Shown here: one piece after another, positions 1 to 64,000 of the stretch
Layout of the letters: the number at the start of each line of letters is the position of its first letter
Position numbering within the stretch: position 1 is the stretch's first letter
From: Candidatus Brocadia pituitae
Lineage (GTDB): Bacteria > Planctomycetota > Brocadiia > Brocadiales > Brocadiaceae
DNA: 64,000 nt
Direction of reading: 5' to 3'
NCBI GenBank assembly: GCA_017347445.1
Contig: AP021856.1
Coordinates: 3,666,613 to 3,730,612, forward strand
Notes under the pieces: generated by a model
Seen by the model: the letters and a program-made list of their open reading frames with translations, nothing else
Told to the model about the DNA's origin: nothing
The model's database searches: none
Program-made: the position numbers and the translations under genes

Positions 1-219
1 TTGTGCTTCTGCACGGCTGCCATACGATGTGCCTGATAGATTGACAAAGAGATTGCTGAAATCTACCTTCCCTAGAAGCAAACCAATGGGTGGCATGATG
101 ACATCATTTACCAACGACGTGATGATTTTGCCAAAAGCTGCTCCTATGATAATACCGACGGCCAAATCGAGGACGTTGCCCCTCATCGCAAATGCCTTGA
201 ATTCTTTTAAAATCGTCAT
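1..219 (-). CDS. mscL: Large-conductance mechanosensitive channel MscL, C-terminal part outside the window
   Basis: MscL forms a homopentameric inner-membrane channel that opens under membrane tension and releases solutes on hypo-osmotic shock. The 73 visible residues begin [20 protein letters not shown] and continue through the first transmembrane helix ([20 protein letters not shown]) to PPIGLLLG, the most conserved part of the family. The start is fixed by an AGGAAAGGAA Shine-Dalgarno-like run immediately upstream. The gene runs off the left edge, so the periplasmic loop, second helix and cytoplasmic bundle are not visible. It lies downstream of cstA and a small ORF on the same strand. Confidence 0.95.
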
Positions 220-332
220 TTTCCTTTCCTTTCTTATCTTAATAACACATTTTATTGGACAAGGCGATTAAATATAAACATGTTACATATCCGATATGTT
301 TACCGATTCCCCGCTTGAGTTTTTAAGTTGCT

Positions 333-485
333 TCATGCCCTTTTACCTCCCCGTAATGAATCGTCCCATATGTCCCTCTTCAGAGCATCAAGCGTGGTTT
401 TAACGGCTATTTTTTTGTCGTCATTATTTCCCCTCAGGATAGAGATAAGCTTATTAATATACTTTTGTTCATCTGGTGAGTACAT
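333..485 (-). CDS. Small hypothetical protein, 50 aa
   Basis: A 50-codon frame beginning MYSPDEQKYINKLISILRGN and ending LRGGKRA. An AAAAGGAGAA ribosome-binding site lies about 10 nt before the ATG. The product is hydrophilic and predicted helical, with no transmembrane segment. Its TGA overlaps the ATG of a further 17-codon frame (ATGA overlap, ending near 282), so the two may be coupled. It sits between cstA and mscL on their strand. I do not recognise the family; it does not resemble YbdD, the usual small partner of cstA. The ribosome-binding site and plausible codon use are the only support. Confidence 0.5.
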   Translation of the reverse strand: MYSPDEQKYINKLISILRGNNDDKKIAVKTTLDALKRDIWDDSLRGGKRA

Positions 486-650
486 AGAATTATTATTCTC
501 CTTTTCCTTAAAATAAGGGTGTATTATACTCAGATTTTTATTGAGAATGCAAATCCATTTTTTTCCCTAGCGTTGTTGTGGATGGATTGTTAATGGCTTG
601 TTTCCCCACCTGGTCATGAAAACCGATAGTTACTTTCACAATTCAAGGCG

Positions 651-2570
651 TTATGGACCAAGAATCTCGTGCGTTATTATCCTTCTCTTACCTATAAAAT
701 AGCCATACCATTTATGTATTGAATCAAAAAGGGCAATGACGGCAAGGATTGCCATAATGACAATGAGAACTGCATCGAGTTTAAAAGTGAAGGCCTCCCC
801 CGGTACGGTTGATGATGCGGATTTCTCAAGAAAATCAAGGAAGAGTTGGTAAGACGCCACAAAAGTTGTTACGAACATAAAGACCATCGGCAGAAATGTC
901 ATCCATGCATATCTGAGTTTATCCATCTTTATAATGATAGTTGTGCCCACACAGAAGGCAATTGCCGCTAAAAGCTGATTTGCAACACCAAACATCGGCC
1001 AAATGGTCGAAATACTTCCCGAATAGATGAGGTAACCCCATGAGCCAACCACGAGAAGGCTGGATACGATCGTTCCGGGAAGCCAGCTTGTCTTCCCTAA
1101 AGGTTTGTATGCATAACTACCTAATTCCTGAAGGATAAACCTGGCCACCCTTGTCCCCGTATCAACGGTGGTGAGAATAAAGAGCGCTTCAAACATGAGT
1201 GCAAAGTTATACCAGTATGGCATAAGGGATTTCATGCCGGGCAGACTTGAGAAGAGTGAGGCCATGCCAACTGCCAGAGAAACTGCACCGCCGGGTCTTC
1301 CCGCAATGTCGGTACCTACATCTTCAGAGAGTTGGAATATGTGGTTTACCGGAAAACCCAATTCTGCCAAAGCATCAAATGAAAGATGCGTATTGATTGC
1401 AAAGTAGTCCCCCGGTATCAGTATTGTTGCTGCAATGACTGCAATTACGGAGACAAATCCCTCGACCAGCATAGCGCCAAAACCGATCATCTTTATCTCC
1501 GACTCGTATTGAATCATCTTAGAGGTAGTACCTGACGAAACAAGGGCATGAAACCCGGATATTGCCCCGCATGCAATCGTAATAAACATAAAGGGAAATA
1601 AGGTCCCCGGTATTACCGGACCGCCACCATGGACAAACTTTGTAACGGCGGGCATTTGGATGGCAGGAGCCAGAAATATCACCCCCAAGGCGAGGAGGAT
1701 GATCGTGCCAATCTTCATATAGGTAGAAAGATAGTCCCTCGGACAGAGGAGCATCCACACGGGAAGAACCGATGCACTAAATCCGTACAACGCCATAAGT
1801 CCGACAATGAGCTTTCTGTCCAGGTTAAAATAGGGCTCAAGAGGAGAACCGGGGATATAACTGCCAAAAAAGACGGCTAATACAAGGAGAATCACCCCGA
1901 TAACGCTGACTTCTGCTACCTTCCCGTATCTGATTTTGTAAAGATACAACCCCATAAACAGCGCTATGGGTATGGTGGCCGCTATCGTGAAGGTGCCCCA
2001 GGCGCTGTGGGAGAGGGCATTGACAACCGCAAGCCCCAGTCCGGCCAGGGCGACAATAATGATGAAAAGAATCGCTATTGCCGCAGTAACTCCGGCAACC
2101 GGGCCAACCTCGTCTCTGGCAATCTGCGCCAGGGATCTGCCGTTTCTCCTGACGGATGCTGTAAGAATAACGGTATCATGGACGGCGCCACCAACGGATG
2201 CCCCTATCAGTATCCACAAAAAACCCGGGAGATAGCCGAACTGGGCAGCAAGGACCGGTCCTATCAAAGGTCCCGCCCCGGCAATTGCCGCAAAGTGATG
2301 GCCAAAGAGGATCCACTTATGGGTAGGATGATAATCCCTGCCGTCACGCAACCGTATGGAAGGTGGTACCCTGCTATCATCGAGACCCAATACCCTGGTT
2401 GCAAGAAATACAGCGTACAAACGGTAGGATATGGTAAAGCAACAGACGGCGGCAATAACAAGCCAGAGCGCATTAACCTTTTCTGAAGGCCAGAATATCT
2501 GGGTCGTCACCCCCATCGCACACGCACCCACCACTGCCAGTATGACAAGAATAATCGTAGATACTTTCAT
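651..2570 (-). CDS. cstA: Carbon starvation protein CstA-type transporter
   Basis: CstA/BtsT-family inner-membrane carriers take up pyruvate and possibly peptides when carbon is scarce. The 639-residue product is highly hydrophobic with many transmembrane helices. It has the family signature near residues 90-135 (GHHFAAIAGAGPLIGPVLAA followed by SVGGAVHD). It also has the later signatures SSGTTSKMI, TTVDTGTRVARF and FGVANQLLAAIA. Length is slightly below that of E. coli CstA. No strong Shine-Dalgarno precedes the ATG. A near-perfect palindrome lies about 100 bp upstream (2666-2683). In an anammox organism it could serve small organic acid uptake, but the substrate cannot be read from sequence. 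Confidence 0.93.
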   Translation of the reverse strand: MKVSTIILVILAVVGACAMGVTTQIFWPSEKVNALWLVIAAVCCFTISYRLYAVFLATRVLGLDDSRVPPSIRLRDGRDYHPTHKWILFGHHFAAIAGAGPLIGPVLAAQFGYLPGFLWILIGASVGGAVHDTVILTASVRRNGRSLAQIARDEVGPVAGVTAAIAILFIIIVALAGLGLAVVNALSHSAWGTFTIAATIPIALFMGLYLYKIRYGKVAEVSVIGVILLVLAVFFGSYIPGSPLEPYFNLDRKLIVGLMALYGFSASVLPVWMLLCPRDYLSTYMKIGTIILLALGVIFLAPAIQMPAVTKFVHGGGPVIPGTLFPFMFITIACGAISGFHALVSSGTTSKMIQYESEIKMIGFGAMLVEGFVSVIAVIAATILIPGDYFAINTHLSFDALAELGFPVNHIFQLSEDVGTDIAGRPGGAVSLAVGMASLFSSLPGMKSLMPYWYNFALMFEALFILTTVDTGTRVARFILQELGSYAYKPLGKTSWLPGTIVSSLLVVGSWGYLIYSGSISTIWPMFGVANQLLAAIAFCVGTTIIIKMDKLRYAWMTFLPMVFMFVTTFVASYQLFLDFLEKSASSTVPGEAFTFKLDAVLIVIMAILAVIALFDSIHKWYGYFIGKRRIITHEILGP

Positions 2571-2665
2571 GATACAAGCGACTTGTTCAGACTACCTGAA
2601 AAGGCCTCTTCTTAATCGTTTGACGGTGCATTTGTCGGGACCCACACGATGGACTGATATTGAAT

Positions 2666-2683
2666 ACTCTCCGTACGGAAAGT
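2666..2683. promoter_or_regulatory. Imperfect 18-bp palindrome upstream of cstA, possible operator
   Basis: ACTCTCCGTACGGAAAGT is self-complementary except for one mismatched pair, centred on CCGTACGG. It lies in the 183-bp gap between dedA and cstA, about 100 bp before the cstA start. The position and dyad symmetry fit a dimeric regulator site, but no regulator is assigned and a chance palindrome is possible. Confidence 0.3.
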
Positions 2684-2753
2684 GAACGTGCAGGGTGATT
2701 ATCAGTGCTACGACAAGGTAACAAATCGCAAATAATTATTATGGAATTAATTT

Positions 2754-3407
2754 TTAACAACGCCCTCTTTTCATCTGACGATGCCTGATATATTCAACAA
2801 CTGCAGGTATCAGTGAGATGACAATAATCGCAATAATCATAAAACCGAAATTCTGTTTAATAATGGGCAACGTGCCGAGAAAATATCCCATAAAGGCAAA
2901 GGGGGGTACCCAAAAAATTGCCCCGAAAATATTATACGAAGCAAAGCGTACATACGACATACGACCAATACCGGCAACAAATGGCGCAAAGGTTCGGATA
3001 ATGGGGATAAACCTTGCAATGATAATCGTTTTACCTCCGTACTTATCAAAGAATCGATTCGTCCGTTCAAGATACTCAGGATTAAAAAATGCGGACTTGT
3101 GCTTCCTGAATATTTTCGGGCCAAGGTGATAACCAAACCAATAGTTTGCCGTATCACCCAGAATGGCAGCAGCAACCAAAACTCCTACAAGAATATAGAT
3201 ATTCAAAGCCCCCGTGGCGGCAACTGCACCGGCAGCAAATAACAGAGAATCTCCCGGCAAAAAAGGCGTGGCGATGAACCCCGTTTCTGCAAAAACGATC
3301 AAGAAGAGAAAAACAAGCGTCCAAATGCCATAGGTGCTAACTAATTCAAATAAATGCTTATCCAGATGCAAAACGAAGTCTATGAAATATTTTAGCCACT
3401 CTACCAT
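2754..3407 (-). CDS. DedA family membrane protein (VTT/SNARE-associated domain)
   Basis: DedA proteins are inner-membrane proteins needed for envelope homeostasis; several members move phospholipids or undecaprenyl phosphate across the membrane. The 217-residue product shows the family features: an acidic residue and FLPGDSLL motif in the first membrane-embedded part (about residues 40-60). Later comes ARFIPIIRTFAPFVAGIGRM (about residues 131-150) with the conserved arginines. A C-terminal transmembrane helix follows, then a basic tail (RHRQMKRGRC). It is transcribed toward cstA and divergently from the Tat flavoenzyme gene. The exact lipid substrate is unknown. Confidence 0.92.
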   Translation of the reverse strand: MVEWLKYFIDFVLHLDKHLFELVSTYGIWTLVFLFLIVFAETGFIATPFLPGDSLLFAAGAVAATGALNIYILVGVLVAAAILGDTANYWFGYHLGPKIFRKHKSAFFNPEYLERTNRFFDKYGGKTIIIARFIPIIRTFAPFVAGIGRMSYVRFASYNIFGAIFWVPPFAFMGYFLGTLPIIKQNFGFMIIAIIVISLIPAVVEYIRHRQMKRGRC

Positions 3408-3563
3408 TCTATTTCCCTTCTTAAATAAAGGCGCTTTATAATACCAACAATCAATCGGCTATTTTAGTAAATAATTTTATCAAATCAAGAAAATCCTTTT
3501 TCGGGAAAACAAAATTCGGCTTGCACATTGTACCTTATCAAAAGGAATGTAAGGATATTATGC

Positions 3564-3592
3564 TTGACACCCTGCAAAACGTTGGGTATAAA
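3564..3592 (+). promoter_or_regulatory. Sigma70-type promoter for the Tat flavoenzyme gene
   Basis: A perfect -35 box TTGACA (3564-3569) is separated by 17 bp from the -10 box TATAAA (3587-3592). The predicted start near 3599 gives a leader of about 75 nt before the ATG at 3674. The divergent DedA gene lies on the other side of the same intergenic region. Confidence 0.75.
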
Positions 3593-3673
3593 ATCTGCCC
3601 AATGATGCTTTGCATTTTTTGTCATTACGAAATCCCCCTATCCCTTACACCATTTTAAGATGGAGGAAGGCTT

Positions 3674-5557
3674 ATGGCAAAAAAAAGGTTGCCCCGCACG
3701 TCCAAGCCGGACGGAATCAGCCGCCGGGACTTCTTGAATGGAATGCTCCTTGCCGCCGGAGGCATCGCAGTAAATAATTTTTTCCCGATGAGACTCTTTG
3801 CAAATTGCGGTGTGAACGTGACCGGCTGCGATGGCAGTATCGGACTCGACCCGCGCACCTTGCGGGGCGGAAATATCCCATCAGTTTTTACCGTTGGCCA
3901 TTGGATGCGCGGCAGCCGCCTCACCTTCAACACAAACTCGGTTACCATAGCGCCTTCAATCATGGGATGTGATGACGTACAGGGAACGTTCCCCATCCTG
4001 AACGACAATGGCACGTATGACGCGATCATTATCGGCAGCGGTATCTCCGGCCTTTCGGCTGCATTTTATATCCTGCGCCGCCGGCCAGGCACACGGATCC
4101 TGATCCTCGACGGAAATCCTGCTTTCGGCGGGAATGCAGGCAGGGACGACCTTCCACCCATTCCCAGCATTGCTTCCTCAGCCGGCGCCTATGCGGTTTC
4201 CCCGTATGACGATTTTCTCATTGAAATTTATAGAACAACCGGCATCGACTGGGCATCTCACCACGTACCCGATCCTTTCTACTCCTATTTCTTTGACGAC
4301 CAGACTCCTTATGTAAACCCGGGTACGAGCAGATGGACAACTGATGTTTATGGAAAAGGCCTGAAGGACATGCCTTACCCGAAACATATCATCCAGCATC
4401 TCAAACAGGCAAAACAGGACTTCCATAACTGGTATCACCGGAATGGCAGCCCGACTGACCCGGCAGATCGCAGCGATCCAAAGTTCGACTACCTCGCGGG
4501 CATGACACTTCACCATTATCTCACGGGAGAGAGGGGATGGCATCCTGCAGTATCAGACTTCTACACACGATTTGCCGTAGACGCCCTGGCAGGAACATCC
4601 GAACAGGTGAATGCTTATACCGCAATCAGCTTCCTTGGCGCTGAATACTTCCCGATTTTTTCTTTCCCGGGAGGGACCTCCGGCATCGCACGGCATATCC
4701 TGAAGTGGCTTACCCCTCAGGCAATCTCTGGAACGACCACGGACCAGATCCTTGCGTCTTCAATCAACACAAGCGCTCTGGATGATCCGAATCGCACCGT
4801 ACGGGTGCGCCAGAACGCCATGGCCTTGCGGGCCGACACGAATTCATCTTCGGCCAGCGTCGTTTATCGCCTCTGCGACAATTTTTATCGGGCTACCGCG
4901 AAGACACTGCTCCTGGCCGGGCAATCCCATACAACGCAGCGCATGGCAAGGCATCTCTTTAATGCCAAAACACAGACAGCCTGGGAACAGTTCAGTCTGG
5001 CGCCGGTTGTTACTGCCAACGTGACCCTGAAACGTGCATCCCCTCTACTTGATCTCGGGCTCGGCTTCAACCAGTACTGGTGGGGCAGCCAGTACTGGGC
5101 AGATTTCGTGATTGCCGACTGGGTGGGCACGAACCGCTATGACCACAAGAGGCCGGTCGTGTTAACGTTCTTCGGTGCCAACACCGAACCGCCCGAGAAT
5201 ATGCCGGCGGAACGGGAAAAACTCCTGAATACGCCTTTTGGCAGCTATGAAAATTCGCTGCGTAATGATCTTAACCGGATACTGGCCTCTGCAGGTTTTG
5301 ACTTTGACCGTGACGTAAGCGCTGTTTATATCTATCGATGGGGGCATGGCATGATCTATCCAAAACCCGGCTTCCCCTTTGGACCACCGATAAACCAGAA
5401 TGGCCGGGCTGTTCGCACAACAGCCTCTCGCCATATCGCTCGTGCACAGTTAGGCAGGATCTCATTTGCAGGACAGGATACGGAAGGCTCTCCTTCTATC
5501 GAAAGTGCGATTGGTTCAGGCCTGCGAACCGCAGAAGAGGTTCTGTCCCTCCTCTGA
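3674..5557 (+). CDS. Tat-exported FAD-dependent oxidoreductase, spermidine-dehydrogenase-like
   Basis: A 627-residue flavoprotein with a twin-arginine signal (SRRDFLNGMLLAAGG, about residues 15-30), so it is exported folded across the cytoplasmic (or anammoxosome) membrane. A Rossmann FAD-binding motif follows at about residues 115-150 (YDAIIIGSGISGLSAAF then ILDGNPAFGGNAGR). This arrangement and length resemble periplasmic spermidine dehydrogenase and related amine oxidases. A C-terminal FAD-contacting segment (ISFAGQDTEGSPSIESAIGSG) is also present. Substrate is uncertain. The start is supported by GGAGGAAGG upstream. The gene is monocistronic: its own sigma70 promoter precedes it and a strong terminator follows. 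Confidence 0.85.
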   Translation: MAKKRLPRTSKPDGISRRDFLNGMLLAAGGIAVNNFFPMRLFANCGVNVTGCDGSIGLDPRTLRGGNIPSVFTVGHWMRGSRLTFNTNSVTIAPSIMGCDDVQGTFPILNDNGTYDAIIIGSGISGLSAAFYILRRRPGTRILILDGNPAFGGNAGRDDLPPIPSIASSAGAYAVSPYDDFLIEIYRTTGIDWASHHVPDPFYSYFFDDQTPYVNPGTSRWTTDVYGKGLKDMPYPKHIIQHLKQAKQDFHNWYHRNGSPTDPADRSDPKFDYLAGMTLHHYLTGERGWHPAVSDFYTRFAVDALAGTSEQVNAYTAISFLGAEYFPIFSFPGGTSGIARHILKWLTPQAISGTTTDQILASSINTSALDDPNRTVRVRQNAMALRADTNSSSASVVYRLCDNFYRATAKTLLLAGQSHTTQRMARHLFNAKTQTAWEQFSLAPVVTANVTLKRASPLLDLGLGFNQYWWGSQYWADFVIADWVGTNRYDHKRPVVLTFFGANTEPPENMPAEREKLLNTPFGSYENSLRNDLNRILASAGFDFDRDVSAVYIYRWGHGMIYPKPGFPFGPPINQNGRAVRTTASRHIARAQLGRISFAGQDTEGSPSIESAIGSGLRTAEEVLSLL

Positions 5558-5560
5558 GAT

Positions 5561-5608
5561 TCAAAGAAGAGAGACGAGCATCGTCTCTCTTCTTTGAGTT
5601 TTACTTTT
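5561..5608 (+). terminator. Rho-independent terminator after the Tat flavoenzyme
   Basis: A perfect 17-bp stem (TCAAAGAAGAGAGACGA at 5561-5577 paired with 5581-5597) with a 3-nt loop is followed by a T-rich run (gttttactttt). It begins four bases after the TGA of the flavoenzyme gene. Confidence 0.9.
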
Positions 5609-5744
5609 GAATTGCGGTTATTCAGGACATCGAAGAGGCCGTTAATGATCTATTCTATCTCAACACGGGCATATTTTGAGCAAATTCAGAGAACAAAACA
5701 AACAATGTTTGACGATACGATCTTTTTTTTAAAGGGAGGCGGAA

Positions 5745-6128
5745 ATGGAAAAGGCAGTTATTACAACGGAAAAAGCCCCTGCTGCAATTGGGCCATATTC
5801 TCAGGCAATCAGGATGGGGAATATGGTGTTTCTGTCAGGTCAGATCCCCTTACACCCCGCAACGGGGGAAATGGTAAAGGGGGATATCAAAGCGCAGACA
5901 CGGCAGGTATTGGAAAATGTAAAGTGCATCCTGGAAGCTGCCGGGTCATCCCTCGATCAGGTGGCAAAGACGACCATCTTTATGAAAGACCTGAATGACT
6001 ATGCGGCGGTGAATGCTGTTTACCAGGAGTTTTTCCCCAATAAACCGCCTGCCAGAGCTGCAATTCAGGCGGCAAGGTTGCCCAGAGATGCCGGTGTGGA
6101 GATAGAGACTATTGCCTTTTGCGCCTAA
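5745..6128 (+). CDS. ridA: RidA family reactive enamine/imine deaminase
   Basis: RidA hydrolyses reactive 2-aminoacrylate-type enamines and imines released by PLP enzymes, protecting other PLP enzymes from damage; it is a cytosolic homotrimer. The 127-residue product is full length with family signatures AIGPYSQAI (about residues 14-22), [10 protein letters not shown] and a C-terminal [20 protein letters not shown]. The arginine in PARAA corresponds to the catalytic Arg105 of classic members. An AGGGAGGCGG ribosome-binding site precedes the ATG. It stands alone between a terminator and the dynamin-like gene. Confidence 0.95.
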
Positions 6129-6236
6129 AAGAAAAGTTTGACTTGCATTACAAAAACTGTTAACATCGTCACTTATAGGTAAATATTCCCCTTTTGGTTT
6201 CGAGGTCAGCATTTTATATTCAGATAGTTCATTTTT

Positions 6237-7982
6237 ATGTTAACGATCACGGCAAAGGCAAAACACAGAGATATTTTCCCGGAAGTAGTAAATCTCCTAG
6301 ACAACTCAAAGAAGTTTTTTGAACGCGTTGGCGCCTCCGACATGGAGAAAAGGGTTGTTGAAATGCGCACCCAATTGGAGGAGCCCTTCTATCTTTTGGT
6401 GGCTGGTGAATACAATTCAGGGAAATCCAGTTTTATCAATGCAATGTGTGGCGAGCATGTCTTGCAGGATGGCCCGACACCTACGACCAACCGGATTACC
6501 TTGCTGACGTATGGTGAAAAGGTTGGGGTGAAGGAAGTGAGTGACCATTTGTGCCAGGCGACATATCCACTGGAATCATTGAAAAACGTTACCCTTGTTG
6601 ACACCCCTGGGACAAATTCTATTATTCTGGAACACGCCGCATTAACAGAGAGTTTCGTGCACCGGGCGGAACTGGTACTCTTTATCACTTCATCAGACCA
6701 TCCCTTTACGGAGAGCGAACGGCAATTCCTGCAATTTTTAAAGGGGAAATGGGGGCGGAAGGTATTGTTTATTCTCAATAAGATCGACCTGAAGTCGCCG
6801 GAAGAACTGAATGAAATCGTGTCCTTTCTGGAAAAGAATTGTTACCGGTTGCTGGGTTTTGAACCAAAGATTTTGTTGATGTCTGCAAAAGAGGCATACA
6901 AAGCAAAGGTCGAAAATGATATACATCTCCTGGAAAAAAGCAGGATCAAAGAGGTAGAAGCGTTTGTCTTTGACAAGCTCGATCTTGACACGAAGATCGA
7001 TTTTAAACTCGTGAGTCCGTTAAAATACCTTCATAATGTGTTTCATGACATGCAGCAAAATCTTAGTGAGAAGGTCAATAAGTGCAATACTGACATTAAA
7101 AGCATTGAACGGTTTGAGACGCGGTTGAAGAATAAAAAGCAGGATATGCAAGAATATACCTTGAAATACCGGGATGAAATTAAACTCGTATTTTCACGGC
7201 TAAAAGAGAAACTGGACAACTTCCTGAACTCTTACGTTACGATGAAGTCGGTCGTTCTTTCCAAGGTGGGGAGGGAAAAGATCGAAGAGCGGTTTAAAAG
7301 GGAAGTATACGGGCTGTTAAATCCGCAAACGGACATGGACAGAATTATCGACGACATGGTTGATTATGTTTCGAGAAATAACCGTTCGTTGTGGGATTTG
7401 GCGAGAGACCATATTGAAAAGGAGGTTGGATACGATCGCAGGGCTGGGAGTCTCCTTGATGGACATGCGGAACGGCACTACGATGACCGAAAGCATGAAA
7501 TTGAAATTGCCCTAAAATCGCGTTCACGGGAGTTCAGAGAACTGGACATTGAACGTGAGGCAGAGAAATTGAACAGTTCGGTACAAACAGGGTTTATTAG
7601 CTTTCTGCTGACGGAGGCGTTTGCCATTGGTATTGGAGTTGCCACTACCATAGTGCTCTCATGGCTTATACCCCCTCCGGTACCCATAGGGATAGCTGTG
7701 GCGCTGGCATTTATTGGACTTGCCATTTTTCCTCAAAGAAGGAAGTCGTTCCGTAATGAATTTATCAAGCGGACCGATGCCATCTGCGAACGGTTTGTCG
7801 AGTTTATGAAATTCGAGATCAACAAGGCAATTGATCGCGTGATTGAAGATATTAGTAACAACATTTCATCATACCGCGATCTCCGGTGGACAGAGCGCGA
7901 AGAGACGATGCGGCAGGTGTCTGAAGTCGATGCCTTGTTGGAAAATGTAAAAAGTCTCATGCGAAAAAGCGGTTTAAGCTAA
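6237..7982 (+). CDS. Bacterial dynamin-like GTPase
   Basis: Dynamin superfamily GTPases bind and remodel membranes. The 581-residue product has a P-loop at about residues 57-68 (GEYNSGKSSFIN), the switch T region PTPTTNRIT, a DTPGTNS G3 motif and an NKID G4 motif. Long helical and coiled-coil segments follow (about 270-460). Two adjacent hydrophobic segments near 450-500 (FISFLLTEAFAIGIGVATTI, then PIGIAVALAFIGLAIF) act as the membrane paddle or anchor. A helical tail ends the protein. This order matches the YjdA/LeoA/BDLP type. In an anammox cell with internal compartments a membrane-shaping role is attractive, but no specific evidence ties it to the anammoxosome. ispF follows 34 nt downstream. 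Confidence 0.88.
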   Translation: MLTITAKAKHRDIFPEVVNLLDNSKKFFERVGASDMEKRVVEMRTQLEEPFYLLVAGEYNSGKSSFINAMCGEHVLQDGPTPTTNRITLLTYGEKVGVKEVSDHLCQATYPLESLKNVTLVDTPGTNSIILEHAALTESFVHRAELVLFITSSDHPFTESERQFLQFLKGKWGRKVLFILNKIDLKSPEELNEIVSFLEKNCYRLLGFEPKILLMSAKEAYKAKVENDIHLLEKSRIKEVEAFVFDKLDLDTKIDFKLVSPLKYLHNVFHDMQQNLSEKVNKCNTDIKSIERFETRLKNKKQDMQEYTLKYRDEIKLVFSRLKEKLDNFLNSYVTMKSVVLSKVGREKIEERFKREVYGLLNPQTDMDRIIDDMVDYVSRNNRSLWDLARDHIEKEVGYDRRAGSLLDGHAERHYDDRKHEIEIALKSRSREFRELDIEREAEKLNSSVQTGFISFLLTEAFAIGIGVATTIVLSWLIPPPVPIGIAVALAFIGLAIFPQRRKSFRNEFIKRTDAICERFVEFMKFEINKAIDRVIEDISNNISSYRDLRWTEREETMRQVSEVDALLENVKSLMRKSGLS

Positions 7983-8016
7983 TGAGAACAAGAAACTGTC
8001 ATACAACAGGGACCCG

Positions 8017-8493
8017 ATGCTCTTTGGGATAGGATACGATATTCATAGGCTGGTCGAAAACCGCAAATTAATACTGGGTGGCGTCGAGTTTGATTACCCT
8101 TTAGGACTGCTTGGGCATTCGGATGCCGATGTCGTGCTTCACGCAATATGTGATGCATTGCTCGGGGCCGCAGCCCTTGGTGATATTGGAGAACACTTTC
8201 CGGATACGGATCCGAAATGGAAGGGTGTTTCCAGCAAGGTGTTTCTTTTAAAAGTTATTGACCTTTTAAAAGAACATCGTTGTGCTGTTAACAATGTGGA
8301 CGTAACAATCCTTGCTCAAAGACCAAAACTCGGGCAAAAAAAATCAGAGATGAAAAAAAATATTGCGGAATGGCTCTGTGTGGATATCGGCAGGATCAAT
8401 ATCAAGGCAACGACAATGGAAGGTGTCGATGCCATTGGCCGTGGTGAGGCTATTGCAGCCCAGGCCATTGCAAGTTTACATGAGGAACGATAA
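8017..8493 (+). CDS. ispF: 2-C-methyl-D-erythritol 2,4-cyclodiphosphate synthase
   Basis: IspF cyclises CDP-ME 2-phosphate to MEcPP with release of CMP in the MEP pathway of isoprenoid synthesis. The 158-residue protein is full length. The metal ligands Asp8, His10 and His42 are present at the canonical positions (GYDIHRL and HSDADVVLH), followed by DALLGAAALGDIGEHFPDTD. The C-terminal block IKATTMEGVDAIGRGEAI contains the CDP-binding region. It lies just downstream of the dynamin-like gene and 26 nt upstream of a membrane protein gene, probably in one transcript. Confidence 0.97.
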   Translation: MLFGIGYDIHRLVENRKLILGGVEFDYPLGLLGHSDADVVLHAICDALLGAAALGDIGEHFPDTDPKWKGVSSKVFLLKVIDLLKEHRCAVNNVDVTILAQRPKLGQKKSEMKKNIAEWLCVDIGRINIKATTMEGVDAIGRGEAIAAQAIASLHEER

Positions 8494-8519
8494 TTTGTAT
8501 AGGATAAGATAATTTTACC

Positions 8520-9068
8520 ATGGCGATATGGAAAAGAATATTGAAAAAAAAGGAATCTGAAGAACAACTTCAGAAGAAGTCCGCCCCGGAAGATGCCACC
8601 ACGGATATTCCACCAGTAACAACAGAAGAGGTAACGACGGCAAAAGAGCAAGCAAAGCAGGAATCTCCCACCCTTGAAAAACCTCCGGAAGACAGAGAGC
8701 GTGAATTAAGCGTGGAAGTGGAATATGTAAGCGGCGGTGTAATTGTATTCGAAAAGAAGATTTCTGGTTTTTTTGGGAAGGGATTTTGGGGTATATTGTC
8801 GGTTCTCATCATGCCTCCGGTACTGGTATTTGCCTTAAGTATCCTTGTTATTGTCTGCATGCTTGTCTTCCCTTTAATGGCAGTAGTGCTCATGGCATTA
8901 ATACCTGCGGTCTTTGTAACCCTGACAATCCTTATCATTGCGCTTCCCGTGCTGCTCCCACTCCTCATATTGTTCTTGCTCGTCACTGGCAAAGGTAAAT
9001 TACTCATTGGTTCGGAGGGAATGTGGTTTGGTATCGAAATGTTTGGAAAAAGTTATTCGTTGAAATAA
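8520..9068 (+). CDS. Hypothetical membrane protein with charged N-terminus
   Basis: A 182-residue product. Residues 1-60 are highly charged and Lys/Glu-rich (low complexity, probably disordered cytosolic). Residues 62-85 form a mixed segment (VEVEYVSGGVIVFEKK). Two or three long hydrophobic helices span about 90-165. The C-terminus (GKGKLLIGSEGMWFGIEMFG) is short and non-hydrophobic. I do not recognise the family. It follows ispF by 26 nt on the same strand and may be co-transcribed; the ribosome-binding site is weak. Confidence 0.7.
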   Translation: MAIWKRILKKKESEEQLQKKSAPEDATTDIPPVTTEEVTTAKEQAKQESPTLEKPPEDRERELSVEVEYVSGGVIVFEKKISGFFGKGFWGILSVLIMPPVLVFALSILVIVCMLVFPLMAVVLMALIPAVFVTLTILIIALPVLLPLLILFLLVTGKGKLLIGSEGMWFGIEMFGKSYSLK

Positions 9069-9684
9069 CACATCGAGATATAATGATGTATTCATTAGAA
9101 ATGAATAGTAAGTCTTTGTCAGTTGTTTTGGTGTGTTGAAAATTCAATTCCTCCCTGTTGCGTGCTTAGATTTTGAACGTGAAGGCGATATTTATCATCA
9201 CAGGAAAATTGATCGCAACCTAAACCTGAAACCTCATCATAACGGAACAAACTTTGACTACTCCATTCATTTCCCAATAAAAAACGGAAGAGATACGCTC
9301 CGATAATTCTTACCAGCAACACATCCAATAACAACAAAAGCTGAGGCCATGGCACAACCCCTGTGCATAGCAGTTCAGAGACATCAGGATTACCATGTTA
9401 AATATCGTAACAATTTTGTTGTTCGGAAGAACAGAGGCGAAACATTTACCATCTTGTACATAACCACATGTATGCTCATAATTGCAGATGATTCACCCAC
9501 ACTGCACAGTAAACATCACCATTGTTTGAATTTTTTAAAAAATTAAATTGTTACAAAAATCTTGCCTCCAACTGAAATTATCGAAAAGCTCTCCATATTC
9601 AGAAATACTACGAGCTGGGATTCCCTGAATCAAGTATATACCCATTAAAATAAACACGGTATACTGCTTCAAAAAATCATAACT
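9069..9684. other. 616-bp intergenic region without a recognisable gene
   Basis: Short open frames exist on both strands here, such as a 78-codon frame on the minus strand. None has a ribosome-binding site, familiar motif or convincing composition. AT-rich stretches near 9525-9550 and 9600-9680 could hold the promoter of the downstream glycerophosphodiesterase gene, but I see no clear -35/-10 pair. Confidence 0.5.
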
Positions 9685-11589
9685 ATGGTAACATTGAAAA
9701 AAATAAAACAGGGGCTCTTTGACCCGGTAATTCTCTTATCCTTGCGAAGGGTACTGGATAATTGGAAAGTCATGTTGATTTGGACGCTCCTTGTCTGGGC
9801 ATTTATGGCGTTGATTCTTGGCCCTTTATCTTCCTTGTTCTTGAGTATGCTGGTATTCCGGGGTGGACAACTGGTAGTAAGCAACATGGAGTTAGTGGCC
9901 TGGATACGATCTCCAGCGGGGATAGTGTATATCTTTTTCGCTTTCACTACGATGCTTATTGGCATCATAGTCCGCTTCGCCGGAATTTTTCAAATTGTTT
10001 CACATGCGAGAGAGGGATCCAGGGCTCCTTTTTTTCATATATTTCTCACTATCATCATGAAAATGCCGTCAATAACCAAACTAAGCTTTTTTGTGGTAAT
10101 AGCTGCACTCATATTGATGTGCTGCGTCATCCTCGGATTGGGTATCGTGTATACCATCTTTCTTGGCAGCCATGATATCAATTATTATCTCAGCACGAAA
10201 CCACCATCGTGGTACTCTGCAATAATCATTGCCATTCTCTGGTTGTCTGCGTGCTTTACAGGAGCATCGTATCTTTTCACACGCATGGTATTAACTGTTC
10301 CGGCTTATTTAGAAGGGTACCATTCCCTAAGAAGTGCTTTATCAAAAGCTTGGTTTTTAGCGAAAGACCGTACTGGCAGACTGGTAAAACTTCTTATCAT
10401 TACCACAGGATTATGGTTTTTTATTGCATCGCTCCTCGATGTCGTGATTTTTTTCACGTCATCCTTCATTATTCAATGGATTGCTCACGTATCCTCGAGC
10501 ATGAGGTTAATTGTGCTTTTTTCAGGAATGTATGCATTCATTACATTAATTGCTGGTGCGATGACTTCTTTCTTTGGGTTTTCACTTGTGTCAACGGTTA
10601 TTACTAAATATTATTATAATGATACCGATTTGCATGCCTCGGCGCCAGTAATTACGAAATCGTTGCAATTAAAGGCAAAAACTATTTCATTGTTATCATC
10701 TTGGATTCGGCCAAAATATTTAGTCCCTGCGACAGGATTTCTTTTCACTATCTGCATTTTTATGAGCGGAATGATGCTCGAACGTATTCCCCATCTACAG
10801 CCGGTCAAAATTGTTGCACATCGCAGTGGCCCGGCACCGGCACCAGAAAACACGCTATCCGCCCTGGAATCTGCTATACATGACGGTGCGGCATATGCTG
10901 AAATTGATGTGCAGCTTACCCGCGATGCTGTGGTAGTGGTAGTACATGATGCCGATTTAATGCGGGTTGCCCAGGACTCCCGAAAAATTTCACAGACGGA
11001 TTATTATGATATTGCCGGACTTGTGCAAATACCGGATGATGGCTCTCCCCCGGAAGAACGAAGAATAGCGACCCTGCAGGATTTTATCAGCAGGGCAAAC
11101 AGAAGAATACACCTGATGATAGAGCTCAAATATTATAACTCACAGCCAAAACTGGTAAACGAAGTTATCAATGCAATTGAAGAGAACAATGTACAAGAGC
11201 AGTCGATGATTATTTCTTTGGATAGCACTGAAATAAAAAAGGTTGGAAAACTTGCGCCCCATATCAAAACCGGTTTTGTTTCTGCGGTAACCCTGGGAGA
11301 AGTCAGTCAACTACCCGTGAATGCGCTTATGATAAATAAACGCAAGGTCGATGCTCAATTATTGCGCAGGGCACGGCAGCAAAACATGGAAGTTTACGTG
11401 TGGACAGTGAATAGCCAGGAATTGATGGCAGAGATGATAGAGCTTGGCGTGGATGGAATTATTACCGATTATCCACAATTGGCCGTGAGGGTGCAGGAAG
11501 AGTTGACAGCAATGACGGCAGCAGAAAGATTGCTTTTGAGATTCCGTAAATTTATGCTGAAAAAAGAAGAAAATGAATTTGCTTTTTAA
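9685..11589 (+). CDS. Glycerophosphodiester phosphodiesterase with N-terminal membrane domain
   Basis: A 634-residue two-part protein. The N-terminal ~370 residues form a multi-helix membrane domain of the GPDPase_memb type. The C-terminal ~260 residues are a GDPD TIM-barrel that hydrolyses glycerophosphodiesters to glycerol-3-phosphate and an alcohol. Catalytic signatures are VAHRSGPAPAPENTLSA, then AEIDVQLTRDAVVVVVHD with the metal-binding Glu/Asp and the second His, and IMIELKY-like LMIELKY. The end GVDGIITDYP is typical. Soil and Gram-positive homologues with this layout are called YhdW/GlpQ2-like. The barrel probably faces outside the cytoplasm, but topology is inferred. Likely role: phospholipid turnover or recycling of head groups. 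Confidence 0.9.
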   Translation: MVTLKKIKQGLFDPVILLSLRRVLDNWKVMLIWTLLVWAFMALILGPLSSLFLSMLVFRGGQLVVSNMELVAWIRSPAGIVYIFFAFTTMLIGIIVRFAGIFQIVSHAREGSRAPFFHIFLTIIMKMPSITKLSFFVVIAALILMCCVILGLGIVYTIFLGSHDINYYLSTKPPSWYSAIIIAILWLSACFTGASYLFTRMVLTVPAYLEGYHSLRSALSKAWFLAKDRTGRLVKLLIITTGLWFFIASLLDVVIFFTSSFIIQWIAHVSSSMRLIVLFSGMYAFITLIAGAMTSFFGFSLVSTVITKYYYNDTDLHASAPVITKSLQLKAKTISLLSSWIRPKYLVPATGFLFTICIFMSGMMLERIPHLQPVKIVAHRSGPAPAPENTLSALESAIHDGAAYAEIDVQLTRDAVVVVVHDADLMRVAQDSRKISQTDYYDIAGLVQIPDDGSPPEERRIATLQDFISRANRRIHLMIELKYYNSQPKLVNEVINAIEENNVQEQSMIISLDSTEIKKVGKLAPHIKTGFVSAVTLGEVSQLPVNALMINKRKVDAQLLRRARQQNMEVYVWTVNSQELMAEMIELGVDGIITDYPQLAVRVQEELTAMTAAERLLLRFRKFMLKKEENEFAF

Positions 11590-11746
11590 GAGAACGACAG
11601 GCGATCTTTTCAAAAGAATATTTGGCACTTACTATATCATGATGCTAAGAAAAAAGGGGTGTCTCCAGTTAGTTCTCCATTCCTGCAGATTGGACTAGCT
11701 GAAACCATACGATCTTGTTGACGACGTCTTTATCATAGGGAAAACC

Positions 11747-13492
11747 ATGATTCTAAAGAAATTCGTTTTATACTATGTGAGGATAAAAAAATTTGTTAAG
11801 GTTGATCTCTGGGCTGAAGAGCGGGAATTATCTGTCTCCCTGAGATCTTTACGCCGGGTGATAAAGTCTTGTGCCCTTATCGTAAACGAATTTACGGAAG
11901 GCCGGTGCCTGTTAAAGGCGTCAGCGCTGACCTTTATTTCGCTGGTGTCACTCATTCCGCTCCTGGCGTTTCTTTTATCTGTCTCAAAAGGACTTGGTGC
12001 GGAAAAAGCGCTGGAGCAGAAAATCGACACCTATATTTTTAATCTCCCTGGCGGTGAAATAGTCTCTGCCTTTGTCAATTTTAAACGCGGGCTTTTTCAG
12101 GAGATTGACAATCTTGATTTTTCTGATTCTACTGCCCGAAAAAAGATTCTCAGCGGGATTGAGGCTTTTGATGGACTCGTTTTCTCCAGCGAGGAAAAAA
12201 TACTTTCTTCAGAGCCCGATATATCTCAATATACCACAAATGACACTCCGCTAGATCCATCGTATGAGCAAATAACCACAGAAGAAGCAAAGGCAGCCAT
12301 TAAAAAATACAAAAAGGAGCTCGCTTATATTGTCGCATCCCTAAATTTTAACAGTGCAAAAGCAAAAGGAGAACTGAAAGAACGCATAGAAGCCTCTGTC
12401 CTTTCCATACCCTCAAACATCAGCCTGAATGCCTTTCTGTACAAAAAACAGATTATGCACTTTGTTGACAGGACAAGTTTTGGGTACCTCGGTGCAATTG
12501 GGCTCATATTTCTCTTCTTTTCTGTTATTAATATGATTGGCAATATTGAGACATCCTTTAATGACGTCTGGAAGATTAAAAAATCCCGTTCGGTCTTCAG
12601 AAAGTTTGCCGACTATACCAGCATAATGTTTATTCTGCCTATCCTTCTTCTGACATCGACAACAATTACGGCAGTCTTGACAAATGAAAGGCTCGTTACC
12701 CTCTTAAATAAAGTAGGGGTAGGCAATATCTATCTGAGTACCTTGGGGTTATTTTTACCGATCAGCGCACTGTGGGTTGCATTTATTTCCGTTTATATTT
12801 TTCTGCCAAACACCAGGGTTAGAGTTATTCCCGGGATAACCAGTGGCATCATTGGTGGAACATTTTTTTATCTACTCCAGGTCTTTTATTTTAAAAGCCA
12901 GATTGGACTTGCACGATATAACCTGATATATGGTGCATTTGCAGCAATTCCATTCTTTCTGCTGTGGTTGCAGATGAGCTGGAATGTCGTTCTTTTTGGA
13001 GCCGTGATCTCATATGTTATCCAAAACAGTAAGTTTGTTAAGCTGAAAAGTCAACCCCTGGGGATAAACTATGCATCAAAGGAACTATTGGGACTTTTTA
13101 TTATGGAACGGATATCCACGCAGTTTTTGAATGGAAAGGGAGAACGATGGACAAAGGAAGGTTTATCGGGGGCGCTGGGCATCCCCATTGAAACGGTTCA
13201 GGAGATTATTGCTGAACTCTCAAAGGCGTCCCTGATTGTGGAAATACCCACGGAGAAATATTTGTACTACCTGCCGGGGCGGGACTTAGATGCAATCCGC
13301 GTATCAGAGGTATTATGTACCATGAGAAATTTCGGTGAAAAATACACGCCTGTTTCTCCGTCACTTCAGGATCAAAAAATGGTAAAGCTTCTTGATGACC
13401 TCCAGGCTGCTATCCGGAATCATATGCAATTTACCATAAAAGATATTGTTCCGGATGCAGGAGTGCAGAACAGGATCTCTTGTAATAGATAA
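11747..13492 (+). CDS. YihY/BrkB family membrane protein with C-terminal winged-helix-like domain
   Basis: The 581-residue product belongs to the YihY/virulence factor BrkB family (formerly misnamed RNase BN). It contains the first signature CLLKASALTFISLVSLIPLL at about residues 58-77. The later core carries SFNDVWKIKKSRS, IGGTFFYLLQVFYFKSQIGL and YGAFAAIPFFLLWLQMSW. Compared with typical members (~300-420 aa) it carries an insertion of about 120 hydrophilic residues (about 105-230) between the first and second helices. It also has an extra C-terminal domain (about 450-581) resembling a winged helix (LSGALGIPIETVQEIIAELS). Function of the family is not settled; transport or envelope roles have been proposed. 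Confidence 0.85.
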   Translation: MILKKFVLYYVRIKKFVKVDLWAEERELSVSLRSLRRVIKSCALIVNEFTEGRCLLKASALTFISLVSLIPLLAFLLSVSKGLGAEKALEQKIDTYIFNLPGGEIVSAFVNFKRGLFQEIDNLDFSDSTARKKILSGIEAFDGLVFSSEEKILSSEPDISQYTTNDTPLDPSYEQITTEEAKAAIKKYKKELAYIVASLNFNSAKAKGELKERIEASVLSIPSNISLNAFLYKKQIMHFVDRTSFGYLGAIGLIFLFFSVINMIGNIETSFNDVWKIKKSRSVFRKFADYTSIMFILPILLLTSTTITAVLTNERLVTLLNKVGVGNIYLSTLGLFLPISALWVAFISVYIFLPNTRVRVIPGITSGIIGGTFFYLLQVFYFKSQIGLARYNLIYGAFAAIPFFLLWLQMSWNVVLFGAVISYVIQNSKFVKLKSQPLGINYASKELLGLFIMERISTQFLNGKGERWTKEGLSGALGIPIETVQEIIAELSKASLIVEIPTEKYLYYLPGRDLDAIRVSEVLCTMRNFGEKYTPVSPSLQDQKMVKLLDDLQAAIRNHMQFTIKDIVPDAGVQNRISCNR

Positions 13493-13681
13493 TTACGCTC
13501 AGGTTGCACAAAAAGTGGAAAGGAACGAAACACCCCCACCGTATTCGGATTAGCTTTGCCTTAAGCACATAAAAGTGTTAAAATTTTCTGACAAGGAGAA
13601 GTGATAAAAAATTAATGCGATGTTTATAAGAAATTTCATTGAAAAGATACCATACTACGAAACGGGTATAAGGAGGAAAAG

Positions 13682-14002
13682 GTGAATAAAAAGATTACGT
13701 TTGAAAAAAACAACTTTAAAGGCGTTTTGTTACCTAAGGAATTTACCGCAGACATTCTGGTAGAGGGAAACAATATATCCGGAGAACCCTTTGTTGCCCT
13801 TAATGCGAATACCGGCTTACCCTACGTGAAAGACTATTATGTCCGGTGGGGAAAGCCCGTGGGAAAAGATGAGCCTTCCGGCGTGATCCTGCTTACTGTA
13901 CGGTTCGAGGATGAGATTTTGGAAAACCATAAACTGAAGGGATCACTCTCGGTGAATCTTTATGTACAGGGAGCCACAAATTACATAACAAATTGGCATT
14001 AG
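13682..14002 (+). CDS. Hypothetical protein, 106 aa
   Basis: The frame starts at GTG directly after a perfect AGGAGG (13671-13676), which decides the start. The 106-residue product has no signal peptide or membrane segment and looks beta-rich (ILLTVRFEDEIL, GSLSVNLYVQG). I do not recognise the family. It stands alone, 190 bp after the YihY gene and before a region of unclear coding status. Confidence 0.7.
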   Translation: MNKKITFEKNNFKGVLLPKEFTADILVEGNNISGEPFVALNANTGLPYVKDYYVRWGKPVGKDEPSGVILLTVRFEDEILENHKLKGSLSVNLYVQGATNYITNWH

Positions 14003-14202
14003 CAATTCATGGTTTGCATTTTCATTTAAGGGTAGGCGCTTCCGATCAAAATTGGGCTGTAGGATTGATTGTGACAGGCAATGTAAGGTAATGATAGCCG
14101 GAAACATCTGCTCTTAAACATAATAAACCCGACGTTTGTTCTCCTTTTTTATATGAGGATTTTGCGTTGTTATAAGGCAGAAACTGTATAATCATTCGTT
14201 GA

Positions 14203-14565
14203 GCTGCACAATTTGCGTCTAAGAGCACATCGGTTTCGAGGAGGGAGAATGACTCCGACCAGATTGCTGATGTGGTCTTGCGCTCTCTTGACGTGCTTTT
14301 ACGTAGGCCCCTCGCCGTCTTTTATGAGGAGTTTCGAAGGAGAGCAGGAGATTCGAAATACCAGATGCCAGACTATGTTCGGTTTCTTCATACGCTAGGT
14401 TTCATTGAATATTTTGGGGATGAACCGAGATTCAAAGTACGCATCACGCCTGCTGGTCTCGGCTTTCTCTCTTACGTCAGAGGTGAGAATACCCCCTCAC
14501 CTACGATAAGAGACCTCTGTAACCGCTCGAGCGGCTTTTACGGAATGGAGAAAACAGGTGGATAG
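14203..14565 (+). pseudogene. Probable gene remnant, winged-helix-like protein
   Basis: The frame is open from 14203 to the TAG at 14565. Its sequence from QIADVVLRSLDVLLRRPLAV through KYQMPDYVRFLHTLGFIEYF and FKVRITPAGLGFL reads like a small winged-helix domain: helices followed by a beta-wing. There is no ATG in frame and no ribosome-binding site at the only GTG (14272). A good GAGGAGGGAGA site at 14238 precedes an ATG in a different frame. A TATAAT box lies at 14187-14192. I therefore read it as a 5'-truncated or frameshifted gene. A real GTG-started gene of about 97 aa is the alternative. Confidence 0.4.
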
Positions 14566-14653
14566 GTCTTGCAATCACGCATTTTGACTAATAGAGAAAT
14601 CACCTAACCAAGGTGCGTGATGTAATGTTGGTTTGATTAGACAGCCGGTACCC

Positions 14654-15076
14654 TTATTGCCTCCGGTTTTCCGGGGTATAGTGTGCCTGAAGGTAGGCAA
14701 TGATCTGCCTCGTCTCGTCTTCTGGTATGAGAGCCCCATAGGTCTTGATCATCTTATAAACCTCGTCTTCCCATGTGGCCGCCGCAAGCGGGGGTTGCAT
14801 GGTAATGTACGTAACGCTGTGACATAAATTGCAGTAACCCTGTATAATCTCTCGTCCTTCACCCGGAGTCAACTCAGGGGTGTACAGGGGATATGTCCCC
14901 ACGCTATAGACACTATCTAATGATTGCTTCATAGCATCTGGCTGAGGAATGCCAAGCAGTGCCCCCTTGCTGTATTGCCCGCTGCGAACCAGGCCATGGG
15001 AATCGGTTTTAGCTAAAATGGACTTATTCAAGGCAATTACAAGAAGCCCTATGAAAATATACCTTATCTTTTTCAT
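14654..15076 (-). CDS. Monoheme cytochrome c, SorB-like subunit of a sulfite-dehydrogenase-type enzyme
   Basis: A 140-residue exported cytochrome. An N-terminal signal (MKKIRYIFIGLLVIALNKSI) is followed by one heme motif CNLCH at residues 82-86. A possible axial methionine lies a few residues later (YITMQPP). The protein resembles the small cytochrome that accepts electrons from molybdenum sulfite dehydrogenases (SorAB). The neighbouring upstream gene on the same strand is a SorA-like molybdoenzyme, 181 bp away, which supports the pairing. The gap contains a dispersed repeat. Electrons would pass from the molybdenum centre to this heme and on to soluble cytochromes. Confidence 0.85.
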   Translation of the reverse strand: MKKIRYIFIGLLVIALNKSILAKTDSHGLVRSGQYSKGALLGIPQPDAMKQSLDSVYSVGTYPLYTPELTPGEGREIIQGYCNLCHSVTYITMQPPLAAATWEDEVYKMIKTYGALIPEDETRQIIAYLQAHYTPENRRQ

Positions 15077-15164
15077 CGTAGACCTTTCTATGGTCAGCTA
15101 TCAAGATAAATATCGTCAGAATCTTCATCCTCATTCTTCGCGGAGTTTACCCTGAGCGGCAAAA

Positions 15165-15215
15165 AAGATTCTTCGCTTCGCTCAGACTGACAAAAAGCGA
15201 AGGGCTCAGAATGAC
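15165..15215. repeat. Dispersed palindromic repeat (GATTCTTCG...CTCAGAATGACA type)
   Basis: The sequence contains GATTCTTCGCTTCGCTCAGA and, after a short spacer, CGAAGGGCTCAGAATGACA. It shares the GATTCTTCG-CTC(C)GCTCAGAATGAC core with the copy at 30009-30083. It lies between the SorB-like and SorA-like genes. Confidence 0.65.
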
Positions 15216-15257
15216 AGTGGGTTGTTATTTTCAGGTGAAATTTCCTGTATAATTAAG

Positions 15258-16553
15258 CTACTGCGCTGCATCCACCATCACTTCCTGCCGTTCAATCTTA
15301 TTCCACAAGTAACCCTTTGGGTTCCAAAATTCCCCGTCTGGCTGGATATTGCCTTTTTCGTCGGTGGCCCGCACTGCAAGTGCATACTGACCGGTACGTT
15401 TTGGAATCCAGGTAGTCTCCCAGGTGCGGAAAGAGTATTTTCCGTAATCATCCCCAAGCCTGGCCTTGCTCCAGGTTTTACCATCGTCCTCGGAGAACTC
15501 CATGTTGATCACACGTCCGTAACCACTGAAGGCAATGCCGCGCACCGTGACCGGCATCTCTACCGGAATTTTACCTGATCCATCGGGAGTGATGATAAAT
15601 GAACGGACGGGCATCGTCCCCACGGGGATCATTTTGACCAGACCGTCCTTGACGTCCTTTAGCGTAGTATTGCCATGTGGCGTATCGGGAGCGCAATACG
15701 TCTTTGTCATCCAGAAATTCGTGTCGGATTCGGTTAATACCCGGACCCAGGTTAAGGCCTTGGTCCAATACGTCGAGAATTTACCCGGAACCACAAGTCG
15801 GACGGGGAAACCGTTCAGCATCGGAAGTGGCTCGCCATTCATCTCATACGCCACAATAGTTTCATTGATGACCGGGTCATCCAGATTCAATGATTTCAGA
15901 TACCTGTGTGAGACACTCTCCCTGAGTCCGCGCCCCTTTTCCAGTCCTTCAAACTGTACACAGAGCGAACCAGCCTTTACCCCTGCAGCATCTAGTAAAT
16001 CCTTGAGGCGCACTCCGGTAAAGAGGGCGTTGCCCATAGCCCCGTTACCCCATTGAGCGCCAGGGACGCGGGGTTGAAAACGGCTGCGGCTATTGCCGGA
16101 GCACTGGTTGACTGCGGCAATAGAAACAGGCTTGTATTGTTTCATAAGGTCGGCAAGAGACAAGGCCAACGATTTTCCAACATTGCCCTCCACGAAAAGT
16201 CGCCACCCGGAAAGGTTCACGGCATTTGGGATACCCTCCAGATGCCATCGCACGTAAAATGCTGCATTGGGCGTGAACGGTGTCAGGAAGTAATGCCGCG
16301 GGGTCTCAAGCTGAACCGGGCGGTCAGTAATCTGGATCAGCGGAAGTTTTTGAGGGTAAACAACAAAAGGGCCTACCGCTCCCCAGTAAGGGTTGACGCC
16401 AGGTCCGGTAAAGCCTGGCAGTGGCTGGATAGTCTGACCAGAGACCCGGGCAATGGCCGATGGTAACTTGTTCAAACCCATCCAGGCAGCTCCTCCTCCA
16501 AGTATCTTCAGTAAAACCCTGCGTGACACTGTACCCGATGTTTTTTCTGTCAT
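15258..16553 (-). CDS. Tat-exported molybdopterin sulfite oxidase family enzyme, SorA-like
   Basis: A 431-residue periplasmic-type molybdenum enzyme. A twin-arginine signal ([18 protein letters not shown]) is at residues 9-26. The sulfite oxidase fold is shown by [18 protein letters not shown] with the molybdenum-ligand Cys151, then [20 protein letters not shown] and [22 protein letters not shown]-terminal dimerisation domain follows ([38 protein letters not shown]). Motif spacing and the adjacent cytochrome gene match SorAB sulfite dehydrogenase, so sulfite to sulfate oxidation is the best guess, though the family includes enzymes with other substrates. It is 15 nt downstream of a DUF445 gene and probably co-transcribed with it. 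Confidence 0.88.
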
Positions 16554-16568
16554 GGCATTACCCTGGTA

Positions 16569-17369
16569 CTAAAAAAATATGGCACTGACAAATCCAATTA
16601 CGGCTCCAAAAACCCCGCCCCACACGACCAGCCAGCCTAAGTGTTCACGCATCATTTCCTCAACAATCTCCTTTACCCGTTGCGGGGTAAGTTCGTTTAC
16701 GGTAGCATCAACCATGGCGGCAATTTTGGATCTGAATATTTCAAAATTGGTTTCCTTCTGCAGGATAGAGGCTACGTCAACATTCCGCAAGATCTCAGAC
16801 GTCTTTCTCTCAAATTCCTTTTTGAAAGGCTCACGCAGGGGTGCAATGGCCTTTTCTCCTCCAAACAAGGTAAACATTCCTCCAAAAGAGGAATTCTTAA
16901 TCACCGCTACAAGATCGTTGAATACGTCATCAAAATCAATCTTGTCCAAAACCAGCTCTGGTTGGATCGTATGAGGAAGCGTATTCTGGGTAACCTTCAG
17001 AAAATTTTCCCTGGTAAAAAAATTCTCCATAATCAGGGAACGAATACCCTCTTTAAATTGGTCAAATCTCAGCGTGACAATGCCGGAGCCGTAGAGTCCC
17101 GGTATCTTTTCGAACAGCATATAAACTGCCAGCCAGTTGGTTAATGCACCCGAAAAAGCGAAAAGACTAGCCAACATAATGGCGTTTCGACCAAAAAAAT
17201 CGGGTATTCCATAGGAAATCCCAAATACTACAGCGGCAATACTATTGGTCAGGAAACTTTTGTTCATAAAAGCCCTTGTCCTGCGAAAATCTACCCGTGC
17301 CATTCCTTCACTGAACATCCCTGATGGAAGTCTGTACGAAATTGCCTCCGGCTTTTTTTCTATTGTCAT
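16569..17369 (-). CDS. DUF445 family membrane protein
   Basis: The 266-residue product has transmembrane segments near residues 40-85 (SIAAVVFGISYGIPDFFGRN, then MLASLFAFSGALTNWLAVYM) and at the C-terminus (LGWLVVWGGVFGAVIGFVSA). These flank a helical soluble domain typical of DUF445 (YheB-like). The NWLAVYMLFEKIPGLYGSGI motif is the family signature. I chose the ATG at 17369 because AGGAATT lies upstream and the conserved part begins soon after. A longer frame starts at 17468 but lacks support. Function is unknown. It lies 15 nt upstream of the SorA-like gene, so it may help envelope insertion or simply share the transcript. Confidence 0.8.
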   Translation of the reverse strand: MTIEKKPEAISYRLPSGMFSEGMARVDFRRTRAFMNKSFLTNSIAAVVFGISYGIPDFFGRNAIMLASLFAFSGALTNWLAVYMLFEKIPGLYGSGIVTLRFDQFKEGIRSLIMENFFTRENFLKVTQNTLPHTIQPELVLDKIDFDDVFNDLVAVIKNSSFGGMFTLFGGEKAIAPLREPFKKEFERKTSEILRNVDVASILQKETNFEIFRSKIAAMVDATVNELTPQRVKEIVEEMMREHLGWLVVWGGVFGAVIGFVSAIFF

Positions 17370-17758
17370 TTCAATAATTCCTGTTTTGTAAAGTTTGCCA
17401 GTATCGTGATTTTGCATTGCGAAATGAAGCCATAAAGTTTCCGGCACATACACTGTTCCGGACAGCATACCATTTGGTTCATACGAAATAAATTATATCT
17501 CATGTCCAGCGTGACAGGCAAGACCTTTTGTTGGCAAACACGTCACACAGCAGGAATAACGCTCCATTTTATCGCACCCTGTTACCATGAAAAAGTGCGA
17601 AAATCAAAAAAGGTTGCAATCTCTTCGGATTTTGTTTTTAATATTCATTCACGGGTGAAAGGAAAAACTCTGTCATCTGCTCCCCGTAGTTCTGATGAAT
17701 AGTTCCTAACTATTTTGCTGTATCATAAATATCGTGATAAAAAAGAAAGGGATAGCAT

Positions 17759-18247
17759 ATGGGTTTATTCCGGAAAGGTGCGGAAGAGACAAAGATAAAC
17801 GATGAGACGAAAGGTGAGTCTGGCATAAAACGTGAACTCAGAAAGGAGAGTAATATGGCTGAAGAAAAGGCATCGATACTGACACAGGACGTTGAGATCA
17901 AAGGCACAATTAAGTTTAGCAATGCCATGAAAATCGATGGTAAGTTTGAAGGAGATATGTTAACGGAAGAGGGGGAATTGTTTGTTGGCAAAACGGGCAG
18001 TGTTAAAGCAAATGTTAAGGTAAAAAATGCCGTTATTGAAGGACGTATGGATGGAAATGTCACCGCAACAGAGAAGGTTGAGCTCAAGGAAAAGGCGCAT
18101 CTTGTTGGCGATCTGAAAGCAAGAACCCTGGTTATTGAAGAGGGGGTTGTTTTTGTTGGAAATTGTAATGTAAACCCGGATGGATTCAAGACGGAAAATC
18201 CCAATCTTAAGGAATGGAAAAAAGAACCCAAAAAGGGCACAGAATAA
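17759..18247 (+). CDS. Bactofilin
   Basis: Bactofilins are polymer-forming cytoskeletal proteins with a right-handed beta-helix core, acting as scaffolds for cell shape and envelope enzymes. The 162-residue product has a charged N-terminal tail (residues 1-37). The beta-helix spans about residues 40-140, with repeats such as VEIKGTIKFSNAMKIDGKFE and GSVKANVKVKNAVIEGRMDG. A Lys/Glu-rich tail follows. AAAGGGATAGCAT precedes the ATG. An internal ATG at 17855, after AGAAAGGAG, could give a shorter form starting MAEEKASIL, and I cannot exclude that it is the main start. A second, zinc-ribbon bactofilin follows 45 nt downstream. Confidence 0.92.
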   Translation: MGLFRKGAEETKINDETKGESGIKRELRKESNMAEEKASILTQDVEIKGTIKFSNAMKIDGKFEGDMLTEEGELFVGKTGSVKANVKVKNAVIEGRMDGNVTATEKVELKEKAHLVGDLKARTLVIEEGVVFVGNCNVNPDGFKTENPNLKEWKKEPKKGTE

Positions 18248-18292
18248 TTGTGCGGTGAGGAATACGTGATTTATACATGACAGAACAGATTT

Positions 18293-18847
18293 ATGAATTC
18301 TAAAGCAAGCGAACTGCAGGAAACCAGAGACATCGTCTGTCCTTACTGCCATCGGAATTTTCCGGTTTCTATTCATTGCATCTCAATACCATGCCGTTAC
18401 TGCAATCGCCACATCAATATCCAGGAAGTGCTTTTCCCCCCGGAAAAAAGGGGAAAGCCTTCTCCCGGAGACCGGAGGATCCTTTGTTATAAATGCGGAA
18501 AGGAAATCTACACTCATGCAAAAGCTCAGGCAATACGATGTAATCATTGCTATCATCAGAATGATATGAACGATTATAAGATAAAAGCCCTGCTGGGAAA
18601 AATAATCGAAACGCACGGCACCTTATACCTGAAAAAAAAGGGGAGCATAGAAATCTCCAATATCCGGGTAGGAAATGCTATCGTAAAAGGGAAAATTCAT
18701 GGAGATCTTTATGCAAGCGGTACGGTTGAAATTTTAAAGCCCGGTGAAATTCACGGTAAAATTACCTGTCGTAAATTAATTATAAAAAAGGGCGGCATAT
18801 TTAACGGAAGAGTACAGATGCTACCTGCAAACCAGGAATATTCTTAG
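18293..18847 (+). CDS. Zinc-ribbon protein with C-terminal bactofilin domain
   Basis: A 184-residue protein with an unusual domain order. Residues 15-100 hold four CxxC pairs: CPYCHRN and CRYCNRH form one zinc ribbon, and CYKCGKE and CNHCYHQ form a second. Residues about 105-180 form a short bactofilin-type beta-helix (GTLYLKKKGSIEISNIRVGN, VKGKIHGDLYASGTVEILKP, IHGKITCRKLIIKKGG). It lies 45 nt downstream of a standard bactofilin on the same strand, so the two may co-polymerise. The ribbons could bind nucleic acid or a partner protein; this is inference. Confidence 0.85.
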   Translation: MNSKASELQETRDIVCPYCHRNFPVSIHCISIPCRYCNRHINIQEVLFPPEKRGKPSPGDRRILCYKCGKEIYTHAKAQAIRCNHCYHQNDMNDYKIKALLGKIIETHGTLYLKKKGSIEISNIRVGNAIVKGKIHGDLYASGTVEILKPGEIHGKITCRKLIIKKGGIFNGRVQMLPANQEYS

Positions 18848-19226
18848 TGCGGCGTAGCCGCAACCGGTTCCTCCATCCTCCCCCATTACCACTACAGGGC
18901 GAAGTTATTAGGCATAAGCGCTAACGTAAGAAGTTAATCCAATTTGAATGCAATTAAATATCGAATATCGAACAAAAAATTATATATTACAGTTTTTTCC
19001 CCTTCGAAATTCAATATTCCTTGTCCCGCATTTGATGTTTTCCTCTAAAATGCTATATTTCTTTCTTACGTTAAACGCATATGGAGACAAAGAGGGAGGA
19101 GCGGAGTATAAAAAAACTGCATGAGCTAAAGATTCACACAAGGGCATGAATATACGGCGATCAAGTACGTGAGATTGCCTGATGGTGAAATGATGCATCT
19201 TGTACCTGACAGCGCCCGCTGAAACT
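18848..19226. other. 379-bp intergenic region
   Basis: No gene is recognisable. Near 18849-18870 a short hairpin (GCGGCgtaGCCGC) follows the bactofilin stop but lacks a T-run. Around 18955-19025 the sequence holds ATATCGAATATCGAAC and later CGAAATTCAATATTCC, inverted relatives that look like a dispersed repeat. The rest may contain the promoter for the exported protein and porin genes. Confidence 0.45.
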
Positions 19227-19868
19227 ATGAAAAAATTCACCGTTCGTTATTACACCATCCTTCTCAGTCTCTTCATTACAATTCAAAGCACCGCTTATGG
19301 ATACGGTTATGCCAAAGAGGAAGATCCGCTCATTAAAGTATTTAAGGCTGTTATCTTTTACGGAAGACAGGCCGACTGGGAAAAGGTCTCCCGTGAGGTC
19401 AATACGATCAACGATCGTATTGCAGATATTTACTCAATCTTCGAAATAAATCTCCGACCAGAGATTGATCTGGCCATCCGGAATCAGGATTTTCAATCCC
19501 TCACAAACCATATGGCAAACCTCGTCTTTTTTGCCATTCGTGAAAAATTTTATTATAACCTCCAGGAAAAACTGGCAATTTTTATTCGTTCTAAAGTCAG
19601 ACTGGGATTAGCAGAAGAATACTATCTTACTCTCCTTGCAGGAAATGTAAGAAATTATGATGTTCGGCACAAGACCTCATTACATAAAGACCTTTACCAC
19701 AAATTCATAAAAGCCGGAGAAACCATTGGCAGCACAGGCTTTTTCGGTGCCGGAGCAATACAACCTGACGTAAAGAAATTTGAGATAGTAACGAAAGAAA
19801 TTGAAAATTTACTCTGTACGGCTTTTCCTTATTTTAGAGCCGGCAAAGATGCACAGGATAGCCAATGA
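19227..19868 (+). CDS. Hypothetical exported protein
   Basis: A 213-residue product with a clear Sec signal (MKKFTVRYYTILLSLFITIQ then STAYG, residues 1-25). The mature part is helical and charged, with no Cys and no heme motif. I chose the ATG at 19227, which begins the signal peptide; the frame is open further upstream to a TTG at 19200. I do not recognise the family. It lies 51 nt upstream of the porin gene, suggesting a joint role in the envelope. Confidence 0.65.
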   Translation: MKKFTVRYYTILLSLFITIQSTAYGYGYAKEEDPLIKVFKAVIFYGRQADWEKVSREVNTINDRIADIYSIFEINLRPEIDLAIRNQDFQSLTNHMANLVFFAIREKFYYNLQEKLAIFIRSKVRLGLAEEYYLTLLAGNVRNYDVRHKTSLHKDLYHKFIKAGETIGSTGFFGAGAIQPDVKKFEIVTKEIENLLCTAFPYFRAGKDAQDSQ

Positions 19869-19919
19869 TACGCCTCTTACATCATGAATCACCCCATACG
19901 AAGGGTGAAGTGAGATAAG

Positions 19920-21110
19920 GTGACTGCAGCCAGCTTTGTTTCACGCTTCCGAAGTCCGGGAATTGAACCATTCATTATCTTTGTCTTTGCCCTATGGTGT
20001 GTTACGTGTTATGCAGGTGATAAACCTGATGCGATCGCCGTTCCGGTAAGGGGGACAGAGGGTGAGACGGAAGGAAAAGAACCGCTATTCCCGGAAGACT
20101 ACTTTTTCGATATTACTTCGGTTCAGGCAGGACATGAAGAAGATCAGAAACCATTCCAATTTCATGGATTCTTTGAGGTCTCATCGCCGATTCATGGCAG
20201 TGATGATGAATCCCAGCAGTCATCCTCTCAATTTCTGAAAGATAACGAACTTACCCTTTGGTTGGGAAAGCAAATATCCAGAAAGTTATCCTTTAGTTCA
20301 GAAATCGAGATAAAAGATGGATTCGAAACGTACGATCTCGAAAGGTGTGAGTTCGACTACGACATCATCGGGAACATGCTGATATTCCGGCTTGGAAAGT
20401 TTAAGTACCCGGTAGGGATAGAAAGATTTGCAGAAGCTGCGCCACTAAATAAATTGATAGACCGTCCTTTCCCTTCAATCAGAATTATTCCGGGAACATA
20501 CTCTGATATTGGTGGGATGCTTCACGGCGCAATTCCTTTGCCACACGACACAAAACTAAAATATGAACTAGCTCTGTCAAACGGCCTGGCGGGGCCGGAT
20601 CACGAGGATGTACAGCAACTCTGGGATAATAACAGGAATAAGGCCATTGGCGGCAGGCTGGGATTCGAGATCTTTCCGGGGCTGGAAATTGGCAGTTCCT
20701 ATTCCCGTGGAAAATATGATAAAGACAACCGATTGAGCATCGATTTCCTGGGTGCCGACATTCAGTTCAAAAAGGGAAACCTGGAAGTGTGCGGCGAGTA
20801 TATTACCAGCCATGTGGAACAGGATTCCGTTGACGGGGGAGATTACAACCGGGATGGTTATTACTTTCAGGTCTCTTACCAATATCCATTTCATTTGAAC
20901 TATATAAAATATCTGGAAGGGGTCTTCCGGTTCGACTCTGTGGATCCCAACCGGAATATCACCGATGGAAATGAGGCCGACCGGATTGCCATTGGTATAA
21001 ATTATTCCCCTTCGGAACATTTCATACTCAAGCTTGAGTATGAGATAGAAAACGAACCGGGAGAAGAGATACATGGAAAGTCCTTTATTCAGGCAATATT
21101 CAGATGGTAA
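19920..21110 (+). CDS. OprO/OprP-type outer-membrane porin
   Basis: The 396-residue product starts at a GTG. It has an N-terminal hydrophobic stretch that fits a signal peptide (PFIIFVFALWCVTCYAGD), a charged linker and a beta-barrel domain of the phosphate-selective porin O/P family. Support comes from alternating strands (TLWLGKQISRKLSFSSEIEI, LIFRLGKFKYPVGIERFAEA, LKLEYEIENE). The C-terminus ends in an aromatic residue (FIQAIFRW), as outer-membrane barrels do. It sits between an exported protein gene and a two-component system, which could regulate it. Substrate is not predictable; the family also includes polyphosphate and general anion channels. Confidence 0.85.
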   Translation: MTAASFVSRFRSPGIEPFIIFVFALWCVTCYAGDKPDAIAVPVRGTEGETEGKEPLFPEDYFFDITSVQAGHEEDQKPFQFHGFFEVSSPIHGSDDESQQSSSQFLKDNELTLWLGKQISRKLSFSSEIEIKDGFETYDLERCEFDYDIIGNMLIFRLGKFKYPVGIERFAEAAPLNKLIDRPFPSIRIIPGTYSDIGGMLHGAIPLPHDTKLKYELALSNGLAGPDHEDVQQLWDNNRNKAIGGRLGFEIFPGLEIGSSYSRGKYDKDNRLSIDFLGADIQFKKGNLEVCGEYITSHVEQDSVDGGDYNRDGYYFQVSYQYPFHLNYIKYLEGVFRFDSVDPNRNITDGNEADRIAIGINYSPSEHFILKLEYEIENEPGEEIHGKSFIQAIFRW

Positions 21111-21223
21111 AAAGATCCATGCCAACAACACAAGGGAATTACCGTTTGAATCAGATGAGTAATTTACCATTCGATTTTCCTTCCGATATTTACTAAAATG
21201 TGGAGTAGTATTCTGATACAATC

Positions 21224-22768
21224 ATGGTAAACTTCCATAAAATTTTTCATCCTGAGAAATTCAATTTAGTTCTCTACTATACGGTAACCAGTTTTGTCGC
21301 TATCGCTGCAATGAGCCTCATGGTTGGATGGATCTTCCCGCGTATGGAAAGCAAAGAACTGATCGACCGGAGCGAGAAATACGCGCAACGGCTCATCTCA
21401 CACCTGAATTATGAAATCTATAAGGATTTTCTGCTTCCTACCCTGAAACGTGATAAACACATAGATTTGGAAAATAATAAAAATCAATTCAAAATACTGG
21501 ACCACGTGATTCGGGAAAATTTGTATGGCCTGCATATAAAAAAACTCTACCTCTACGATTTTGAAGGACATATCATTTACAGCACCATTCCCGAACACAT
21601 TGGTTTTACCCTGGACCGCGGGGTAAATAAAAATCTGGACTCCGCCATCAACGGCAAACCGGCATCGGTATTACGATTAGCAGGGACTACCGACTCAAAA
21701 GGGATCGACGTCGTAGAAACCCTGCTCGAGAGCTACTATCCTTTCTATGACATGGAAATGGATGGCAGGGAAAAAAACCAAATTGGCGTCCTGGAGATCT
21801 ACCAGGACATGTCTGATTTAAAGAGACAGATCACAAAGGCCAGGGAGAAAGCAATTATCATGACAGGCGCAGCAATGGGAATTTTATTTTTAGCACTTTT
21901 TCTTATCGTCTTTAAGGCAGCGCGGATCATCAATATAAAGACACACCAGCTGATAGACTCGAAAAACAGCCTCGAACAGAAGGTTGATGAGCGCACATCT
22001 GAAATTCGTGAGGCTTATAAAAGACTCCAGCTTACCCAGCGTAAACTCATCCAGAACGAAAAACTGGCAAGCATAGGAACCCTGACTGCCGGGTTGGCCC
22101 ATGAGATTAATAATCCCCTTGCTTCCATTGCCAGTTGTGCAGAAGGACTCATTGAACGGTTCACGACCACCCTGGGACAGAAAGAACAAACAAACCATAC
22201 CGGGAAAGCTGATTTAGAGGTATTTCCCGAATATCTGAAGATCATTTGTGATGAAACCTACCGATGCAAAACTATTATATCAAATCTGCTCAACTTCTCC
22301 AGACACTCGGCGCCTAAATTTGAAAGAATTGATATCAACCAGGTCATTCATGACACGCTCTCTGTTGGACAATACCAGCAAAAAGGCCGGAAGATACAAC
22401 TTCACCTATCCCATGAAGCCTGTGAAGTAATCGGAGACCCACAGCAACTCAAGCAGGTCTTTCTCAATTTACTCATTAATTCGTTCCATGCAACCGAGGT
22501 AAGTGGTGGTGACATTCTTATCTCCACCGTCAAAAAACAAACGGGCGTGCATATTATCTTTAAAGACTCTGGCGTCGGGATTAAACGAGAGCATCTGGAT
22601 AAAATATTTGATCCGTTCTTTACCACAAAACCGACAGGAAAAGGCACAGGACTTGGACTTGCCATATGTTACGGTATCATCGATGTCCATAACGGAAGGA
22701 TAGAGGCTTTCAGTGAAGGTCCCGGCACAGGTGCAACTTTTACCGTTTCACTGCCAAAGGCGACATGA
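21224..22768 (+). CDS. Membrane sensor histidine kinase, NtrB/ZraS-like
   Basis: The 514-residue kinase has two transmembrane helices (about residues 17-38 and 211-231). They flank a roughly 170-residue extracytoplasmic sensor domain that probably has a Cache/PAS fold (KKLYLYDFEGHIIYSTIPEH). A coiled coil (245-275) links to the HisKA domain with phospho-acceptor His293 in GLAHEINNPLASI. The HATPase domain has the N box (LNLLINSFHATE), G1 (KDSGVGI), F box (DPFFTTKP) and G2 (GKGTGLGLAI). It precedes a sigma54-dependent response regulator by 49 nt, forming a cognate pair. The signal is unknown; the upstream porin hints at an envelope solute or stress. Confidence 0.93.
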   Translation: MVNFHKIFHPEKFNLVLYYTVTSFVAIAAMSLMVGWIFPRMESKELIDRSEKYAQRLISHLNYEIYKDFLLPTLKRDKHIDLENNKNQFKILDHVIRENLYGLHIKKLYLYDFEGHIIYSTIPEHIGFTLDRGVNKNLDSAINGKPASVLRLAGTTDSKGIDVVETLLESYYPFYDMEMDGREKNQIGVLEIYQDMSDLKRQITKAREKAIIMTGAAMGILFLALFLIVFKAARIINIKTHQLIDSKNSLEQKVDERTSEIREAYKRLQLTQRKLIQNEKLASIGTLTAGLAHEINNPLASIASCAEGLIERFTTTLGQKEQTNHTGKADLEVFPEYLKIICDETYRCKTIISNLLNFSRHSAPKFERIDINQVIHDTLSVGQYQQKGRKIQLHLSHEACEVIGDPQQLKQVFLNLLINSFHATEVSGGDILISTVKKQTGVHIIFKDSGVGIKREHLDKIFDPFFTTKPTGKGTGLGLAICYGIIDVHNGRIEAFSEGPGTGATFTVSLPKAT

Positions 22769-22817
22769 GAATTTATTTTTTAACGATATTGACACCTTTC
22801 CCGGAAAACATAAGCGT

Positions 22818-24167
22818 ATGAATAAAAAACCAAACCTTATCTTCACCGATGATGAAGATACCTTCAGAAATATTATGGAAAAAGAACTCAGCCGGATGGG
22901 TTATAACGTAGTCAGCTGTGCCAGCGGCATTGAGACCTTAAAAAATATCGAGGAACGGGATTTTGATATTGTCATCCTCGATATCAATATGCCCGTGATG
23001 AATGGAATCGAAATTTTAAAAAAAGTGAAGGCACTGGATCCTACTACAGAGGTGATTGTCCTTACCGGTCAGGGCACGATTGAAAATGCCGTTCAGGCCA
23101 TTAAACTTGGCGCTTATGATTATGTAACAAAGCCATGCCGGTTAACGGAACTGCATATCCTGCTGCACAAAGCATTAGAAAAAAGGCAGTTAAATAAGGA
23201 GAACGTGCATTTGAAAAGATTGGTGAAGGATGCCCAAAAGACTCCTACGCTGATTGGAAACGGCGCTGCAATAGCTGCTGTGCATAAAATGATTGAAAAG
23301 GTTGCAGCTTCCGATGCTATCGTCTTAATCCAGGGAGAAAGCGGCACTGGGAAGGAACTTGTTGCTCAGGCAATTCATCAACGCAGCGCAAGGGCAAACA
23401 AGCCTTGTGTCGTGGTTAATTGCGCCACCTTGCAGGAAGCCATATTGGAAAGCGAACTTTTTGGACATATGAAAGGCGCATTCACGGGTGCCGCGGAGTC
23501 ACGGGTAGGCTTGTTTGAAGTTGCGGATGGGGGCACCATATTTTTAGATGAAATTGGCGAACTGACGATTAACACACAGGCAAAACTGCTTCGTGTCGTT
23601 CAATCGGGGGAAATCCGGCGTGTTGGTGATAACCGAATAATCACCATAGACACCCGAATCATTGCAGCCACAAACAAGAATTTAGCCGCGGAAGTAAAAA
23701 ACGGCAAATTCAGGGAAGACTTGTATTTCCGGTTAAATGTAATTACCCTGTTTCTTCCCGCCCTGCGTGACAGACGGGAGGATATTCCCGCCCTGATTCA
23801 TTATTTTGTTAACACCTTCTGCCAGAACAAACGGAAAAAGACATTTCTTCCGGAGACCATGGCAATGATGATGCAATATTCTTGGCCGGGGAATGTTCGG
23901 GAGTTAAGGAACACGATAGAACGATTGATCGTGTTAACCGAAGGAGAAAACATTTCGGTTGAAGATTTACCGGAGAGTATCAGAAATAGAGCCTCTGCAT
24001 TAAACATCATGGAAGGGACAGATGGAACCCTTACCGAAATAGAAAAAAAACACATCCTGAAGGTTTTGCAAGAAAGGAACTGGAATAAAACGCTCGCGGC
24101 AGAAGCCCTTGGTATCTCCTTAAAAACCTTGTACAACAAACTAAAAATTTATCATATAGACCCGTAG
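22818..24167 (+). CDS. NtrC-family sigma54-dependent response regulator
   Basis: A 449-residue activator in three domains. The receiver (1-120) has phospho-acceptor Asp55 in IVILDINMPVMNG, acidic DDED at 11-14 and the switch Thr/Lys (VLTGQG, TKP). The AAA+ domain (about 145-380) has Walker A GESGTGKE, the sigma54-contacting GAFTGA loop and Walker B LDEIGEL. The C-terminal Fis-type helix-turn-helix is NKTLAAEALGISLKTLYNKL. I chose the ATG at 22818 because the receiver begins there; a start at 22713 would overlap the kinase gene without a matching domain. A sigma54-type promoter at 25847-25861 is a possible target. Confidence 0.94.
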   Translation: MNKKPNLIFTDDEDTFRNIMEKELSRMGYNVVSCASGIETLKNIEERDFDIVILDINMPVMNGIEILKKVKALDPTTEVIVLTGQGTIENAVQAIKLGAYDYVTKPCRLTELHILLHKALEKRQLNKENVHLKRLVKDAQKTPTLIGNGAAIAAVHKMIEKVAASDAIVLIQGESGTGKELVAQAIHQRSARANKPCVVVNCATLQEAILESELFGHMKGAFTGAAESRVGLFEVADGGTIFLDEIGELTINTQAKLLRVVQSGEIRRVGDNRIITIDTRIIAATNKNLAAEVKNGKFREDLYFRLNVITLFLPALRDRREDIPALIHYFVNTFCQNKRKKTFLPETMAMMMQYSWPGNVRELRNTIERLIVLTEGENISVEDLPESIRNRASALNIMEGTDGTLTEIEKKHILKVLQERNWNKTLAAEALGISLKTLYNKLKIYHIDP

Positions 24168-24202
24168 CCATTCTCTGGCATTATAACTTTATAAACGCCC
24201 CT

Positions 24203-25663
24203 TTGATAATATTTCATCGTTTATCCTTTTCATATAAGACAAGCATCCTTTTCATGCTTTGTCTTGCAACAAGATTCTTTTTTATTGCGAGATATCTTGA
24301 TAGTTGTGACAGCATAGACTTTGCCCTGGGGCTTCAAGATTACGATCTGTCCCGCTTTCAGCCACATTTCCCAGGTTATCCTGTCTATATATCTATCTCA
24401 CGTCTTTTTTTCAAAGTATTCCACGATGATGTATGGGCATTAGCCATGCCTGGTGTATTGTTTGGCAGTCTCACTATCTTCCCATTATCACTCCTTGCCA
24501 AACACCTGTTTTCCGAAAAAGTTGCAATAGTAACCGCTCTTTTTTATCTTCTCAACCCTTTGTGCTGGCTGCAATCTGAAAGACCAACTTCTGACACGAT
24601 GGGTCTCTTTTTTGTAATCGTATCTGCCTGCCTATTGTGTTATGCATCTACTACGGCATACAAAGGCTGCATTTTCTGGGGTAGTCTTGCTTTGGGTCTC
24701 GGACTGGGTATACGCATTTCCAATTTTCCTTTTATTGCCGTATGGGCGGTATCCCTTTTTTATGTAGCTACCCGAAAAGTGCCCCGTGAAATAAAGGCTC
24801 TTTCCCCTGGTTTACTCGGACTCACGATCGGCATCATTGCGTGGCTTTTTCCACAAATCGGATATGTGGGTTGGCGTCCTTTTTGGCAGAACGGCTTTTC
24901 ATTTTCGCGTGGCCATTTTACCGATTGGGGCGGCTCGGTAATTACTTTTGGCGGACTCGATAGAATTATTTGTCTTGCAAAGTCAATATGGACATATGGG
25001 TTAGGTGGCTGGTGGTACGATTCCTCTGTTCTGAGATCAATTCCTTCCGCAATTATCGCAATCTCCCTTTTTTGGTTCCTCAAATATTGCCACACTAACC
25101 GCAGAGTGCGGTTTTTTGGAGTATACGTCGTTCCTTATCTGCTTTGGGTAATTCTGGGACAAAACGTGGCAAATCCCCGGCATATGTTGCCAATCATCCC
25201 GATGCTATTGATGATGCTTGCGTACGGATTATGCAAGGCCTGCGAAAGGAGTCGCAAAGGTGTTTCTCAGATCTTCATCCTGATAATGATTGTTAGTATG
25301 GCAGTCACGTCGTTTAGACTAGTTAACAAATATCACCAGGAAGTCCCGGCGCCAGTACAAATAATTCAATGGATAGAAAGGCGATTTAATCCACTTTCTT
25401 TGAGAATTTACTGCAGTGATGAGAAAAGATTCTTTGACTATTATGCTCCTCAATGGGATGTGAGGAAAGTACGTGATATGACAGAAGTACAGACAGATTT
25501 GTTATCCTCAGTATGGAAACCTCAAAATATCCTCATGGTTCATTCTGGCAGGGAAACCAGACAATTCAGCACAACACGCCCACCAAAAGTAACGTTTCGA
25601 GGAGATCCTTATACTGACAGTACCCGGGACGAATTGTTGCTTTATATCCTGTCAGGTTTCTGA
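24203..25663 (+). CDS. GT39/PMT-like membrane glycosyltransferase
   Basis: A 486-residue polytopic membrane protein of the ArnT/PMT (GT-C fold) type. After the first helix comes the acidic luminal loop (RYLDSCDSIDFALGLQDYDL) with the conserved Asp residues. An HFPGYPVYISISRLFF segment follows, then LFYLLNPLCWLQSERPTSDT and about ten transmembrane helices. The C-terminal ~90 residues are soluble. Such enzymes move sugars from polyprenyl phosphate to lipid or protein outside the cytoplasm. The start is uncertain: a TTG at 24203 gives the longest reading, and an ATG at 24254 lies inside the first helix. It lies 35 nt after the response regulator gene. Confidence 0.75.
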   Translation: MIIFHRLSFSYKTSILFMLCLATRFFFIARYLDSCDSIDFALGLQDYDLSRFQPHFPGYPVYISISRLFFKVFHDDVWALAMPGVLFGSLTIFPLSLLAKHLFSEKVAIVTALFYLLNPLCWLQSERPTSDTMGLFFVIVSACLLCYASTTAYKGCIFWGSLALGLGLGIRISNFPFIAVWAVSLFYVATRKVPREIKALSPGLLGLTIGIIAWLFPQIGYVGWRPFWQNGFSFSRGHFTDWGGSVITFGGLDRIICLAKSIWTYGLGGWWYDSSVLRSIPSAIIAISLFWFLKYCHTNRRVRFFGVYVVPYLLWVILGQNVANPRHMLPIIPMLLMMLAYGLCKACERSRKGVSQIFILIMIVSMAVTSFRLVNKYHQEVPAPVQIIQWIERRFNPLSLRIYCSDEKRFFDYYAPQWDVRKVRDMTEVQTDLLSSVWKPQNILMVHSGRETRQFSTTRPPKVTFRGDPYTDSTRDELLLYILSGF

Positions 25664-25846
25664 ACCGCGCGTCATTAGCCGATGAGTTTTTTGTAATTTT
25701 TACAATTATTCCATGTTACTATTACACGATTTTATCCTCATAATAAGTCTTATCCCAAAAAGACAAAAACTTATTTAACCTTTATCGCCATACAGTACAA
25801 ACACTTACCGCACATACCTGCCATTACTTCTTTTTCTAAAAAATCC

Positions 25847-25861
25847 GGCACACTCATTGCT
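25847..25861 (+). promoter_or_regulatory. Sigma54 (-24/-12) type promoter upstream of the SDR gene
   Basis: GGCACACTCATTGCT carries the GG and GC doublets 12 bp apart, within the consensus TGGCAC-N5-TTGCA (one mismatch at the first T and one at the last base). A start near 25873 would give a leader of about 80 nt before the SDR ATG at 25954. An NtrC-type activator gene lies 1.7 kb upstream on the same strand. I found no other match this good in the intergenic regions I checked. Confidence 0.5.
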
Positions 25862-25953
25862 TTTCATATTTTATCGCACATGCCTTTGCCACAAAAAGCA
25901 TGTAAACATTTATAGATTCAAGGACTTGAAAAAAAACGGTGCTAATAAAAATA

Positions 25954-27177
25954 ATGAAACGAAAGACCATGCTGATAACTGGTGCAACTGGATTTTTAGG
26001 AAGCTTTATAACGCAACAGCTTTTTGAGGCTGGTTTTAACCTCATACTTTTGATCAGAAATTCAAATCAGGTGCGAGCCAGGGACAGAATTTCCGAGGTT
26101 TTCCCATCATTTGAAGATGCAAAAACAGAACTGATATCCAGGAAACTCTCCGATCGTGTGGAGATCGCAGAAGGGGATATTTCTCAAAAGCATTTCGGAC
26201 TACAGGCGATGGATTATTCAAGAATATCAGATGCTGTTGATGAGGTCTTTCACTGTGCCGCCGCAACCAAGTTTCATCATGAATCAGACCATATGCTGAT
26301 GCAGACCAATGTATATGGAACTGAACACCTGGCCTGGTTTTGTCTTTCAGGCAAAAGGAAAAGACTTCACTATATTAGCACAGCATATGTCGCAGGGACA
26401 AGACGCGATACTGTTTTTGAACATGAATTGGAGAAAAATCAGACCTTTAACAACAATTACGAAAAGTCAAAATTTGATGCCGAGAAATTGTTGAGACAGT
26501 TCACTGCCCAATATAATATCCCTGCGACAATCTACCGGCCGAGCATTATTACCGGCGATTCCAGGACTGGTGTTACCCGTAATTATGACAATATTTATGT
26601 GTTTGGCAAAGGATTACACCGCCTTAAAAAGTATGAGATACAGAAGAGCAACAAAGATACGCCATGGAGTAGCAAAAAGAGTATAGGATATCCTCCAGCC
26701 CTGCGAATCCCCGGTGACAAACATGCCACGATCAACCTGGTGCCGGTGGATTACGTCACTCAGGCAATCGTTGCCATCTCCGGACAGGAACAGAGTATAA
26801 ACAAGACTTTTCAGATTGTGAATCCTTCCCCACCCACCCTTGGTGAACTTGCGGAGTGGATGACGGTCGCAACAGGTATTCATCGGGTAAGAATCGTGCC
26901 CATGTACGAATTTCAAATGCAGCCGGAGACTTTAGAAGAGAAACTATTTTTAAAAGGAACCGAAACTTTTCAACCCTATATGTTTGGAGAACCTTATTTT
27001 GATTCCACCAGCACAAGGACTATGTTAAGTGGCACGACGATCGAATGTCCTTTGATTACCCAGGAAGTTATCAACCGCTTAATTCAGTATGCACTTAATA
27101 CCAATTGGGGAAAGAAAAAAACTGGCGAAGAAAAAGAATTGCCACGCAAACTGATTGAGAGTATCCAAGTTGTGTAA
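25954..27177 (+). CDS. NAD(P)-dependent SDR, thioester-reductase/male-sterility-like
   Basis: A 407-residue extended SDR. The cofactor motif TGATGFLG is at the N-terminus. The Asp/Ala block is VFHCAAATKFHHESD. The YxxxK catalytic pair is NNYEKSKFDAEKLL, preceded by YISTAYVAGTR, and IYRPSIITGDSRTG follows. This matches the NAD_binding_4 subgroup (thioester reductase domains and fatty acyl-CoA reductases), so reduction of an acyl thioester or a beta-oxo group is possible. I chose the ATG at 25954; a GTG 15 nt earlier is less likely. A sigma54-like promoter lies upstream and an SCP2 gene follows 27 nt downstream, which suggests lipid metabolism. Confidence 0.8.
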   Translation: MKRKTMLITGATGFLGSFITQQLFEAGFNLILLIRNSNQVRARDRISEVFPSFEDAKTELISRKLSDRVEIAEGDISQKHFGLQAMDYSRISDAVDEVFHCAAATKFHHESDHMLMQTNVYGTEHLAWFCLSGKRKRLHYISTAYVAGTRRDTVFEHELEKNQTFNNNYEKSKFDAEKLLRQFTAQYNIPATIYRPSIITGDSRTGVTRNYDNIYVFGKGLHRLKKYEIQKSNKDTPWSSKKSIGYPPALRIPGDKHATINLVPVDYVTQAIVAISGQEQSINKTFQIVNPSPPTLGELAEWMTVATGIHRVRIVPMYEFQMQPETLEEKLFLKGTETFQPYMFGEPYFDSTSTRTMLSGTTIECPLITQEVINRLIQYALNTNWGKKKTGEEKELPRKLIESIQVV

Positions 27178-27204
27178 CATTTCCAAAATGTACCATATAC
27201 ACAA

Positions 27205-27570
27205 ATGAAGGAAAGACCGGAAATCCCTGAAAATATTACCCATGCCGAGTATTTCAATCGATTACTAAAGAACAGGGTAAATAATGCTCCTATCTCTAAA
27301 ATACCCGGTCTTAAAGCGGTCATCCAGTTCGAGATAACGGATGGGGAAAACGGAATATGGTACGTCGTGATTGAAAACGGTTTTGTCACCAAAGTAACTC
27401 AGGAAATGCTTGAAAAACCCACCTGTGTCTTTGTTTTGGACAGCAATACGTTTCTTTCTATTCTCAGGCGAGAAATAACGCCTCAAAAGGCATTTTTTAA
27501 AGGAAAGGTTGCCATCAAAGGCAACATGCTCCTGGCGCTCAAGATGAATATTTTCGTCAATTACCTGTAA
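27205..27570 (+). CDS. SCP2 sterol-binding-type domain protein
   Basis: A 121-residue cytosolic protein with the SCP2 fold, which forms a hydrophobic tunnel for lipids or acyl chains. The pattern LKAVIQFEITDGENGIWYVV, then PTCVFVLDSNTFLSILRREI and AFFKGKVAIKGNMLLALKM is the family core. The family also includes ubiquinone-biosynthesis accessory factors. It is directly downstream of the SDR and in the same orientation, so a lipid-handling pair is likely. Ligand unknown. Confidence 0.8.
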   Translation: MKERPEIPENITHAEYFNRLLKNRVNNAPISKIPGLKAVIQFEITDGENGIWYVVIENGFVTKVTQEMLEKPTCVFVLDSNTFLSILRREITPQKAFFKGKVAIKGNMLLALKMNIFVNYL

Positions 27571-27597
27571 TTTTTATCAATGGGGGTGATTTGTATT

Positions 27598-28725
27598 ATG
27601 GAAAATTTTTTTATCAAATGGTTCACAAAGTGTCTCATCTGTGTTTTCGGTATAACGATCTTTCTCATGGGTGAAACCAAAATATCTTTTTCTGATAAAG
27701 CAAAAAATGATAACCACGGCGTTTTCCTCCGGAACAATGGCGAAGATAACGACGAGGATGACGGGGACGACGATGGCAATGACGATGATGGTGAAGATGG
27801 GGACGATGAAACCCACAATGCAGGGAAAAATTGCCTGACCAGTGGATGCCATTCCCAGGGCAAAGAGCATCATTTTTCCATCGGAGGGACGATTTACACC
27901 GATGCCGATGGTACAACCGAAAGGACCGGCGCAGAAATAAAGGTAGTAGATGCAGCTGACAACATTACGATTTTACGATCTGATGGGTTAGGGAATTTTT
28001 ATGCTGAGAAAAATCTGAATGCCCCTTTCACCATCTCCGCATCTTATGAAGGCCGTGAGGTAAAAATGCCTATTCCTGCCCCCGACGGTGGTTGTAATAC
28101 CGGGAGTTGCCATGTGGCAGGCATGGCGGGCAGGGTCTTTATCAGCATGAATGACCTTGACCTGGCCGGCACAGTAACCGAGGCCGGCGCTGGGAGTGGC
28201 TCCGCGGAAATAAGTTATAAGGGGGACATAAAGGCAATATTCGATGCAAAATGTATTATCTGCCACAGTGCGGAAGGAATGAAAAGTGACGTCCCACTAA
28301 CAACGTATCCAGAGGTAACAGATTCAAGACGGGTAATACCCGGAAGCGCTGATTCCCTCCTCTTAAAAAAGATTGACAAGAGATCGAGTATAGGAACTAT
28401 GTGGCAATATCTCAACAGTAATAGCGATTATAAAAAGATTAAAAAGTGGATCGTCAAATATAATGCTCAGGAATATTCTTCCGGTCAGGAATTGTCTTTA
28501 GGGAAAGCGGTGCCAGGAGCCGAAGTCCGCCTCCGCAGGGATAACCGTGACATTTACAAGACAGCCACTGATGATGAGGGTAAATTCGTTATGAAGGCAG
28601 TAAAGGCCGGTGAATATATCCTGAAAATTTCCAAGGAGGGTCACAAAACACATAAACAAATCTATCAGATGAATCAAAGCAACGTTTCACCTCTGGAAAT
28701 TACGATGAAGATAAAGCAACACTGA
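27598..28725 (+). CDS. Exported heme-motif protein with CX4CH motifs and an acidic stretch
   Basis: A 375-residue exported protein. A hydrophobic signal (residues 8-25) is followed by a 23-residue Asp/Glu/Asn/Gly run (about 49-71). Two CX4CH motifs follow: CLTSGCH at 79-85 and CNTGSCH about 90 residues later. They flank a carboxypeptidase-regulatory-like beta domain (GAEIKVVDAADN, GNFYAEKNL). A standard CIICH appears in the middle (KAIFDAKCIICHS, cytochrome-like). The C-terminus has a second beta-sandwich domain (GAEVRLRRDNRDIYKTATDD, then GKFVMKAVKAGEYILKI). A GGGGGTGAT ribosome-binding site supports the ATG at 27598 over that at 27580. Two similar small proteins follow. It could be a surface electron carrier; heme loading of CX4CH is inferred. 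Confidence 0.75.
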   Translation: MENFFIKWFTKCLICVFGITIFLMGETKISFSDKAKNDNHGVFLRNNGEDNDEDDGDDDGNDDDGEDGDDETHNAGKNCLTSGCHSQGKEHHFSIGGTIYTDADGTTERTGAEIKVVDAADNITILRSDGLGNFYAEKNLNAPFTISASYEGREVKMPIPAPDGGCNTGSCHVAGMAGRVFISMNDLDLAGTVTEAGAGSGSAEISYKGDIKAIFDAKCIICHSAEGMKSDVPLTTYPEVTDSRRVIPGSADSLLLKKIDKRSSIGTMWQYLNSNSDYKKIKKWIVKYNAQEYSSGQELSLGKAVPGAEVRLRRDNRDIYKTATDDEGKFVMKAVKAGEYILKISKEGHKTHKQIYQMNQSNVSPLEITMKIKQH

Positions 28726-28798
28726 TACTGTCTGTTAATGAAAATGGCAAGTAGTAGAAATTTTCATTTTACTTAAAATTTTTCTTAAGGAGGCCATG

Positions 28799-29368
28799 AT
28801 GTTTAAACAGGTAAAAAAAGGTTTTGTATTCGGTTCTTTCATTGCAGGTATATGTATCACAGGTGCTGTTTTCCCGATGACATTATTCGCAAAAAACAAA
28901 ATCGTAGGAGCGATAAGCAGCCTGGATGAAAACACAGGAATGCTCACGATCATAGATAATCTTGTACAGGTGGATGCCAGCAACGCAAAGATACAGAAGA
29001 AAGGGGTTGATGATGCCGCCCTCTCTGATATTCAGGAAGGTGATATTGTTAAAATTACCGGCACCGACAATGACTCCAGCGTTATCAAGGCAACAAGTGT
29101 GAAAGACCCGGTAAAATTAAAAAAAAATTATGACGGAAAAATCACGGGAAAAACGGAAAAGGTAAATACCTCCGCAGATACCTTCAGGGTTATGGGACAG
29201 GAAGTGGACGCCGGCAATCTTCCCGGTGTAAGCATGGGCGGCAGGACGATACCGTTCGATGCGATGCGCCCGGGTGTCCGTGTGGATGTATTTGTTATCG
29301 CCAAGGATAGCAAGTTGATTGCAAAAAAAATGGTGATACGATCTGAAAGTTGCAATTTTTGCCATTAA
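28799..29368 (+). CDS. Exported DUF5666-like protein with a heme motif as its last five residues
   Basis: A 189-residue exported protein. A signal peptide (GFVFGSFIAGICITGAVFPM) is followed by two similar beta-barrel modules. The first is IVGAISSLDENTGMLTIIDN with LSDIQEGDIVKITG, and the second is YDGKITGKTEKVNTSADTF with DAMRPGVRVDVFV; both resemble DUF5666. The protein ends SESCNFCH, so the CXXCH motif is completed by the final His. AAGGAGG lies just upstream; the ATG at 28799 has better spacing than the one at 28796. It is flanked by two other exported heme-motif proteins on the same strand. Confidence 0.75.
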   Translation: MFKQVKKGFVFGSFIAGICITGAVFPMTLFAKNKIVGAISSLDENTGMLTIIDNLVQVDASNAKIQKKGVDDAALSDIQEGDIVKITGTDNDSSVIKATSVKDPVKLKKNYDGKITGKTEKVNTSADTFRVMGQEVDAGNLPGVSMGGRTIPFDAMRPGVRVDVFVIAKDSKLIAKKMVIRSESCNFCH

Positions 29369-29411
29369 AATAAACCGTCGAATTGAGGATTTTTCATAAA
29401 GGAATAACCCA

Positions 29412-29993
29412 ATGAACTTTTTAAAAAATACGATACTTTATCTCGGATTGAGTGTTGTCTTATACAGTTTCCCTGCAAATATACTATTCGCATCGGCAAT
29501 CGGACCCATTGCCTACTGTACGGGCGCCCCAAATGACAACGGCACTTGTAATGCAGACGACTGCCATAACTCCTTTGATCTTAATTCGGGAAATGCAACA
29601 TTCTCAATTACGGCACCTGACACGTATACCCCGGGCAAAACGATGAAAATAGAGGTTTCTTTTCTTGATTCCGGCAGAGAAAGACACGGATTCGAGATGA
29701 CCGCACTTGATGCAAATGGCAACAGGGTCGGAACGTTTAAAAAAATAGGAAATACTACCCAGGTTATTTCTCCAAATGACTACCGGGGATTAGAGCAAGC
29801 AGACAAAGGCAAATATATCGAGCATGCCTTCAAAGGCATTAAAAAGAAGAGCTGGAAGGTTAAGTGGAAGGCGCCCAGCGGTGCTGCCGATCCAATCACC
29901 TTTTATGCTGCCGGATGCGAGGCAGATGGAGACGGAAACTCCACGAACGATTATATTTATACCACCACGGCAGAAACGTCGTCTACACCTTAG
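29412..29993 (+). CDS. Exported Reeler/choice-of-anchor-type domain protein with CX4CH motif
   Basis: A 193-residue protein with a signal peptide (residues 1-28). Next comes YCTGAPNDNGTCNADDCHNS, in which CNADDCH (46-52) is a CX4CH motif. A beta-sandwich follows (residues 60-190: ATFSITAPDTYTPGKTMKIE, RHGFEMTALDANGNRVG, WKVKWKAPSGAADPITFYAA). The TGAP...C...CH start followed by this sandwich is typical of exported Reeler-like domain proteins in environmental bacteria, in which the motif is usually CXXCH. It follows the DUF5666-like gene by 43 nt. It may be a cell-surface cytochrome or structural protein. Confidence 0.75.
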   Translation: MNFLKNTILYLGLSVVLYSFPANILFASAIGPIAYCTGAPNDNGTCNADDCHNSFDLNSGNATFSITAPDTYTPGKTMKIEVSFLDSGRERHGFEMTALDANGNRVGTFKKIGNTTQVISPNDYRGLEQADKGKYIEHAFKGIKKKSWKVKWKAPSGAADPITFYAAGCEADGDGNSTNDYIYTTTAETSSTP

Positions 29994-30008
29994 CCCGATC
30001 TTTTATTA

Positions 30009-30083
30009 GATTCTTCGCTCCGCTCAGAATGACATTTTTCGCATTGTTTCGTCATTCTGAGGGAGTGAAACGACCGAAGAATC
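30009..30083. repeat. Dispersed inverted repeat (GATTCTTCG...CGAAGAATC)
   Basis: The left arm GATTCTTCGCTCCGCTCAGA (continuing ATGAC) and the right arm GTCATTCTGAGGGAG...CGAAGAATC form a long imperfect inverted repeat around a 16-bp AT-rich loop. It shares its core with 15165-15215. It lies just after the Reeler-like gene and could also act as a transcription end. The element type is common in intergenic regions of environmental bacteria. Confidence 0.75.
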
Positions 30084-30143
30084 TCAACTTTGAAATTCCT
30101 AAACCTTTAATTTGACTGGGTTGCATATTAAGAAAGGATACTT

Positions 30144-30494
30144 ATGAACAAGAAAAGATTTTTTGTTGTAACGTCGTTGGTAATTGCCGTAAACGCAATT
30201 TCCCATTTTTCAGAAATGTCCACGGCAATGGCAGCCAAGATCAACGCCATGAAATTATATAATAAACATTGTAATGCCTGCCACGATAAAAAGGGAAAAC
30301 CAACTGATTTTGGCAAGGAATTAGGAACAACTGACTTCACAGATACAAACTGGCAGATAAGCGCTACCGATGAAAAGATTGTCAAGCAAATCACCGATGG
30401 TGCACCTGAAAAGATGATGCCGTTTAAAGAGAAACTAAGTGCAGACGAAATTGGAGCGTTAGTGCCTCTTATCCGAGGTTTCGCCAAGAAATGA
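30144..30494 (+). CDS. Exported monoheme cytochrome c (class I)
   Basis: A 116-residue cytochrome. The signal peptide (residues 1-30, ending TAMA) is followed by one heme motif CNACH at 43-47. A methionine in GAPEKMMPFKEKLSADEIGA is the probable sixth ligand. It closes with the usual C-terminal helix (ADEIGALVPLIRGFAKK). An AGAAAGGA ribosome-binding site precedes the ATG. It follows the cluster of CX4CH proteins and may receive electrons from them. Soluble in the periplasm-equivalent or anammoxosome compartment. Confidence 0.92.
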   Translation: MNKKRFFVVTSLVIAVNAISHFSEMSTAMAAKINAMKLYNKHCNACHDKKGKPTDFGKELGTTDFTDTNWQISATDEKIVKQITDGAPEKMMPFKEKLSADEIGALVPLIRGFAKK

Positions 30495-30530
30495 TAAATT
30501 ATCTCTGAAAAAAGGGATGAAATATTATTT

Positions 30531-31053
30531 ATGGAAACGAATCAATTGCGTGAATTCTTAAAACAACATTATTTGTTTTGTATGCTTGTGGGTATAGGCA
30601 TCTTTCTTTTCTTTTTTGAACTTGGAAGCAGGAGTTTTGAAATAAAGGATGCTCGTCGGTTTGCAGAAATCACCCAGGAGATGATGCAAGACGGAAACTG
30701 GCTAGTACTTCATTCACATGGGAATACCTATATGAACAAACCACCCATGCTCATGTGGTTGATTGCCCTTTTTTCTTCCATTGGACATCGGGTAACTCCC
30801 CTTACCGCCCGGTTGCCGAGTGCCATAGCAGGCCTCGCCAGTATGCTTATGACTTACTATTTTGTTCAAAAGTTTTTCAACCAACGCGTTGCATTCATTG
30901 CTGCTATTATTCTTGCTACCGCTCAAAAATATTTTTGAAAAAATAAAAGATCATCTGCTTGATGATACGTTGAACACATTGGATGTTTGTACCAAAAAAC
31001 GCCAGGTAACGCTTATTTTCAGAAGAAATAACCAAAAGATGAACCAACAATGA
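30531..31053 (+). pseudogene. Truncated GT39/ArnT-like glycosyltransferase
   Basis: The first 135 codons (30531-30938) are the N-terminus of an ArnT/PMT-like transferase: a first helix, the acidic motif FEIKDARRFAEITQEMMQDG, then YMNKPPMLMWLIALFSSIGH and LTARLPSAIAGLASM. The frame stops after ILATAQKYF, where full-length homologues continue for about 400 residues. A second frame (about 30910-31053) reads KIKDHLLDDTLNTLDVCTKK and ends at a TGA overlapping the ATG of the following GT2 gene (ATGA). That suggests the original C-terminus now out of frame. An internal deletion of about 1.1 kb is the simplest explanation. Confidence 0.75.
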
Positions 31054-31775
31054 TAAATCCTGACATTTCTATTGTTATTCCCTTATACAATGAGGCAGAT
31101 AACATTGAACCACTTGGGCATTCTATTCTCCATGCCATGGAGGGCCATAATTACGAAGCAATCTTCGTGAACGATGGCAGTACAGACGGCAGTGCGGAAA
31201 AACTGAATGAATGGTGCGCTAAACATGAAAACTTTCGTACCATTCATTTCAAGTGGAACGCAGGCCAAACGGCAGCCATGGATGCCGGTTTTAAATCTGC
31301 TGTCGGGAAATTTGTTGTTTCTATGGATGCTGATATGCAGAACGATCCTGCGGATATCCCAATATTACTTGAAAAACTCGACACGTACGATATGGTATGT
31401 GGATGGAGACGGAGGAGAAATGACCCGTGGATAAAGCGGATTTCTTCAACGGTGGCAAATTCTATCAGAAATAAACTTTCATGGGAAGATATTAAAGATA
31501 CAGGATGCTCACTTAAAGCCTATCGGAAGGAAAGTCTGAATCAAATCAAATTGTTCAACGGCATGCATCGGTTTTTACCCACTCTGTTTAAGATGGAAGG
31601 GTTTACCGTTACTGAAATCGTTGTAAACCACTATCCCAGGAAATTTGGGAAATCAAAGTATGGGATATCGAACAGGGCGTTCAGGGCATTTATAGATTTG
31701 TTGGTTGTTCGATGGATGAAAAAGAGGAAACTTAATTATGAGGTAGAAAATGGGAAATTTTATAACACATATTAA
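31050..31775 (+). CDS. Family 2 glycosyltransferase, dolichyl-phosphate-mannose-synthase/ArnC-like
   Basis: A 241-residue cytosolic-face enzyme that moves a nucleotide-linked sugar to polyprenyl phosphate. The GT-A motifs are clear: ISIVIPLYNEADNIEPL, VNDGSTDGS, AGQTAAMDAGFKSAVG, the DxD-like SMDADMQNDP and DTGCSLKAYRKE. It lacks the two C-terminal transmembrane helices of ArnC, as DPM1-type forms do. Its ATG overlaps the stop of a degraded GT39 frame, and a LpxB_N-type frame overlaps its 3' end. That makes the usual GT39-GT2-LpxB_N cassette, but here only this gene looks intact. Confidence 0.9.
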   Translation: MINPDISIVIPLYNEADNIEPLGHSILHAMEGHNYEAIFVNDGSTDGSAEKLNEWCAKHENFRTIHFKWNAGQTAAMDAGFKSAVGKFVVSMDADMQNDPADIPILLEKLDTYDMVCGWRRRRNDPWIKRISSTVANSIRNKLSWEDIKDTGCSLKAYRKESLNQIKLFNGMHRFLPTLFKMEGFTVTEIVVNHYPRKFGKSKYGISNRAFRAFIDLLVVRWMKKRKLNYEVENGKFYNTY

Positions 31776-32058
31776 TTTCTGGGTTGTACTTGGTTTTATT
31801 GGACAACTTCTGTTAGTCACCAGATTTTTTATGTAATGGAGTATCTCTGAAAAGCGTGGCGCAAGTATTATTCCAGAGGCATTCTCGTATTTAAGCATGG
31901 TGGGCGTCATATTATTCACCTGTGCAATGTACCGGCACGATCCGGTATTTATCATGGGACAATGCTCAGGAATTTTTATCTATACTCGCAATAGTATCTT
32001 AATTCATAAAAAGAAAAGGCTCCTGACCACGGTAACAGGCGAGGGGAAAAATAGCTGA
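31750..32058 (+). pseudogene. Lipid-A-disaccharide-synthase N-terminal-domain (LpxB_N) protein with in-frame stop
   Basis: The 103-codon frame reads MGNFITHINFWVVLGFIGQL, LLVTRFFM, stop, then WSISEKRGASIIPEAFSYLS, MVGVILFTCAMYRHDPVFIM and GQCSGIFIYTRNSILIHKKK. It is the family of small membrane proteins usually paired with GT2/GT39 enzymes. The single interruption is TAA at 31834-31836, exactly where homologues have Gln before Trp (a CAA to TAA change). The frame is otherwise undisturbed. It overlaps the GT2 gene by 26 nt. Recent inactivation is the simplest reading; a base-call error is possible. Confidence 0.8.
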
Positions 32059-32131
32059 AGCACTATAACAGTATACGGAAAGTTTTCTCAAAGGTTGTTC
32101 ACTGAAACCTTTGTAATAAAGGATATGAATC

Positions 32132-34474
32132 TTGAAAAGATACGTCCTCATTCTCCTTAAATACAGGATAGTAATTCTTGTAGCTTTTCTGGTGGTAACA
32201 GTATCTTTTAGTTATTACGCCAGGGAAATGAAAACTGACAATTCCGTAGAAATCTGGCTTTCTAAAAATGATAAAGATCTGGATTACTACCGGGCATTCC
32301 TGAAGAAATTTGGGGATGAGGAATTTTTGGTAGTGGCTTTCAGTGCCGCCAACATGTTTACGAAAGATCGTATCTGTGAGATTCATACGATCACAGAAAA
32401 GATAAAAAAGCTGGATGGAATTGTAAGCGTGACTTCGTTGGCCGATGTATTTAAGGATACGGTTACCTCGCCCGGCTTTAAGGAAAAAGTTAGGAATCAA
32501 CAGGGGCGCTCCCTTATGAACGTCTTTAAGCAGCAGTTGCTTAAAGATCCAGGGTATCAAAATAATATTATTTCAACAAATGGCAGGACTACTGCCATCA
32601 TAGCCACGGTCAAGAGCCTTGGACCTGAATCGAGGAAATATCTGGTATCTGAAGTCAGAAAGTTGCTTCAGGAAACGGGTGGTGGGTCGATCGATACTGA
32701 AAGGAAAAGCCGTAGGTATCATGTAGCAGGCCCCTCGGTGGTAAATGCAGAACTGGACCGCATGTCGAAGCAAGATATGGGCAGGTTTACACCGCTTATG
32801 TTTGTTATGTCCGTCGTTGTGCTAGTGTGCCTGTTTAGAAAAATCTCCGGTGTTTTAATCCCCACGTTGACGGTTGCAGTCTGCCTCATATGGATTACGG
32901 GCTGTTTTGCGATGTTTGGTCAAACAATGAATATGATTTCAAATATGCTGCTTCCCCTGACCTTTATCATTGCCCTTTCTACCTCGATACATCTGGTCAA
33001 TCATTATTATCATGAAAGCAGTTTTTCCCTGCATAAAGAGGATGCCATTTATTACACGGTTTGTCATGTTGGTATTCCTATCCTTATGACAACGATTACG
33101 ACGGCAATCGGATTTGTATCACTTGCTACCAGCACGATCCCGCCTGTTTTCATTACCGGCCTGTTTATGAGTGGCTGTACGGCGCTTACCTTTATTATCA
33201 GCATGACATTTATACCGGTACTGCTTTCCTTTGTTCCGTTCCATGCATCAGTCAATGTCGAACAGGCTGTTGATAAAAGGTTGAGTGGAAATGTTCCTGA
33301 CTTGGGATATTCCTTTGTAAAGAAGTTGCGTGGAGCGCGGGGACTCGGACTCTTTTTCTCGTCGTTAGGTCTTTTTATTGCAAAATACAAAGGTGTGATT
33401 CTTATCTGTGGTTGTATTGCAGGACTATTCTTTGTCTGGGGCATCTCAAAGCTCAAAGTGGAATCTGACATCATGGCTTCCTTTCCTAAAAACAGTCAGA
33501 TTGCAAAGGACAATGCTTATATTGAAAGGCATCTCATGGGTTTGCTGCCGGTAGAAATTGTTGCGGAAACAACCAATAGCATGAGCATCCTTCAGCCAAA
33601 CCTGTTGAATAATCTGGTAAATCTCCAGAAATTTCTTCGTACAATACCCGAGGTGACAGGTTCAATTTCGATTGCAAATTATATCCAGCAAACTCATCAA
33701 ATTGTAAACAATGATAACCCACAGTATTATTCTATACCGGCTACCAAAAAAGAGTCCGAGGGCTACGTAAAAATTGCTGCTCTCTATGGCAATTCCTATG
33801 TGAATAGTCTGTATACAAAAGAACATACCGATGCAAGAATATCCGTACGAATGAAGCAGGTTGGCTCGAACCGATACCAGGCCGTTATCAAATCGATAAA
33901 AGAATACATCCACCGGCATCTTGATACAACAGAGCTGTCGTGGCACATTACGGGGATAGTTCCCCTTTTAATCAATGTTCAGGACAACATCCTCCGGAGC
34001 GAGATACAGTCATTCTCGCTGGCCTTTTTGCTGACTTTTATTTCAACGGCAGTTGTTCTAAAATCGGTCAGGATTGGGCTTATCAGCGTCATACCCAACT
34101 TATTGCCTGGCACCATCACCCTGGGTTTCATGGGATTTATGGGAATGAAGCTTGATGCGGCGACGATCATGATAGCCAGCATTACCCTGGGAATATCTGT
34201 CGATAACACCATTCACATCTTTTACCGCTTTAAAAAAGAATTGTCCTTTGACGCGAATTATGCCGAGGCGGTTTGCCGTACCTTGCAAGGAGCCGGGAAG
34301 ACAGCACTGTTTACTTCTTTATCTGCTGCCTTTGGGTTTATGGTCTTTGCCTTTTCAAGTTTTAAACCGATACAGTATTTTGGCGTACTCACGAGCATTA
34401 CGATGTTAAATGCTATTGTGTCCGATTTGTTTATATCTCCGAGCTGTCTGATGCTATTCAAACCGCGGTTTTAA
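32132..34474 (+). CDS. RND/MMPL-type hydrophobe exporter with sterol-sensing-like domains
   Basis: A 780-residue inner-membrane transporter with two copies of a six-helix repeat. TM1 (residues 13-30) is followed by a large extracytoplasmic loop with EIWLSKNDKDLDYYRAFLKK. The helix block at about 215-370 includes PLTFIIALSTSIHLVNHYYH and TTITTAIGFVSLATS. The second half repeats this (about 440-780) with IMIASITLGISVDNTIHIFY and TSLSAAFGFMVFAFSSF. The SVDNTIHIF acidic motif is typical of lipid-transporting RND proteins (MmpL/HpnN group). The start is TTG with AAAGGA eight nt upstream. It lies between a degraded glycan cassette and an ANL enzyme gene. Cargo is probably a lipid (hopanoid or other); inferred. 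Confidence 0.85.
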   Translation: MKRYVLILLKYRIVILVAFLVVTVSFSYYAREMKTDNSVEIWLSKNDKDLDYYRAFLKKFGDEEFLVVAFSAANMFTKDRICEIHTITEKIKKLDGIVSVTSLADVFKDTVTSPGFKEKVRNQQGRSLMNVFKQQLLKDPGYQNNIISTNGRTTAIIATVKSLGPESRKYLVSEVRKLLQETGGGSIDTERKSRRYHVAGPSVVNAELDRMSKQDMGRFTPLMFVMSVVVLVCLFRKISGVLIPTLTVAVCLIWITGCFAMFGQTMNMISNMLLPLTFIIALSTSIHLVNHYYHESSFSLHKEDAIYYTVCHVGIPILMTTITTAIGFVSLATSTIPPVFITGLFMSGCTALTFIISMTFIPVLLSFVPFHASVNVEQAVDKRLSGNVPDLGYSFVKKLRGARGLGLFFSSLGLFIAKYKGVILICGCIAGLFFVWGISKLKVESDIMASFPKNSQIAKDNAYIERHLMGLLPVEIVAETTNSMSILQPNLLNNLVNLQKFLRTIPEVTGSISIANYIQQTHQIVNNDNPQYYSIPATKKESEGYVKIAALYGNSYVNSLYTKEHTDARISVRMKQVGSNRYQAVIKSIKEYIHRHLDTTELSWHITGIVPLLINVQDNILRSEIQSFSLAFLLTFISTAVVLKSVRIGLISVIPNLLPGTITLGFMGFMGMKLDAATIMIASITLGISVDNTIHIFYRFKKELSFDANYAEAVCRTLQGAGKTALFTSLSAAFGFMVFAFSSFKPIQYFGVLTSITMLNAIVSDLFISPSCLMLFKPRF

Positions 34475-34480
34475 TTTGAC

Positions 34481-34509
34481 GTAGGGGCAGGTTTGAAACC
34501 TGCCCCTAC
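34481..34509. repeat. Perfect palindromic repeat after the RND gene
   Basis: GTAGGGGCAGGTTT (34481-34494) and its exact complement at 34496-34509 are separated by one base. This sequence type is a familiar dispersed palindrome in many bacterial genomes. It starts seven bases after the RND stop; the RNA hairpin could also terminate transcription, though there is no T-run. Confidence 0.8.
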
Positions 34510-34535
34510 ACTAATTTATTAAAGGGGAATTTCCG

Positions 34536-35750
34536 ATGATACAAACTGGGATAAGAACCAATACCAATGCTACCTCGATAAATTCCGATCTTCTCACAAA
34601 TTGCGATCACACCAGCCTAGATCAACACTGTAACCAACCTACCCTTCAAGATGCCGAGTGGTTTGGTGTTACGCCCGATATGTGGGTCCGGCATATCATA
34701 TCAATTCACTTTAATCCTGTTCTTGGTTCCCGTTATTGGCTACAAAGGGAAAAGATGTTAGGGATCAATACCAGAAGGGACATCTCTTCTCTGGAAGATT
34801 TATCTATCCTGGGACCTATGGAGGAAGAAGACCTCCGGCGATACCCGCTGGAGTATTTTATCCCAAAAATTTATCTTGCGAATAAGGCAGCATTCATCCT
34901 GGGTGAAACAGCTGGAACAACTGGCCTTCCAAAAACAACCGCTTACCTGAAAGAAGAGTTCTCTTTCACTTTTGTTGAGTGGTTCCGGTATATCGCAGAG
35001 TACAGGGGCTTTCCTCAAGGAGTACAGTGGCTATGGGTAGGCCCCAGCGGCCCTCATATTATTGGCAAGGCCGTTGGTCCTGTTGCACAGAGTATGGGGA
35101 GCATGGACCCGTTTTCCATTGACATGGACCCACGATGGGTGAAAAAGCTCAAACCAGACTCCCTGGGATATAAAAGGTATATCAGCCATATTCTTGAACA
35201 GGCACTGGATATATTGAAACGGCAGCACATCGAAGTAATCTATTCGACGCCACCTCTGTTGCTTAGATTGGCTGAGATGATGCCGGGCGAGCAAAGAATG
35301 CAGATATGCGGAATTCATTATGGAGGAGTTGCCCTTGAACAAGAACAACTCAAAAGGTTGCGCGGCGAACTCTTTCCACATGCAGTCCACATTGCCGGTT
35401 ACGGAAATACCTTGTTTGGCCTGTGCATGGAAATTGAGGAATCTGCGAATGGCAATCTTGATTATTATCCTCCCGGACCGCGTATGGCTGTTCAGGTTGT
35501 TTCTACGGAAGATGGCACTCATCCGGACAGAAATCGTCTTACCCAGATCGTTCAATACGGTGAAAAGGGGCAGGTCGTGTGCCATCGGCTTGACGCATCT
35601 TTTTTCATTCCCAATATGTTTGAAAGGGATGAGGCCGTTCGCATTGCACCTACGCAAAATATCCAGACACTCGGTATTTATCAGGACGGTGTCAGAAATC
35701 CATCGCTGTTGAAGGGATTAGAAGCAAATGCAAAAGTGGGGGTGTATTGA
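34536..35750 (+). CDS. ANL-superfamily adenylating enzyme (PaaK/coenzyme F390 synthetase-like)
   Basis: A 404-residue enzyme of the phenylacetate-CoA ligase/LuxE type. The ATP-binding loop is FILGETAGTTGLPKTTAYLK (about residues 125-144), close to the consensus SGTTGxPK. Later motifs are IEVIYSTPPLLLRLAEM, ICGIHYGGVALEQEQ and AGYGNTLFGL. The C-terminal lid is short or missing (404 aa against about 430 in PaaK). AAAGGGGAA precedes the ATG. It probably activates a carboxylic acid as acyl-AMP; whether CoA is the acceptor is unclear. With the upstream SDR and SCP2 genes it may act in a lipid pathway, but they are 7 kb apart. Confidence 0.8.
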   Translation: MIQTGIRTNTNATSINSDLLTNCDHTSLDQHCNQPTLQDAEWFGVTPDMWVRHIISIHFNPVLGSRYWLQREKMLGINTRRDISSLEDLSILGPMEEEDLRRYPLEYFIPKIYLANKAAFILGETAGTTGLPKTTAYLKEEFSFTFVEWFRYIAEYRGFPQGVQWLWVGPSGPHIIGKAVGPVAQSMGSMDPFSIDMDPRWVKKLKPDSLGYKRYISHILEQALDILKRQHIEVIYSTPPLLLRLAEMMPGEQRMQICGIHYGGVALEQEQLKRLRGELFPHAVHIAGYGNTLFGLCMEIEESANGNLDYYPPGPRMAVQVVSTEDGTHPDRNRLTQIVQYGEKGQVVCHRLDASFFIPNMFERDEAVRIAPTQNIQTLGIYQDGVRNPSLLKGLEANAKVGVY

Positions 35751-35808
35751 CATGAATTAGGTTACCTATGACAGCGACTTTTAGATGCATGGCAATGTCA
35801 GCAAAAAC

Positions 35809-35847
35809 ACAACCCCCTTTATCCCCTCTTTTTAGAGGGGAATTAGA
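35809..35847. repeat. Dispersed C/G-run palindrome (CCCCTCTTTTTAGAGGGG type)
   Basis: CCCCCTTTATCCCCTCTTTT, continued by TAGAGGGGAATTAG, forms a short inverted repeat (CCCCTCT/AGAGGGG) next to a C-rich arm. Closely related units occur at 42540-42621. It lies in the 144-bp gap before the U32 peptidase gene. Confidence 0.75.
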
Positions 35848-35894
35848 AAAGTTTGAAGTTCCTTGTATAGATTCAAAGCTTATGAAAGGATAGT

Positions 35895-37940
35895 ATGAAA
35901 TTATCAGAAACCAAAATTGAACTTCTGGCGCCTGCAGGCCGCTGGGAGGCATTGACGGCTGTATTGGAAGCTGGCGCTGATGCGGTATATATTGGTGGCA
36001 AACGCTTCAACATGAGGCTTCACCGGTCAGACTTCAATTTCACGGATGAACAGATTGCAGAAGCCGTGCGATACGCCCATGCAAAGAAAGCAAAACTGTA
36101 CGTCACGGTAAACAACCTGCTCGGTAGTGATGAACTGCATGAGATAGTGCATTTTCTTACCTTTTTACATGAAATTCAGGTGGATGCCATTATTGTCCAG
36201 GACCTGGGTATTTTACATCTGTTCAGGGAGGCAGGTATTCCGATCCCTGTCCACATCAGTACGATGATGAATATCCAAAATGTCGAATCTGCCTTAACCC
36301 TGAAGGAACTCGGAGTGAGCCGTATTGTTACCTCCAGAGATATTCCCATCGACCAGGTAAAGGAAATACATGAAAAGGCCGGCATTGAAGTCGAGTATTT
36401 CGTGCATGGAGACCTCTGTGTTTGCCAGAGCGGGCAGTGCTATGCCAGCGGTGTACTTTTTGGCAAGAGCGCTAATCGCGGCGAGTGCATGAAGCCCTGT
36501 CGCTGGCATTATACCCTTGTAGAAAGCGCTTCCGGGCAACCCATAGGAGATTTGCCATCAGGACACCTCCTTGCTATGAAGGATATGTGCCTCCTGAGAC
36601 ATATTCCTGACCTTATCCATGCAGGCATATGCTCGTTGAAAATAGAGGGTCGTATGAGACACGCCGATTTTCTGAATGAAGTTGTTGGCATCTATCGTAA
36701 GGCAATAGATACCTATCTCGATAACCCTGCCGCCTATTACCTGAATTTTACAGAGTACGAACAGCTTTATAACCACAGGGTAAGAGAATTTACCACGTCC
36801 ATGGCGTTCGCACCGGCGTCTGCATCCCTCGTTGATATTTCGGGCAACCGCGAACCCCTTTTCTTAAGCCGCGCAGCAAAAGAACGGTCTCTTACTAAAG
36901 AGGATATTTATCACGATCCCTTTGAATTGCAAATCACAGAAGACCCCGGAAAAGAAAATACCATTCAGTTTCAAACAACACGCTCAAAGATAGATAATCC
37001 GCTATTATCGCTGAAAGTAAGCTCCATGAACGCCTTGAAGTCTGCGTTGGATGAGGGTGCAGATCGTATCTATCTGAGCGGAGAAGTCTCACCATTAAAA
37101 AAAGAATTTTGGACAAGGATATCGTACCGGGAGGCAAGCAGGCGGGTTCATGATGCTGGTAAAACCATAGGCATAGGTACACCTCGTATCACTACGTCCC
37201 GCGAGATGGCCGATATGGCATGGTTATTTGAGCAGGCTGCGGCATCGGATATCGATTATGTGCTGGTTCATAATCTGGGCGCAATACGGTTGGCAAGAGA
37301 ATTCGGATTAAATGTTTTGGGAGACTATTCATTAAACATCCTCAACGTAGGGTCGTTACGCCTTCTGAAAGAATTAGGAGTCTCAGGAATCACAGCCTCA
37401 CTGGAATGTTCATATAACCATTTGAAACAACTATCCGGCCAGGCGCCATTACCCCTGGAGTGCGTCGTCCACGGACCTGTCTCCGGCATGATCCTTGAAC
37501 ACTGTATTCCGGCCATGATAACCTCAAAATCGCACAAAAAGGAACATTGCAGACAGGTGTGTCAATATATGGGATACAGCCTCAAAGACGAACGGGATGA
37601 AGTACGAGATATCGAAATAGATCAATATTGCCGCAACCATCTCCTGCTTGCCAGGGATATATGCCTCTTGCCTTACCTTTATTCATTTGCGCAAACAGGC
37701 GTAAAGGTGTTGCGGATTGAGGCTCAATACTATGAAGATTCGCTGGTACAAACCCTGACTGGTTTGTATAGTAAATATTTAACTCTTCTACAAGAATATC
37801 CTCATCTATCATTGCCTATACAGGAAAGTGACTGGGATAAACTTACAGAAGAGAGTCCACGGGATTTTAATCTTGGTAGTTACGCCCACGACATAACTCA
37901 TTCAAAAAGTACAGCAGTGGTAATGAAGAGTATAAAATAA
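35895..37940 (+). CDS. U32 family peptidase/RNA-modification-type protein (RlhA/TrhP group)
   Basis: A 681-residue cytosolic protein. The N-terminal peptidase_U32 TIM-barrel starts IELLAPAGRWEALTAVLEAG and GADAVYIGGKRFNMR. It contains the signature EVEYFVHGDLCVCQSGQCYA and NRGECMKPCRW (about residues 175-205) with cysteines in the arrangement that binds an iron-sulfur cluster in the RlhA/TrhP group. A second, degenerate U32-like half follows (about 365-620), including PLECVVHGPVSGMILEHC and HCRQVCQYMGY. Bacterial relatives support 5-hydroxycytidine or 5-hydroxyuridine formation in RNA with prephenate; true peptidase activity is doubtful. GAAAGGA precedes the ATG. Confidence 0.88.
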   Translation: MKLSETKIELLAPAGRWEALTAVLEAGADAVYIGGKRFNMRLHRSDFNFTDEQIAEAVRYAHAKKAKLYVTVNNLLGSDELHEIVHFLTFLHEIQVDAIIVQDLGILHLFREAGIPIPVHISTMMNIQNVESALTLKELGVSRIVTSRDIPIDQVKEIHEKAGIEVEYFVHGDLCVCQSGQCYASGVLFGKSANRGECMKPCRWHYTLVESASGQPIGDLPSGHLLAMKDMCLLRHIPDLIHAGICSLKIEGRMRHADFLNEVVGIYRKAIDTYLDNPAAYYLNFTEYEQLYNHRVREFTTSMAFAPASASLVDISGNREPLFLSRAAKERSLTKEDIYHDPFELQITEDPGKENTIQFQTTRSKIDNPLLSLKVSSMNALKSALDEGADRIYLSGEVSPLKKEFWTRISYREASRRVHDAGKTIGIGTPRITTSREMADMAWLFEQAAASDIDYVLVHNLGAIRLAREFGLNVLGDYSLNILNVGSLRLLKELGVSGITASLECSYNHLKQLSGQAPLPLECVVHGPVSGMILEHCIPAMITSKSHKKEHCRQVCQYMGYSLKDERDEVRDIEIDQYCRNHLLLARDICLLPYLYSFAQTGVKVLRIEAQYYEDSLVQTLTGLYSKYLTLLQEYPHLSLPIQESDWDKLTEESPRDFNLGSYAHDITHSKSTAVVMKSIK

Positions 37941-37990
37941 AATGAAACTTTAAGCCTTTTGGCTCACAATTTTAAAAGATCATATCTATC

Positions 37991-39292
37991 ATGACTATTG
38001 TTGCATCATATATTGGCCCCGAGTCGATCATTCAAAAAAAACAGGAATATCTTATTCCCTGTGTTTACCACTTTTATAAGAAACCGATGCAGATCGTCAG
38101 GGGGAAAATGCAGTACCTCTACGACCATACAGGTAAGCAGTATCTGGATTTTTACGGTGGGGTGTCTGTAATGAATGCCGGGCACTGTAACCCGGAGGTG
38201 GTGGAAAAGATCTGTGAGCAAATAAGAACACTTCAGCATACCACCACCATTTATCTCACCCAGCCCATAGTAGACCTTGCTGAAAAGCTGGCGCACATTA
38301 CCCCATGGTCACTCAAACGGTCTTTTTTCTGCGCCAGCGGGTCTGAGGCCAATGAAGGGGCAGCGCTCCTCGCCCAGTTGCATACCAACAAACATAAATT
38401 TGTTGCCATCCAGCAGGGGCTTCACGGACGCACGAAACTTACCATGAATCTCACGGGACTTCCCCTGTGGAGAACCGACCCCAATCCTCTTGAAAATATT
38501 GTCCATATTCCAGGGGCATACTGCTACCGGTGCGCTTATGACCTTACCTATCCCCGCTGTGATCTCAAATGCGCAAGGTATCTTGAGGACGTTGTGAAGA
38601 GTGGCGACTATGCCGCCTTCATTGCCGAACCAATTCAGGGAAATGGGGGTATTATCACACCGCCTCCCGGTTATTTCAAGCTCATAAAAGAAATCCTCGA
38701 CAAATATCGTGTGCTCTTCATAGCGGATGAGGTACAGACGGGGTTCGGCCGGACGGGAGAGATGTTTGCGATTGAACATGGGGATGTTATACCCGATATC
38801 ATGACCCTCGCAAAGGCCCTGGCAAATGGCACACCCATCGGCGCCTTTATAACGAATGATACCATCGCATCGTCTTACACACGTCCCGGCGCTTCCACAA
38901 CGGGTGGCAATCCCGTGTCCGCTACGGCAGCCCTGGCAACCATTGACGTGATTGAAAAACATCAACTTGCGCAAAAGGCACGGGTACTCGGAGATTATTT
39001 TAAAGAAAAACTGATGGCGCTTCAGCAAAGACACAAGATTATCGGTGACGTGCGGGGAAAAGGACTCATGCTGGGTGCTGAACTGGTTAAGGAGGACAAA
39101 ATTCCTGCTGCCGAAGAAACTGACCATGTCCTTGAAAGATTAAAGGATTGCGGTATTTTAGCGGGAAAGACCGGTGTATCACGAAATGTACTTACGTTTC
39201 AACCGCCACTGGTTATTACCGGTACAGACATAGATCAGGTTGTAACAATACTGGATGAGATATTGTCCGATATGGAAAGGAAACCAAGATGA
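37991..39292 (+). CDS. Class III PLP-dependent aminotransferase, AGXT2-like
   Basis: A 433-residue cytosolic aminotransferase of the acetylornithine/alanine-glyoxylate-2 family. The cofactor lysine lies in IMTLAKALANGTPIGAF. FCASGSEANE, GLHGRT, IADEVQTGFGRTGEMFAIEH and STTGGNPVSATAALATIDVI are all present. A four-cysteine insert CYRCAYDLTYPRCDLKC (about residues 177-193) resembles that of AGXT2-type bacterial enzymes and could bind a metal. Its TGA overlaps the ATG of the cytochrome b6 gene (ATGA), so the amino-acid enzyme is translationally coupled to a respiratory operon. Substrate pair is unknown. Confidence 0.92.
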   Translation: MTIVASYIGPESIIQKKQEYLIPCVYHFYKKPMQIVRGKMQYLYDHTGKQYLDFYGGVSVMNAGHCNPEVVEKICEQIRTLQHTTTIYLTQPIVDLAEKLAHITPWSLKRSFFCASGSEANEGAALLAQLHTNKHKFVAIQQGLHGRTKLTMNLTGLPLWRTDPNPLENIVHIPGAYCYRCAYDLTYPRCDLKCARYLEDVVKSGDYAAFIAEPIQGNGGIITPPPGYFKLIKEILDKYRVLFIADEVQTGFGRTGEMFAIEHGDVIPDIMTLAKALANGTPIGAFITNDTIASSYTRPGASTTGGNPVSATAALATIDVIEKHQLAQKARVLGDYFKEKLMALQQRHKIIGDVRGKGLMLGAELVKEDKIPAAEETDHVLERLKDCGILAGKTGVSRNVLTFQPPLVITGTDIDQVVTILDEILSDMERKPR

Positions 39293-39843
39293 CGAATGAG
39301 ATTTGGAATCAGGGTATTGTAAGGGAACTCATAGAAACGAATATCACCAGGCGTTTGATTCCCAGGGGGTTAAGCTGGTTTGGCTGCATGGGCGGATTGT
39401 CACTGGTAGCCTTTATAATCCAGTTGGGCACGGGGATATTTCTCATGTTTTATTTTATCCCAAGCGCAACAGAGGCAGTTGCCAGTATTCAAAAGGTAAG
39501 CCATAGCATTCCCTATGGCTGGCTCGTCCATCGCATTCATGCGGTTGGACCTCACGTCATGATTGGTATGGTGTTGAGTCATATGCTCCGTATCCTCTTT
39601 AAAGGCATTTACCGGCATCCACGGGAATTGCATTGGGTCTCCGGGGCGTGCCTGCTTATCCTGACGCTTATTATGTATTATACCGGATATTTGTTATCCG
39701 CCGTCAACCGCAGCAGTCATTCCGCTATACCTATGACGTTTGTATATGCATTGCACATTGCCGGTATTCCCCTGGCGATGGGATTATTTATGGGTATGCA
39801 CTTCTTTATGGTGAGAAAGACCGGGATTTACGAACCTCTGTAA
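39289..39843 (+). CDS. Cytochrome b6-type protein lacking the cd (quinol-oxidation-site) loop
   Basis: A 184-residue, four-helix diheme cytochrome b. Heme ligands are His84/His98 (RIHAVGPHVMIGMVLSHMLR) and His156/His171 (YALHIAGIPLAMGLFMGMHF). The spacings (14 and 15) are those of cytochrome b6, not bc1. Cys33 in WFGCMGGL aligns with the residue that binds heme c_i in b6. PRELHWVSGA and the C-terminal FMVRKTGIYEPL also match b6. The roughly 30-residue segment between helices C and D, which carries the GYSLPW motif and cd helices of the Qo site, is reduced to GYLLSAVNRSSHSAI. So it probably has hemes b and c_i and a Qi site but no normal Qo site. Subunit IV follows 22 nt downstream. Confidence 0.88.
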   Translation: MTNEIWNQGIVRELIETNITRRLIPRGLSWFGCMGGLSLVAFIIQLGTGIFLMFYFIPSATEAVASIQKVSHSIPYGWLVHRIHAVGPHVMIGMVLSHMLRILFKGIYRHPRELHWVSGACLLILTLIMYYTGYLLSAVNRSSHSAIPMTFVYALHIAGIPLAMGLFMGMHFFMVRKTGIYEPL

Positions 39844-39865
39844 GAACGACCGGAAGGATTTGTGG

Positions 39866-40312
39866 ATGAAAGACTATACGAAAGGAAAACGCCCGGAGAT
39901 GCTCGAGCCATTTCTCCCAAATGAGCTTTTGAGACATCTCATCGTTTCGTGTTTTCTCATTATCCTCGAAATGGTAGCTATTATGGTGTTCCCCTTGCCA
40001 TGGAAAATATTCAATAAACCCGACCACATCCCCTGGTTTCTGTTGCCCCTCTATCAGTTACGTACCCTTATGCAAAACGAGGTGGTATTCATCTCTGCTG
40101 TCGTTCTTTCTGCCCTGCTCTTTATCGCGTGGCCATTTTTGGTATGTGACAGAAAATATCGCATGTCCTCTCTTCGCAATGCAGAAGACAGGAACAGTAA
40201 CCATGCCTGGCATGGCAAGGAACTCCACAATTTATGGTATCGACCTGTACTGTTTACAATCGTTATTTCTACGATTATCTTCCTGATTACGCTATGTTTT
40301 ATAAAAACGTAA
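39866..40312 (+). CDS. Cytochrome b6f subunit-IV-like membrane protein without PEWY motif
   Basis: A 148-residue protein with three transmembrane helices, as in subunit IV (the C-terminal half of cytochrome b): LIVSCFLIILEMVAIMVF, VVFISAVVLSALLFIAWPFL and PVLFTIVISTIIFLITLCFI. The segment DHIPWFLLPLYQLRTL aligns with the PEWYFFPVFQILRT part of subunit IV, but PEWY is replaced by IPWF. The Glu that takes the quinol proton at the Qo site is therefore missing. GGAAGGA seven nt upstream supports the ATG at 39866. It is co-oriented with cytochrome b6 upstream and overlaps the pentaheme gene downstream. No Rieske gene is seen nearby. Confidence 0.75.
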   Translation: MKDYTKGKRPEMLEPFLPNELLRHLIVSCFLIILEMVAIMVFPLPWKIFNKPDHIPWFLLPLYQLRTLMQNEVVFISAVVLSALLFIAWPFLVCDRKYRMSSLRNAEDRNSNHAWHGKELHNLWYRPVLFTIVISTIIFLITLCFIKT

Positions 40313-41277
40313 AACTCCTGAAAATGTTCATATCTCTTTTCTCTTTAGCTGCATGCCTGCTTCCCGTTAGCTGTACCCTCTACCCTGAATTGGTTGAAAA
40401 AGGACCTAAATCTCCTAAATCAGAACGGTGCGGAGAGTGTCATCAGGATATCTACCGTGAGTGGAAGGACTCGCCCCACGCCCGCAGTTTTATAAACGAG
40501 GCATTCAGGGAAGAGACCAATGACTACCAATTTAGCTTTTGTATTGGATGTCATACCCCGGAAACCATTTTTACCAATGAAACGATTAAACCACGGAATG
40601 AAAATAAATCGGAAGGCGTTAACTGCAACAGTTGTCATCTGGACGATTGCAAATTAAGTGGCCCTACCCCCGCGCACGGGCCGCATCCCATTGCCGGGGA
40701 AAACCCCTTTTTTCGGTCAAGCGAGCTGTGCGGAAAATGTCACGTGGGCACGTATGCGGCATGGCAGGCATCAGGTGCGGCAGAAAGCAGAAAAACCTGT
40801 CAGGACTGCCACATGCCTGCAATAAACCGCAAACTTATCCAGGACGATCCGTGGCAAAAAATATATCCGAAAAGGGAAGGAAAACAGCATCTTTTCTCAT
40901 CCCTGGCCGTTTTCAAGAATTATGAGCATCCGCTAAAATTGTCGTTTATACAAGTAACCCGCCCGGAAGGCAGAGTTGAAGGGCTTCTGGAACTGGAAAA
41001 CACCGGCATCCCCCACACCGTACCTACCGGAGATTACGGATATCGTGAGGTCGTTGTTACGGTGGAACTCATGGATAATGCAGGCCGGGTTGTAGCATTA
41101 AAACAGGAAAGCCTGTTTGTTGAATTAAAAACGGCCTTACCATACAAGGGAAAGAAGCATATTCCCTTTAGCTTTGCAGGGATTACGAATGTATCTGTGA
41201 TCAAGGCTACGATGGTCAGAACCTCCTTTAACAATGACAAAAACACCTTACTTGCAGAAGCGACCCATCACCTGTAA
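40294..41277 (+). CDS. Pentaheme c-type cytochrome, probable lipoprotein, c554-like
   Basis: A 327-residue exported cytochrome. The signal ends in a lipobox-like LLPVSC, so acylation of the Cys is likely. Five CXXCH motifs follow in the first ~170 residues: CGECH, CIGCH, CNSCH, CGKCH and CQDCH, with extra His residues as possible distal ligands. The CGECHQDIYREWKDSPHARS start is typical of the cytochrome c554/c' family. The last ~110 residues form a beta domain without hemes (RVEGLLELENTGIPHTVPTG). It overlaps the subunit IV gene by 19 nt. The start may instead be the internal ATG at 40324. It likely accepts electrons from the b-type hemes. Confidence 0.85.
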   Translation: MFYKNVKLLKMFISLFSLAACLLPVSCTLYPELVEKGPKSPKSERCGECHQDIYREWKDSPHARSFINEAFREETNDYQFSFCIGCHTPETIFTNETIKPRNENKSEGVNCNSCHLDDCKLSGPTPAHGPHPIAGENPFFRSSELCGKCHVGTYAAWQASGAAESRKTCQDCHMPAINRKLIQDDPWQKIYPKREGKQHLFSSLAVFKNYEHPLKLSFIQVTRPEGRVEGLLELENTGIPHTVPTGDYGYREVVVTVELMDNAGRVVALKQESLFVELKTALPYKGKKHIPFSFAGITNVSVIKATMVRTSFNNDKNTLLAEATHHL

Positions 41278-41282
41278 TCACT

Positions 41283-42566
41283 ATGTTTAACGAGGTAAAA
41301 AGATTAAATACCAGACTTGCCGTCAGGCTTGCAATTACCGCTGGAATTGCCATGGGAATGGTTATGGTAGCACTTTTCGTTACCATAACGAGACCAAATA
41401 CCACTTCATTCTGTACAAAATGCCACAGCGACATTGTCTTCAATAACGCCTGCAAAAAACCATCAAAAGATATTGCCTGTATTGAGTGCCATACCCACAA
41501 CAATCGGGGTGTAGCACAGATGGCCGTTGAAATTCAGGATGAACATTGCACTGCTGAATCATGCCACCCGCTGAATAAATTAACTGCTCAGGCAGTGCAG
41601 TATAAAAAAAGTATCACCTTTCAGCATAAGACGCATATAGTCAGGTTCTCGAACAAGCTTAAACTGAAATGTACCTCGTGTCATGCCCACATCAGGAGTG
41701 AAAAACATTTTGAAACGGACGCAAGGACATGTGACACCTGCCATTTTATCAATACCACGAAACCTCTTTATACCCAAATTGGCAAATCCATATCTGATTG
41801 CACGCTGTGTCATAGTCATATCGAAAAGACAAAGGATATATACGGAAAGATTTTTCAGCATGAAACGTACGAAAAGAATGAAAAAATCTCTTGCTCCGCC
41901 TGCCATTTTGATACCATTCAGGGCAATGGAGGGGTTGATAAAAGGAGTTGTTATCAATGTCATACTGAGATTGCTGATTATTCTGAAAAGGTACCGGATA
42001 TGCATACCATTCATAGTGAAAAGCACAAGGTTGCCTGTACGTCGTGTCATGATTCTCTTTCCCATGGTTGGATCAAACCGGCCAACCCCGTCTCTGGAGA
42101 TGACCATCCTCAGCAGTCTGTTGCAACAGGGCACAAAGTGCAGGAATTGATTATGATGGGAATGGGTGGAGTGGGCATCAAGGGTGAACCTGATCCCATG
42201 TACCTTGCAACATTAAATTGTTCCGCATGTCATCAGGGCAAGCAACGGTTTGCCCATATTGAGCACACAGTGTGCAATGATTGCCACGGAAAAGGATTTG
42301 ACAGAATATTGGCGGAGCAGATACATTTCGTAACGTCTCAGATGCGATTGTTACGGAGATTGCTAGCCCAGACGAAAAGGCGCCACAACACGGACACGAG
42401 CCAGGTAATTCATGAGGCAGAGGTAAATTATCACCTCATCAGGGAAGACGGCAGTTCTGGCGCTCATAATATCAAGTATATAAAATATCTGTTAGGTTAT
42501 AGCATTACCAATTTGATGCACAGTAATTTCATTCGTTATGATTCCCCTCTAGAAAGAGGGGATTAA
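41283..42566 (+). CDS. Membrane-anchored multiheme cytochrome c, 11 heme motifs
   Basis: A 427-residue protein with one N-terminal transmembrane anchor (AGIAMGMVMVALFVTITRP). Eleven heme motifs follow: CTKCH, CIECH, the CX4CH motif CTAESCH, CTSCH, CDTCH, CTLCH, CSACH, CYQCH, CTSCH, CSACH and CNDCH. The anchor followed at once by a heme resembles NapC/NirT-type quinol dehydrogenases, but the count is much higher. The last ~10 residues (YDSPLERGD) are encoded by a dispersed repeat at 42540-42621 that supplies the stop. It lies 5 nt after the pentaheme gene. It may be an electron conduit from the b6-type core toward the compartment's periplasm-like side. Confidence 0.85.
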   Translation: MFNEVKRLNTRLAVRLAITAGIAMGMVMVALFVTITRPNTTSFCTKCHSDIVFNNACKKPSKDIACIECHTHNNRGVAQMAVEIQDEHCTAESCHPLNKLTAQAVQYKKSITFQHKTHIVRFSNKLKLKCTSCHAHIRSEKHFETDARTCDTCHFINTTKPLYTQIGKSISDCTLCHSHIEKTKDIYGKIFQHETYEKNEKISCSACHFDTIQGNGGVDKRSCYQCHTEIADYSEKVPDMHTIHSEKHKVACTSCHDSLSHGWIKPANPVSGDDHPQQSVATGHKVQELIMMGMGGVGIKGEPDPMYLATLNCSACHQGKQRFAHIEHTVCNDCHGKGFDRILAEQIHFVTSQMRLLRRLLAQTKRRHNTDTSQVIHEAEVNYHLIREDGSSGAHNIKYIKYLLGYSITNLMHSNFIRYDSPLERGD

Positions 42567-42621
42567 GGGGTGTGTAAATCGATCGTAACACACCCCCGGC
42601 CCCTCTTTTTAGAGGGGAGAT
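42540..42621. repeat. Composite palindromic repeat overlapping the 3' end of the 11-heme gene
   Basis: The unit reads CCCCTCTAGAAAGAGGGGAT (42544-42563), AGGGGTGTGT, a short spacer, ACACACCCC and CCCCTCTTTTTAGAGGGGAG (42601-42620). It contains two nested inverted repeats around a spacer (aaatcgatcgta). Its left edge encodes the last residues and TAA of the multiheme cytochrome. It belongs to the same family as 35809-35847. Confidence 0.8.
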
Positions 42622-42674
42622 TTAAAGTAGCTGCCAAAGGCAGCCTAATTCAAGACAAGGCGTGAAGTGACACC

Positions 42675-43430
42675 ATGATCAAATTTTATGTACGATTGAT
42701 GCTTTACTTAAGTATTGTTGCAGTGTCATCGATTGCCACGGGAAATGACCGATTCACCGTTAAACCAGACGATGTGCCGTTTCCTTCCGGTTCATGTACT
42801 GACAGATGTCACGTGAATTACCTGGCGTATTACACCGTGTACCAGGAAGAAATATTCAGACATGAATCTCACTCTCCCCGTCAGGGATTGGAATGTCATC
42901 AATGCCATAATAACGATGCTGTTCATACAAAAACCCATGGTGGACTGATGATACAAAAGAAAGACTGCTGGCTCTGCCACCACAAAAGTGATCAAGAAAC
43001 TGCCATCGGTTCCTTCTCAAAGAATCAGGAAATGTCTTTAGCATGTTTCCATTGCCATGCAGAAATAAAAGATTACCTAAAGGGAGCAATCCAGGGCATG
43101 GGGATAAAAATGCCCGATTGGATGTCTGCTGCAGTTTCCTGTACCGATTGCCATAAGCCGGAACCGGATGGGATTTCATTTAGAGCCGTACGTAATCACT
43201 GCATAGAGTGCCATAACGACGATTATGGGTTGTTACATGATGCATGGAAGGAGACACTCGATAAACAGATCAAACAAATCAACAAAAACGATAGCGGGAC
43301 ACAAAACACACGGAATCTCTTGAGACTCGTGCAATCATATGGCATGCATAATTTCCGGTTATCGCAAAAACTTTTAAAATCGATGGATATTACCCGTGAA
43401 GGGAAGAGACACGGAGAAGATGCTTTTTAA
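42675..43430 (+). CDS. Exported multiheme cytochrome c, five CXXCH plus one CX3CH
   Basis: A 251-residue exported cytochrome with a signal peptide (residues 1-22). The first motif is CTDRCH, a CX3CH variant, followed by CHQCH, CWLCH, CFHCH, CTDCH and CIECH. Many further His residues could act as distal ligands. The C-terminal ~60 residues are helical and heme-free (NLLRLVQSYGMHNFRLSQKL). It is the last cytochrome of the operon, and a hydrolase gene starts 3 nt downstream. Whether CX3CH holds a heme is untested; CX3CH and CX4CH motifs are accepted by some special lyases. Confidence 0.85.
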   Translation: MIKFYVRLMLYLSIVAVSSIATGNDRFTVKPDDVPFPSGSCTDRCHVNYLAYYTVYQEEIFRHESHSPRQGLECHQCHNNDAVHTKTHGGLMIQKKDCWLCHHKSDQETAIGSFSKNQEMSLACFHCHAEIKDYLKGAIQGMGIKMPDWMSAAVSCTDCHKPEPDGISFRAVRNHCIECHNDDYGLLHDAWKETLDKQIKQINKNDSGTQNTRNLLRLVQSYGMHNFRLSQKLLKSMDITREGKRHGEDAF

Positions 43431-43433
43431 GCC

Positions 43434-44129
43434 ATGATTGAAGAATGCTTACATTTTTATTCAGACGGCCTAAAACTGGAAGGCATTTTGACATATCATG
43501 AAGAGTCACTGTCATCCCCCGCAATCCTGTTATGCGCACCGCATCCTAATCTGGGCGGTGATATGGACAACAACATAATTACCAGCCTTGCCCGGGTATC
43601 TGCCGACATGGGATTTGCATCCCTCCGATTCAACTATCGTGGTGTGGGAAACAGTGCCTCGCACATAGAAGATATCGCTCAACGGTTCCAATATTGGGAT
43701 CGATCTCTGGATGGGGATGACTACTCTGATGCCGTTGTGGATGCTCATGCAGCGCTTGCATTCATAATTTCGCAGCCTGGCATAACGGATGATATTTTTA
43801 TCGCGGGATATTCATTCGGCGCCTTCGTTGGAATGCGGGTAGTTGCGGAGAATAAAAATGTTAAGGCATTTGCCGGCATCTCAATTCCCTTTGGCCGATA
43901 CCCTCTGGATTTTTTTCGCACCTGCGCAAAGAACAAATTATGCATCTATAGCGAGAATGATTTCTCAACGACAGCAAAAGATACCCTGAAGGGATTTGAA
44001 AGCCTGTCGCCGCCAAAGACCCTGGAACTCATTGAGAATAGCGACCATTTCTACCGGGGGCAGGAAGATCTCATTTCACAAAAGGTTTGCACCTTTTTCA
44101 GAAATCAAATGAAAGATGACATGCGGTAG
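43434..44129 (+). CDS. Alpha/beta hydrolase, YcjY/COG2945-like
   Basis: A 231-residue cytosolic hydrolase. The nucleophile elbow is GYSFGA (about residue 122, Ser). An oxyanion region CAPHPNLGGDMDNN precedes it; the NYRGVGNS segment and a C-terminal His in ENSDHFYRG complete the likely Ser-Asp/Glu-His triad. The family acts on esters or thioesters of unknown identity. It begins 3 nt after the hexaheme cytochrome and is probably the last gene of that transcript, followed by a convergent DinB gene. Whether it serves the cytochrome complex is unknown. Confidence 0.85.
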   Translation: MIEECLHFYSDGLKLEGILTYHEESLSSPAILLCAPHPNLGGDMDNNIITSLARVSADMGFASLRFNYRGVGNSASHIEDIAQRFQYWDRSLDGDDYSDAVVDAHAALAFIISQPGITDDIFIAGYSFGAFVGMRVVAENKNVKAFAGISIPFGRYPLDFFRTCAKNKLCIYSENDFSTTAKDTLKGFESLSPPKTLELIENSDHFYRGQEDLISQKVCTFFRNQMKDDMR

Positions 44130-44146
44130 TATTGGAACGAGAACAT

Positions 44147-44761
44147 TCATTCCCCGGCATCAGGCCGTTCAGTGCACGGTTTATCACCGGGTCCTGGCAG
44201 TGGCGCTTTGGCCCCACCCCGCATTTCACCAGCAATAAGCGATTCTATGCTGGGGTATGGATATATTGTTGGTGCATTATGTATCATCAGACCACCAGTA
44301 TCTGAAGAAGGACCGTAGGTGCTGTAAATTTCCCGACCCAACATGCGCAACATCACGGTTAACTGCCCGCGATGATGCGCTGAGTGTGCGATTCTTCTGG
44401 TCATGACCCATGCCCTTGACCGCTTCGCATCAAAGAACATCACTACCTTTTCCCACCATGCTTTATCTGTTTTTTGTAAAGCAGTAAGTCGTTTTCCGGA
44501 ATCCTCCGCATAGCGTTTTATAAACTCCAAACGGGTTTCCTCTTTCGGCAACGGTGGCGCACCAACATCGATCTCCAGCATATTTCGAAACCAGAGATTT
44601 TCACTCATGCACTGGTGCACCATATGTTCAAGGGCATTTCTCCCACGCCTGTCGCTGGGGCGTGGACGCACCCGCATGTCTTCATTTTTAAACATGCTCC
44701 AAACGCTCAACGTCTTCATCCGCTCGGTTTCGTAGGTATCGATTAAAAATTGATATTCCAT
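44147..44761 (-). CDS. DinB/YfiT-like metal-dependent four-helix protein
   Basis: A 204-residue protein of the DinB superfamily, a four-helix bundle with a metal site of three His residues: one in EHMVHQCM and the pair in RIAHSAHHRGQL. The family includes bacillithiol and mycothiol-dependent S-transferases. A C-terminal ~40-residue Pro/Gly-rich tail (GGAKAPLPGPGDKPCTERPD) is unusual. AGGAGG lies upstream of the ATG, which fixes the start. It is on the opposite strand to its neighbours and stands alone. Confidence 0.88.
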   Translation of the reverse strand: MEYQFLIDTYETERMKTLSVWSMFKNEDMRVRPRPSDRRGRNALEHMVHQCMSENLWFRNMLEIDVGAPPLPKEETRLEFIKRYAEDSGKRLTALQKTDKAWWEKVVMFFDAKRSRAWVMTRRIAHSAHHRGQLTVMLRMLGREIYSTYGPSSDTGGLMIHNAPTIYPYPSIESLIAGEMRGGAKAPLPGPGDKPCTERPDAGE

Positions 44762-45111
44762 GGAAATATCCTCCTAAACAGTTGGCCATCTTTCGTAGTT
44801 ACCTGAAAACCACTAATCATAAAATTCTCAAAAATATTTAGTTTATTCTTGTCTTGTCCAAGAATCAAGAGACAAGCATATCTTTTATCATTCTTGCAAC
44901 AATTTAGTCTTTTGGTAACATTTTAGCCGTTTGAAAAATGCCTTTAAACAAACCTCTGCTGCTTGTTCCCAAATCCCTGTTTGTGAACATCATTGCAGAG
45001 AAACTGAGTTTCTCGTTCATTACACTCCCAAACTGATACTTCACGATGTTCAGTTCAAAGACTGGAAGCGGGCAGTTGAAAGGTACTTTTTCAAAAAACC
45101 AAATTGATACC

Positions 45112-45155
45112 TTTTTTCTTTGTGTTCTTTGTGTCTTTGTGGTTAAATCCTTTCT
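45112..45155 (+). repeat. Dispersed T/G-rich repeat (CTTTGTGTTCTTTGTGTCTT type)
   Basis: The run TCTTTGTGTTCTTTGTGTCT continued by TTGTGGTTAAAT is a recurrent intergenic sequence in many bacterial genomes. It lies between the DinB gene and the TPR glycosyltransferase. It makes a long upstream reading frame of the latter (from 45046) unlikely to be coding. Confidence 0.55.
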
Positions 45156-45180
45156 CTATCCACCACAAAAAGACTCGGCC

Positions 45181-47238
45181 ATGAAACAGATGCATGTGAA
45201 AAAAATCTTACCCCTTATTATTTTTATTTCAGCACTCTTATATATAAACTCCCTGTCGAACACCTTTGTTTATGACGACGTCTCTATTATTACCGAGAAT
45301 TATTTCGTTAAATTCCTGGGAAATTTACCAAAATTGTTTCAGAAAGATTATTTACTCCTTTCGGGCGAACTCAGTTATCGTCCTGTTGTAACCCTTACCT
45401 ATTTTATCGACTATGCTATCTGGCGGCTCAATCCGTTTGGTTATCACCTTACCAATATCATATTACACACCGTCAATGTGTTTTTGCTGTATTGCCTTAT
45501 TAAAAGCATTTGTAAGAAAGATACCATCGCCTTACTTGCCACCTTGCTATTCTTGTCTCACCCCATTCTTACAGAAACCGTGAATGCCGTTTGCTATCGG
45601 GAAGACATCCTGGCATCCCTCTTCTTCCTGCTTTCACTCATTTTCTATATTAAGATACGCATCCCTTTCTTCCAAAAGGAAAATGTCTTACCGCAATCAA
45701 AAACACACTTTGTTCTTTTCTATGCCGCATCATGTGTCTCTTATTGCCTTGCTCTCTTTTCAAAAGAGATGGCCGTTACCCTTCCACTTTTTCTTGTTTT
45801 ATTTGACCTTTTCTACACATCCCACCATCAGAGTAAGACACCAGCCATCTCGTTCAAATTATTCCGTATGGCACGGTGGCTACCCTTTTATACCGGATTT
45901 CTTATCATTACCGGTCTTTATCTTTTTATCAGATTTGAAGCATTTAAAAATACCTTCAAAACAATTATTGTTGCACCTCGTAACGTTGCTACCATGATAA
46001 GGGTTGTTGCATCATATGTAAAACTTTTGTTTATTCCCATCAACCTGAATGCAGACTATTATGTGCCTCATTCCCGGTATCTCAGCCTCTCGTTTATTCT
46101 GTCAGCCCTCTTCATTGCCGCCGCTGGTATTATCGTCACACGACTTTACAAGCGAAGCAGGCATGCAACTTTCTTTGCCCTATGGTTTTTCGTTGCCCTG
46201 CTACCGGTGCTTGGCATTATTCCCATTGGAAACATTATGGCAGAGAGATATTTGTATCTCCCCGTCGCAGGGCTCTGCGGCAGTGCCGGCTGTATCCTGG
46301 CGAACTATCTATCCCTTAGAAAAGGCGTAGCTTCTCTCCTCGGGGTAATTCTGCTAAGCTTGCAAATTTCGATCATCTCCAGGAATGGTGTGTGGCTTGA
46401 CGACGCCACGTTATGGAGTAATACCTATGAACGTGAACCCAACAGCGCACGCGCGTGCAGCAATTTAGGCAATAGCTACTTTAAAAATAAGCGCTATGAA
46501 GAGGCTATTTCTCTGTATAAAAAGGCACTTACCTTTCCATACAGCTATCCCTTTATTCATTACAACTTAGGCGCTACCTACGAAGAAATGGGTTTGACTG
46601 ACAAGGCCATAGAAGAATACAAGGCCTCGATAACGAGCCACAATGACAACACCCTTGCTTTTACGAATCTCGGTGTTCTTTATGAGAAACACGGGCACTA
46701 TGATATGGCTGTCGAGGCTTATCGGCAAGCGCTGGCCAACAACCCTTATTTTCCCCTTGCCCATAATAATCTGGGAAACACTTACGAACGTATGGGAAAT
46801 TCAGGGAAGGCATTAGCCGAGTATAAAGAAGCCTTAAAAATAGACAACAACTATGCAGATGCCCATAATAACTTAGGTGCGGTCTCTTTAAAAAACGGCA
46901 TCATGGATAATGCAATTGATGAACTGCAAAAAGCCACGAAATTAAAACCTGACCATGTGGACGCACACTACAACCTTGGAATTGCTTATGCTGAGAAGGG
47001 CCTTTATCAGGAGGCGATAGATGAATTGCTTCTTGCTATAAGATATAATGTGAACGACTACGCTGCATACAGAGACCTGGGTATATTATATCTTAAACAT
47101 TACAAAGATACCCAAAAAGCCCTTTCTTATCTGAAGGAATCGTTAAGATTAACAACTGACCCTCTCGAAACAAAGAAAATAAGAAAAATGATCGATGCAA
47201 TACCTGGTACAACAAAGTTACTACCAAGTAATCATTAG
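45181..47238 (+). CDS. Membrane glycosyltransferase with C-terminal TPR repeats (TMTC-like)
   Basis: A 685-residue protein. The N-terminal ~400 residues hold about ten transmembrane helices with GT-C features (SNTFVYDDVSIITENYFV, LSYRPVVTLTYFIDYAIW, LSHPILTETVNAVCYREDIL, FSKEMAVTLPLFL). This is the DUF1736/TMTC O-mannosyltransferase type. The C-terminus (about 420-670) has at least six TPR repeats (ACSNLGNSYFKNKRYEEAIS, AFTNLGVLYEKHGHYDMAVE, AHNNLGNTYERMGNSGKALA). I chose the ATG at 45181; the upstream frame includes a dispersed repeat. It could glycosylate exported proteins. Substrate not determined. Confidence 0.82.
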   Translation: MKQMHVKKILPLIIFISALLYINSLSNTFVYDDVSIITENYFVKFLGNLPKLFQKDYLLLSGELSYRPVVTLTYFIDYAIWRLNPFGYHLTNIILHTVNVFLLYCLIKSICKKDTIALLATLLFLSHPILTETVNAVCYREDILASLFFLLSLIFYIKIRIPFFQKENVLPQSKTHFVLFYAASCVSYCLALFSKEMAVTLPLFLVLFDLFYTSHHQSKTPAISFKLFRMARWLPFYTGFLIITGLYLFIRFEAFKNTFKTIIVAPRNVATMIRVVASYVKLLFIPINLNADYYVPHSRYLSLSFILSALFIAAAGIIVTRLYKRSRHATFFALWFFVALLPVLGIIPIGNIMAERYLYLPVAGLCGSAGCILANYLSLRKGVASLLGVILLSLQISIISRNGVWLDDATLWSNTYEREPNSARACSNLGNSYFKNKRYEEAISLYKKALTFPYSYPFIHYNLGATYEEMGLTDKAIEEYKASITSHNDNTLAFTNLGVLYEKHGHYDMAVEAYRQALANNPYFPLAHNNLGNTYERMGNSGKALAEYKEALKIDNNYADAHNNLGAVSLKNGIMDNAIDELQKATKLKPDHVDAHYNLGIAYAEKGLYQEAIDELLLAIRYNVNDYAAYRDLGILYLKHYKDTQKALSYLKESLRLTTDPLETKKIRKMIDAIPGTTKLLPSNH

Positions 47239-47309
47239 GAAGGGAGGAGAAGGGGGCATATACGTTGACTGAAGAAAGAACTATAGGATTTTTTAGGGTT
47301 GTTTTTTAC

Positions 47310-47339
47310 TTGACATTAAACCTTATGCAGTATTAAATA
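47310..47339 (+). promoter_or_regulatory. Promoter driving the riboswitch leader
   Basis: A perfect -35 box TTGACA (47310-47315) is followed after 17-18 bp by TTAAAT/TAAATA (47333-47339), giving a start around 47345. That is only a few bases before the aptamer at 47352, as expected for a riboswitch leader. Confidence 0.6.
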
Positions 47340-47351
47340 TTAAAACCATCT

Positions 47352-47446
47352 CGATAAAGGTAAACCCTGAAAGATCAGGGGGCGCAAAGTAAAGGGTCTT
47401 AATTTTACAGGGAAGTAAGGATAAGAAAAGTCAGCCTTACTGCCGA
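47352..47446 (+). promoter_or_regulatory. GEMM-I (cyclic-di-GMP-I) type riboswitch aptamer
   Basis: The leader matches the GEMM consensus in order: AAAGGTAAACC, a P2 hairpin (CCCTGA-AAGA-TCAGGG), GGCGCAAAG with the intercalating A, GGGTCTTAA, then CAGCC and TGCCG. AGTAA after GCAAAG pairs perfectly with TTACT after CAGCC, where the consensus has AGCC and GGUU, so this pairing covaries. GG at the position corresponding to G20 favours c-di-GMP over cGAMP. The P2 loop is not a standard GNRA tetraloop. Its 3' strand is shared with an overlapping terminator (47434-47491), so ligand binding should turn the downstream glycosyltransferase on. Ligand identity is inferred. Confidence 0.8.
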
Positions 47447-47491
47447 AGATGTTTATGGTATTAAATATCTTTGCAGTAAGGCTTTTTATTT
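47434..47491 (+). terminator. Riboswitch-controlled intrinsic terminator
   Basis: GCCTTACTGC (47434-47443) pairs perfectly with GCAGTAAGGC (47473-47482), extended inside by AAGAT/ATCTT, and is followed by TTTTTATTT. The 5' arm overlaps the CAGCC-TTACT-GCC strand of the aptamer, so the two folds exclude each other. It lies 12 nt before the GT2 start. Confidence 0.88.
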
Positions 47492-47502
47492 CTATACCTC
47501 CT

Positions 47503-48969
47503 ATGAAAAAAAATCCTTTAGTTTCAGTGATTATCCCTTCATATAATTCCAGTCAACACCTCTTTCAATGTTTGGATGCTATCAAATCTTCAGATTACAC
47601 AAATTATGAAGTAATTGTTGTTGATGATGCATCAACTGATGAAAGCCCGAGAATTGCCTGTCAGTCGGGCGTACGTGTTATCCAGAGGGACAGGCAATCC
47701 GGCCCGGGCGCAGCACGAAATGATGGCGCACAGCACGCAAGGGGCAGCATCTATTTCTTTGTAGATTCAGATGTAGTCATAAAACCGGATTCCATTAGTT
47801 GTGTTATATCCAATTTCTTAAACAATCCACACGTTGGGGCCTTATTTGGTTCATACGACAATCAACCGGCAGCTACGAATTTCTGTTCGCAGTATAAAAA
47901 TCTTTTTCACCATTTTATCCACCAAACATCACATGAGGATGCCAATACCTTTTGGGCGGGATGCGGAGCAATCCGAAAAGAAGTTTTTCATGAAGTTGGC
48001 GGATTTGATATTGTGCATTATACAAAGCCATCCATTGAAGATATAGAACTTGGTCTTAGAATCAGCAAAAATGGGTATAAGATCCTGCTTGTAAAAGAGC
48101 TACAAGTAAAACATTTAAAAAAATGGGAACTTCGATCTTTGCTCTATACAGATATTTTTTGTCGTGCCGTTCCCTGGGCAAATTTAATCATTCAATCGCA
48201 GGAAATGCCAAAAGGCTTAAACTTTCAAAAAAGTCATTTGATCAGTTCGCTGTGTGCCGGGCTTTTGGTTGGATTGGGAATATTCTGTTTACTCGAATAT
48301 AAACTGTTTTCATTTATCCCAATGGGACCTCTTTATTATTATATTAAACTTTCGGGGATTGCCATTTTCCTCAGTCTTAATCTCGTTGTTTTTTACATGC
48401 GTATGTTTCGGCTCTTAGATAAAGGAAGGCATTTAAAGTATCTCTTGCCAACGCTGTTCCTTATCGTTTTTGGATTTGCACTTACCATCGGAATCTTTTC
48501 CTTTTTTAATCTCAAATTCCTTGCTTTTGTTCCCAATACCGCATTTTATTACTATCTAAAATTTGGAATTCTGATTGTGTTTCTCTTTTCTAGTTTTATT
48601 ATTTTTTATCTTAAAATACCTACCGTAAAAACCAAGAGTTGGCAATGGAACGTAATGATCCGGTGCCTTTTTGTTGTTACAGCAAGCGTTGTTGTTACCT
48701 TGTCCCTGATCGCATTTCGCAGTAATTTTGGATATAACTCAATACTTTCTTTGGCGGTCCTGTATTTTACATTTATTTTGATTGCCACAAATATTTTATT
48801 ACTTAACAGTCGATTGTATTGGTTTTTTTTCAATCTAAAAGGTTTAAAGTTTTTACTGTTAGTGATTTTCTTCAATGTAATTTATTATCTTTATAGCGGA
48901 GGGACCTTCGTAATTTGTTGGACGATTCAGTTCGGAAAAAAACTTCTAGCAGAACAAAAAGGTAATTGA
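47503..48969 (+). CDS. Family 2 glycosyltransferase with C-terminal membrane helices
   Basis: A 488-residue enzyme. The N-terminal GT-A domain (residues 1-240) has PLVSVIIPSYNSSQHLFQCL, VVDDASTDES, GPGAARNDGAQHARG and the DxD-like DSDV, plus the ED motif SIEDIELGLRI. About six transmembrane helices follow (250-480). Such proteins add sugars to lipid carriers or exopolysaccharides. I chose the ATG at 47503, after the terminator; the longer frame from 47449 overlaps the terminator arm. Ribosome-binding site is weak. A GEMM-type riboswitch and terminator lie directly upstream, so c-di-GMP probably controls it. A mutase-like flavoprotein follows 71 nt downstream. Confidence 0.88.
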   Translation: MKKNPLVSVIIPSYNSSQHLFQCLDAIKSSDYTNYEVIVVDDASTDESPRIACQSGVRVIQRDRQSGPGAARNDGAQHARGSIYFFVDSDVVIKPDSISCVISNFLNNPHVGALFGSYDNQPAATNFCSQYKNLFHHFIHQTSHEDANTFWAGCGAIRKEVFHEVGGFDIVHYTKPSIEDIELGLRISKNGYKILLVKELQVKHLKKWELRSLLYTDIFCRAVPWANLIIQSQEMPKGLNFQKSHLISSLCAGLLVGLGIFCLLEYKLFSFIPMGPLYYYIKLSGIAIFLSLNLVVFYMRMFRLLDKGRHLKYLLPTLFLIVFGFALTIGIFSFFNLKFLAFVPNTAFYYYLKFGILIVFLFSSFIIFYLKIPTVKTKSWQWNVMIRCLFVVTASVVVTLSLIAFRSNFGYNSILSLAVLYFTFILIATNILLLNSRLYWFFFNLKGLKFLLLVIFFNVIYYLYSGGTFVICWTIQFGKKLLAEQKGN

Positions 48970-49040
48970 TTTAGACTCGTAGATTTTCCCAGAATATTTC
49001 CTTTTTTGTTTTAGTAATTTCTATTTAACGTTAATACCTT

Positions 49041-50672
49041 ATGCAAAAAACAGATCTAAAAGCAATTATCTTTGGCGCCGGACCTGCGGGCTTGACATCC
49101 GCCTATGAGCTATTGGATAAAACAACGATAAAGCCTGTCGTGTATGAAAAGACACAAGAGATTGGCGGCATTTCCAGGACGGTTCATTACAAAGGAAATC
49201 GTATAGATATTGGAGGGCACCGTTTCTTTTCAAAATCCAGCAAAATCATGGAATGGTGGTGCAATATTTTGCCTTTACAGGGTTTTCGTACACGAGAAGA
49301 CATAATTTTAAAAAGGGATGTTCCGGTTTCATATGAGTCAAAATACAGAAAAATAAAAGACACGAAGATGGTAATAAAAAACCCACCTGACCCAGAGAAA
49401 GAAGATAGGGTCATGCTCTCTCGGGGCCGGATATCCAGGATTTTTTTTCTGCGAAAATTTTATGACTACCCAATTTCTATAAAATTGCAAACAATTAAAA
49501 ATCTGGGGCTCAGAAAAACAACAAAAATTATAGGGAGTTACTTACTCGTTAAACTATTTCCCAAAAAAGAGTTGAAGAGTTTGGAAGATTTTTTCATTTC
49601 ACGTTTTGGAAACGAACTTTATAGAGTATTCTTTAAAGATTATACAGAAAAGGTGTGGGGTGTTAGCTGTCAAATGATACATGCAAAATGGGGAATTCAA
49701 AGGGTAAAAGGACTTTCTGTTTCAAAATCAATAACACATGCAGTAAAAAATATTTTCGTGAAAACCAATACTATTTCCCCAAAAAAGACAGAAACGTCTC
49801 TTATCGGACGTTTTTTATATCCCAAATTCGGCCCTGGCCAGATGTGGGAAACTGTCGCAGAAATAATAAGTACCGAAGGGGGTACTGTCAAAACAAATCA
49901 TGAAATAACCAATATTTTACTAGAAGGAAATCGGGTTAAGAGCGTGAAAATCAGAGAGAATGCAAGCGGGCAAATAACCGAAGAGGAGGCTGATTACTTT
50001 TTCTCATCTATGCCGATAAAAGACTTGATAAGTCGGATAGAGCCTTCACCAGATGAAAATATAAAAAACATTGCTTCGAATCTTGTTTACAGAGATTTTA
50101 TTATAGCAGGCATATTAGTCTCGGAATTAAAAGTCAAAAATACAACAAACATGAGAACCGTCAACAATATTATTCCGGATAACTGGATATATATACAGGA
50201 AAAAGATGTACATTTAGGAAGAATCCAGATATTCAACAATTGGAGTCCTTATATGGTTGCCCACAAAAATGCTATTTGGTTAGGGGCGGAATATTTCTGT
50301 ACAGAAGGAGATGAATTATGGTCTCTGTCCGACAATGATTTTCTTCAATTAGCAATAAACGAGTTAAAAAAAATTGGTTTTATTGACACAGGCAGCGTAA
50401 AAGACGGAGGTGTGATTCGAGTGCCAAAGGCCTATCCATCCTATATTGGTAGTTATGAAAAGATACGTGAGGTTATTGAATATTTGAATACCATTGAAAA
50501 TTTGTTCCTTATTGGGCGGAATGGGATGCATCGTTACAACAATCAGGACCATTCCATGATGTCGGCAATGGTTGCGGTAGAAAACATTGTGAAAGGAATA
50601 AAGACAAAGGATAATTTGTGGAAGATTAATATCGAAGAAGAGTATCATGAAGAAATGAGTAAAGGTAAGTAA
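49041..50672 (+). CDS. FAD-dependent oxidoreductase, UDP-galactopyranose-mutase/amine-oxidase-like
   Basis: A 543-residue flavoprotein. The FAD-binding start is [18 protein letters not shown], then [20 protein letters not shown] and HRFFSKS, matching the family of NAD(P)/FAD-dependent proteins often seen in polysaccharide clusters. The C-terminal FAD-contact segment reads [20 protein letters not shown]. No signal peptide is present, so it is cytosolic. It follows the riboswitch-controlled GT2 gene on the same strand, which suggests a role in making an unusual sugar or polymer. Whether it is a real mutase is not clear; several residues typical of Glf are not recognisable. Confidence 0.82.
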
Positions 50673-50951
50673 TCTCCGCGAATATTTAGGAACTGAGCAA
50701 GCGTTCACTTAAAAGAGCCGTTTATTGGCCTCCAACAGCTTCTCGAGCGCCTTTCTCCCGTCTAACGTGAGGTTTTCCTAATTCAACAATAAAGCATATT
50801 TCTGTCCTTTGATAAACAGGCGATCCTTGCAAAGACTTCCTATGAACTGTGGTGACCGCATCTGCAGCTCTGTATAACCATGAACTATACCGACTGTCGA
50901 TTTTTCTCATATTGAGTATCAAATAAATTCTAAAATATTTTAGCTGAACAG

Positions 50952-52097
50952 TTAATATAAAATTACCATATTGTCCCGGTGAATGACCTCGTCATATAAC
51001 TTATAGCCCAACACCTTAGCAATATAAGAGGTGCTGCATCCCTTAATCTTCTCAATCTCAGCTGAAGAATAGTTGGTCAGACCGCGTGCAATAATGACGC
51101 CATTTTCCCTGCCGCACACTGATACCGTATCGCCTTTATGAAATGTTCCTTCTACCGATACAATCCCTGATGCAAGCAAACTCTTGCCCTGCTCCGTTAA
51201 GGCGTGCATGGCCCCCTCGTCCACAGAAACCTTTCCTTTGGGCTTTATGGTATAGCCTATCCACCGTTTACGGCTCGCCAGCTTTTCTTGTTTCGGAAGA
51301 AAGAGGGTGCCGATACACTCACCCTTTACAATCTTCCTCAATACGCCATCCGCTCTTCCGTTGGCAATAATCATAGCTTCTCCTGCATTTGTCACCACCG
51401 ATGCGGCCTCCAGTTTGGTCTGCATCCCGCCAATGCCCCTTTTGGTCTTGAAATCAAAGGCCAATTGCCGTATTTCGTCTGAAACATTGTCGACTATGGA
51501 AAGAACGGACGTCTTGCTTTTTCCTGTGGGAAACTTATCGTATAGCCCATCAACGGAAGAGAGGATAATCAGCAACTCTGCGTTCAATAGATTCGTTACC
51601 AGGGCTGAGAGCGCGTCATTGTCACCAAATTTGATTTCATCCACGGAAATCGTATCGTTTTCGTTGACCACGGGGATGGCATTGAGCTGAAAGAGGGTAT
51701 GAATCGTATTACAGGTATTTAAGTATCTCTGCCGGTCTTCAAAATCCTCGCGGGTAAGCAGTATCTGGGCCGCGTGATAACCGTGCAATTTAAAACTATC
51801 ATCATACGTGCTGATCAGTTTGCTTTGCCCGATTGCAGCCACTGCCTGTAATTCAGGCAGTGTGCCGGGCCTCTTTTCTATACCGAGTTCTCCCATTCCG
51901 GATCCAATTGCACCAGAGCTTACCACAACAACATCGTATCCCATCTTCTTTAACTCCACCACTTGTTCTGCCAGTCCCTGTATTTGCCTCTTATCCACAT
52001 ACCCACTTTCGGTTGTGAGGACGCCGGTACCGATCTTGACAACAATCTTTCTTACCTTTGACAGAATCTGACATCGTACATCATCATTTGTTTTCAT
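50952..52097 (-). CDS. proB: Glutamate 5-kinase
   Basis: ProB phosphorylates glutamate with ATP, the first step of proline synthesis. The 381-residue product has the amino-acid kinase domain (VVKIGTGVLTTESG, VVVVSSGAIGSGMGELG, QAVAAIGQSKL, PVVNENDTISVDEIKFGDND, RGIGGMQTKLEAA). A C-terminal PUA domain (about 285-375) follows, as in most bacterial enzymes. The TATAAT at 52102-52107 (read on the minus strand) lies only three bases before the ATG and no ribosome-binding site is visible, so either the transcript is leaderless or this box is chance. Usual partner proA is not next to it. Confidence 0.96.
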   Translation of the reverse strand: MKTNDDVRCQILSKVRKIVVKIGTGVLTTESGYVDKRQIQGLAEQVVELKKMGYDVVVVSSGAIGSGMGELGIEKRPGTLPELQAVAAIGQSKLISTYDDSFKLHGYHAAQILLTREDFEDRQRYLNTCNTIHTLFQLNAIPVVNENDTISVDEIKFGDNDALSALVTNLLNAELLIILSSVDGLYDKFPTGKSKTSVLSIVDNVSDEIRQLAFDFKTKRGIGGMQTKLEAASVVTNAGEAMIIANGRADGVLRKIVKGECIGTLFLPKQEKLASRKRWIGYTIKPKGKVSVDEGAMHALTEQGKSLLASGIVSVEGTFHKGDTVSVCGRENGVIIARGLTNYSSAEIEKIKGCSTSYIAKVLGYKLYDEVIHRDNMVILY

Positions 52098-52332
52098 AGT
52101 ATTATACCAATGCTGTTAGATGTGACACTGGCATCTTCGGATAAACCTGTTTCTTTGATCTGCGCTTGGCTGAGTTCATCTGCATTCTGGGAAAAAATCT
52201 ACAAAATATATTTTGTCTCTGTTTCTTTCTGTAACTGTCGGTACTTTATCGCATGGTATTCTGAATGTCAAGAATGGATTGCTAGAATAATACTGGAAAT
52301 ACAAAGGCTTTTTTGTATTATGATGTCTCACC

Positions 52333-52700
52333 AGAACAAGATTGTTAAAAAGTGAAGTCCGCACACGTCTCGTCATTGATCACGCGACAAACGGAATTAT
52401 CACCTTCGCGCAAAACGGCAGAATTAAATCCTTTAATCCGGCTGCAGAAAAAACCTGTGCGGATTTCCGATGTTTCATCCGGCCATGGTCGTTCCCGTTC
52501 CTCAATTGTCTTGAAATACCAACTGCCTGGAGTGCTTGCCTTCCCCATAGTGAGCGACAATGAAATATTGGGTGTGTTTGAATTTATCATGCATAAAAAG
52601 CAACCTGTTGATAGACACCTGCTCGATTGTTTAAATACCCTTGGTGACCACATCGGCCAATTTTTCAAACGAAAGGAATATGAAAAGGTACACATAAAAA
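52333..52700 (+). pseudogene. Remnant of a PAS-GAF sensor protein
   Basis: One frame (52342-52460) reads LVIDHATNGIITFAQNGRIK and SFNPAAEK, the start of a PAS domain. A different frame (about 52460-52700) reads RISDVSSGHGRSRSSIVLKY, GVLAFPIVSDNEILGVFEFI and LLDCLNTLGDHIGQFFKRKE, the second half of a GAF domain of the kind that follows PAS in kinases. The two halves are joined out of frame, so an internal deletion fused them. It lies opposite and beside the 3' end of the large GGDEF-EAL gene. Confidence 0.7.
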
Positions 52701-52727
52701 TGAAACCGGGATCTTGCAAGACGGGTA

Positions 52728-55700
52728 TTATGGGGATTTGGCATCCATTCGTATGCCTTTTTGCAAGAGACGGTCTATATCAGCGGATGATAAAGGCTGG
52801 CTGTAAAGGTAGCCCTGAATATGATTACAATGGAGTTCACGGAGGAAGTCGGCCTGTTCTTTATTTTCAACACCCTCGGCAACGATCTTCAGTTTAAGGC
52901 TTTTGGCGACTGCAATGATAGCGGTGACAATTGCTGCGTCATCCGGATTTGTCGTAATATCTTGCACAAAGGATCGGTCAATTTTGATAGTGTCTACGGG
53001 AAAACGCTTCAGATAGCTCAGAGAAGAGTATTCGGTACCAAAATCATCAATAGAAAAGAGCACACCAACAGACTTTAACTCCCGGAGCACAGCGAGAATA
53101 GCCATGTCGTTTTGCATAACAATGCCTTCCGTAAGTTCCAGTTCCAGATACTTCGGATCAAGGCACGTCTCCTGTAATACACGGGTAATCATACTCACAA
53201 GATTCTGTTGTTTAAACTGGCGTACGGAAAGATTGACGGTAATACGGAAGGTAGGAAACCCTGCGTCGTGCCATGCCCTGGTTTGAGCACAGGCGGTCTT
53301 CAGTACCCATTCACCAATAAGGACAATAAGACCTGTTTCTTCAGCAATGGGAATGAATTTGGTCGGGTAAAGCATTCCCAAGGTGGGGTGCTGCCAGCGT
53401 ATTAACGCTTCCATACTCATAATCTGACCAGTATCCAGATTTACCAGTGGTTGGTAATAGACGATCAACTCGCCTTTCGTCAGCGCCTTGCGCAGATCAT
53501 TCTCCAGCATCAGCCTTTCAAGGTTATTTATATTCATGTCCTCCCTGTAAAACTTGAAGGCATTCCCTCCCTGCTCTTTGGCATGGTACATGGCAATATC
53601 GGCCTTTTTAATCAGATTTTCCATGTCATTTGCATCGAACGGATAGATGGCAATACCGATGCTAGCCGTTACGTGCAATTCAAGCCCATCAAGGTGAAAG
53701 GCGGCAGACAGGACACGGAGAATTTTTTGCGCTATAAGAGCAGCGTCCTGCGGATAGAGAATGTCTGAGATAATGAAGATAAATTCATCTCCCCCTAATC
53801 GTGACACGGTATCTCCTTCACGGATGCAATCTTTCAGACGATCTGCAAGGGCCTTCAGCAACAGATCGCCAAAGGCATGCCCTAACGTATCATTAATCGT
53901 TTTAAACCGGTCCAGATCGAGGAATATTACCGATGTCAGTCGTTTGTTTCGGTTTGCATGGATCACTTCCTGACGCAGGCGGTCAGCAAACAAAATACGG
54001 TTAGGCAGATTTGTTAATGTGTCGTAATGTGCCATATAGACAATCTGCTTTTCTGCCTCCTTTTTGTCCGTAATATCCTCATGTATCGCAACGAAGTGGC
54101 GCGTTTTTCCCTTCAGGTCCAGCAGCGGGGTAATAGTCTGGTTCACGGTATAAAGACCGCCGTCCTTGTGGCGGTTTATGACCTCTCCACGAAAGACATT
54201 CCCTGCAAGGATCGTTTGCCATACCTGCTGATAGTATGCAGCATCATGTTTGCCTGATTTGAACAGACGCGGGGTCAGGCCACAGGCCTCGTCTGATGTG
54301 TATCCACTCAGTTTGGCAAAAGCAGCGTTAACCCACGTAATTCGTCCCACGCTATCGGTAATAAATACAGCATTGGCTACCGATGCCATTGCGGCGCTAT
54401 GCAGGCGCAATTGCTGCTGATCTCTTGCAATCAGCAAGGTTATACTGATGCGAGCAGCCAGATTTTCCAGCAAGTGAATGGTTGTTGCATCAAAGGCATC
54501 TGTTTTTTGGTCGTACAAATTTAGCGTACCAATCACCTTGCCTTCAGAAAATAAGGGGACTGCAAGGAAGGATTGCAATCCATACTGACAAGCGCGTTCC
54601 CGGCATCGCTGAAAGACAGCCTCTTGCGCATCGAGGGCACTCCGCGTCTTTCCGGTGCGAATGGCAAGGCCGATGAAGCATTTATGATCAGGAACTTCAT
54701 TCCATCGGGCATTGAAATCTTTAAGGTAATTTCCATGGGTGCCGGCTTGTGCTGAAATGCTAACCGTGCCATCTGCTTCTTTCATGCCGAGCCAGACCAG
54801 GGGATAGGCAAAAATATCAGTAAGACACGTGCAAACATACGGTAAGATAAAATCCGGCGGTTGTCCCTGCAGCACAAATTGATCAATTTCGTGAAATAAA
54901 GCGTCAATAACTTGAGTTTGTTTCAGATGAGTAATATCAGCAAGCACTCTCATGACACCCTTCACATTGCCCTGCCCATCACGCAGTGGCGCTGTGGAGA
55001 GGCTGATGTCAACCGGAGAACCATCTTGTTTTTGTCTGCGCACCTCAACGCCGGTAAACGACTCGCCTTGCAATACCCTTTCCCGCAATGCACGAAACTC
55101 TTCTTGTTTATCATGAGGAACAATGGGAAGAAAGTGACCGAGTACCTCCCGCTCTTTCCAGCCAAACAGGTGTTCTGCAGCTTGATTCCACATCGTAACA
55201 TTTCCCTGTAAATCGAGGGCAATGATAGAAAGAGGCGAGGCTTGAATCAATGCCTGAAGCACTTGATTCGTTTCTCTCAACGACTCTTCGGCTTGCTTGC
55301 GCATGCTGATGTCGGTTGCTATTTCAAGCCGGACAATACAGCCATCTACCCAGGTAATAGCCCTGTCAGAAATTGCGTACCATCGCCCGTCCAGGGTATT
55401 CTGAAATTCCCATGAGTATATGCCTGCAGGATTTCCATTGGCATCTAAAAGTTTATCGTTAGTGCAAAAATTGCATTGTTTAACCTGGTTCGCCTGAAAC
55501 GTTTCCCAACAGATTTTGCCGGTTACGTTTCCAACAAGATCTTTCAGATATTTGTTTGCATAAAGGATTTCGTGGGTTTTCAAGTCCGCAACATATACCA
55601 CAGCATTCAGCCCATCCAAAACGGAAGTAAGTCGTTTATGGGCTTCCTGTAAAGCTTCCTCCGCACGCCGGCGTTCTGTGACGTCCCTGGCGATGCCAAT

Positions 55701-57542
55701 GGTTCTCAGAACGTTTCCGTTTCCGTCCCTTAACTGAAAATTCCTGTATTCACATACGATCCCCGTATCTTTAAACCTGAGCTCAAATTGCAGGCTTTCA
55801 CCTCCAACAGTTCTCGTATGGAAATCGATCGCCTTTTTTAAGTTTTCTTCGTCAAAAAGAGGTGAAAATGGTTTTCCTATGAATTCTTCGGGTTTATGGC
55901 CCGTAAGTTTTTCAAAGATCTTGTTTACATATAAAATATTGCCTTGCGTATCGCAAATGTATGCGAGGTCCCTTATTTCAGAGAACAACAATTGAAATAT
56001 CTTCAATTCTTCATGCATCTTTTCATTTTCTGTAACGTCAACGAAAGCTACCCCCACACAATTATTTGAAAGGGGAAACGCTTTGACGGACAGAATCGCA
56101 CTGGAATTGACCTTGTCGGTAAAGTGCTCGTCTTTCAGTCTTTTTACCTTACCAGAACGGACGACCTCGGCATAGATCTGTGGAACTTCTGTTCCCATGA
56201 GATTGGGAAAACACTCTGTCATGGTCTTTCCGGTGAGATCTCCCAGTGCCACCCCGGTACATTGAGTTGCTGCGGTATTTGCGGCAATAAGTTTATAGGT
56301 TTTTATATCATCAACATTCTCTAGCTGCCAGACAACCATGCCTATTTGTACATTATCCAGGATTTCCACATAGAGCCGGATACGCTCTTCCGCCCGCTTG
56401 CGTTCGGTAATGTCATGAAAAATATTCAGCACGACCTTTTTCTTGCCCCAGGCAATAACACTGGCATGGAGTTCGGCCGGTATTTTATGCCCCATTTTAT
56501 GGCGGAGAGAGAGTTCTTTGGTAAAGGCAGTACCTATGTGAATGCAATCTTCAAGCATCTTCGTATACGATGTTGCTTCTTCTTCAGGGCAAAGTTGTGT
56601 ATAATGCATACCGATGAGTTCTTTTCGAGAATATCCAAGCAGGGCTTCTGCACCTTGATTTACATCAATAATTATCCCTGATTCTGCATCGGTAAGGGAA
56701 ATAGACCCATGAGCAGTTTCGATAAGTTTCCGGTATGTTGCTTCAATATCCTGTAATGCCCCATCATCCAGTTTGAGTTCGGTAATATTCTGCGCCGTAC
56801 CATAGATATGGATAACACGACCCTGTGCATCTCCCCATACCGGCTGGGCGTAATCACGCAACCAGAGCATCTCGCCGTTTTTTGTGATAATACGAAATTC
56901 ACTGATCTTCGACTGGCCCGAAAGCAGACAACTCCGGTGCTGAAGAAAAAGAGCTTTGTCTTCCGGACAGACAAGACTATACCAACCGTCATGCCCTTTT
57001 ATCTCTTCAAGGGTATATCCGGTGATTGGAGTAAAGGCATCGGTTACACATTCACATAAGAATGCACCATTGGATTCAACACGCACCGTGTATGCATAGT
57101 CAGAAATAGTTTCCGTGATATCATACCGCCCTTGAGAAACTTTCGCCCGATTCCCTGATCTGTTATGTCCGTTATCCAGACTCACATCCCTCAGGCTCTT
57201 CTTCAATGCCATAGGCAAGCGATGCATTTTTCTTTTCAGAATATAGTCGCTCAGGCCGGATTTCATTCCCTCCACGGCGATTTCTTCGTTGCCATGATCG
57301 GTAAGCATGATTACCGGCACGGAAGGAAAGCGTTCTTTCACCGACCGGAGAATCCATAATCCATCAGTCCAGTCAAGGCGATAGTCGGTAATCACAGCAT
57401 CAAAGGCGCCTTTCCCGATAACCTCATCAAAATCCTCCCGCTTATGTATTTCCAGAAACTCTAAGCCATAAAAGTCCTTTTGGAAATCCTGCTTGATCCG
57501 CACGCGATCATCCTGGTTGTTATCAATAATCAGCAATTTCAT
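52728..57542 (-). CDS. Large REC-PAS-GAF-GGDEF-EAL c-di-GMP turnover protein
   Basis: A 1604-residue cytosolic sensor enzyme. It has a receiver (1-118; phospho-Asp53 in ITDYRL), about six PAS domains with PAC parts (145-910), a GAF domain (about 915-1080), another PAS (about 1085-1170), GGDEF (about 1175-1345) and EAL (1350-1604). RLGGDEF is intact and preceded by the inhibitory RxxD (REGD) five residues upstream. EALIRW, IDDFGTEYSSL and the loop residues of an active phosphodiesterase are present, so both activities are possible. One PAS carries a Cys cluster (QCNFC). I chose the ATG at 57542, after GGAGAGG. It could supply or remove c-di-GMP for the riboswitch at 47.4 kb. Confidence 0.93.
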   Translation of the reverse strand: MKLLIIDNNQDDRVRIKQDFQKDFYGLEFLEIHKREDFDEVIGKGAFDAVITDYRLDWTDGLWILRSVKERFPSVPVIMLTDHGNEEIAVEGMKSGLSDYILKRKMHRLPMALKKSLRDVSLDNGHNRSGNRAKVSQGRYDITETISDYAYTVRVESNGAFLCECVTDAFTPITGYTLEEIKGHDGWYSLVCPEDKALFLQHRSCLLSGQSKISEFRIITKNGEMLWLRDYAQPVWGDAQGRVIHIYGTAQNITELKLDDGALQDIEATYRKLIETAHGSISLTDAESGIIIDVNQGAEALLGYSRKELIGMHYTQLCPEEEATSYTKMLEDCIHIGTAFTKELSLRHKMGHKIPAELHASVIAWGKKKVVLNIFHDITERKRAEERIRLYVEILDNVQIGMVVWQLENVDDIKTYKLIAANTAATQCTGVALGDLTGKTMTECFPNLMGTEVPQIYAEVVRSGKVKRLKDEHFTDKVNSSAILSVKAFPLSNNCVGVAFVDVTENEKMHEELKIFQLLFSEIRDLAYICDTQGNILYVNKIFEKLTGHKPEEFIGKPFSPLFDEENLKKAIDFHTRTVGGESLQFELRFKDTGIVCEYRNFQLRDGNGNVLRTIGIARDVTERRRAEEALQEAHKRLTSVLDGLNAVVYVADLKTHEILYANKYLKDLVGNVTGKICWETFQANQVKQCNFCTNDKLLDANGNPAGIYSWEFQNTLDGRWYAISDRAITWVDGCIVRLEIATDISMRKQAEESLRETNQVLQALIQASPLSIIALDLQGNVTMWNQAAEHLFGWKEREVLGHFLPIVPHDKQEEFRALRERVLQGESFTGVEVRRQKQDGSPVDISLSTAPLRDGQGNVKGVMRVLADITHLKQTQVIDALFHEIDQFVLQGQPPDFILPYVCTCLTDIFAYPLVWLGMKEADGTVSISAQAGTHGNYLKDFNARWNEVPDHKCFIGLAIRTGKTRSALDAQEAVFQRCRERACQYGLQSFLAVPLFSEGKVIGTLNLYDQKTDAFDATTIHLLENLAARISITLLIARDQQQLRLHSAAMASVANAVFITDSVGRITWVNAAFAKLSGYTSDEACGLTPRLFKSGKHDAAYYQQVWQTILAGNVFRGEVINRHKDGGLYTVNQTITPLLDLKGKTRHFVAIHEDITDKKEAEKQIVYMAHYDTLTNLPNRILFADRLRQEVIHANRNKRLTSVIFLDLDRFKTINDTLGHAFGDLLLKALADRLKDCIREGDTVSRLGGDEFIFIISDILYPQDAALIAQKILRVLSAAFHLDGLELHVTASIGIAIYPFDANDMENLIKKADIAMYHAKEQGGNAFKFYREDMNINNLERLMLENDLRKALTKGELIVYYQPLVNLDTGQIMSMEALIRWQHPTLGMLYPTKFIPIAEETGLIVLIGEWVLKTACAQTRAWHDAGFPTFRITVNLSVRQFKQQNLVSMITRVLQETCLDPKYLELELTEGIVMQNDMAILAVLRELKSVGVLFSIDDFGTEYSSLSYLKRFPVDTIKIDRSFVQDITTNPDDAAIVTAIIAVAKSLKLKIVAEGVENKEQADFLRELHCNHIQGYLYSQPLSSADIDRLLQKGIRMDAKSP

Positions 57543-57635
57543 GGTGCCTCTCCATGCCAGAGATTTTCTTTCTGGCAGAATACAGGGTATATCAGCATAC
57601 AGGTAATCTTCTCCGTTAAAATTGAGAACCACTTA

Positions 57636-58130
57636 TTATCCGAAGAACACCTTCCAGACAAAGAGAGAAATCATCACAAGACCAATGATCATCTTTACCA
57701 TTGACCCGCCAACAAAACCCACAAAATTACCCAGGCCCGACTTCAATGCCCCTTTATACCCCTTCCCCCCTATCACTTCAAAGACAATTGTGCCAACGAT
57801 GGGTCCTAAGATCAAACCGACAGGCCCACCCATGAAGAATCCGGCACCGGTGCCCACAATCGAGCCAACAATCCCCCACCGTGTGGCGCCAAATTTTTTT
57901 GCGCCATACACATTCCCAAGGTTTTCCAATACGACAGAAAAAATGGTCATCAGTGCAAAAAACAGCAACATTATCCACGTAATTTTTTCAAAATGGGTAC
58001 AGAGTGCATAGATAAATGCCCCAACCCAAATAAGTGGCGTGCTCGGAATGATCGGCACAATAATTCCTGCCATTCCCAACATCATGATAATAAGAGAAAT
58101 GGTAAATACAACGATATCCCATATTCCCAT
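57636..58130 (-). CDS. DUF456 family membrane protein
   Basis: A 164-residue membrane protein of the DUF456 family. Its first helices (VVFTISLIIMMLGMAGIIVP, IIPSTPLIWVGAFIYAL) are followed by a Gly-rich segment (GSIVGTGAGFFMGGPVGLIL, GPIVGTIVFEVIGG) and a last helix. No catalytic residues are known. AGGAAAG lies upstream of the ATG. It lies 93 nt upstream of the large GGDEF-EAL gene on the same strand and may be co-transcribed. Function unknown. Confidence 0.88.
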   Translation of the reverse strand: MGIWDIVVFTISLIIMMLGMAGIIVPIIPSTPLIWVGAFIYALCTHFEKITWIMLLFFALMTIFSVVLENLGNVYGAKKFGATRWGIVGSIVGTGAGFFMGGPVGLILGPIVGTIVFEVIGGKGYKGALKSGLGNFVGFVGGSMVKMIIGLVMISLFVWKVFFG

Positions 58131-58360
58131 CAGTTATCTTTCCTGCGCAGTGTTGAAATTATGGCATGCATTTTTTAGAAATTATGGTAATATAATGACC
58201 ATGGCAGAATATGCCGGTTATAAATTATCATCCTCTGCCTCCTTCGCTCCGATAAGGCGAAAGAATTTGACTGCAAGCGCTAAATTATAATCATATCATG
58301 ATAGTACTCTGGATCCAACACAATTAGATAATCCTGAACAAAACCTTTGAGGAAAAAATT

Positions 58361-58630
58361 ATGTTTTGGCCGGTACTGGGTACCATTGCTGCAATTTGCA
58401 CAACCGTGGGGTTTATTCCCCAAATAATACGAGGCATAAAAACGAGAGAATTACGCGATGTTTCTCCCACCATGCTAACGCTTCTCCTGGTGGGGTGTAG
58501 TTTATGGTTGACGTACGGAATTCATTTAAAAAATCCTATCATTGCCCTGGCAAACGGTTTTACCCTTTCGTTTGTTATCACGATTTTCGTGTTGCGTGTA
58601 ATCTATAAAAGAAACACCTCAAAAAGCTAG
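58361..58630 (+). CDS. SemiSWEET-type transporter
   Basis: An 89-residue protein with three transmembrane helices, the size and fold of bacterial SemiSWEET proteins that dimerise to carry sugars. The first helix has the PQ-like motif TVGFIPQIIRGIKTRELRDV. The second has the conserved SLWLTYGIHLKN, and the third LANGFTLSFVITIFVLRVIY. GAGGAAAAA precedes the ATG. It stands alone before a tRNA gene. Confidence 0.9.
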   Translation: MFWPVLGTIAAICTTVGFIPQIIRGIKTRELRDVSPTMLTLLLVGCSLWLTYGIHLKNPIIALANGFTLSFVITIFVLRVIYKRNTSKS

Positions 58631-58749
58631 TGTTCCGAGTGCAATCAATTTCTTCCCCTCTTTTCCCGGAATAGTTATTGGAGAATTTTGCGATGGAAAT
58701 CAGTTTGATTTTTTCATAAAATAGTTTTGAGAAATATACGGTATAATTT

Positions 58750-58825
58750 GGGCGCTTGGCTCAGCGGCTAGAGCACTTGCTTCACACGCAAGGGATCAGT
58801 GGTTCGAATCCACTAGCGCCCACCA
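58750..58825 (+). tRNA. tRNA-Val (anticodon CAC)
   Basis: The acceptor stem GGGCGCT (58750-58756) pairs with AGCGCCC (58815-58821), and an A plus an encoded CCA follow. The anticodon stem CTTGC/GCAAG encloses the loop TTCACAC, giving CAC. The T arm has GGTTCGAATCC. Length and folds are canonical. The sequence downstream looks gene-poor and mobile-element-rich, in line with tRNA 3' ends as integration hotspots. Confidence 0.95.
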
Positions 58826-58934
58826 TTCAAATCAAGGGTTTCAGGCAGTTGGCCTATCCGGCTTCCCTCTGCGGTGACCAAATCGCGACCTGAATTCTCT
58901 AAAAATTCACGCCGTCCCTCCAGGACTCCGGGCA

Positions 58935-59114
58935 ATGGTGCGCACCCCTTGTGCTAACCGTGTTGCAAAGGTATTCGTATATCGTGAAAATGAAGACCCT
59001 GAATTCCTGACGTATCTAAAGCAGTATGAAAAGCCCTTCTCAGAGTATGCCGGGCAATCTTGGTTGATGCTCTACTCAGGAAAACAAGGTCACTTTTCAT
59101 ATGCCTTACTTTAG
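58935..59114 (+). CDS. Short hypothetical ORF, possible gene fragment
   Basis: A 59-codon frame (begins MVRTPCANRVAKVFVYRENE, ends GQSWLMLYSGKQGHFSYALL). Its composition is protein-like, with balanced polar and aromatic residues, and it looks like the C-terminus of a larger protein. No ribosome-binding site is visible. It lies between the tRNA and the disrupted methyltransferase locus. I do not recognise it; it may be debris. Confidence 0.35.
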   Translation: MVRTPCANRVAKVFVYRENEDPEFLTYLKQYEKPFSEYAGQSWLMLYSGKQGHFSYALL

Positions 59115-59363
59115 CCTTTTCTCCTAAAACACCCAGGGCAATTTAATTCAACAAAACCGTACGGGGTTTGCCGCTTTTCGTTTCTTGTAAGAATAAGTCT
59201 CATTTTGATTATGTTGACAGTGAGAATAACATTGAAATGATCCCTTAAATACCATATACTTCCGGCGAATACTCAACCATTAACTTGAAATGACACTTAC
59301 GAATGGGGGCTGATACTTTCGGCGCGCAGTCAATAAACCAAAATAATTAAGGCGGGAAAATCT

Positions 59364-59639
59364 ATGGCGCGAAAAAGGAATACAGGATCAGATTCGAAAC
59401 CTATCGAACAGTACGAACATAAAGACAAACAACGGCTCAACAACCCACCAGTAGGCTTAGTGGATACACACACCGATAATGGCGGACAAAAGAAGAAAAA
59501 ATACCAATACGACCCACACCTTGACCCGCAACTGCAATGGGCAGGCAAGACTGAACATACCGGCTTTGAAGTGCCTACCGTATGCCTGCACGTGCATGAA
59601 CGCATTGACCCAAAGCGAATAATTGAAACCGTAAAAATG
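59364..59639 (+). pseudogene. N-terminal fragment of a site-specific DNA-methyltransferase
   Basis: The frame begins MARKRNTGSDSKPIEQYEHK and DKQRLNNPPVGLV, continues KKKKYQYDPHLDPQLQWAGK and ends coherent coding at VCLHVHERIDPKRIIETVK. This is the conserved N-terminus of a large DNA-methyltransferase of the type III/Mod-like group. After residue ~92 the reading frame enters the inverted-repeat region of the insertion element (MSPAGGLSLPTFFTGQ) and stops. The catalytic domain is missing, so the gene is broken. The remaining methyltransferase at 61.8-63.7 kb is a different gene in the opposite direction. Confidence 0.75.
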
Positions 59640-59663
59640 TCCCCCGCTGGCGGCTTATCTTTA

Positions 59664-59685
59664 CCCACATTTTTTACTGGACAAA
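59664..59685 (+). repeat. Left terminal inverted repeat of the IS element
   Basis: Twenty-two bases exactly complementary to 61828-61849. The fragment gene's open frame runs through it and stops at 59723. Confidence 0.85.
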
Positions 59686-59813
59686 TCATGGTGGAGATAA
59701 TGAATGGGGGGTTAGTTCTGTAACAAAAACTTTCCACATAGCGGTCATATCATCAAGTCTTTGTATCCCAAGCCAAAGCGTTTTTGTTCCCGGTTCACCA
59801 TCCCCTTTTCGGC

Positions 59814-61799
59814 CTAAAAAACACCTAAACTCGCCACCATTCGAACCGCTTCCCTTAAACTCGGTGGATTTGAAGGTGGAGCCGGATTTTGGGTTTTGTA
59901 CGCAAGGAGTGCCTTCCATTCTGCTTCTTCAAAAAATACGGTACAGGGAACATCCGGTACTTCCCTGCCAAGTTTCGTTAAATAATAGATCCGCCATGCC
60001 ACTACCATATCGATTGCCAGACACGCTTCTATGCGATCGGCATTTCCCAGTTGCCTTTGTTCTATTTGACAACCACTCTTTAACGTCTTATGGTAAACCT
60101 CTATACCCCATCGCCTGGCATACCATTCCAGCTTCTCCACGGATTCTTCAAACGTATCCACCGGGATTGTCGTTAACAACATCCATTTGAGCGGGGTTGC
60201 TGATTCCGGCGCATTTTCTTCCACCGCCAGTATTGCATAAACCTTCAGAGGGCCTTTTGCTCGTTTCCCTGAGGGAGCTTTCAATTCCACCGCTCCATAT
60301 CGGATTGCCAATTCCGCTTCCCGTGACGGCTGATTTCCCTTTCGGGGAATCCTGATCCGCTGAATCCCGCTCACGGGACGACTGTTTATATACCCCCACA
60401 ATCGCTCCTGTTCATGGAACAGACTGCGATTATGTTCCGCACGAACTAACAACTTCGGATTCCCTGTGCCTTCCATGGCTAATTCAAATAATTCATAAAT
60501 ATCCGCCTCTCTGTCTCCGACACTGACGATAACGGTTTTCGGACACTGCTTTTGGATTTCCGCCACCGAGCTGAAACTCACCAGCCATTTGTTGCTCTCT
60601 TTCTCTTCTATGGGTAGTTTATGGCGCTGATGTTTCTTGCCATAGTTCTCTTTGTCCCTCGCCCAGCACTGCACATTCATCAGCCCCAGCGGCGTCCCCT
60701 CCCGGTTAAATGCCATCGTATCATGCACCATGAGCCCGATTACCTCTTCCCCCCTTGAACTAATCGGTCCAAGATTCTCTGTCGCCGGATGCAAACTATA
60801 ATTCAAACTCGTTGTGTCCTGTACCGCCAACACCACCTCTTCTTCCCTGATTCGATTCACGGTTGACTGATAATGTGCACTCAGGATTGTTTCCATGGTA
60901 CTTGCCTTGTTATCCAAAAATCGATATGCCGCTTTCGTTCTTGCACGGCTTTGGCATGCCTGCGGAATATTCGCCCGGGGGTTCGCATAAAAATCACGGG
61001 CCATCTCTCTCAGCCTGATGGTCAACCGCAAGTCCCCCAGATTCGCATTCCCAAACTCTTCTTCCGCCCAGTCGCAATGCCCCCTCACTTCTACGGCTTC
61101 CTTCACCTGTCCTTCACACAAACGCTCCCTTGCATCGGAATATAACGGATAAAGATAGATGTCTTTGACCGGCAGCCTATACTCATTCCCAGCATCCTGT
61201 CTCCCTCGTCCCTGCGTCGTTCCTACATGCTGAAAATTTGCCGCCTGATAACAGGTACCCAAAAACCTTCCTTTCTCTACAAAGGTCTCCACCAGTACCG
61301 GTGCATCACCATTTTGTTCCGCCCAGTCCCTCTTCATCTGCCTCAGACTCTTTGACAATACCCAGGATGCCAGGTTCTTCACTTTCACCCAGGGCGCTAT
61401 CAAAAAACGACTGTTACAGACAATGCGGTTTAAATATCTTAACCGGTTTTCTTCATTCCACCCTATCCATTCCTCTCTCGCCCTCAAACGCCACGCCGGG
61501 GAACTGAATGATAGCGCTCCTATCAAGCCATATTTCTCGCTCCTCACTAAATACCTCATCTGTTTCCCGTATAATGTCCCCTGTCCCAAATAATGGTATC
61601 GCTCTATCATTGCCTTCCAATGGGGATACTTCTCGTCTCTCGAATTATATACCCTGACAAGCTCGATTTCACCAAGTTCCTCTAAACAACACTCTATCCC
61701 GGACTCTTCTGATTCACACGCCTGTTCCTGATTCCCGGTTCGACCCGGCAACCTGTTTGTTCGGCTTTCTTCTGGAAAACTATCTGCATTGTGTTTCAT
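59814..61799 (-). CDS. IS4-family transposase with N-terminal DruA-like (DUF4338) domain
   Basis: A 661-residue fusion. Residues about 30-230 match the DruA/DUF4338 fold, with MIERYHYLGQGTLYGKQMRY, FSSPAWRLRAREEWIGWNEE, RIVCNSRFLIAPWV and LVETFVEKGRFLGTCYQAAN. Residues about 240-310 form a Tn5-like DNA-binding domain (EEFGNANLGDLRLTIRLREM, KAAYRFLDN). The DDE catalytic domain follows: Asp in VLAVQDTTSLNY, Asp in VSVGDREADIYELF and the YREK signature YARRWGIEVYHKTLKSG. All three acidic residues are present, so it may be active. The start may also be the TTG at 61817. The role of the DruA part is unknown; DruA is a subunit of the Druantia defence system. Confidence 0.88.
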   Translation of the reverse strand: MKHNADSFPEESRTNRLPGRTGNQEQACESEESGIECCLEELGEIELVRVYNSRDEKYPHWKAMIERYHYLGQGTLYGKQMRYLVRSEKYGLIGALSFSSPAWRLRAREEWIGWNEENRLRYLNRIVCNSRFLIAPWVKVKNLASWVLSKSLRQMKRDWAEQNGDAPVLVETFVEKGRFLGTCYQAANFQHVGTTQGRGRQDAGNEYRLPVKDIYLYPLYSDARERLCEGQVKEAVEVRGHCDWAEEEFGNANLGDLRLTIRLREMARDFYANPRANIPQACQSRARTKAAYRFLDNKASTMETILSAHYQSTVNRIREEEVVLAVQDTTSLNYSLHPATENLGPISSRGEEVIGLMVHDTMAFNREGTPLGLMNVQCWARDKENYGKKHQRHKLPIEEKESNKWLVSFSSVAEIQKQCPKTVIVSVGDREADIYELFELAMEGTGNPKLLVRAEHNRSLFHEQERLWGYINSRPVSGIQRIRIPRKGNQPSREAELAIRYGAVELKAPSGKRAKGPLKVYAILAVEENAPESATPLKWMLLTTIPVDTFEESVEKLEWYARRWGIEVYHKTLKSGCQIEQRQLGNADRIEACLAIDMVVAWRIYYLTKLGREVPDVPCTVFFEEAEWKALLAYKTQNPAPPSNPPSLREAVRMVASLGVF

Positions 61800-63694
61800 G
61801 CACCACAGCTTAACCAATCAGGAGGCTTTTGTCCAGTAAAAAATGTGGGACATGTTAAGCGTAAACGGGGGGAAACAGGGGGGTGTTTGACATGCGGTTT
61901 CACTTCGATATACGAAACATCGTGGAAGACAATCTGGTTCTTTTCGACGGCGCGTTTGTCAAAGACCTCGCGGGGAATGTACTTGAGGGCAAGGTCTATG
62001 CCTTTGCTCTTGGCCTCTTCCTGAATGTTGGGGAAAAGCCCCATCTCAAACTCGAAGGCGAGGATGTCCACGCGGGACACGCGCTTTTCGCGGCATTCGA
62101 GGATGATTTCTTCCACAAACAAACGGGTGACAGGCAGATTCACCGGTCCCACAGCCACCAAGCGCCCGGCCTTCTTGCCGTGGAAGCACCTGAAGTTTTC
62201 CGCCGTTTCAGCCTTATAGGCCTTAAGAATCAAGGCAATAAAGTCCTTTTCCTTTTGCTCCAGTTGCTTCTGCCGTTCCTCTTCGCGCAGGTTCATGTTG
62301 ACGCCGATGTAATGCGCCCGCTCGTACTTGCCGAGGTTAAGAATTTCAAAGGCGCGGAAGTCCTTGCCCTCTTCCTTGAGCTGACGCTGTATGCCGATCA
62401 TGCGCTTGCGGGTGGTGTGAATAGCGAACTTGCCGAGGTCTGAGCCGATCCACTTGCGCCCCAGCTTTTCGGCCACGGCCAGCGTGGTGCCTGAGCCGCA
62501 GAAAAAGTCGGCCACAATGTCGTTTTCGTTGCTGGTCAATGAAATGATTCTTTCCAATAATTGTTCTGGCTTTTGAGTAGCATAGCCAGTTCTTTCGTGC
62601 GCCTGCGGTTGAACCGTGTTAATATCTAACCATAAATCTTGAAGAGGAACACCGGGCATTTCATCCAGATATCTTTTTTGGCGCGGTACTGTTCCTGGTT
62701 GTTTTTGAACAATTTTCCCCTGCTCATACATTTCTTTCATCTTTTTTTCACTGAATCGCCAAAATCGAGTTACTCCTAAAAAATCATAATACGGATTTCC
62801 TTTGTTTGCTCCGCCGGGAGCGGTAATATCACCCAACTGGTAACGCCGACCAGTCGTCGGTTCTATCTCCTTATAGAAATTATTTGCATAATCCTCTGTG
62901 TATGGTTGATATTGCATGTTCCAGATAAATTTTTCGGATTTACTATAAAGAAGAATGATGTCGTGAATCCTACCAAGATGCGAAGATCCTTGCCCGATAT
63001 CACTATGTGCGGTTTGTCTACGCCAAATAATCTCATTAATTAACCGATTTGCACCAAAGATTTCATCTAAGATATTTCTCACCAGATGACTGATATTCCA
63101 GCCCATATGCAAAAACAAAATGCCGTCCTCAGCCAGTAAATCCCGCATCAGCACCAGGCGTTCGTAGATCATGGCGATGAAGCTGTCGGCGCCCTTACCC
63201 CAGGTGTCGCGGTAGGCAAGTTCTTCCAGCACATTGGGCTTTTTGGTGAAGGTGTCGTCGCCGATTTCGATATCCATGCTGAAGTCCGCACCCACATCAA
63301 AGGGCGGGTCAATGTAGATGAGCTTGATGCCGCCCGCTTTTTCTATTTCATCACGGATGTGGCCGTTTTTCAGGGACGAAAGGATGAGCTTGTTGTCACC
63401 CCAAATGAGTTTGTTCGTCCAGCCTTTCAACTGCCGTCCCCTGCTGTCAAGGTATATCCCAGCCGCTTCAAACAACGGGTATTTCTTTTTTGTTGCCTCT
63501 GAGCGTGGTTCGTCCACCTGCTCGATCACCTGAAAAGGCAGAACAATGTTGGTCACTTCGCTGGTCTTGCCGTTCCAGACCAGTTCCACCTCCCGCTTAT
63601 CGTCAAAGAGCATAAAGCGGTATTTATCGGGGAGCGGTTTGTCCGCTTCAATAAGTTTCAGTATTTCGCGTTTTTCGTTATCGGTAAGTTTCAT
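61796..63694 (-). pseudogene. Site-specific DNA-methyltransferase, C-terminus replaced by IS sequence
   Basis: The frame encodes 632 residues, of which about the first 600 are genuine. It is a beta-class amino-methyltransferase: target motif LIYIDPPFD (about 127-135, DPPY-like) precedes the SAM motif DFFCGSGTTLAVAEKLGRKW (about 400-420). The N-terminus LTDNEKREILKLIEADKPLP is that of type III-like Mod proteins. After VSYIEVKPHVK the frame leaves homologous sequence, enters C-rich flank and the IS inverted repeat (PTFFTGQKPPDW) and stops. About 150-250 residues expected in intact members are missing. The catalytic motifs are intact, so methylation is possible but doubtful. No restriction gene is in view. 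Confidence 0.8.
61828..61849 (-). repeat. Right terminal inverted repeat of the IS element
   Basis: TTTGTCCAGTAAAAAATGTG followed by GG is the complement of 59664-59685. The truncated methyltransferase frame reads through it (PTFFTGQ). Confidence 0.85.
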
Positions 63695-63995
63695 TCACAA
63701 CATCCCTTTGTGTCTGGATCGTTAGATGTTTCTTTATTGTTTTTGCTTTTAGTGGATATTTTTCAGGATTTTCGAGATTGTAAATTTTTAAGTCAACATC
63801 CAATTCAGGCCAGTATAAATGATACTCATGAAGCAATTGTACATTTTGTATAGAATTCAATGTCTGATTTTTAAAATAAGGATAATCCTTATAACTCAGA
63901 AAGTATTCCTTCTCTTTTACGAAAAGCCATATACCGAAAGGTGTTATATTTTCAACGCTTATTAAAATGCTTTTGCCATGCTTTAATGATTTCAT
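63678..63995 (-). CDS. DUF2442-type small protein
   Basis: A 105-residue product. The C-terminal half has the DUF2442 pattern: HEYHLYWPELDVDLKIYNLE, then NPEKYPLKAKT. The N-terminal part is KSILISVENITPFGIWLFVK. The family is often found beside small toxin-like or modification genes. Its stop overlaps the methyltransferase start by 17 nt, so the two are translationally coupled. The start is five bases from the window edge, so the ribosome-binding site cannot be seen. Confidence 0.75.
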   Translation of the reverse strand: MKSLKHGKSILISVENITPFGIWLFVKEKEYFLSYKDYPYFKNQTLNSIQNVQLLHEYHLYWPELDVDLKIYNLENPEKYPLKAKTIKKHLTIQTQRDVVNETYR

Positions 63996-64000
63996 TTTTG

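Follow-up and report, generated by a model that had tools for sequence, protein, structure and literature searches.

The RNA encoded at 47310–47491 of the window (the whole 64-kb stretch of DNA analysed) is very probably a class I c-di-GMP riboswitch that turns transcription ON, and belongs to a set of about 45 cassettes of this kind distributed over the genome. It joins an aptamer of a known family to a terminator that overlaps it, is conserved and covaries across its copies, and stands before a glycosyltransferase gene; from these features we infer its ligand, its switching direction and the common regulation of the set. The host, whose genome contains hydrazine synthase alpha (PF18582) twice, is an anammox bacterium of the family Brocadiaceae and probably a Brocadia. 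The features are collected in Table 1; the coordinates proposed in an initial annotation fit the element.

Table 1. Features of the riboswitch cassette and of the genes following it, in window coordinates
Feature	Position	Strand	Basis
-35 promoter element TTGACA	47310..47315	+	perfect; kept in paralogous cassette L014
Candidate -10 element TTAAAT, 17-nt spacer, weak	47333..47338	+	putative, read from sequence
P1 5' strand region (CAUCU-CG), drawn paired with CG-A-AGAUG at about 47444-47451	47347..47356	+	sequence
c-di-GMP-I (GEMM-I) aptamer	47349..47447	+	RF01051, 60.2 bits, E 2.9e-9
G20 equivalent, ligand-specificity base of c-di-GMP type	47359	+	RF01051 alignment; positions 18-24 read
P1b hairpin CCCUGA-AAGA-UCAGGG	47365..47380	+	compensatory changes, 38 copies
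A47 equivalent (not G, hence not the c-di-GMP-I-GGC variant)	47386	+	sequence and alignment
P2/P3 arm: 5' strand GUAA-A-GGGUCUU, 3' strand CAGCCUUAC	47389..47439	+	alignment, sibling comparison
Terminator 5' arm GCCTTACTGC, identical with aptamer 3' strand and ending at the C92 equivalent, 47443	47434..47443	+	
Terminator 3' arm GCAGTAAGGC	47473..47482	+	sequence, folding
T-run TTTTTATTT	47483..47491	+	sequence
GT2 glycosyltransferase, likely start ATG 47503	47503..48969	+	PF00535, E 4.5e-30
PRK07208-family FAD/NAD(P)-binding protein	49041..50672	+	NF005546, 803 bits

The entire window was compared with 4227 Rfam families using cmscan. The aptamer matches RF01051 (c-di-GMP-I, or GEMM-I) over the full length of the model (positions 1–87 of 87), well above the gathering cut-off of 35 bits, so that the covariance model strongly supports the GEMM-I assignment made earlier from the letters alone. 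The sole other match above gathering in the window is a tRNA. The P1b hairpin, the P2 arm, the conserved junction and the ligand bases equivalent to G20, A47 and C92 are all present. In the P1 helix, one inner pair covaries across the copies and the outer pairs are weakly supported. The AGTAA/TTACT pairing that had been pointed out is real: the lower P2 helix is formed by GUAA (47389–47392) and UUAC, and the same UUAC pairs with GUAA in the 3' arm of the terminator. The RNA differs from typical RF01051 members in this GUAA/UUAC helix, which is fixed and linked to the terminator, and in its long P3 loop, which varies in length and sequence. Judged by its sequence, the RNA upstream of the GT2 operon is a genuine class I c-di-GMP riboswitch, of a class and a mechanism already known.

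A related family, RF03167 (c-di-GMP-I-GGC), wins the clan competition for many of the sibling copies in the genome. However, its defining base is G at the A47 site (GACGCGAA), whereas A stands there in the window RNA as in the siblings (GACGCAAA); hence the RF03167 assignment should not be taken to mean a change of ligand, and we rejected it as the right family for the siblings.

The terminator arms are complementary over all 10 bp and are followed by TTTTT, and a second helix continues within the loop. The overlap with the 3' strand of the aptamer is exact, as had been claimed. The hairpin folds with −28.7 kcal/mol. For the full transcript, tertiary contacts and the ligand being left out of the calculation, the energy is −47.9 kcal/mol with the terminator versus −34.3 kcal/mol with P1b and P2 of the aptamer enforced; therefore the terminator is predicted to win at equilibrium when no ligand is bound. 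Since the 5' arm of the terminator is the aptamer's own 3' strand, including C92, the two structures are mutually exclusive, and hence a transcriptional ON switch is predicted.

The closest known system is the pilM riboswitch of G. metallireducens, a transcriptional ON switch of the GEMM-Ib type that responds to cGAMP, in which pairing of the ligand-contacting cytosine by the terminator abolishes binding (PMC9262584). The window RNA shares with it the aptamer fold, the use of the aptamer 3' strand by the terminator, the predicted ON logic and the capture of the ligand-pairing cytosine, C75 in pilM and the C92 equivalent 47443 here. As the same arrangement makes pilM an ON switch (PMC9262584), ON is the expected direction here as well, and by this analogy the ON prediction of the initial annotation agrees with a biochemically studied case. 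The differences are the ligand, cGAMP for pilM while G20 of the window RNA indicates c-di-GMP, the phylum of the host, and the platform sequence, which is near-identical in about 37 copies of one genome.

In the proposed mechanism, transcription would start probably just 5' of P1. Without ligand, GCCUUACUGC (47434–47443) would pair with GCAGUAAGGC (47473–47482) and RNA polymerase would halt at the T-run. Binding of c-di-GMP between G20, A47 and C92 would keep the 47434–47443 strand in P2 and at C92; the terminator would be blocked, and the operon of the GT2 and flavoprotein genes would be transcribed. Through about 45 such cassettes, c-di-GMP would turn on many cell-surface, exopolysaccharide and signalling genes. 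In the promoter proposed earlier, the −35 element is perfect, but the −10 element is weak, and a scan for consensus promoters at 9/12 found none for the window cassette.

The most likely start codon, ATG 47503, is common to the GT2 gene and its paralogue; an in-frame ATG at 47449 falls inside the terminator. The flavoprotein gene, 71 nt past the GT2 gene, probably belongs to the same operon. Its product shows a distant likeness to UDP-galactopyranose mutase (TIGR00031, 38.7 bits over residues 161–223), and together with the PF00535 match of the first gene this bears out the earlier description of a GT2/mutase-like pair. No Shine-Dalgarno sequence is visible before ATG 47503 (47488–47502); TACCTCCT lies immediately 5' of this ATG, and TCTTCCT takes this place in the paralogue. 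The paralogous GT2 gene itself (L014, C1:2636096 onward) is preceded by nearly the same promoter and riboswitch, and ends after about 146 codons at the gene of an IS630-like transposase. Ten further genomes of the genus contain no close relative of the GT2 protein (E ≤ 1e-60), and thus the pairing of the RNA with this gene is not conserved. The nearest named relative, from Ca. Jettenia ecosi, is 71% identical, with no Rfam match within 3 kb on either side of its gene. Elsewhere in the window, a large PAS/GGDEF/EAL protein is encoded at 52728–57632 on the opposite strand, which, like the 16 GGDEF domains counted in the genome, speaks for the proposed c-di-GMP switch; two multihaem cytochrome c genes (Cytochrome_C7 / c3-type) are situated at 41283–43430, upstream of a TPR gene.

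The complete genome (4.08 Mb) yields 45 RF01051 matches, 44 of them above the cut-off. The same 3' strand is seen in 39 of these 44 copies, and a matching terminator arm is recognisable in 37, with pairing in 33–37 of the 37 at each position. A pattern search for the 3' strand gave 41 sites in the genome, while the reversed control pattern gave none. Three of the 41 are outside the RF01051 list, two of them with the 5' half of the aptamer (838369 and 3050049) and one without it (3012550); the total number of cassettes is therefore 45 to 48. In 38 copies, pairing at P1b positions 3, 4 and 6 is far above that in shuffles, at most 2 in 1000 (0.2%) of which reach the observed level, and P2 position 2 covaries likewise; since the copies are related, these counts are not probabilities. 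In the copy at 3305259, three elements have changed together: GUAA of the P2 5' strand is GGAA, UUAC of the shared strand is UUCC, and the terminator arm reads GGAA.

The borders of the cassette are sharp. Among 34 copies, the 3' strand has a mean pairwise identity of 92% and the compared 5' half, beginning 10 nt inside it, one of 81–93%; the values fall to 29–35% in the 60 nt upstream and to 26–29% from 10 nt past the T-run onward. That is, the similarity ends at the aptamer and at the T-run, and the flanks are unrelated. BLAST matches to the window cassette across the genus mostly start near query position 53 and end at 188–192, the same two borders. For the window copy, L014 alone clearly departs from this pattern: the promoter, the RNA and the GT2 start are all shared with it (88%). 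The sequences would be most simply read as a self-contained regulatory cassette that is copied or constrained as a whole, although old copies under strong purifying selection would give the same picture as copying.

The genes downstream of the sibling copies fit the GEMM theme of environment, membranes and motility. They include a pseudopilin (GspH) operon, an autotransporter, surface proteins with PKD, Big_5 and Kelch repeats, an N-acetylmuramoyl amidase, trypsin-like proteins, caspase/PEGA proteins, two sigma-54 activators and a dCache gene with a PAS-GGDEF gene behind it. A polysaccharide-biosynthesis protein (Polysacc_synt_2) and a cytochrome c' are also found, and several copies are followed just by a transposase or have no near sense gene.

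The ligand could in principle be another dinucleotide. Many cGAMP sensors are known among the GEMM-I RNAs of Geobacter (PMC8835794), and three sibling aptamers (C1:2823848, 128046 and 3564238) have A at position 20, so that sensing of 3',3'-cGAMP by a GEMM-Ib aptamer with the same ON mechanism has to be weighed for the window RNA. We consider this very unlikely, since the window copy has G20 and not the A typical of GEMM-Ib. G20-bearing cGAMP sensors may exist, so G20 is not an absolute exclusion. The cyclases point in the same direction as G20. Hypr cyclases, which make cGAMP, have Ser at a position of the GGDEF domain that is otherwise Asp; all 16 GGDEF domains of the genome keep the Asp, and no Hypr-type domain is found among them. 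Together with G20, the absence of Hypr-type domains favours c-di-GMP over cGAMP, as far as sequence can tell. The three A20 siblings (L031, L039 and L047, in the order given above), with the base typical of cGAMP sensors, raised the possibility of a cGAMP network, which we rejected, no Hypr-type cyclase being found in the genome.

An OFF switch, in which the ligand favours termination, is known among GEMM-I RNAs, e.g. Cd1 of C. difficile (PMC9262584). However, the aptamer and the terminator of Cd1 can coexist, whereas the terminator 5' arm in the window uses up P2 and C92, as in pilM, which makes an OFF switch highly improbable here. It is also conceivable that the window cassette is a decayed copy of an element multiplied about the genome, which has kept both folds and lost regulation. 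The high copy number, the unrelated flanks, copies with no near sense gene (e.g. 3551804) and the truncation of the L014 paralogue by the transposase are in line with this. On the other hand, in the window copy all ligand-contact bases are retained, the terminator is perfect and the GT2 frame, which starts about 15 nt past the T-run, is intact, and the double pairing of P2 and the terminator is kept in most siblings; loss of regulation is thus very unlikely. We retain the c-di-GMP ON switch as the preferred description of the window RNA.

All 33 Brocadiaceae genomes searched contain RF01051 matches, 20–56 in the host's genus and 1–28 in the others. In a sample of the phylum, scored for at most ten candidates per genome, 132 of 392 genomes have a match, and most of the matching genomes beyond the Brocadiaceae carry one or a few. 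For comparison, in 394 genomes sampled from the phylum to which a Desulfobacterales genome belongs, the maximum is 24; genomes reaching ten scored candidates were rescored there, and the sample may not hold the richest Geobacter species. To our knowledge, the published high is about 30 copies, in Geobacter uraniireducens. A literature search on GEMM counts per genome and on riboswitches in anammox bacteria gave nothing pertinent among the papers searched, although a report elsewhere is possible.

What deserves attention here is the size and uniformity of the c-di-GMP switch set in anammox bacteria; the single element is itself ordinary and well supported. With a set so unusually large, one signal molecule may control much of the cell surface. 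A wider reading is possible, and we offer it tentatively: the host genus would hold the largest known single-class riboswitch regulon, its richest species having about 45–56 near-identical, self-contained c-di-GMP ON cassettes in each genome, which would have spread to unrelated genes as units the size of the RNA and would switch cell-surface, exopolysaccharide and signalling genes together, possibly as the programme by which anammox granules aggregate. In anammox bacteria, which grow in granules and biofilms, little is known about how surface and matrix genes are controlled. With about 45 c-di-GMP switches, mostly of a single ON design, the genome provides a readable list of c-di-GMP targets. 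We know of no ready genetics for these bacteria, and c-di-GMP control in them becomes approachable by in vitro RNA assays despite this. The near-identical copies with unrelated flanks also raise the question of the way in which a regulatory RNA some 140 nt long is copied to new promoters.

Several siblings have an individual arrangement. L009 consists of tandem c-di-GMP-I aptamers (C1:2195217–2195293 and 2195100–2195184) without an overlapping terminator, situated before a predicted secreted protein; in L012 (C1:2295159) the aptamer is single and the surrounding DNA is 97% identical to that of L009. The aptamer 5' half and 3' strand of L034 (C1:836106) are about 500 nt apart, and the terminator is still recognisable. 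A cassette of the same type as that in the window (L013, C1:3665360–3665458) lies about 1.2 kb before the window start and precedes the gene of a predicted exported protein that matches TPR weakly. Finally, the P3 loops of many siblings carry palindromic repeats (CCGCTTAAACCGTTCAAACGGC), e.g. at C1:2012674, 2440959 and 3541803. Exact matches to this palindrome in the genome are all in riboswitches, and some looser ones are found elsewhere (C1:1133421, 448049 and 1123431).
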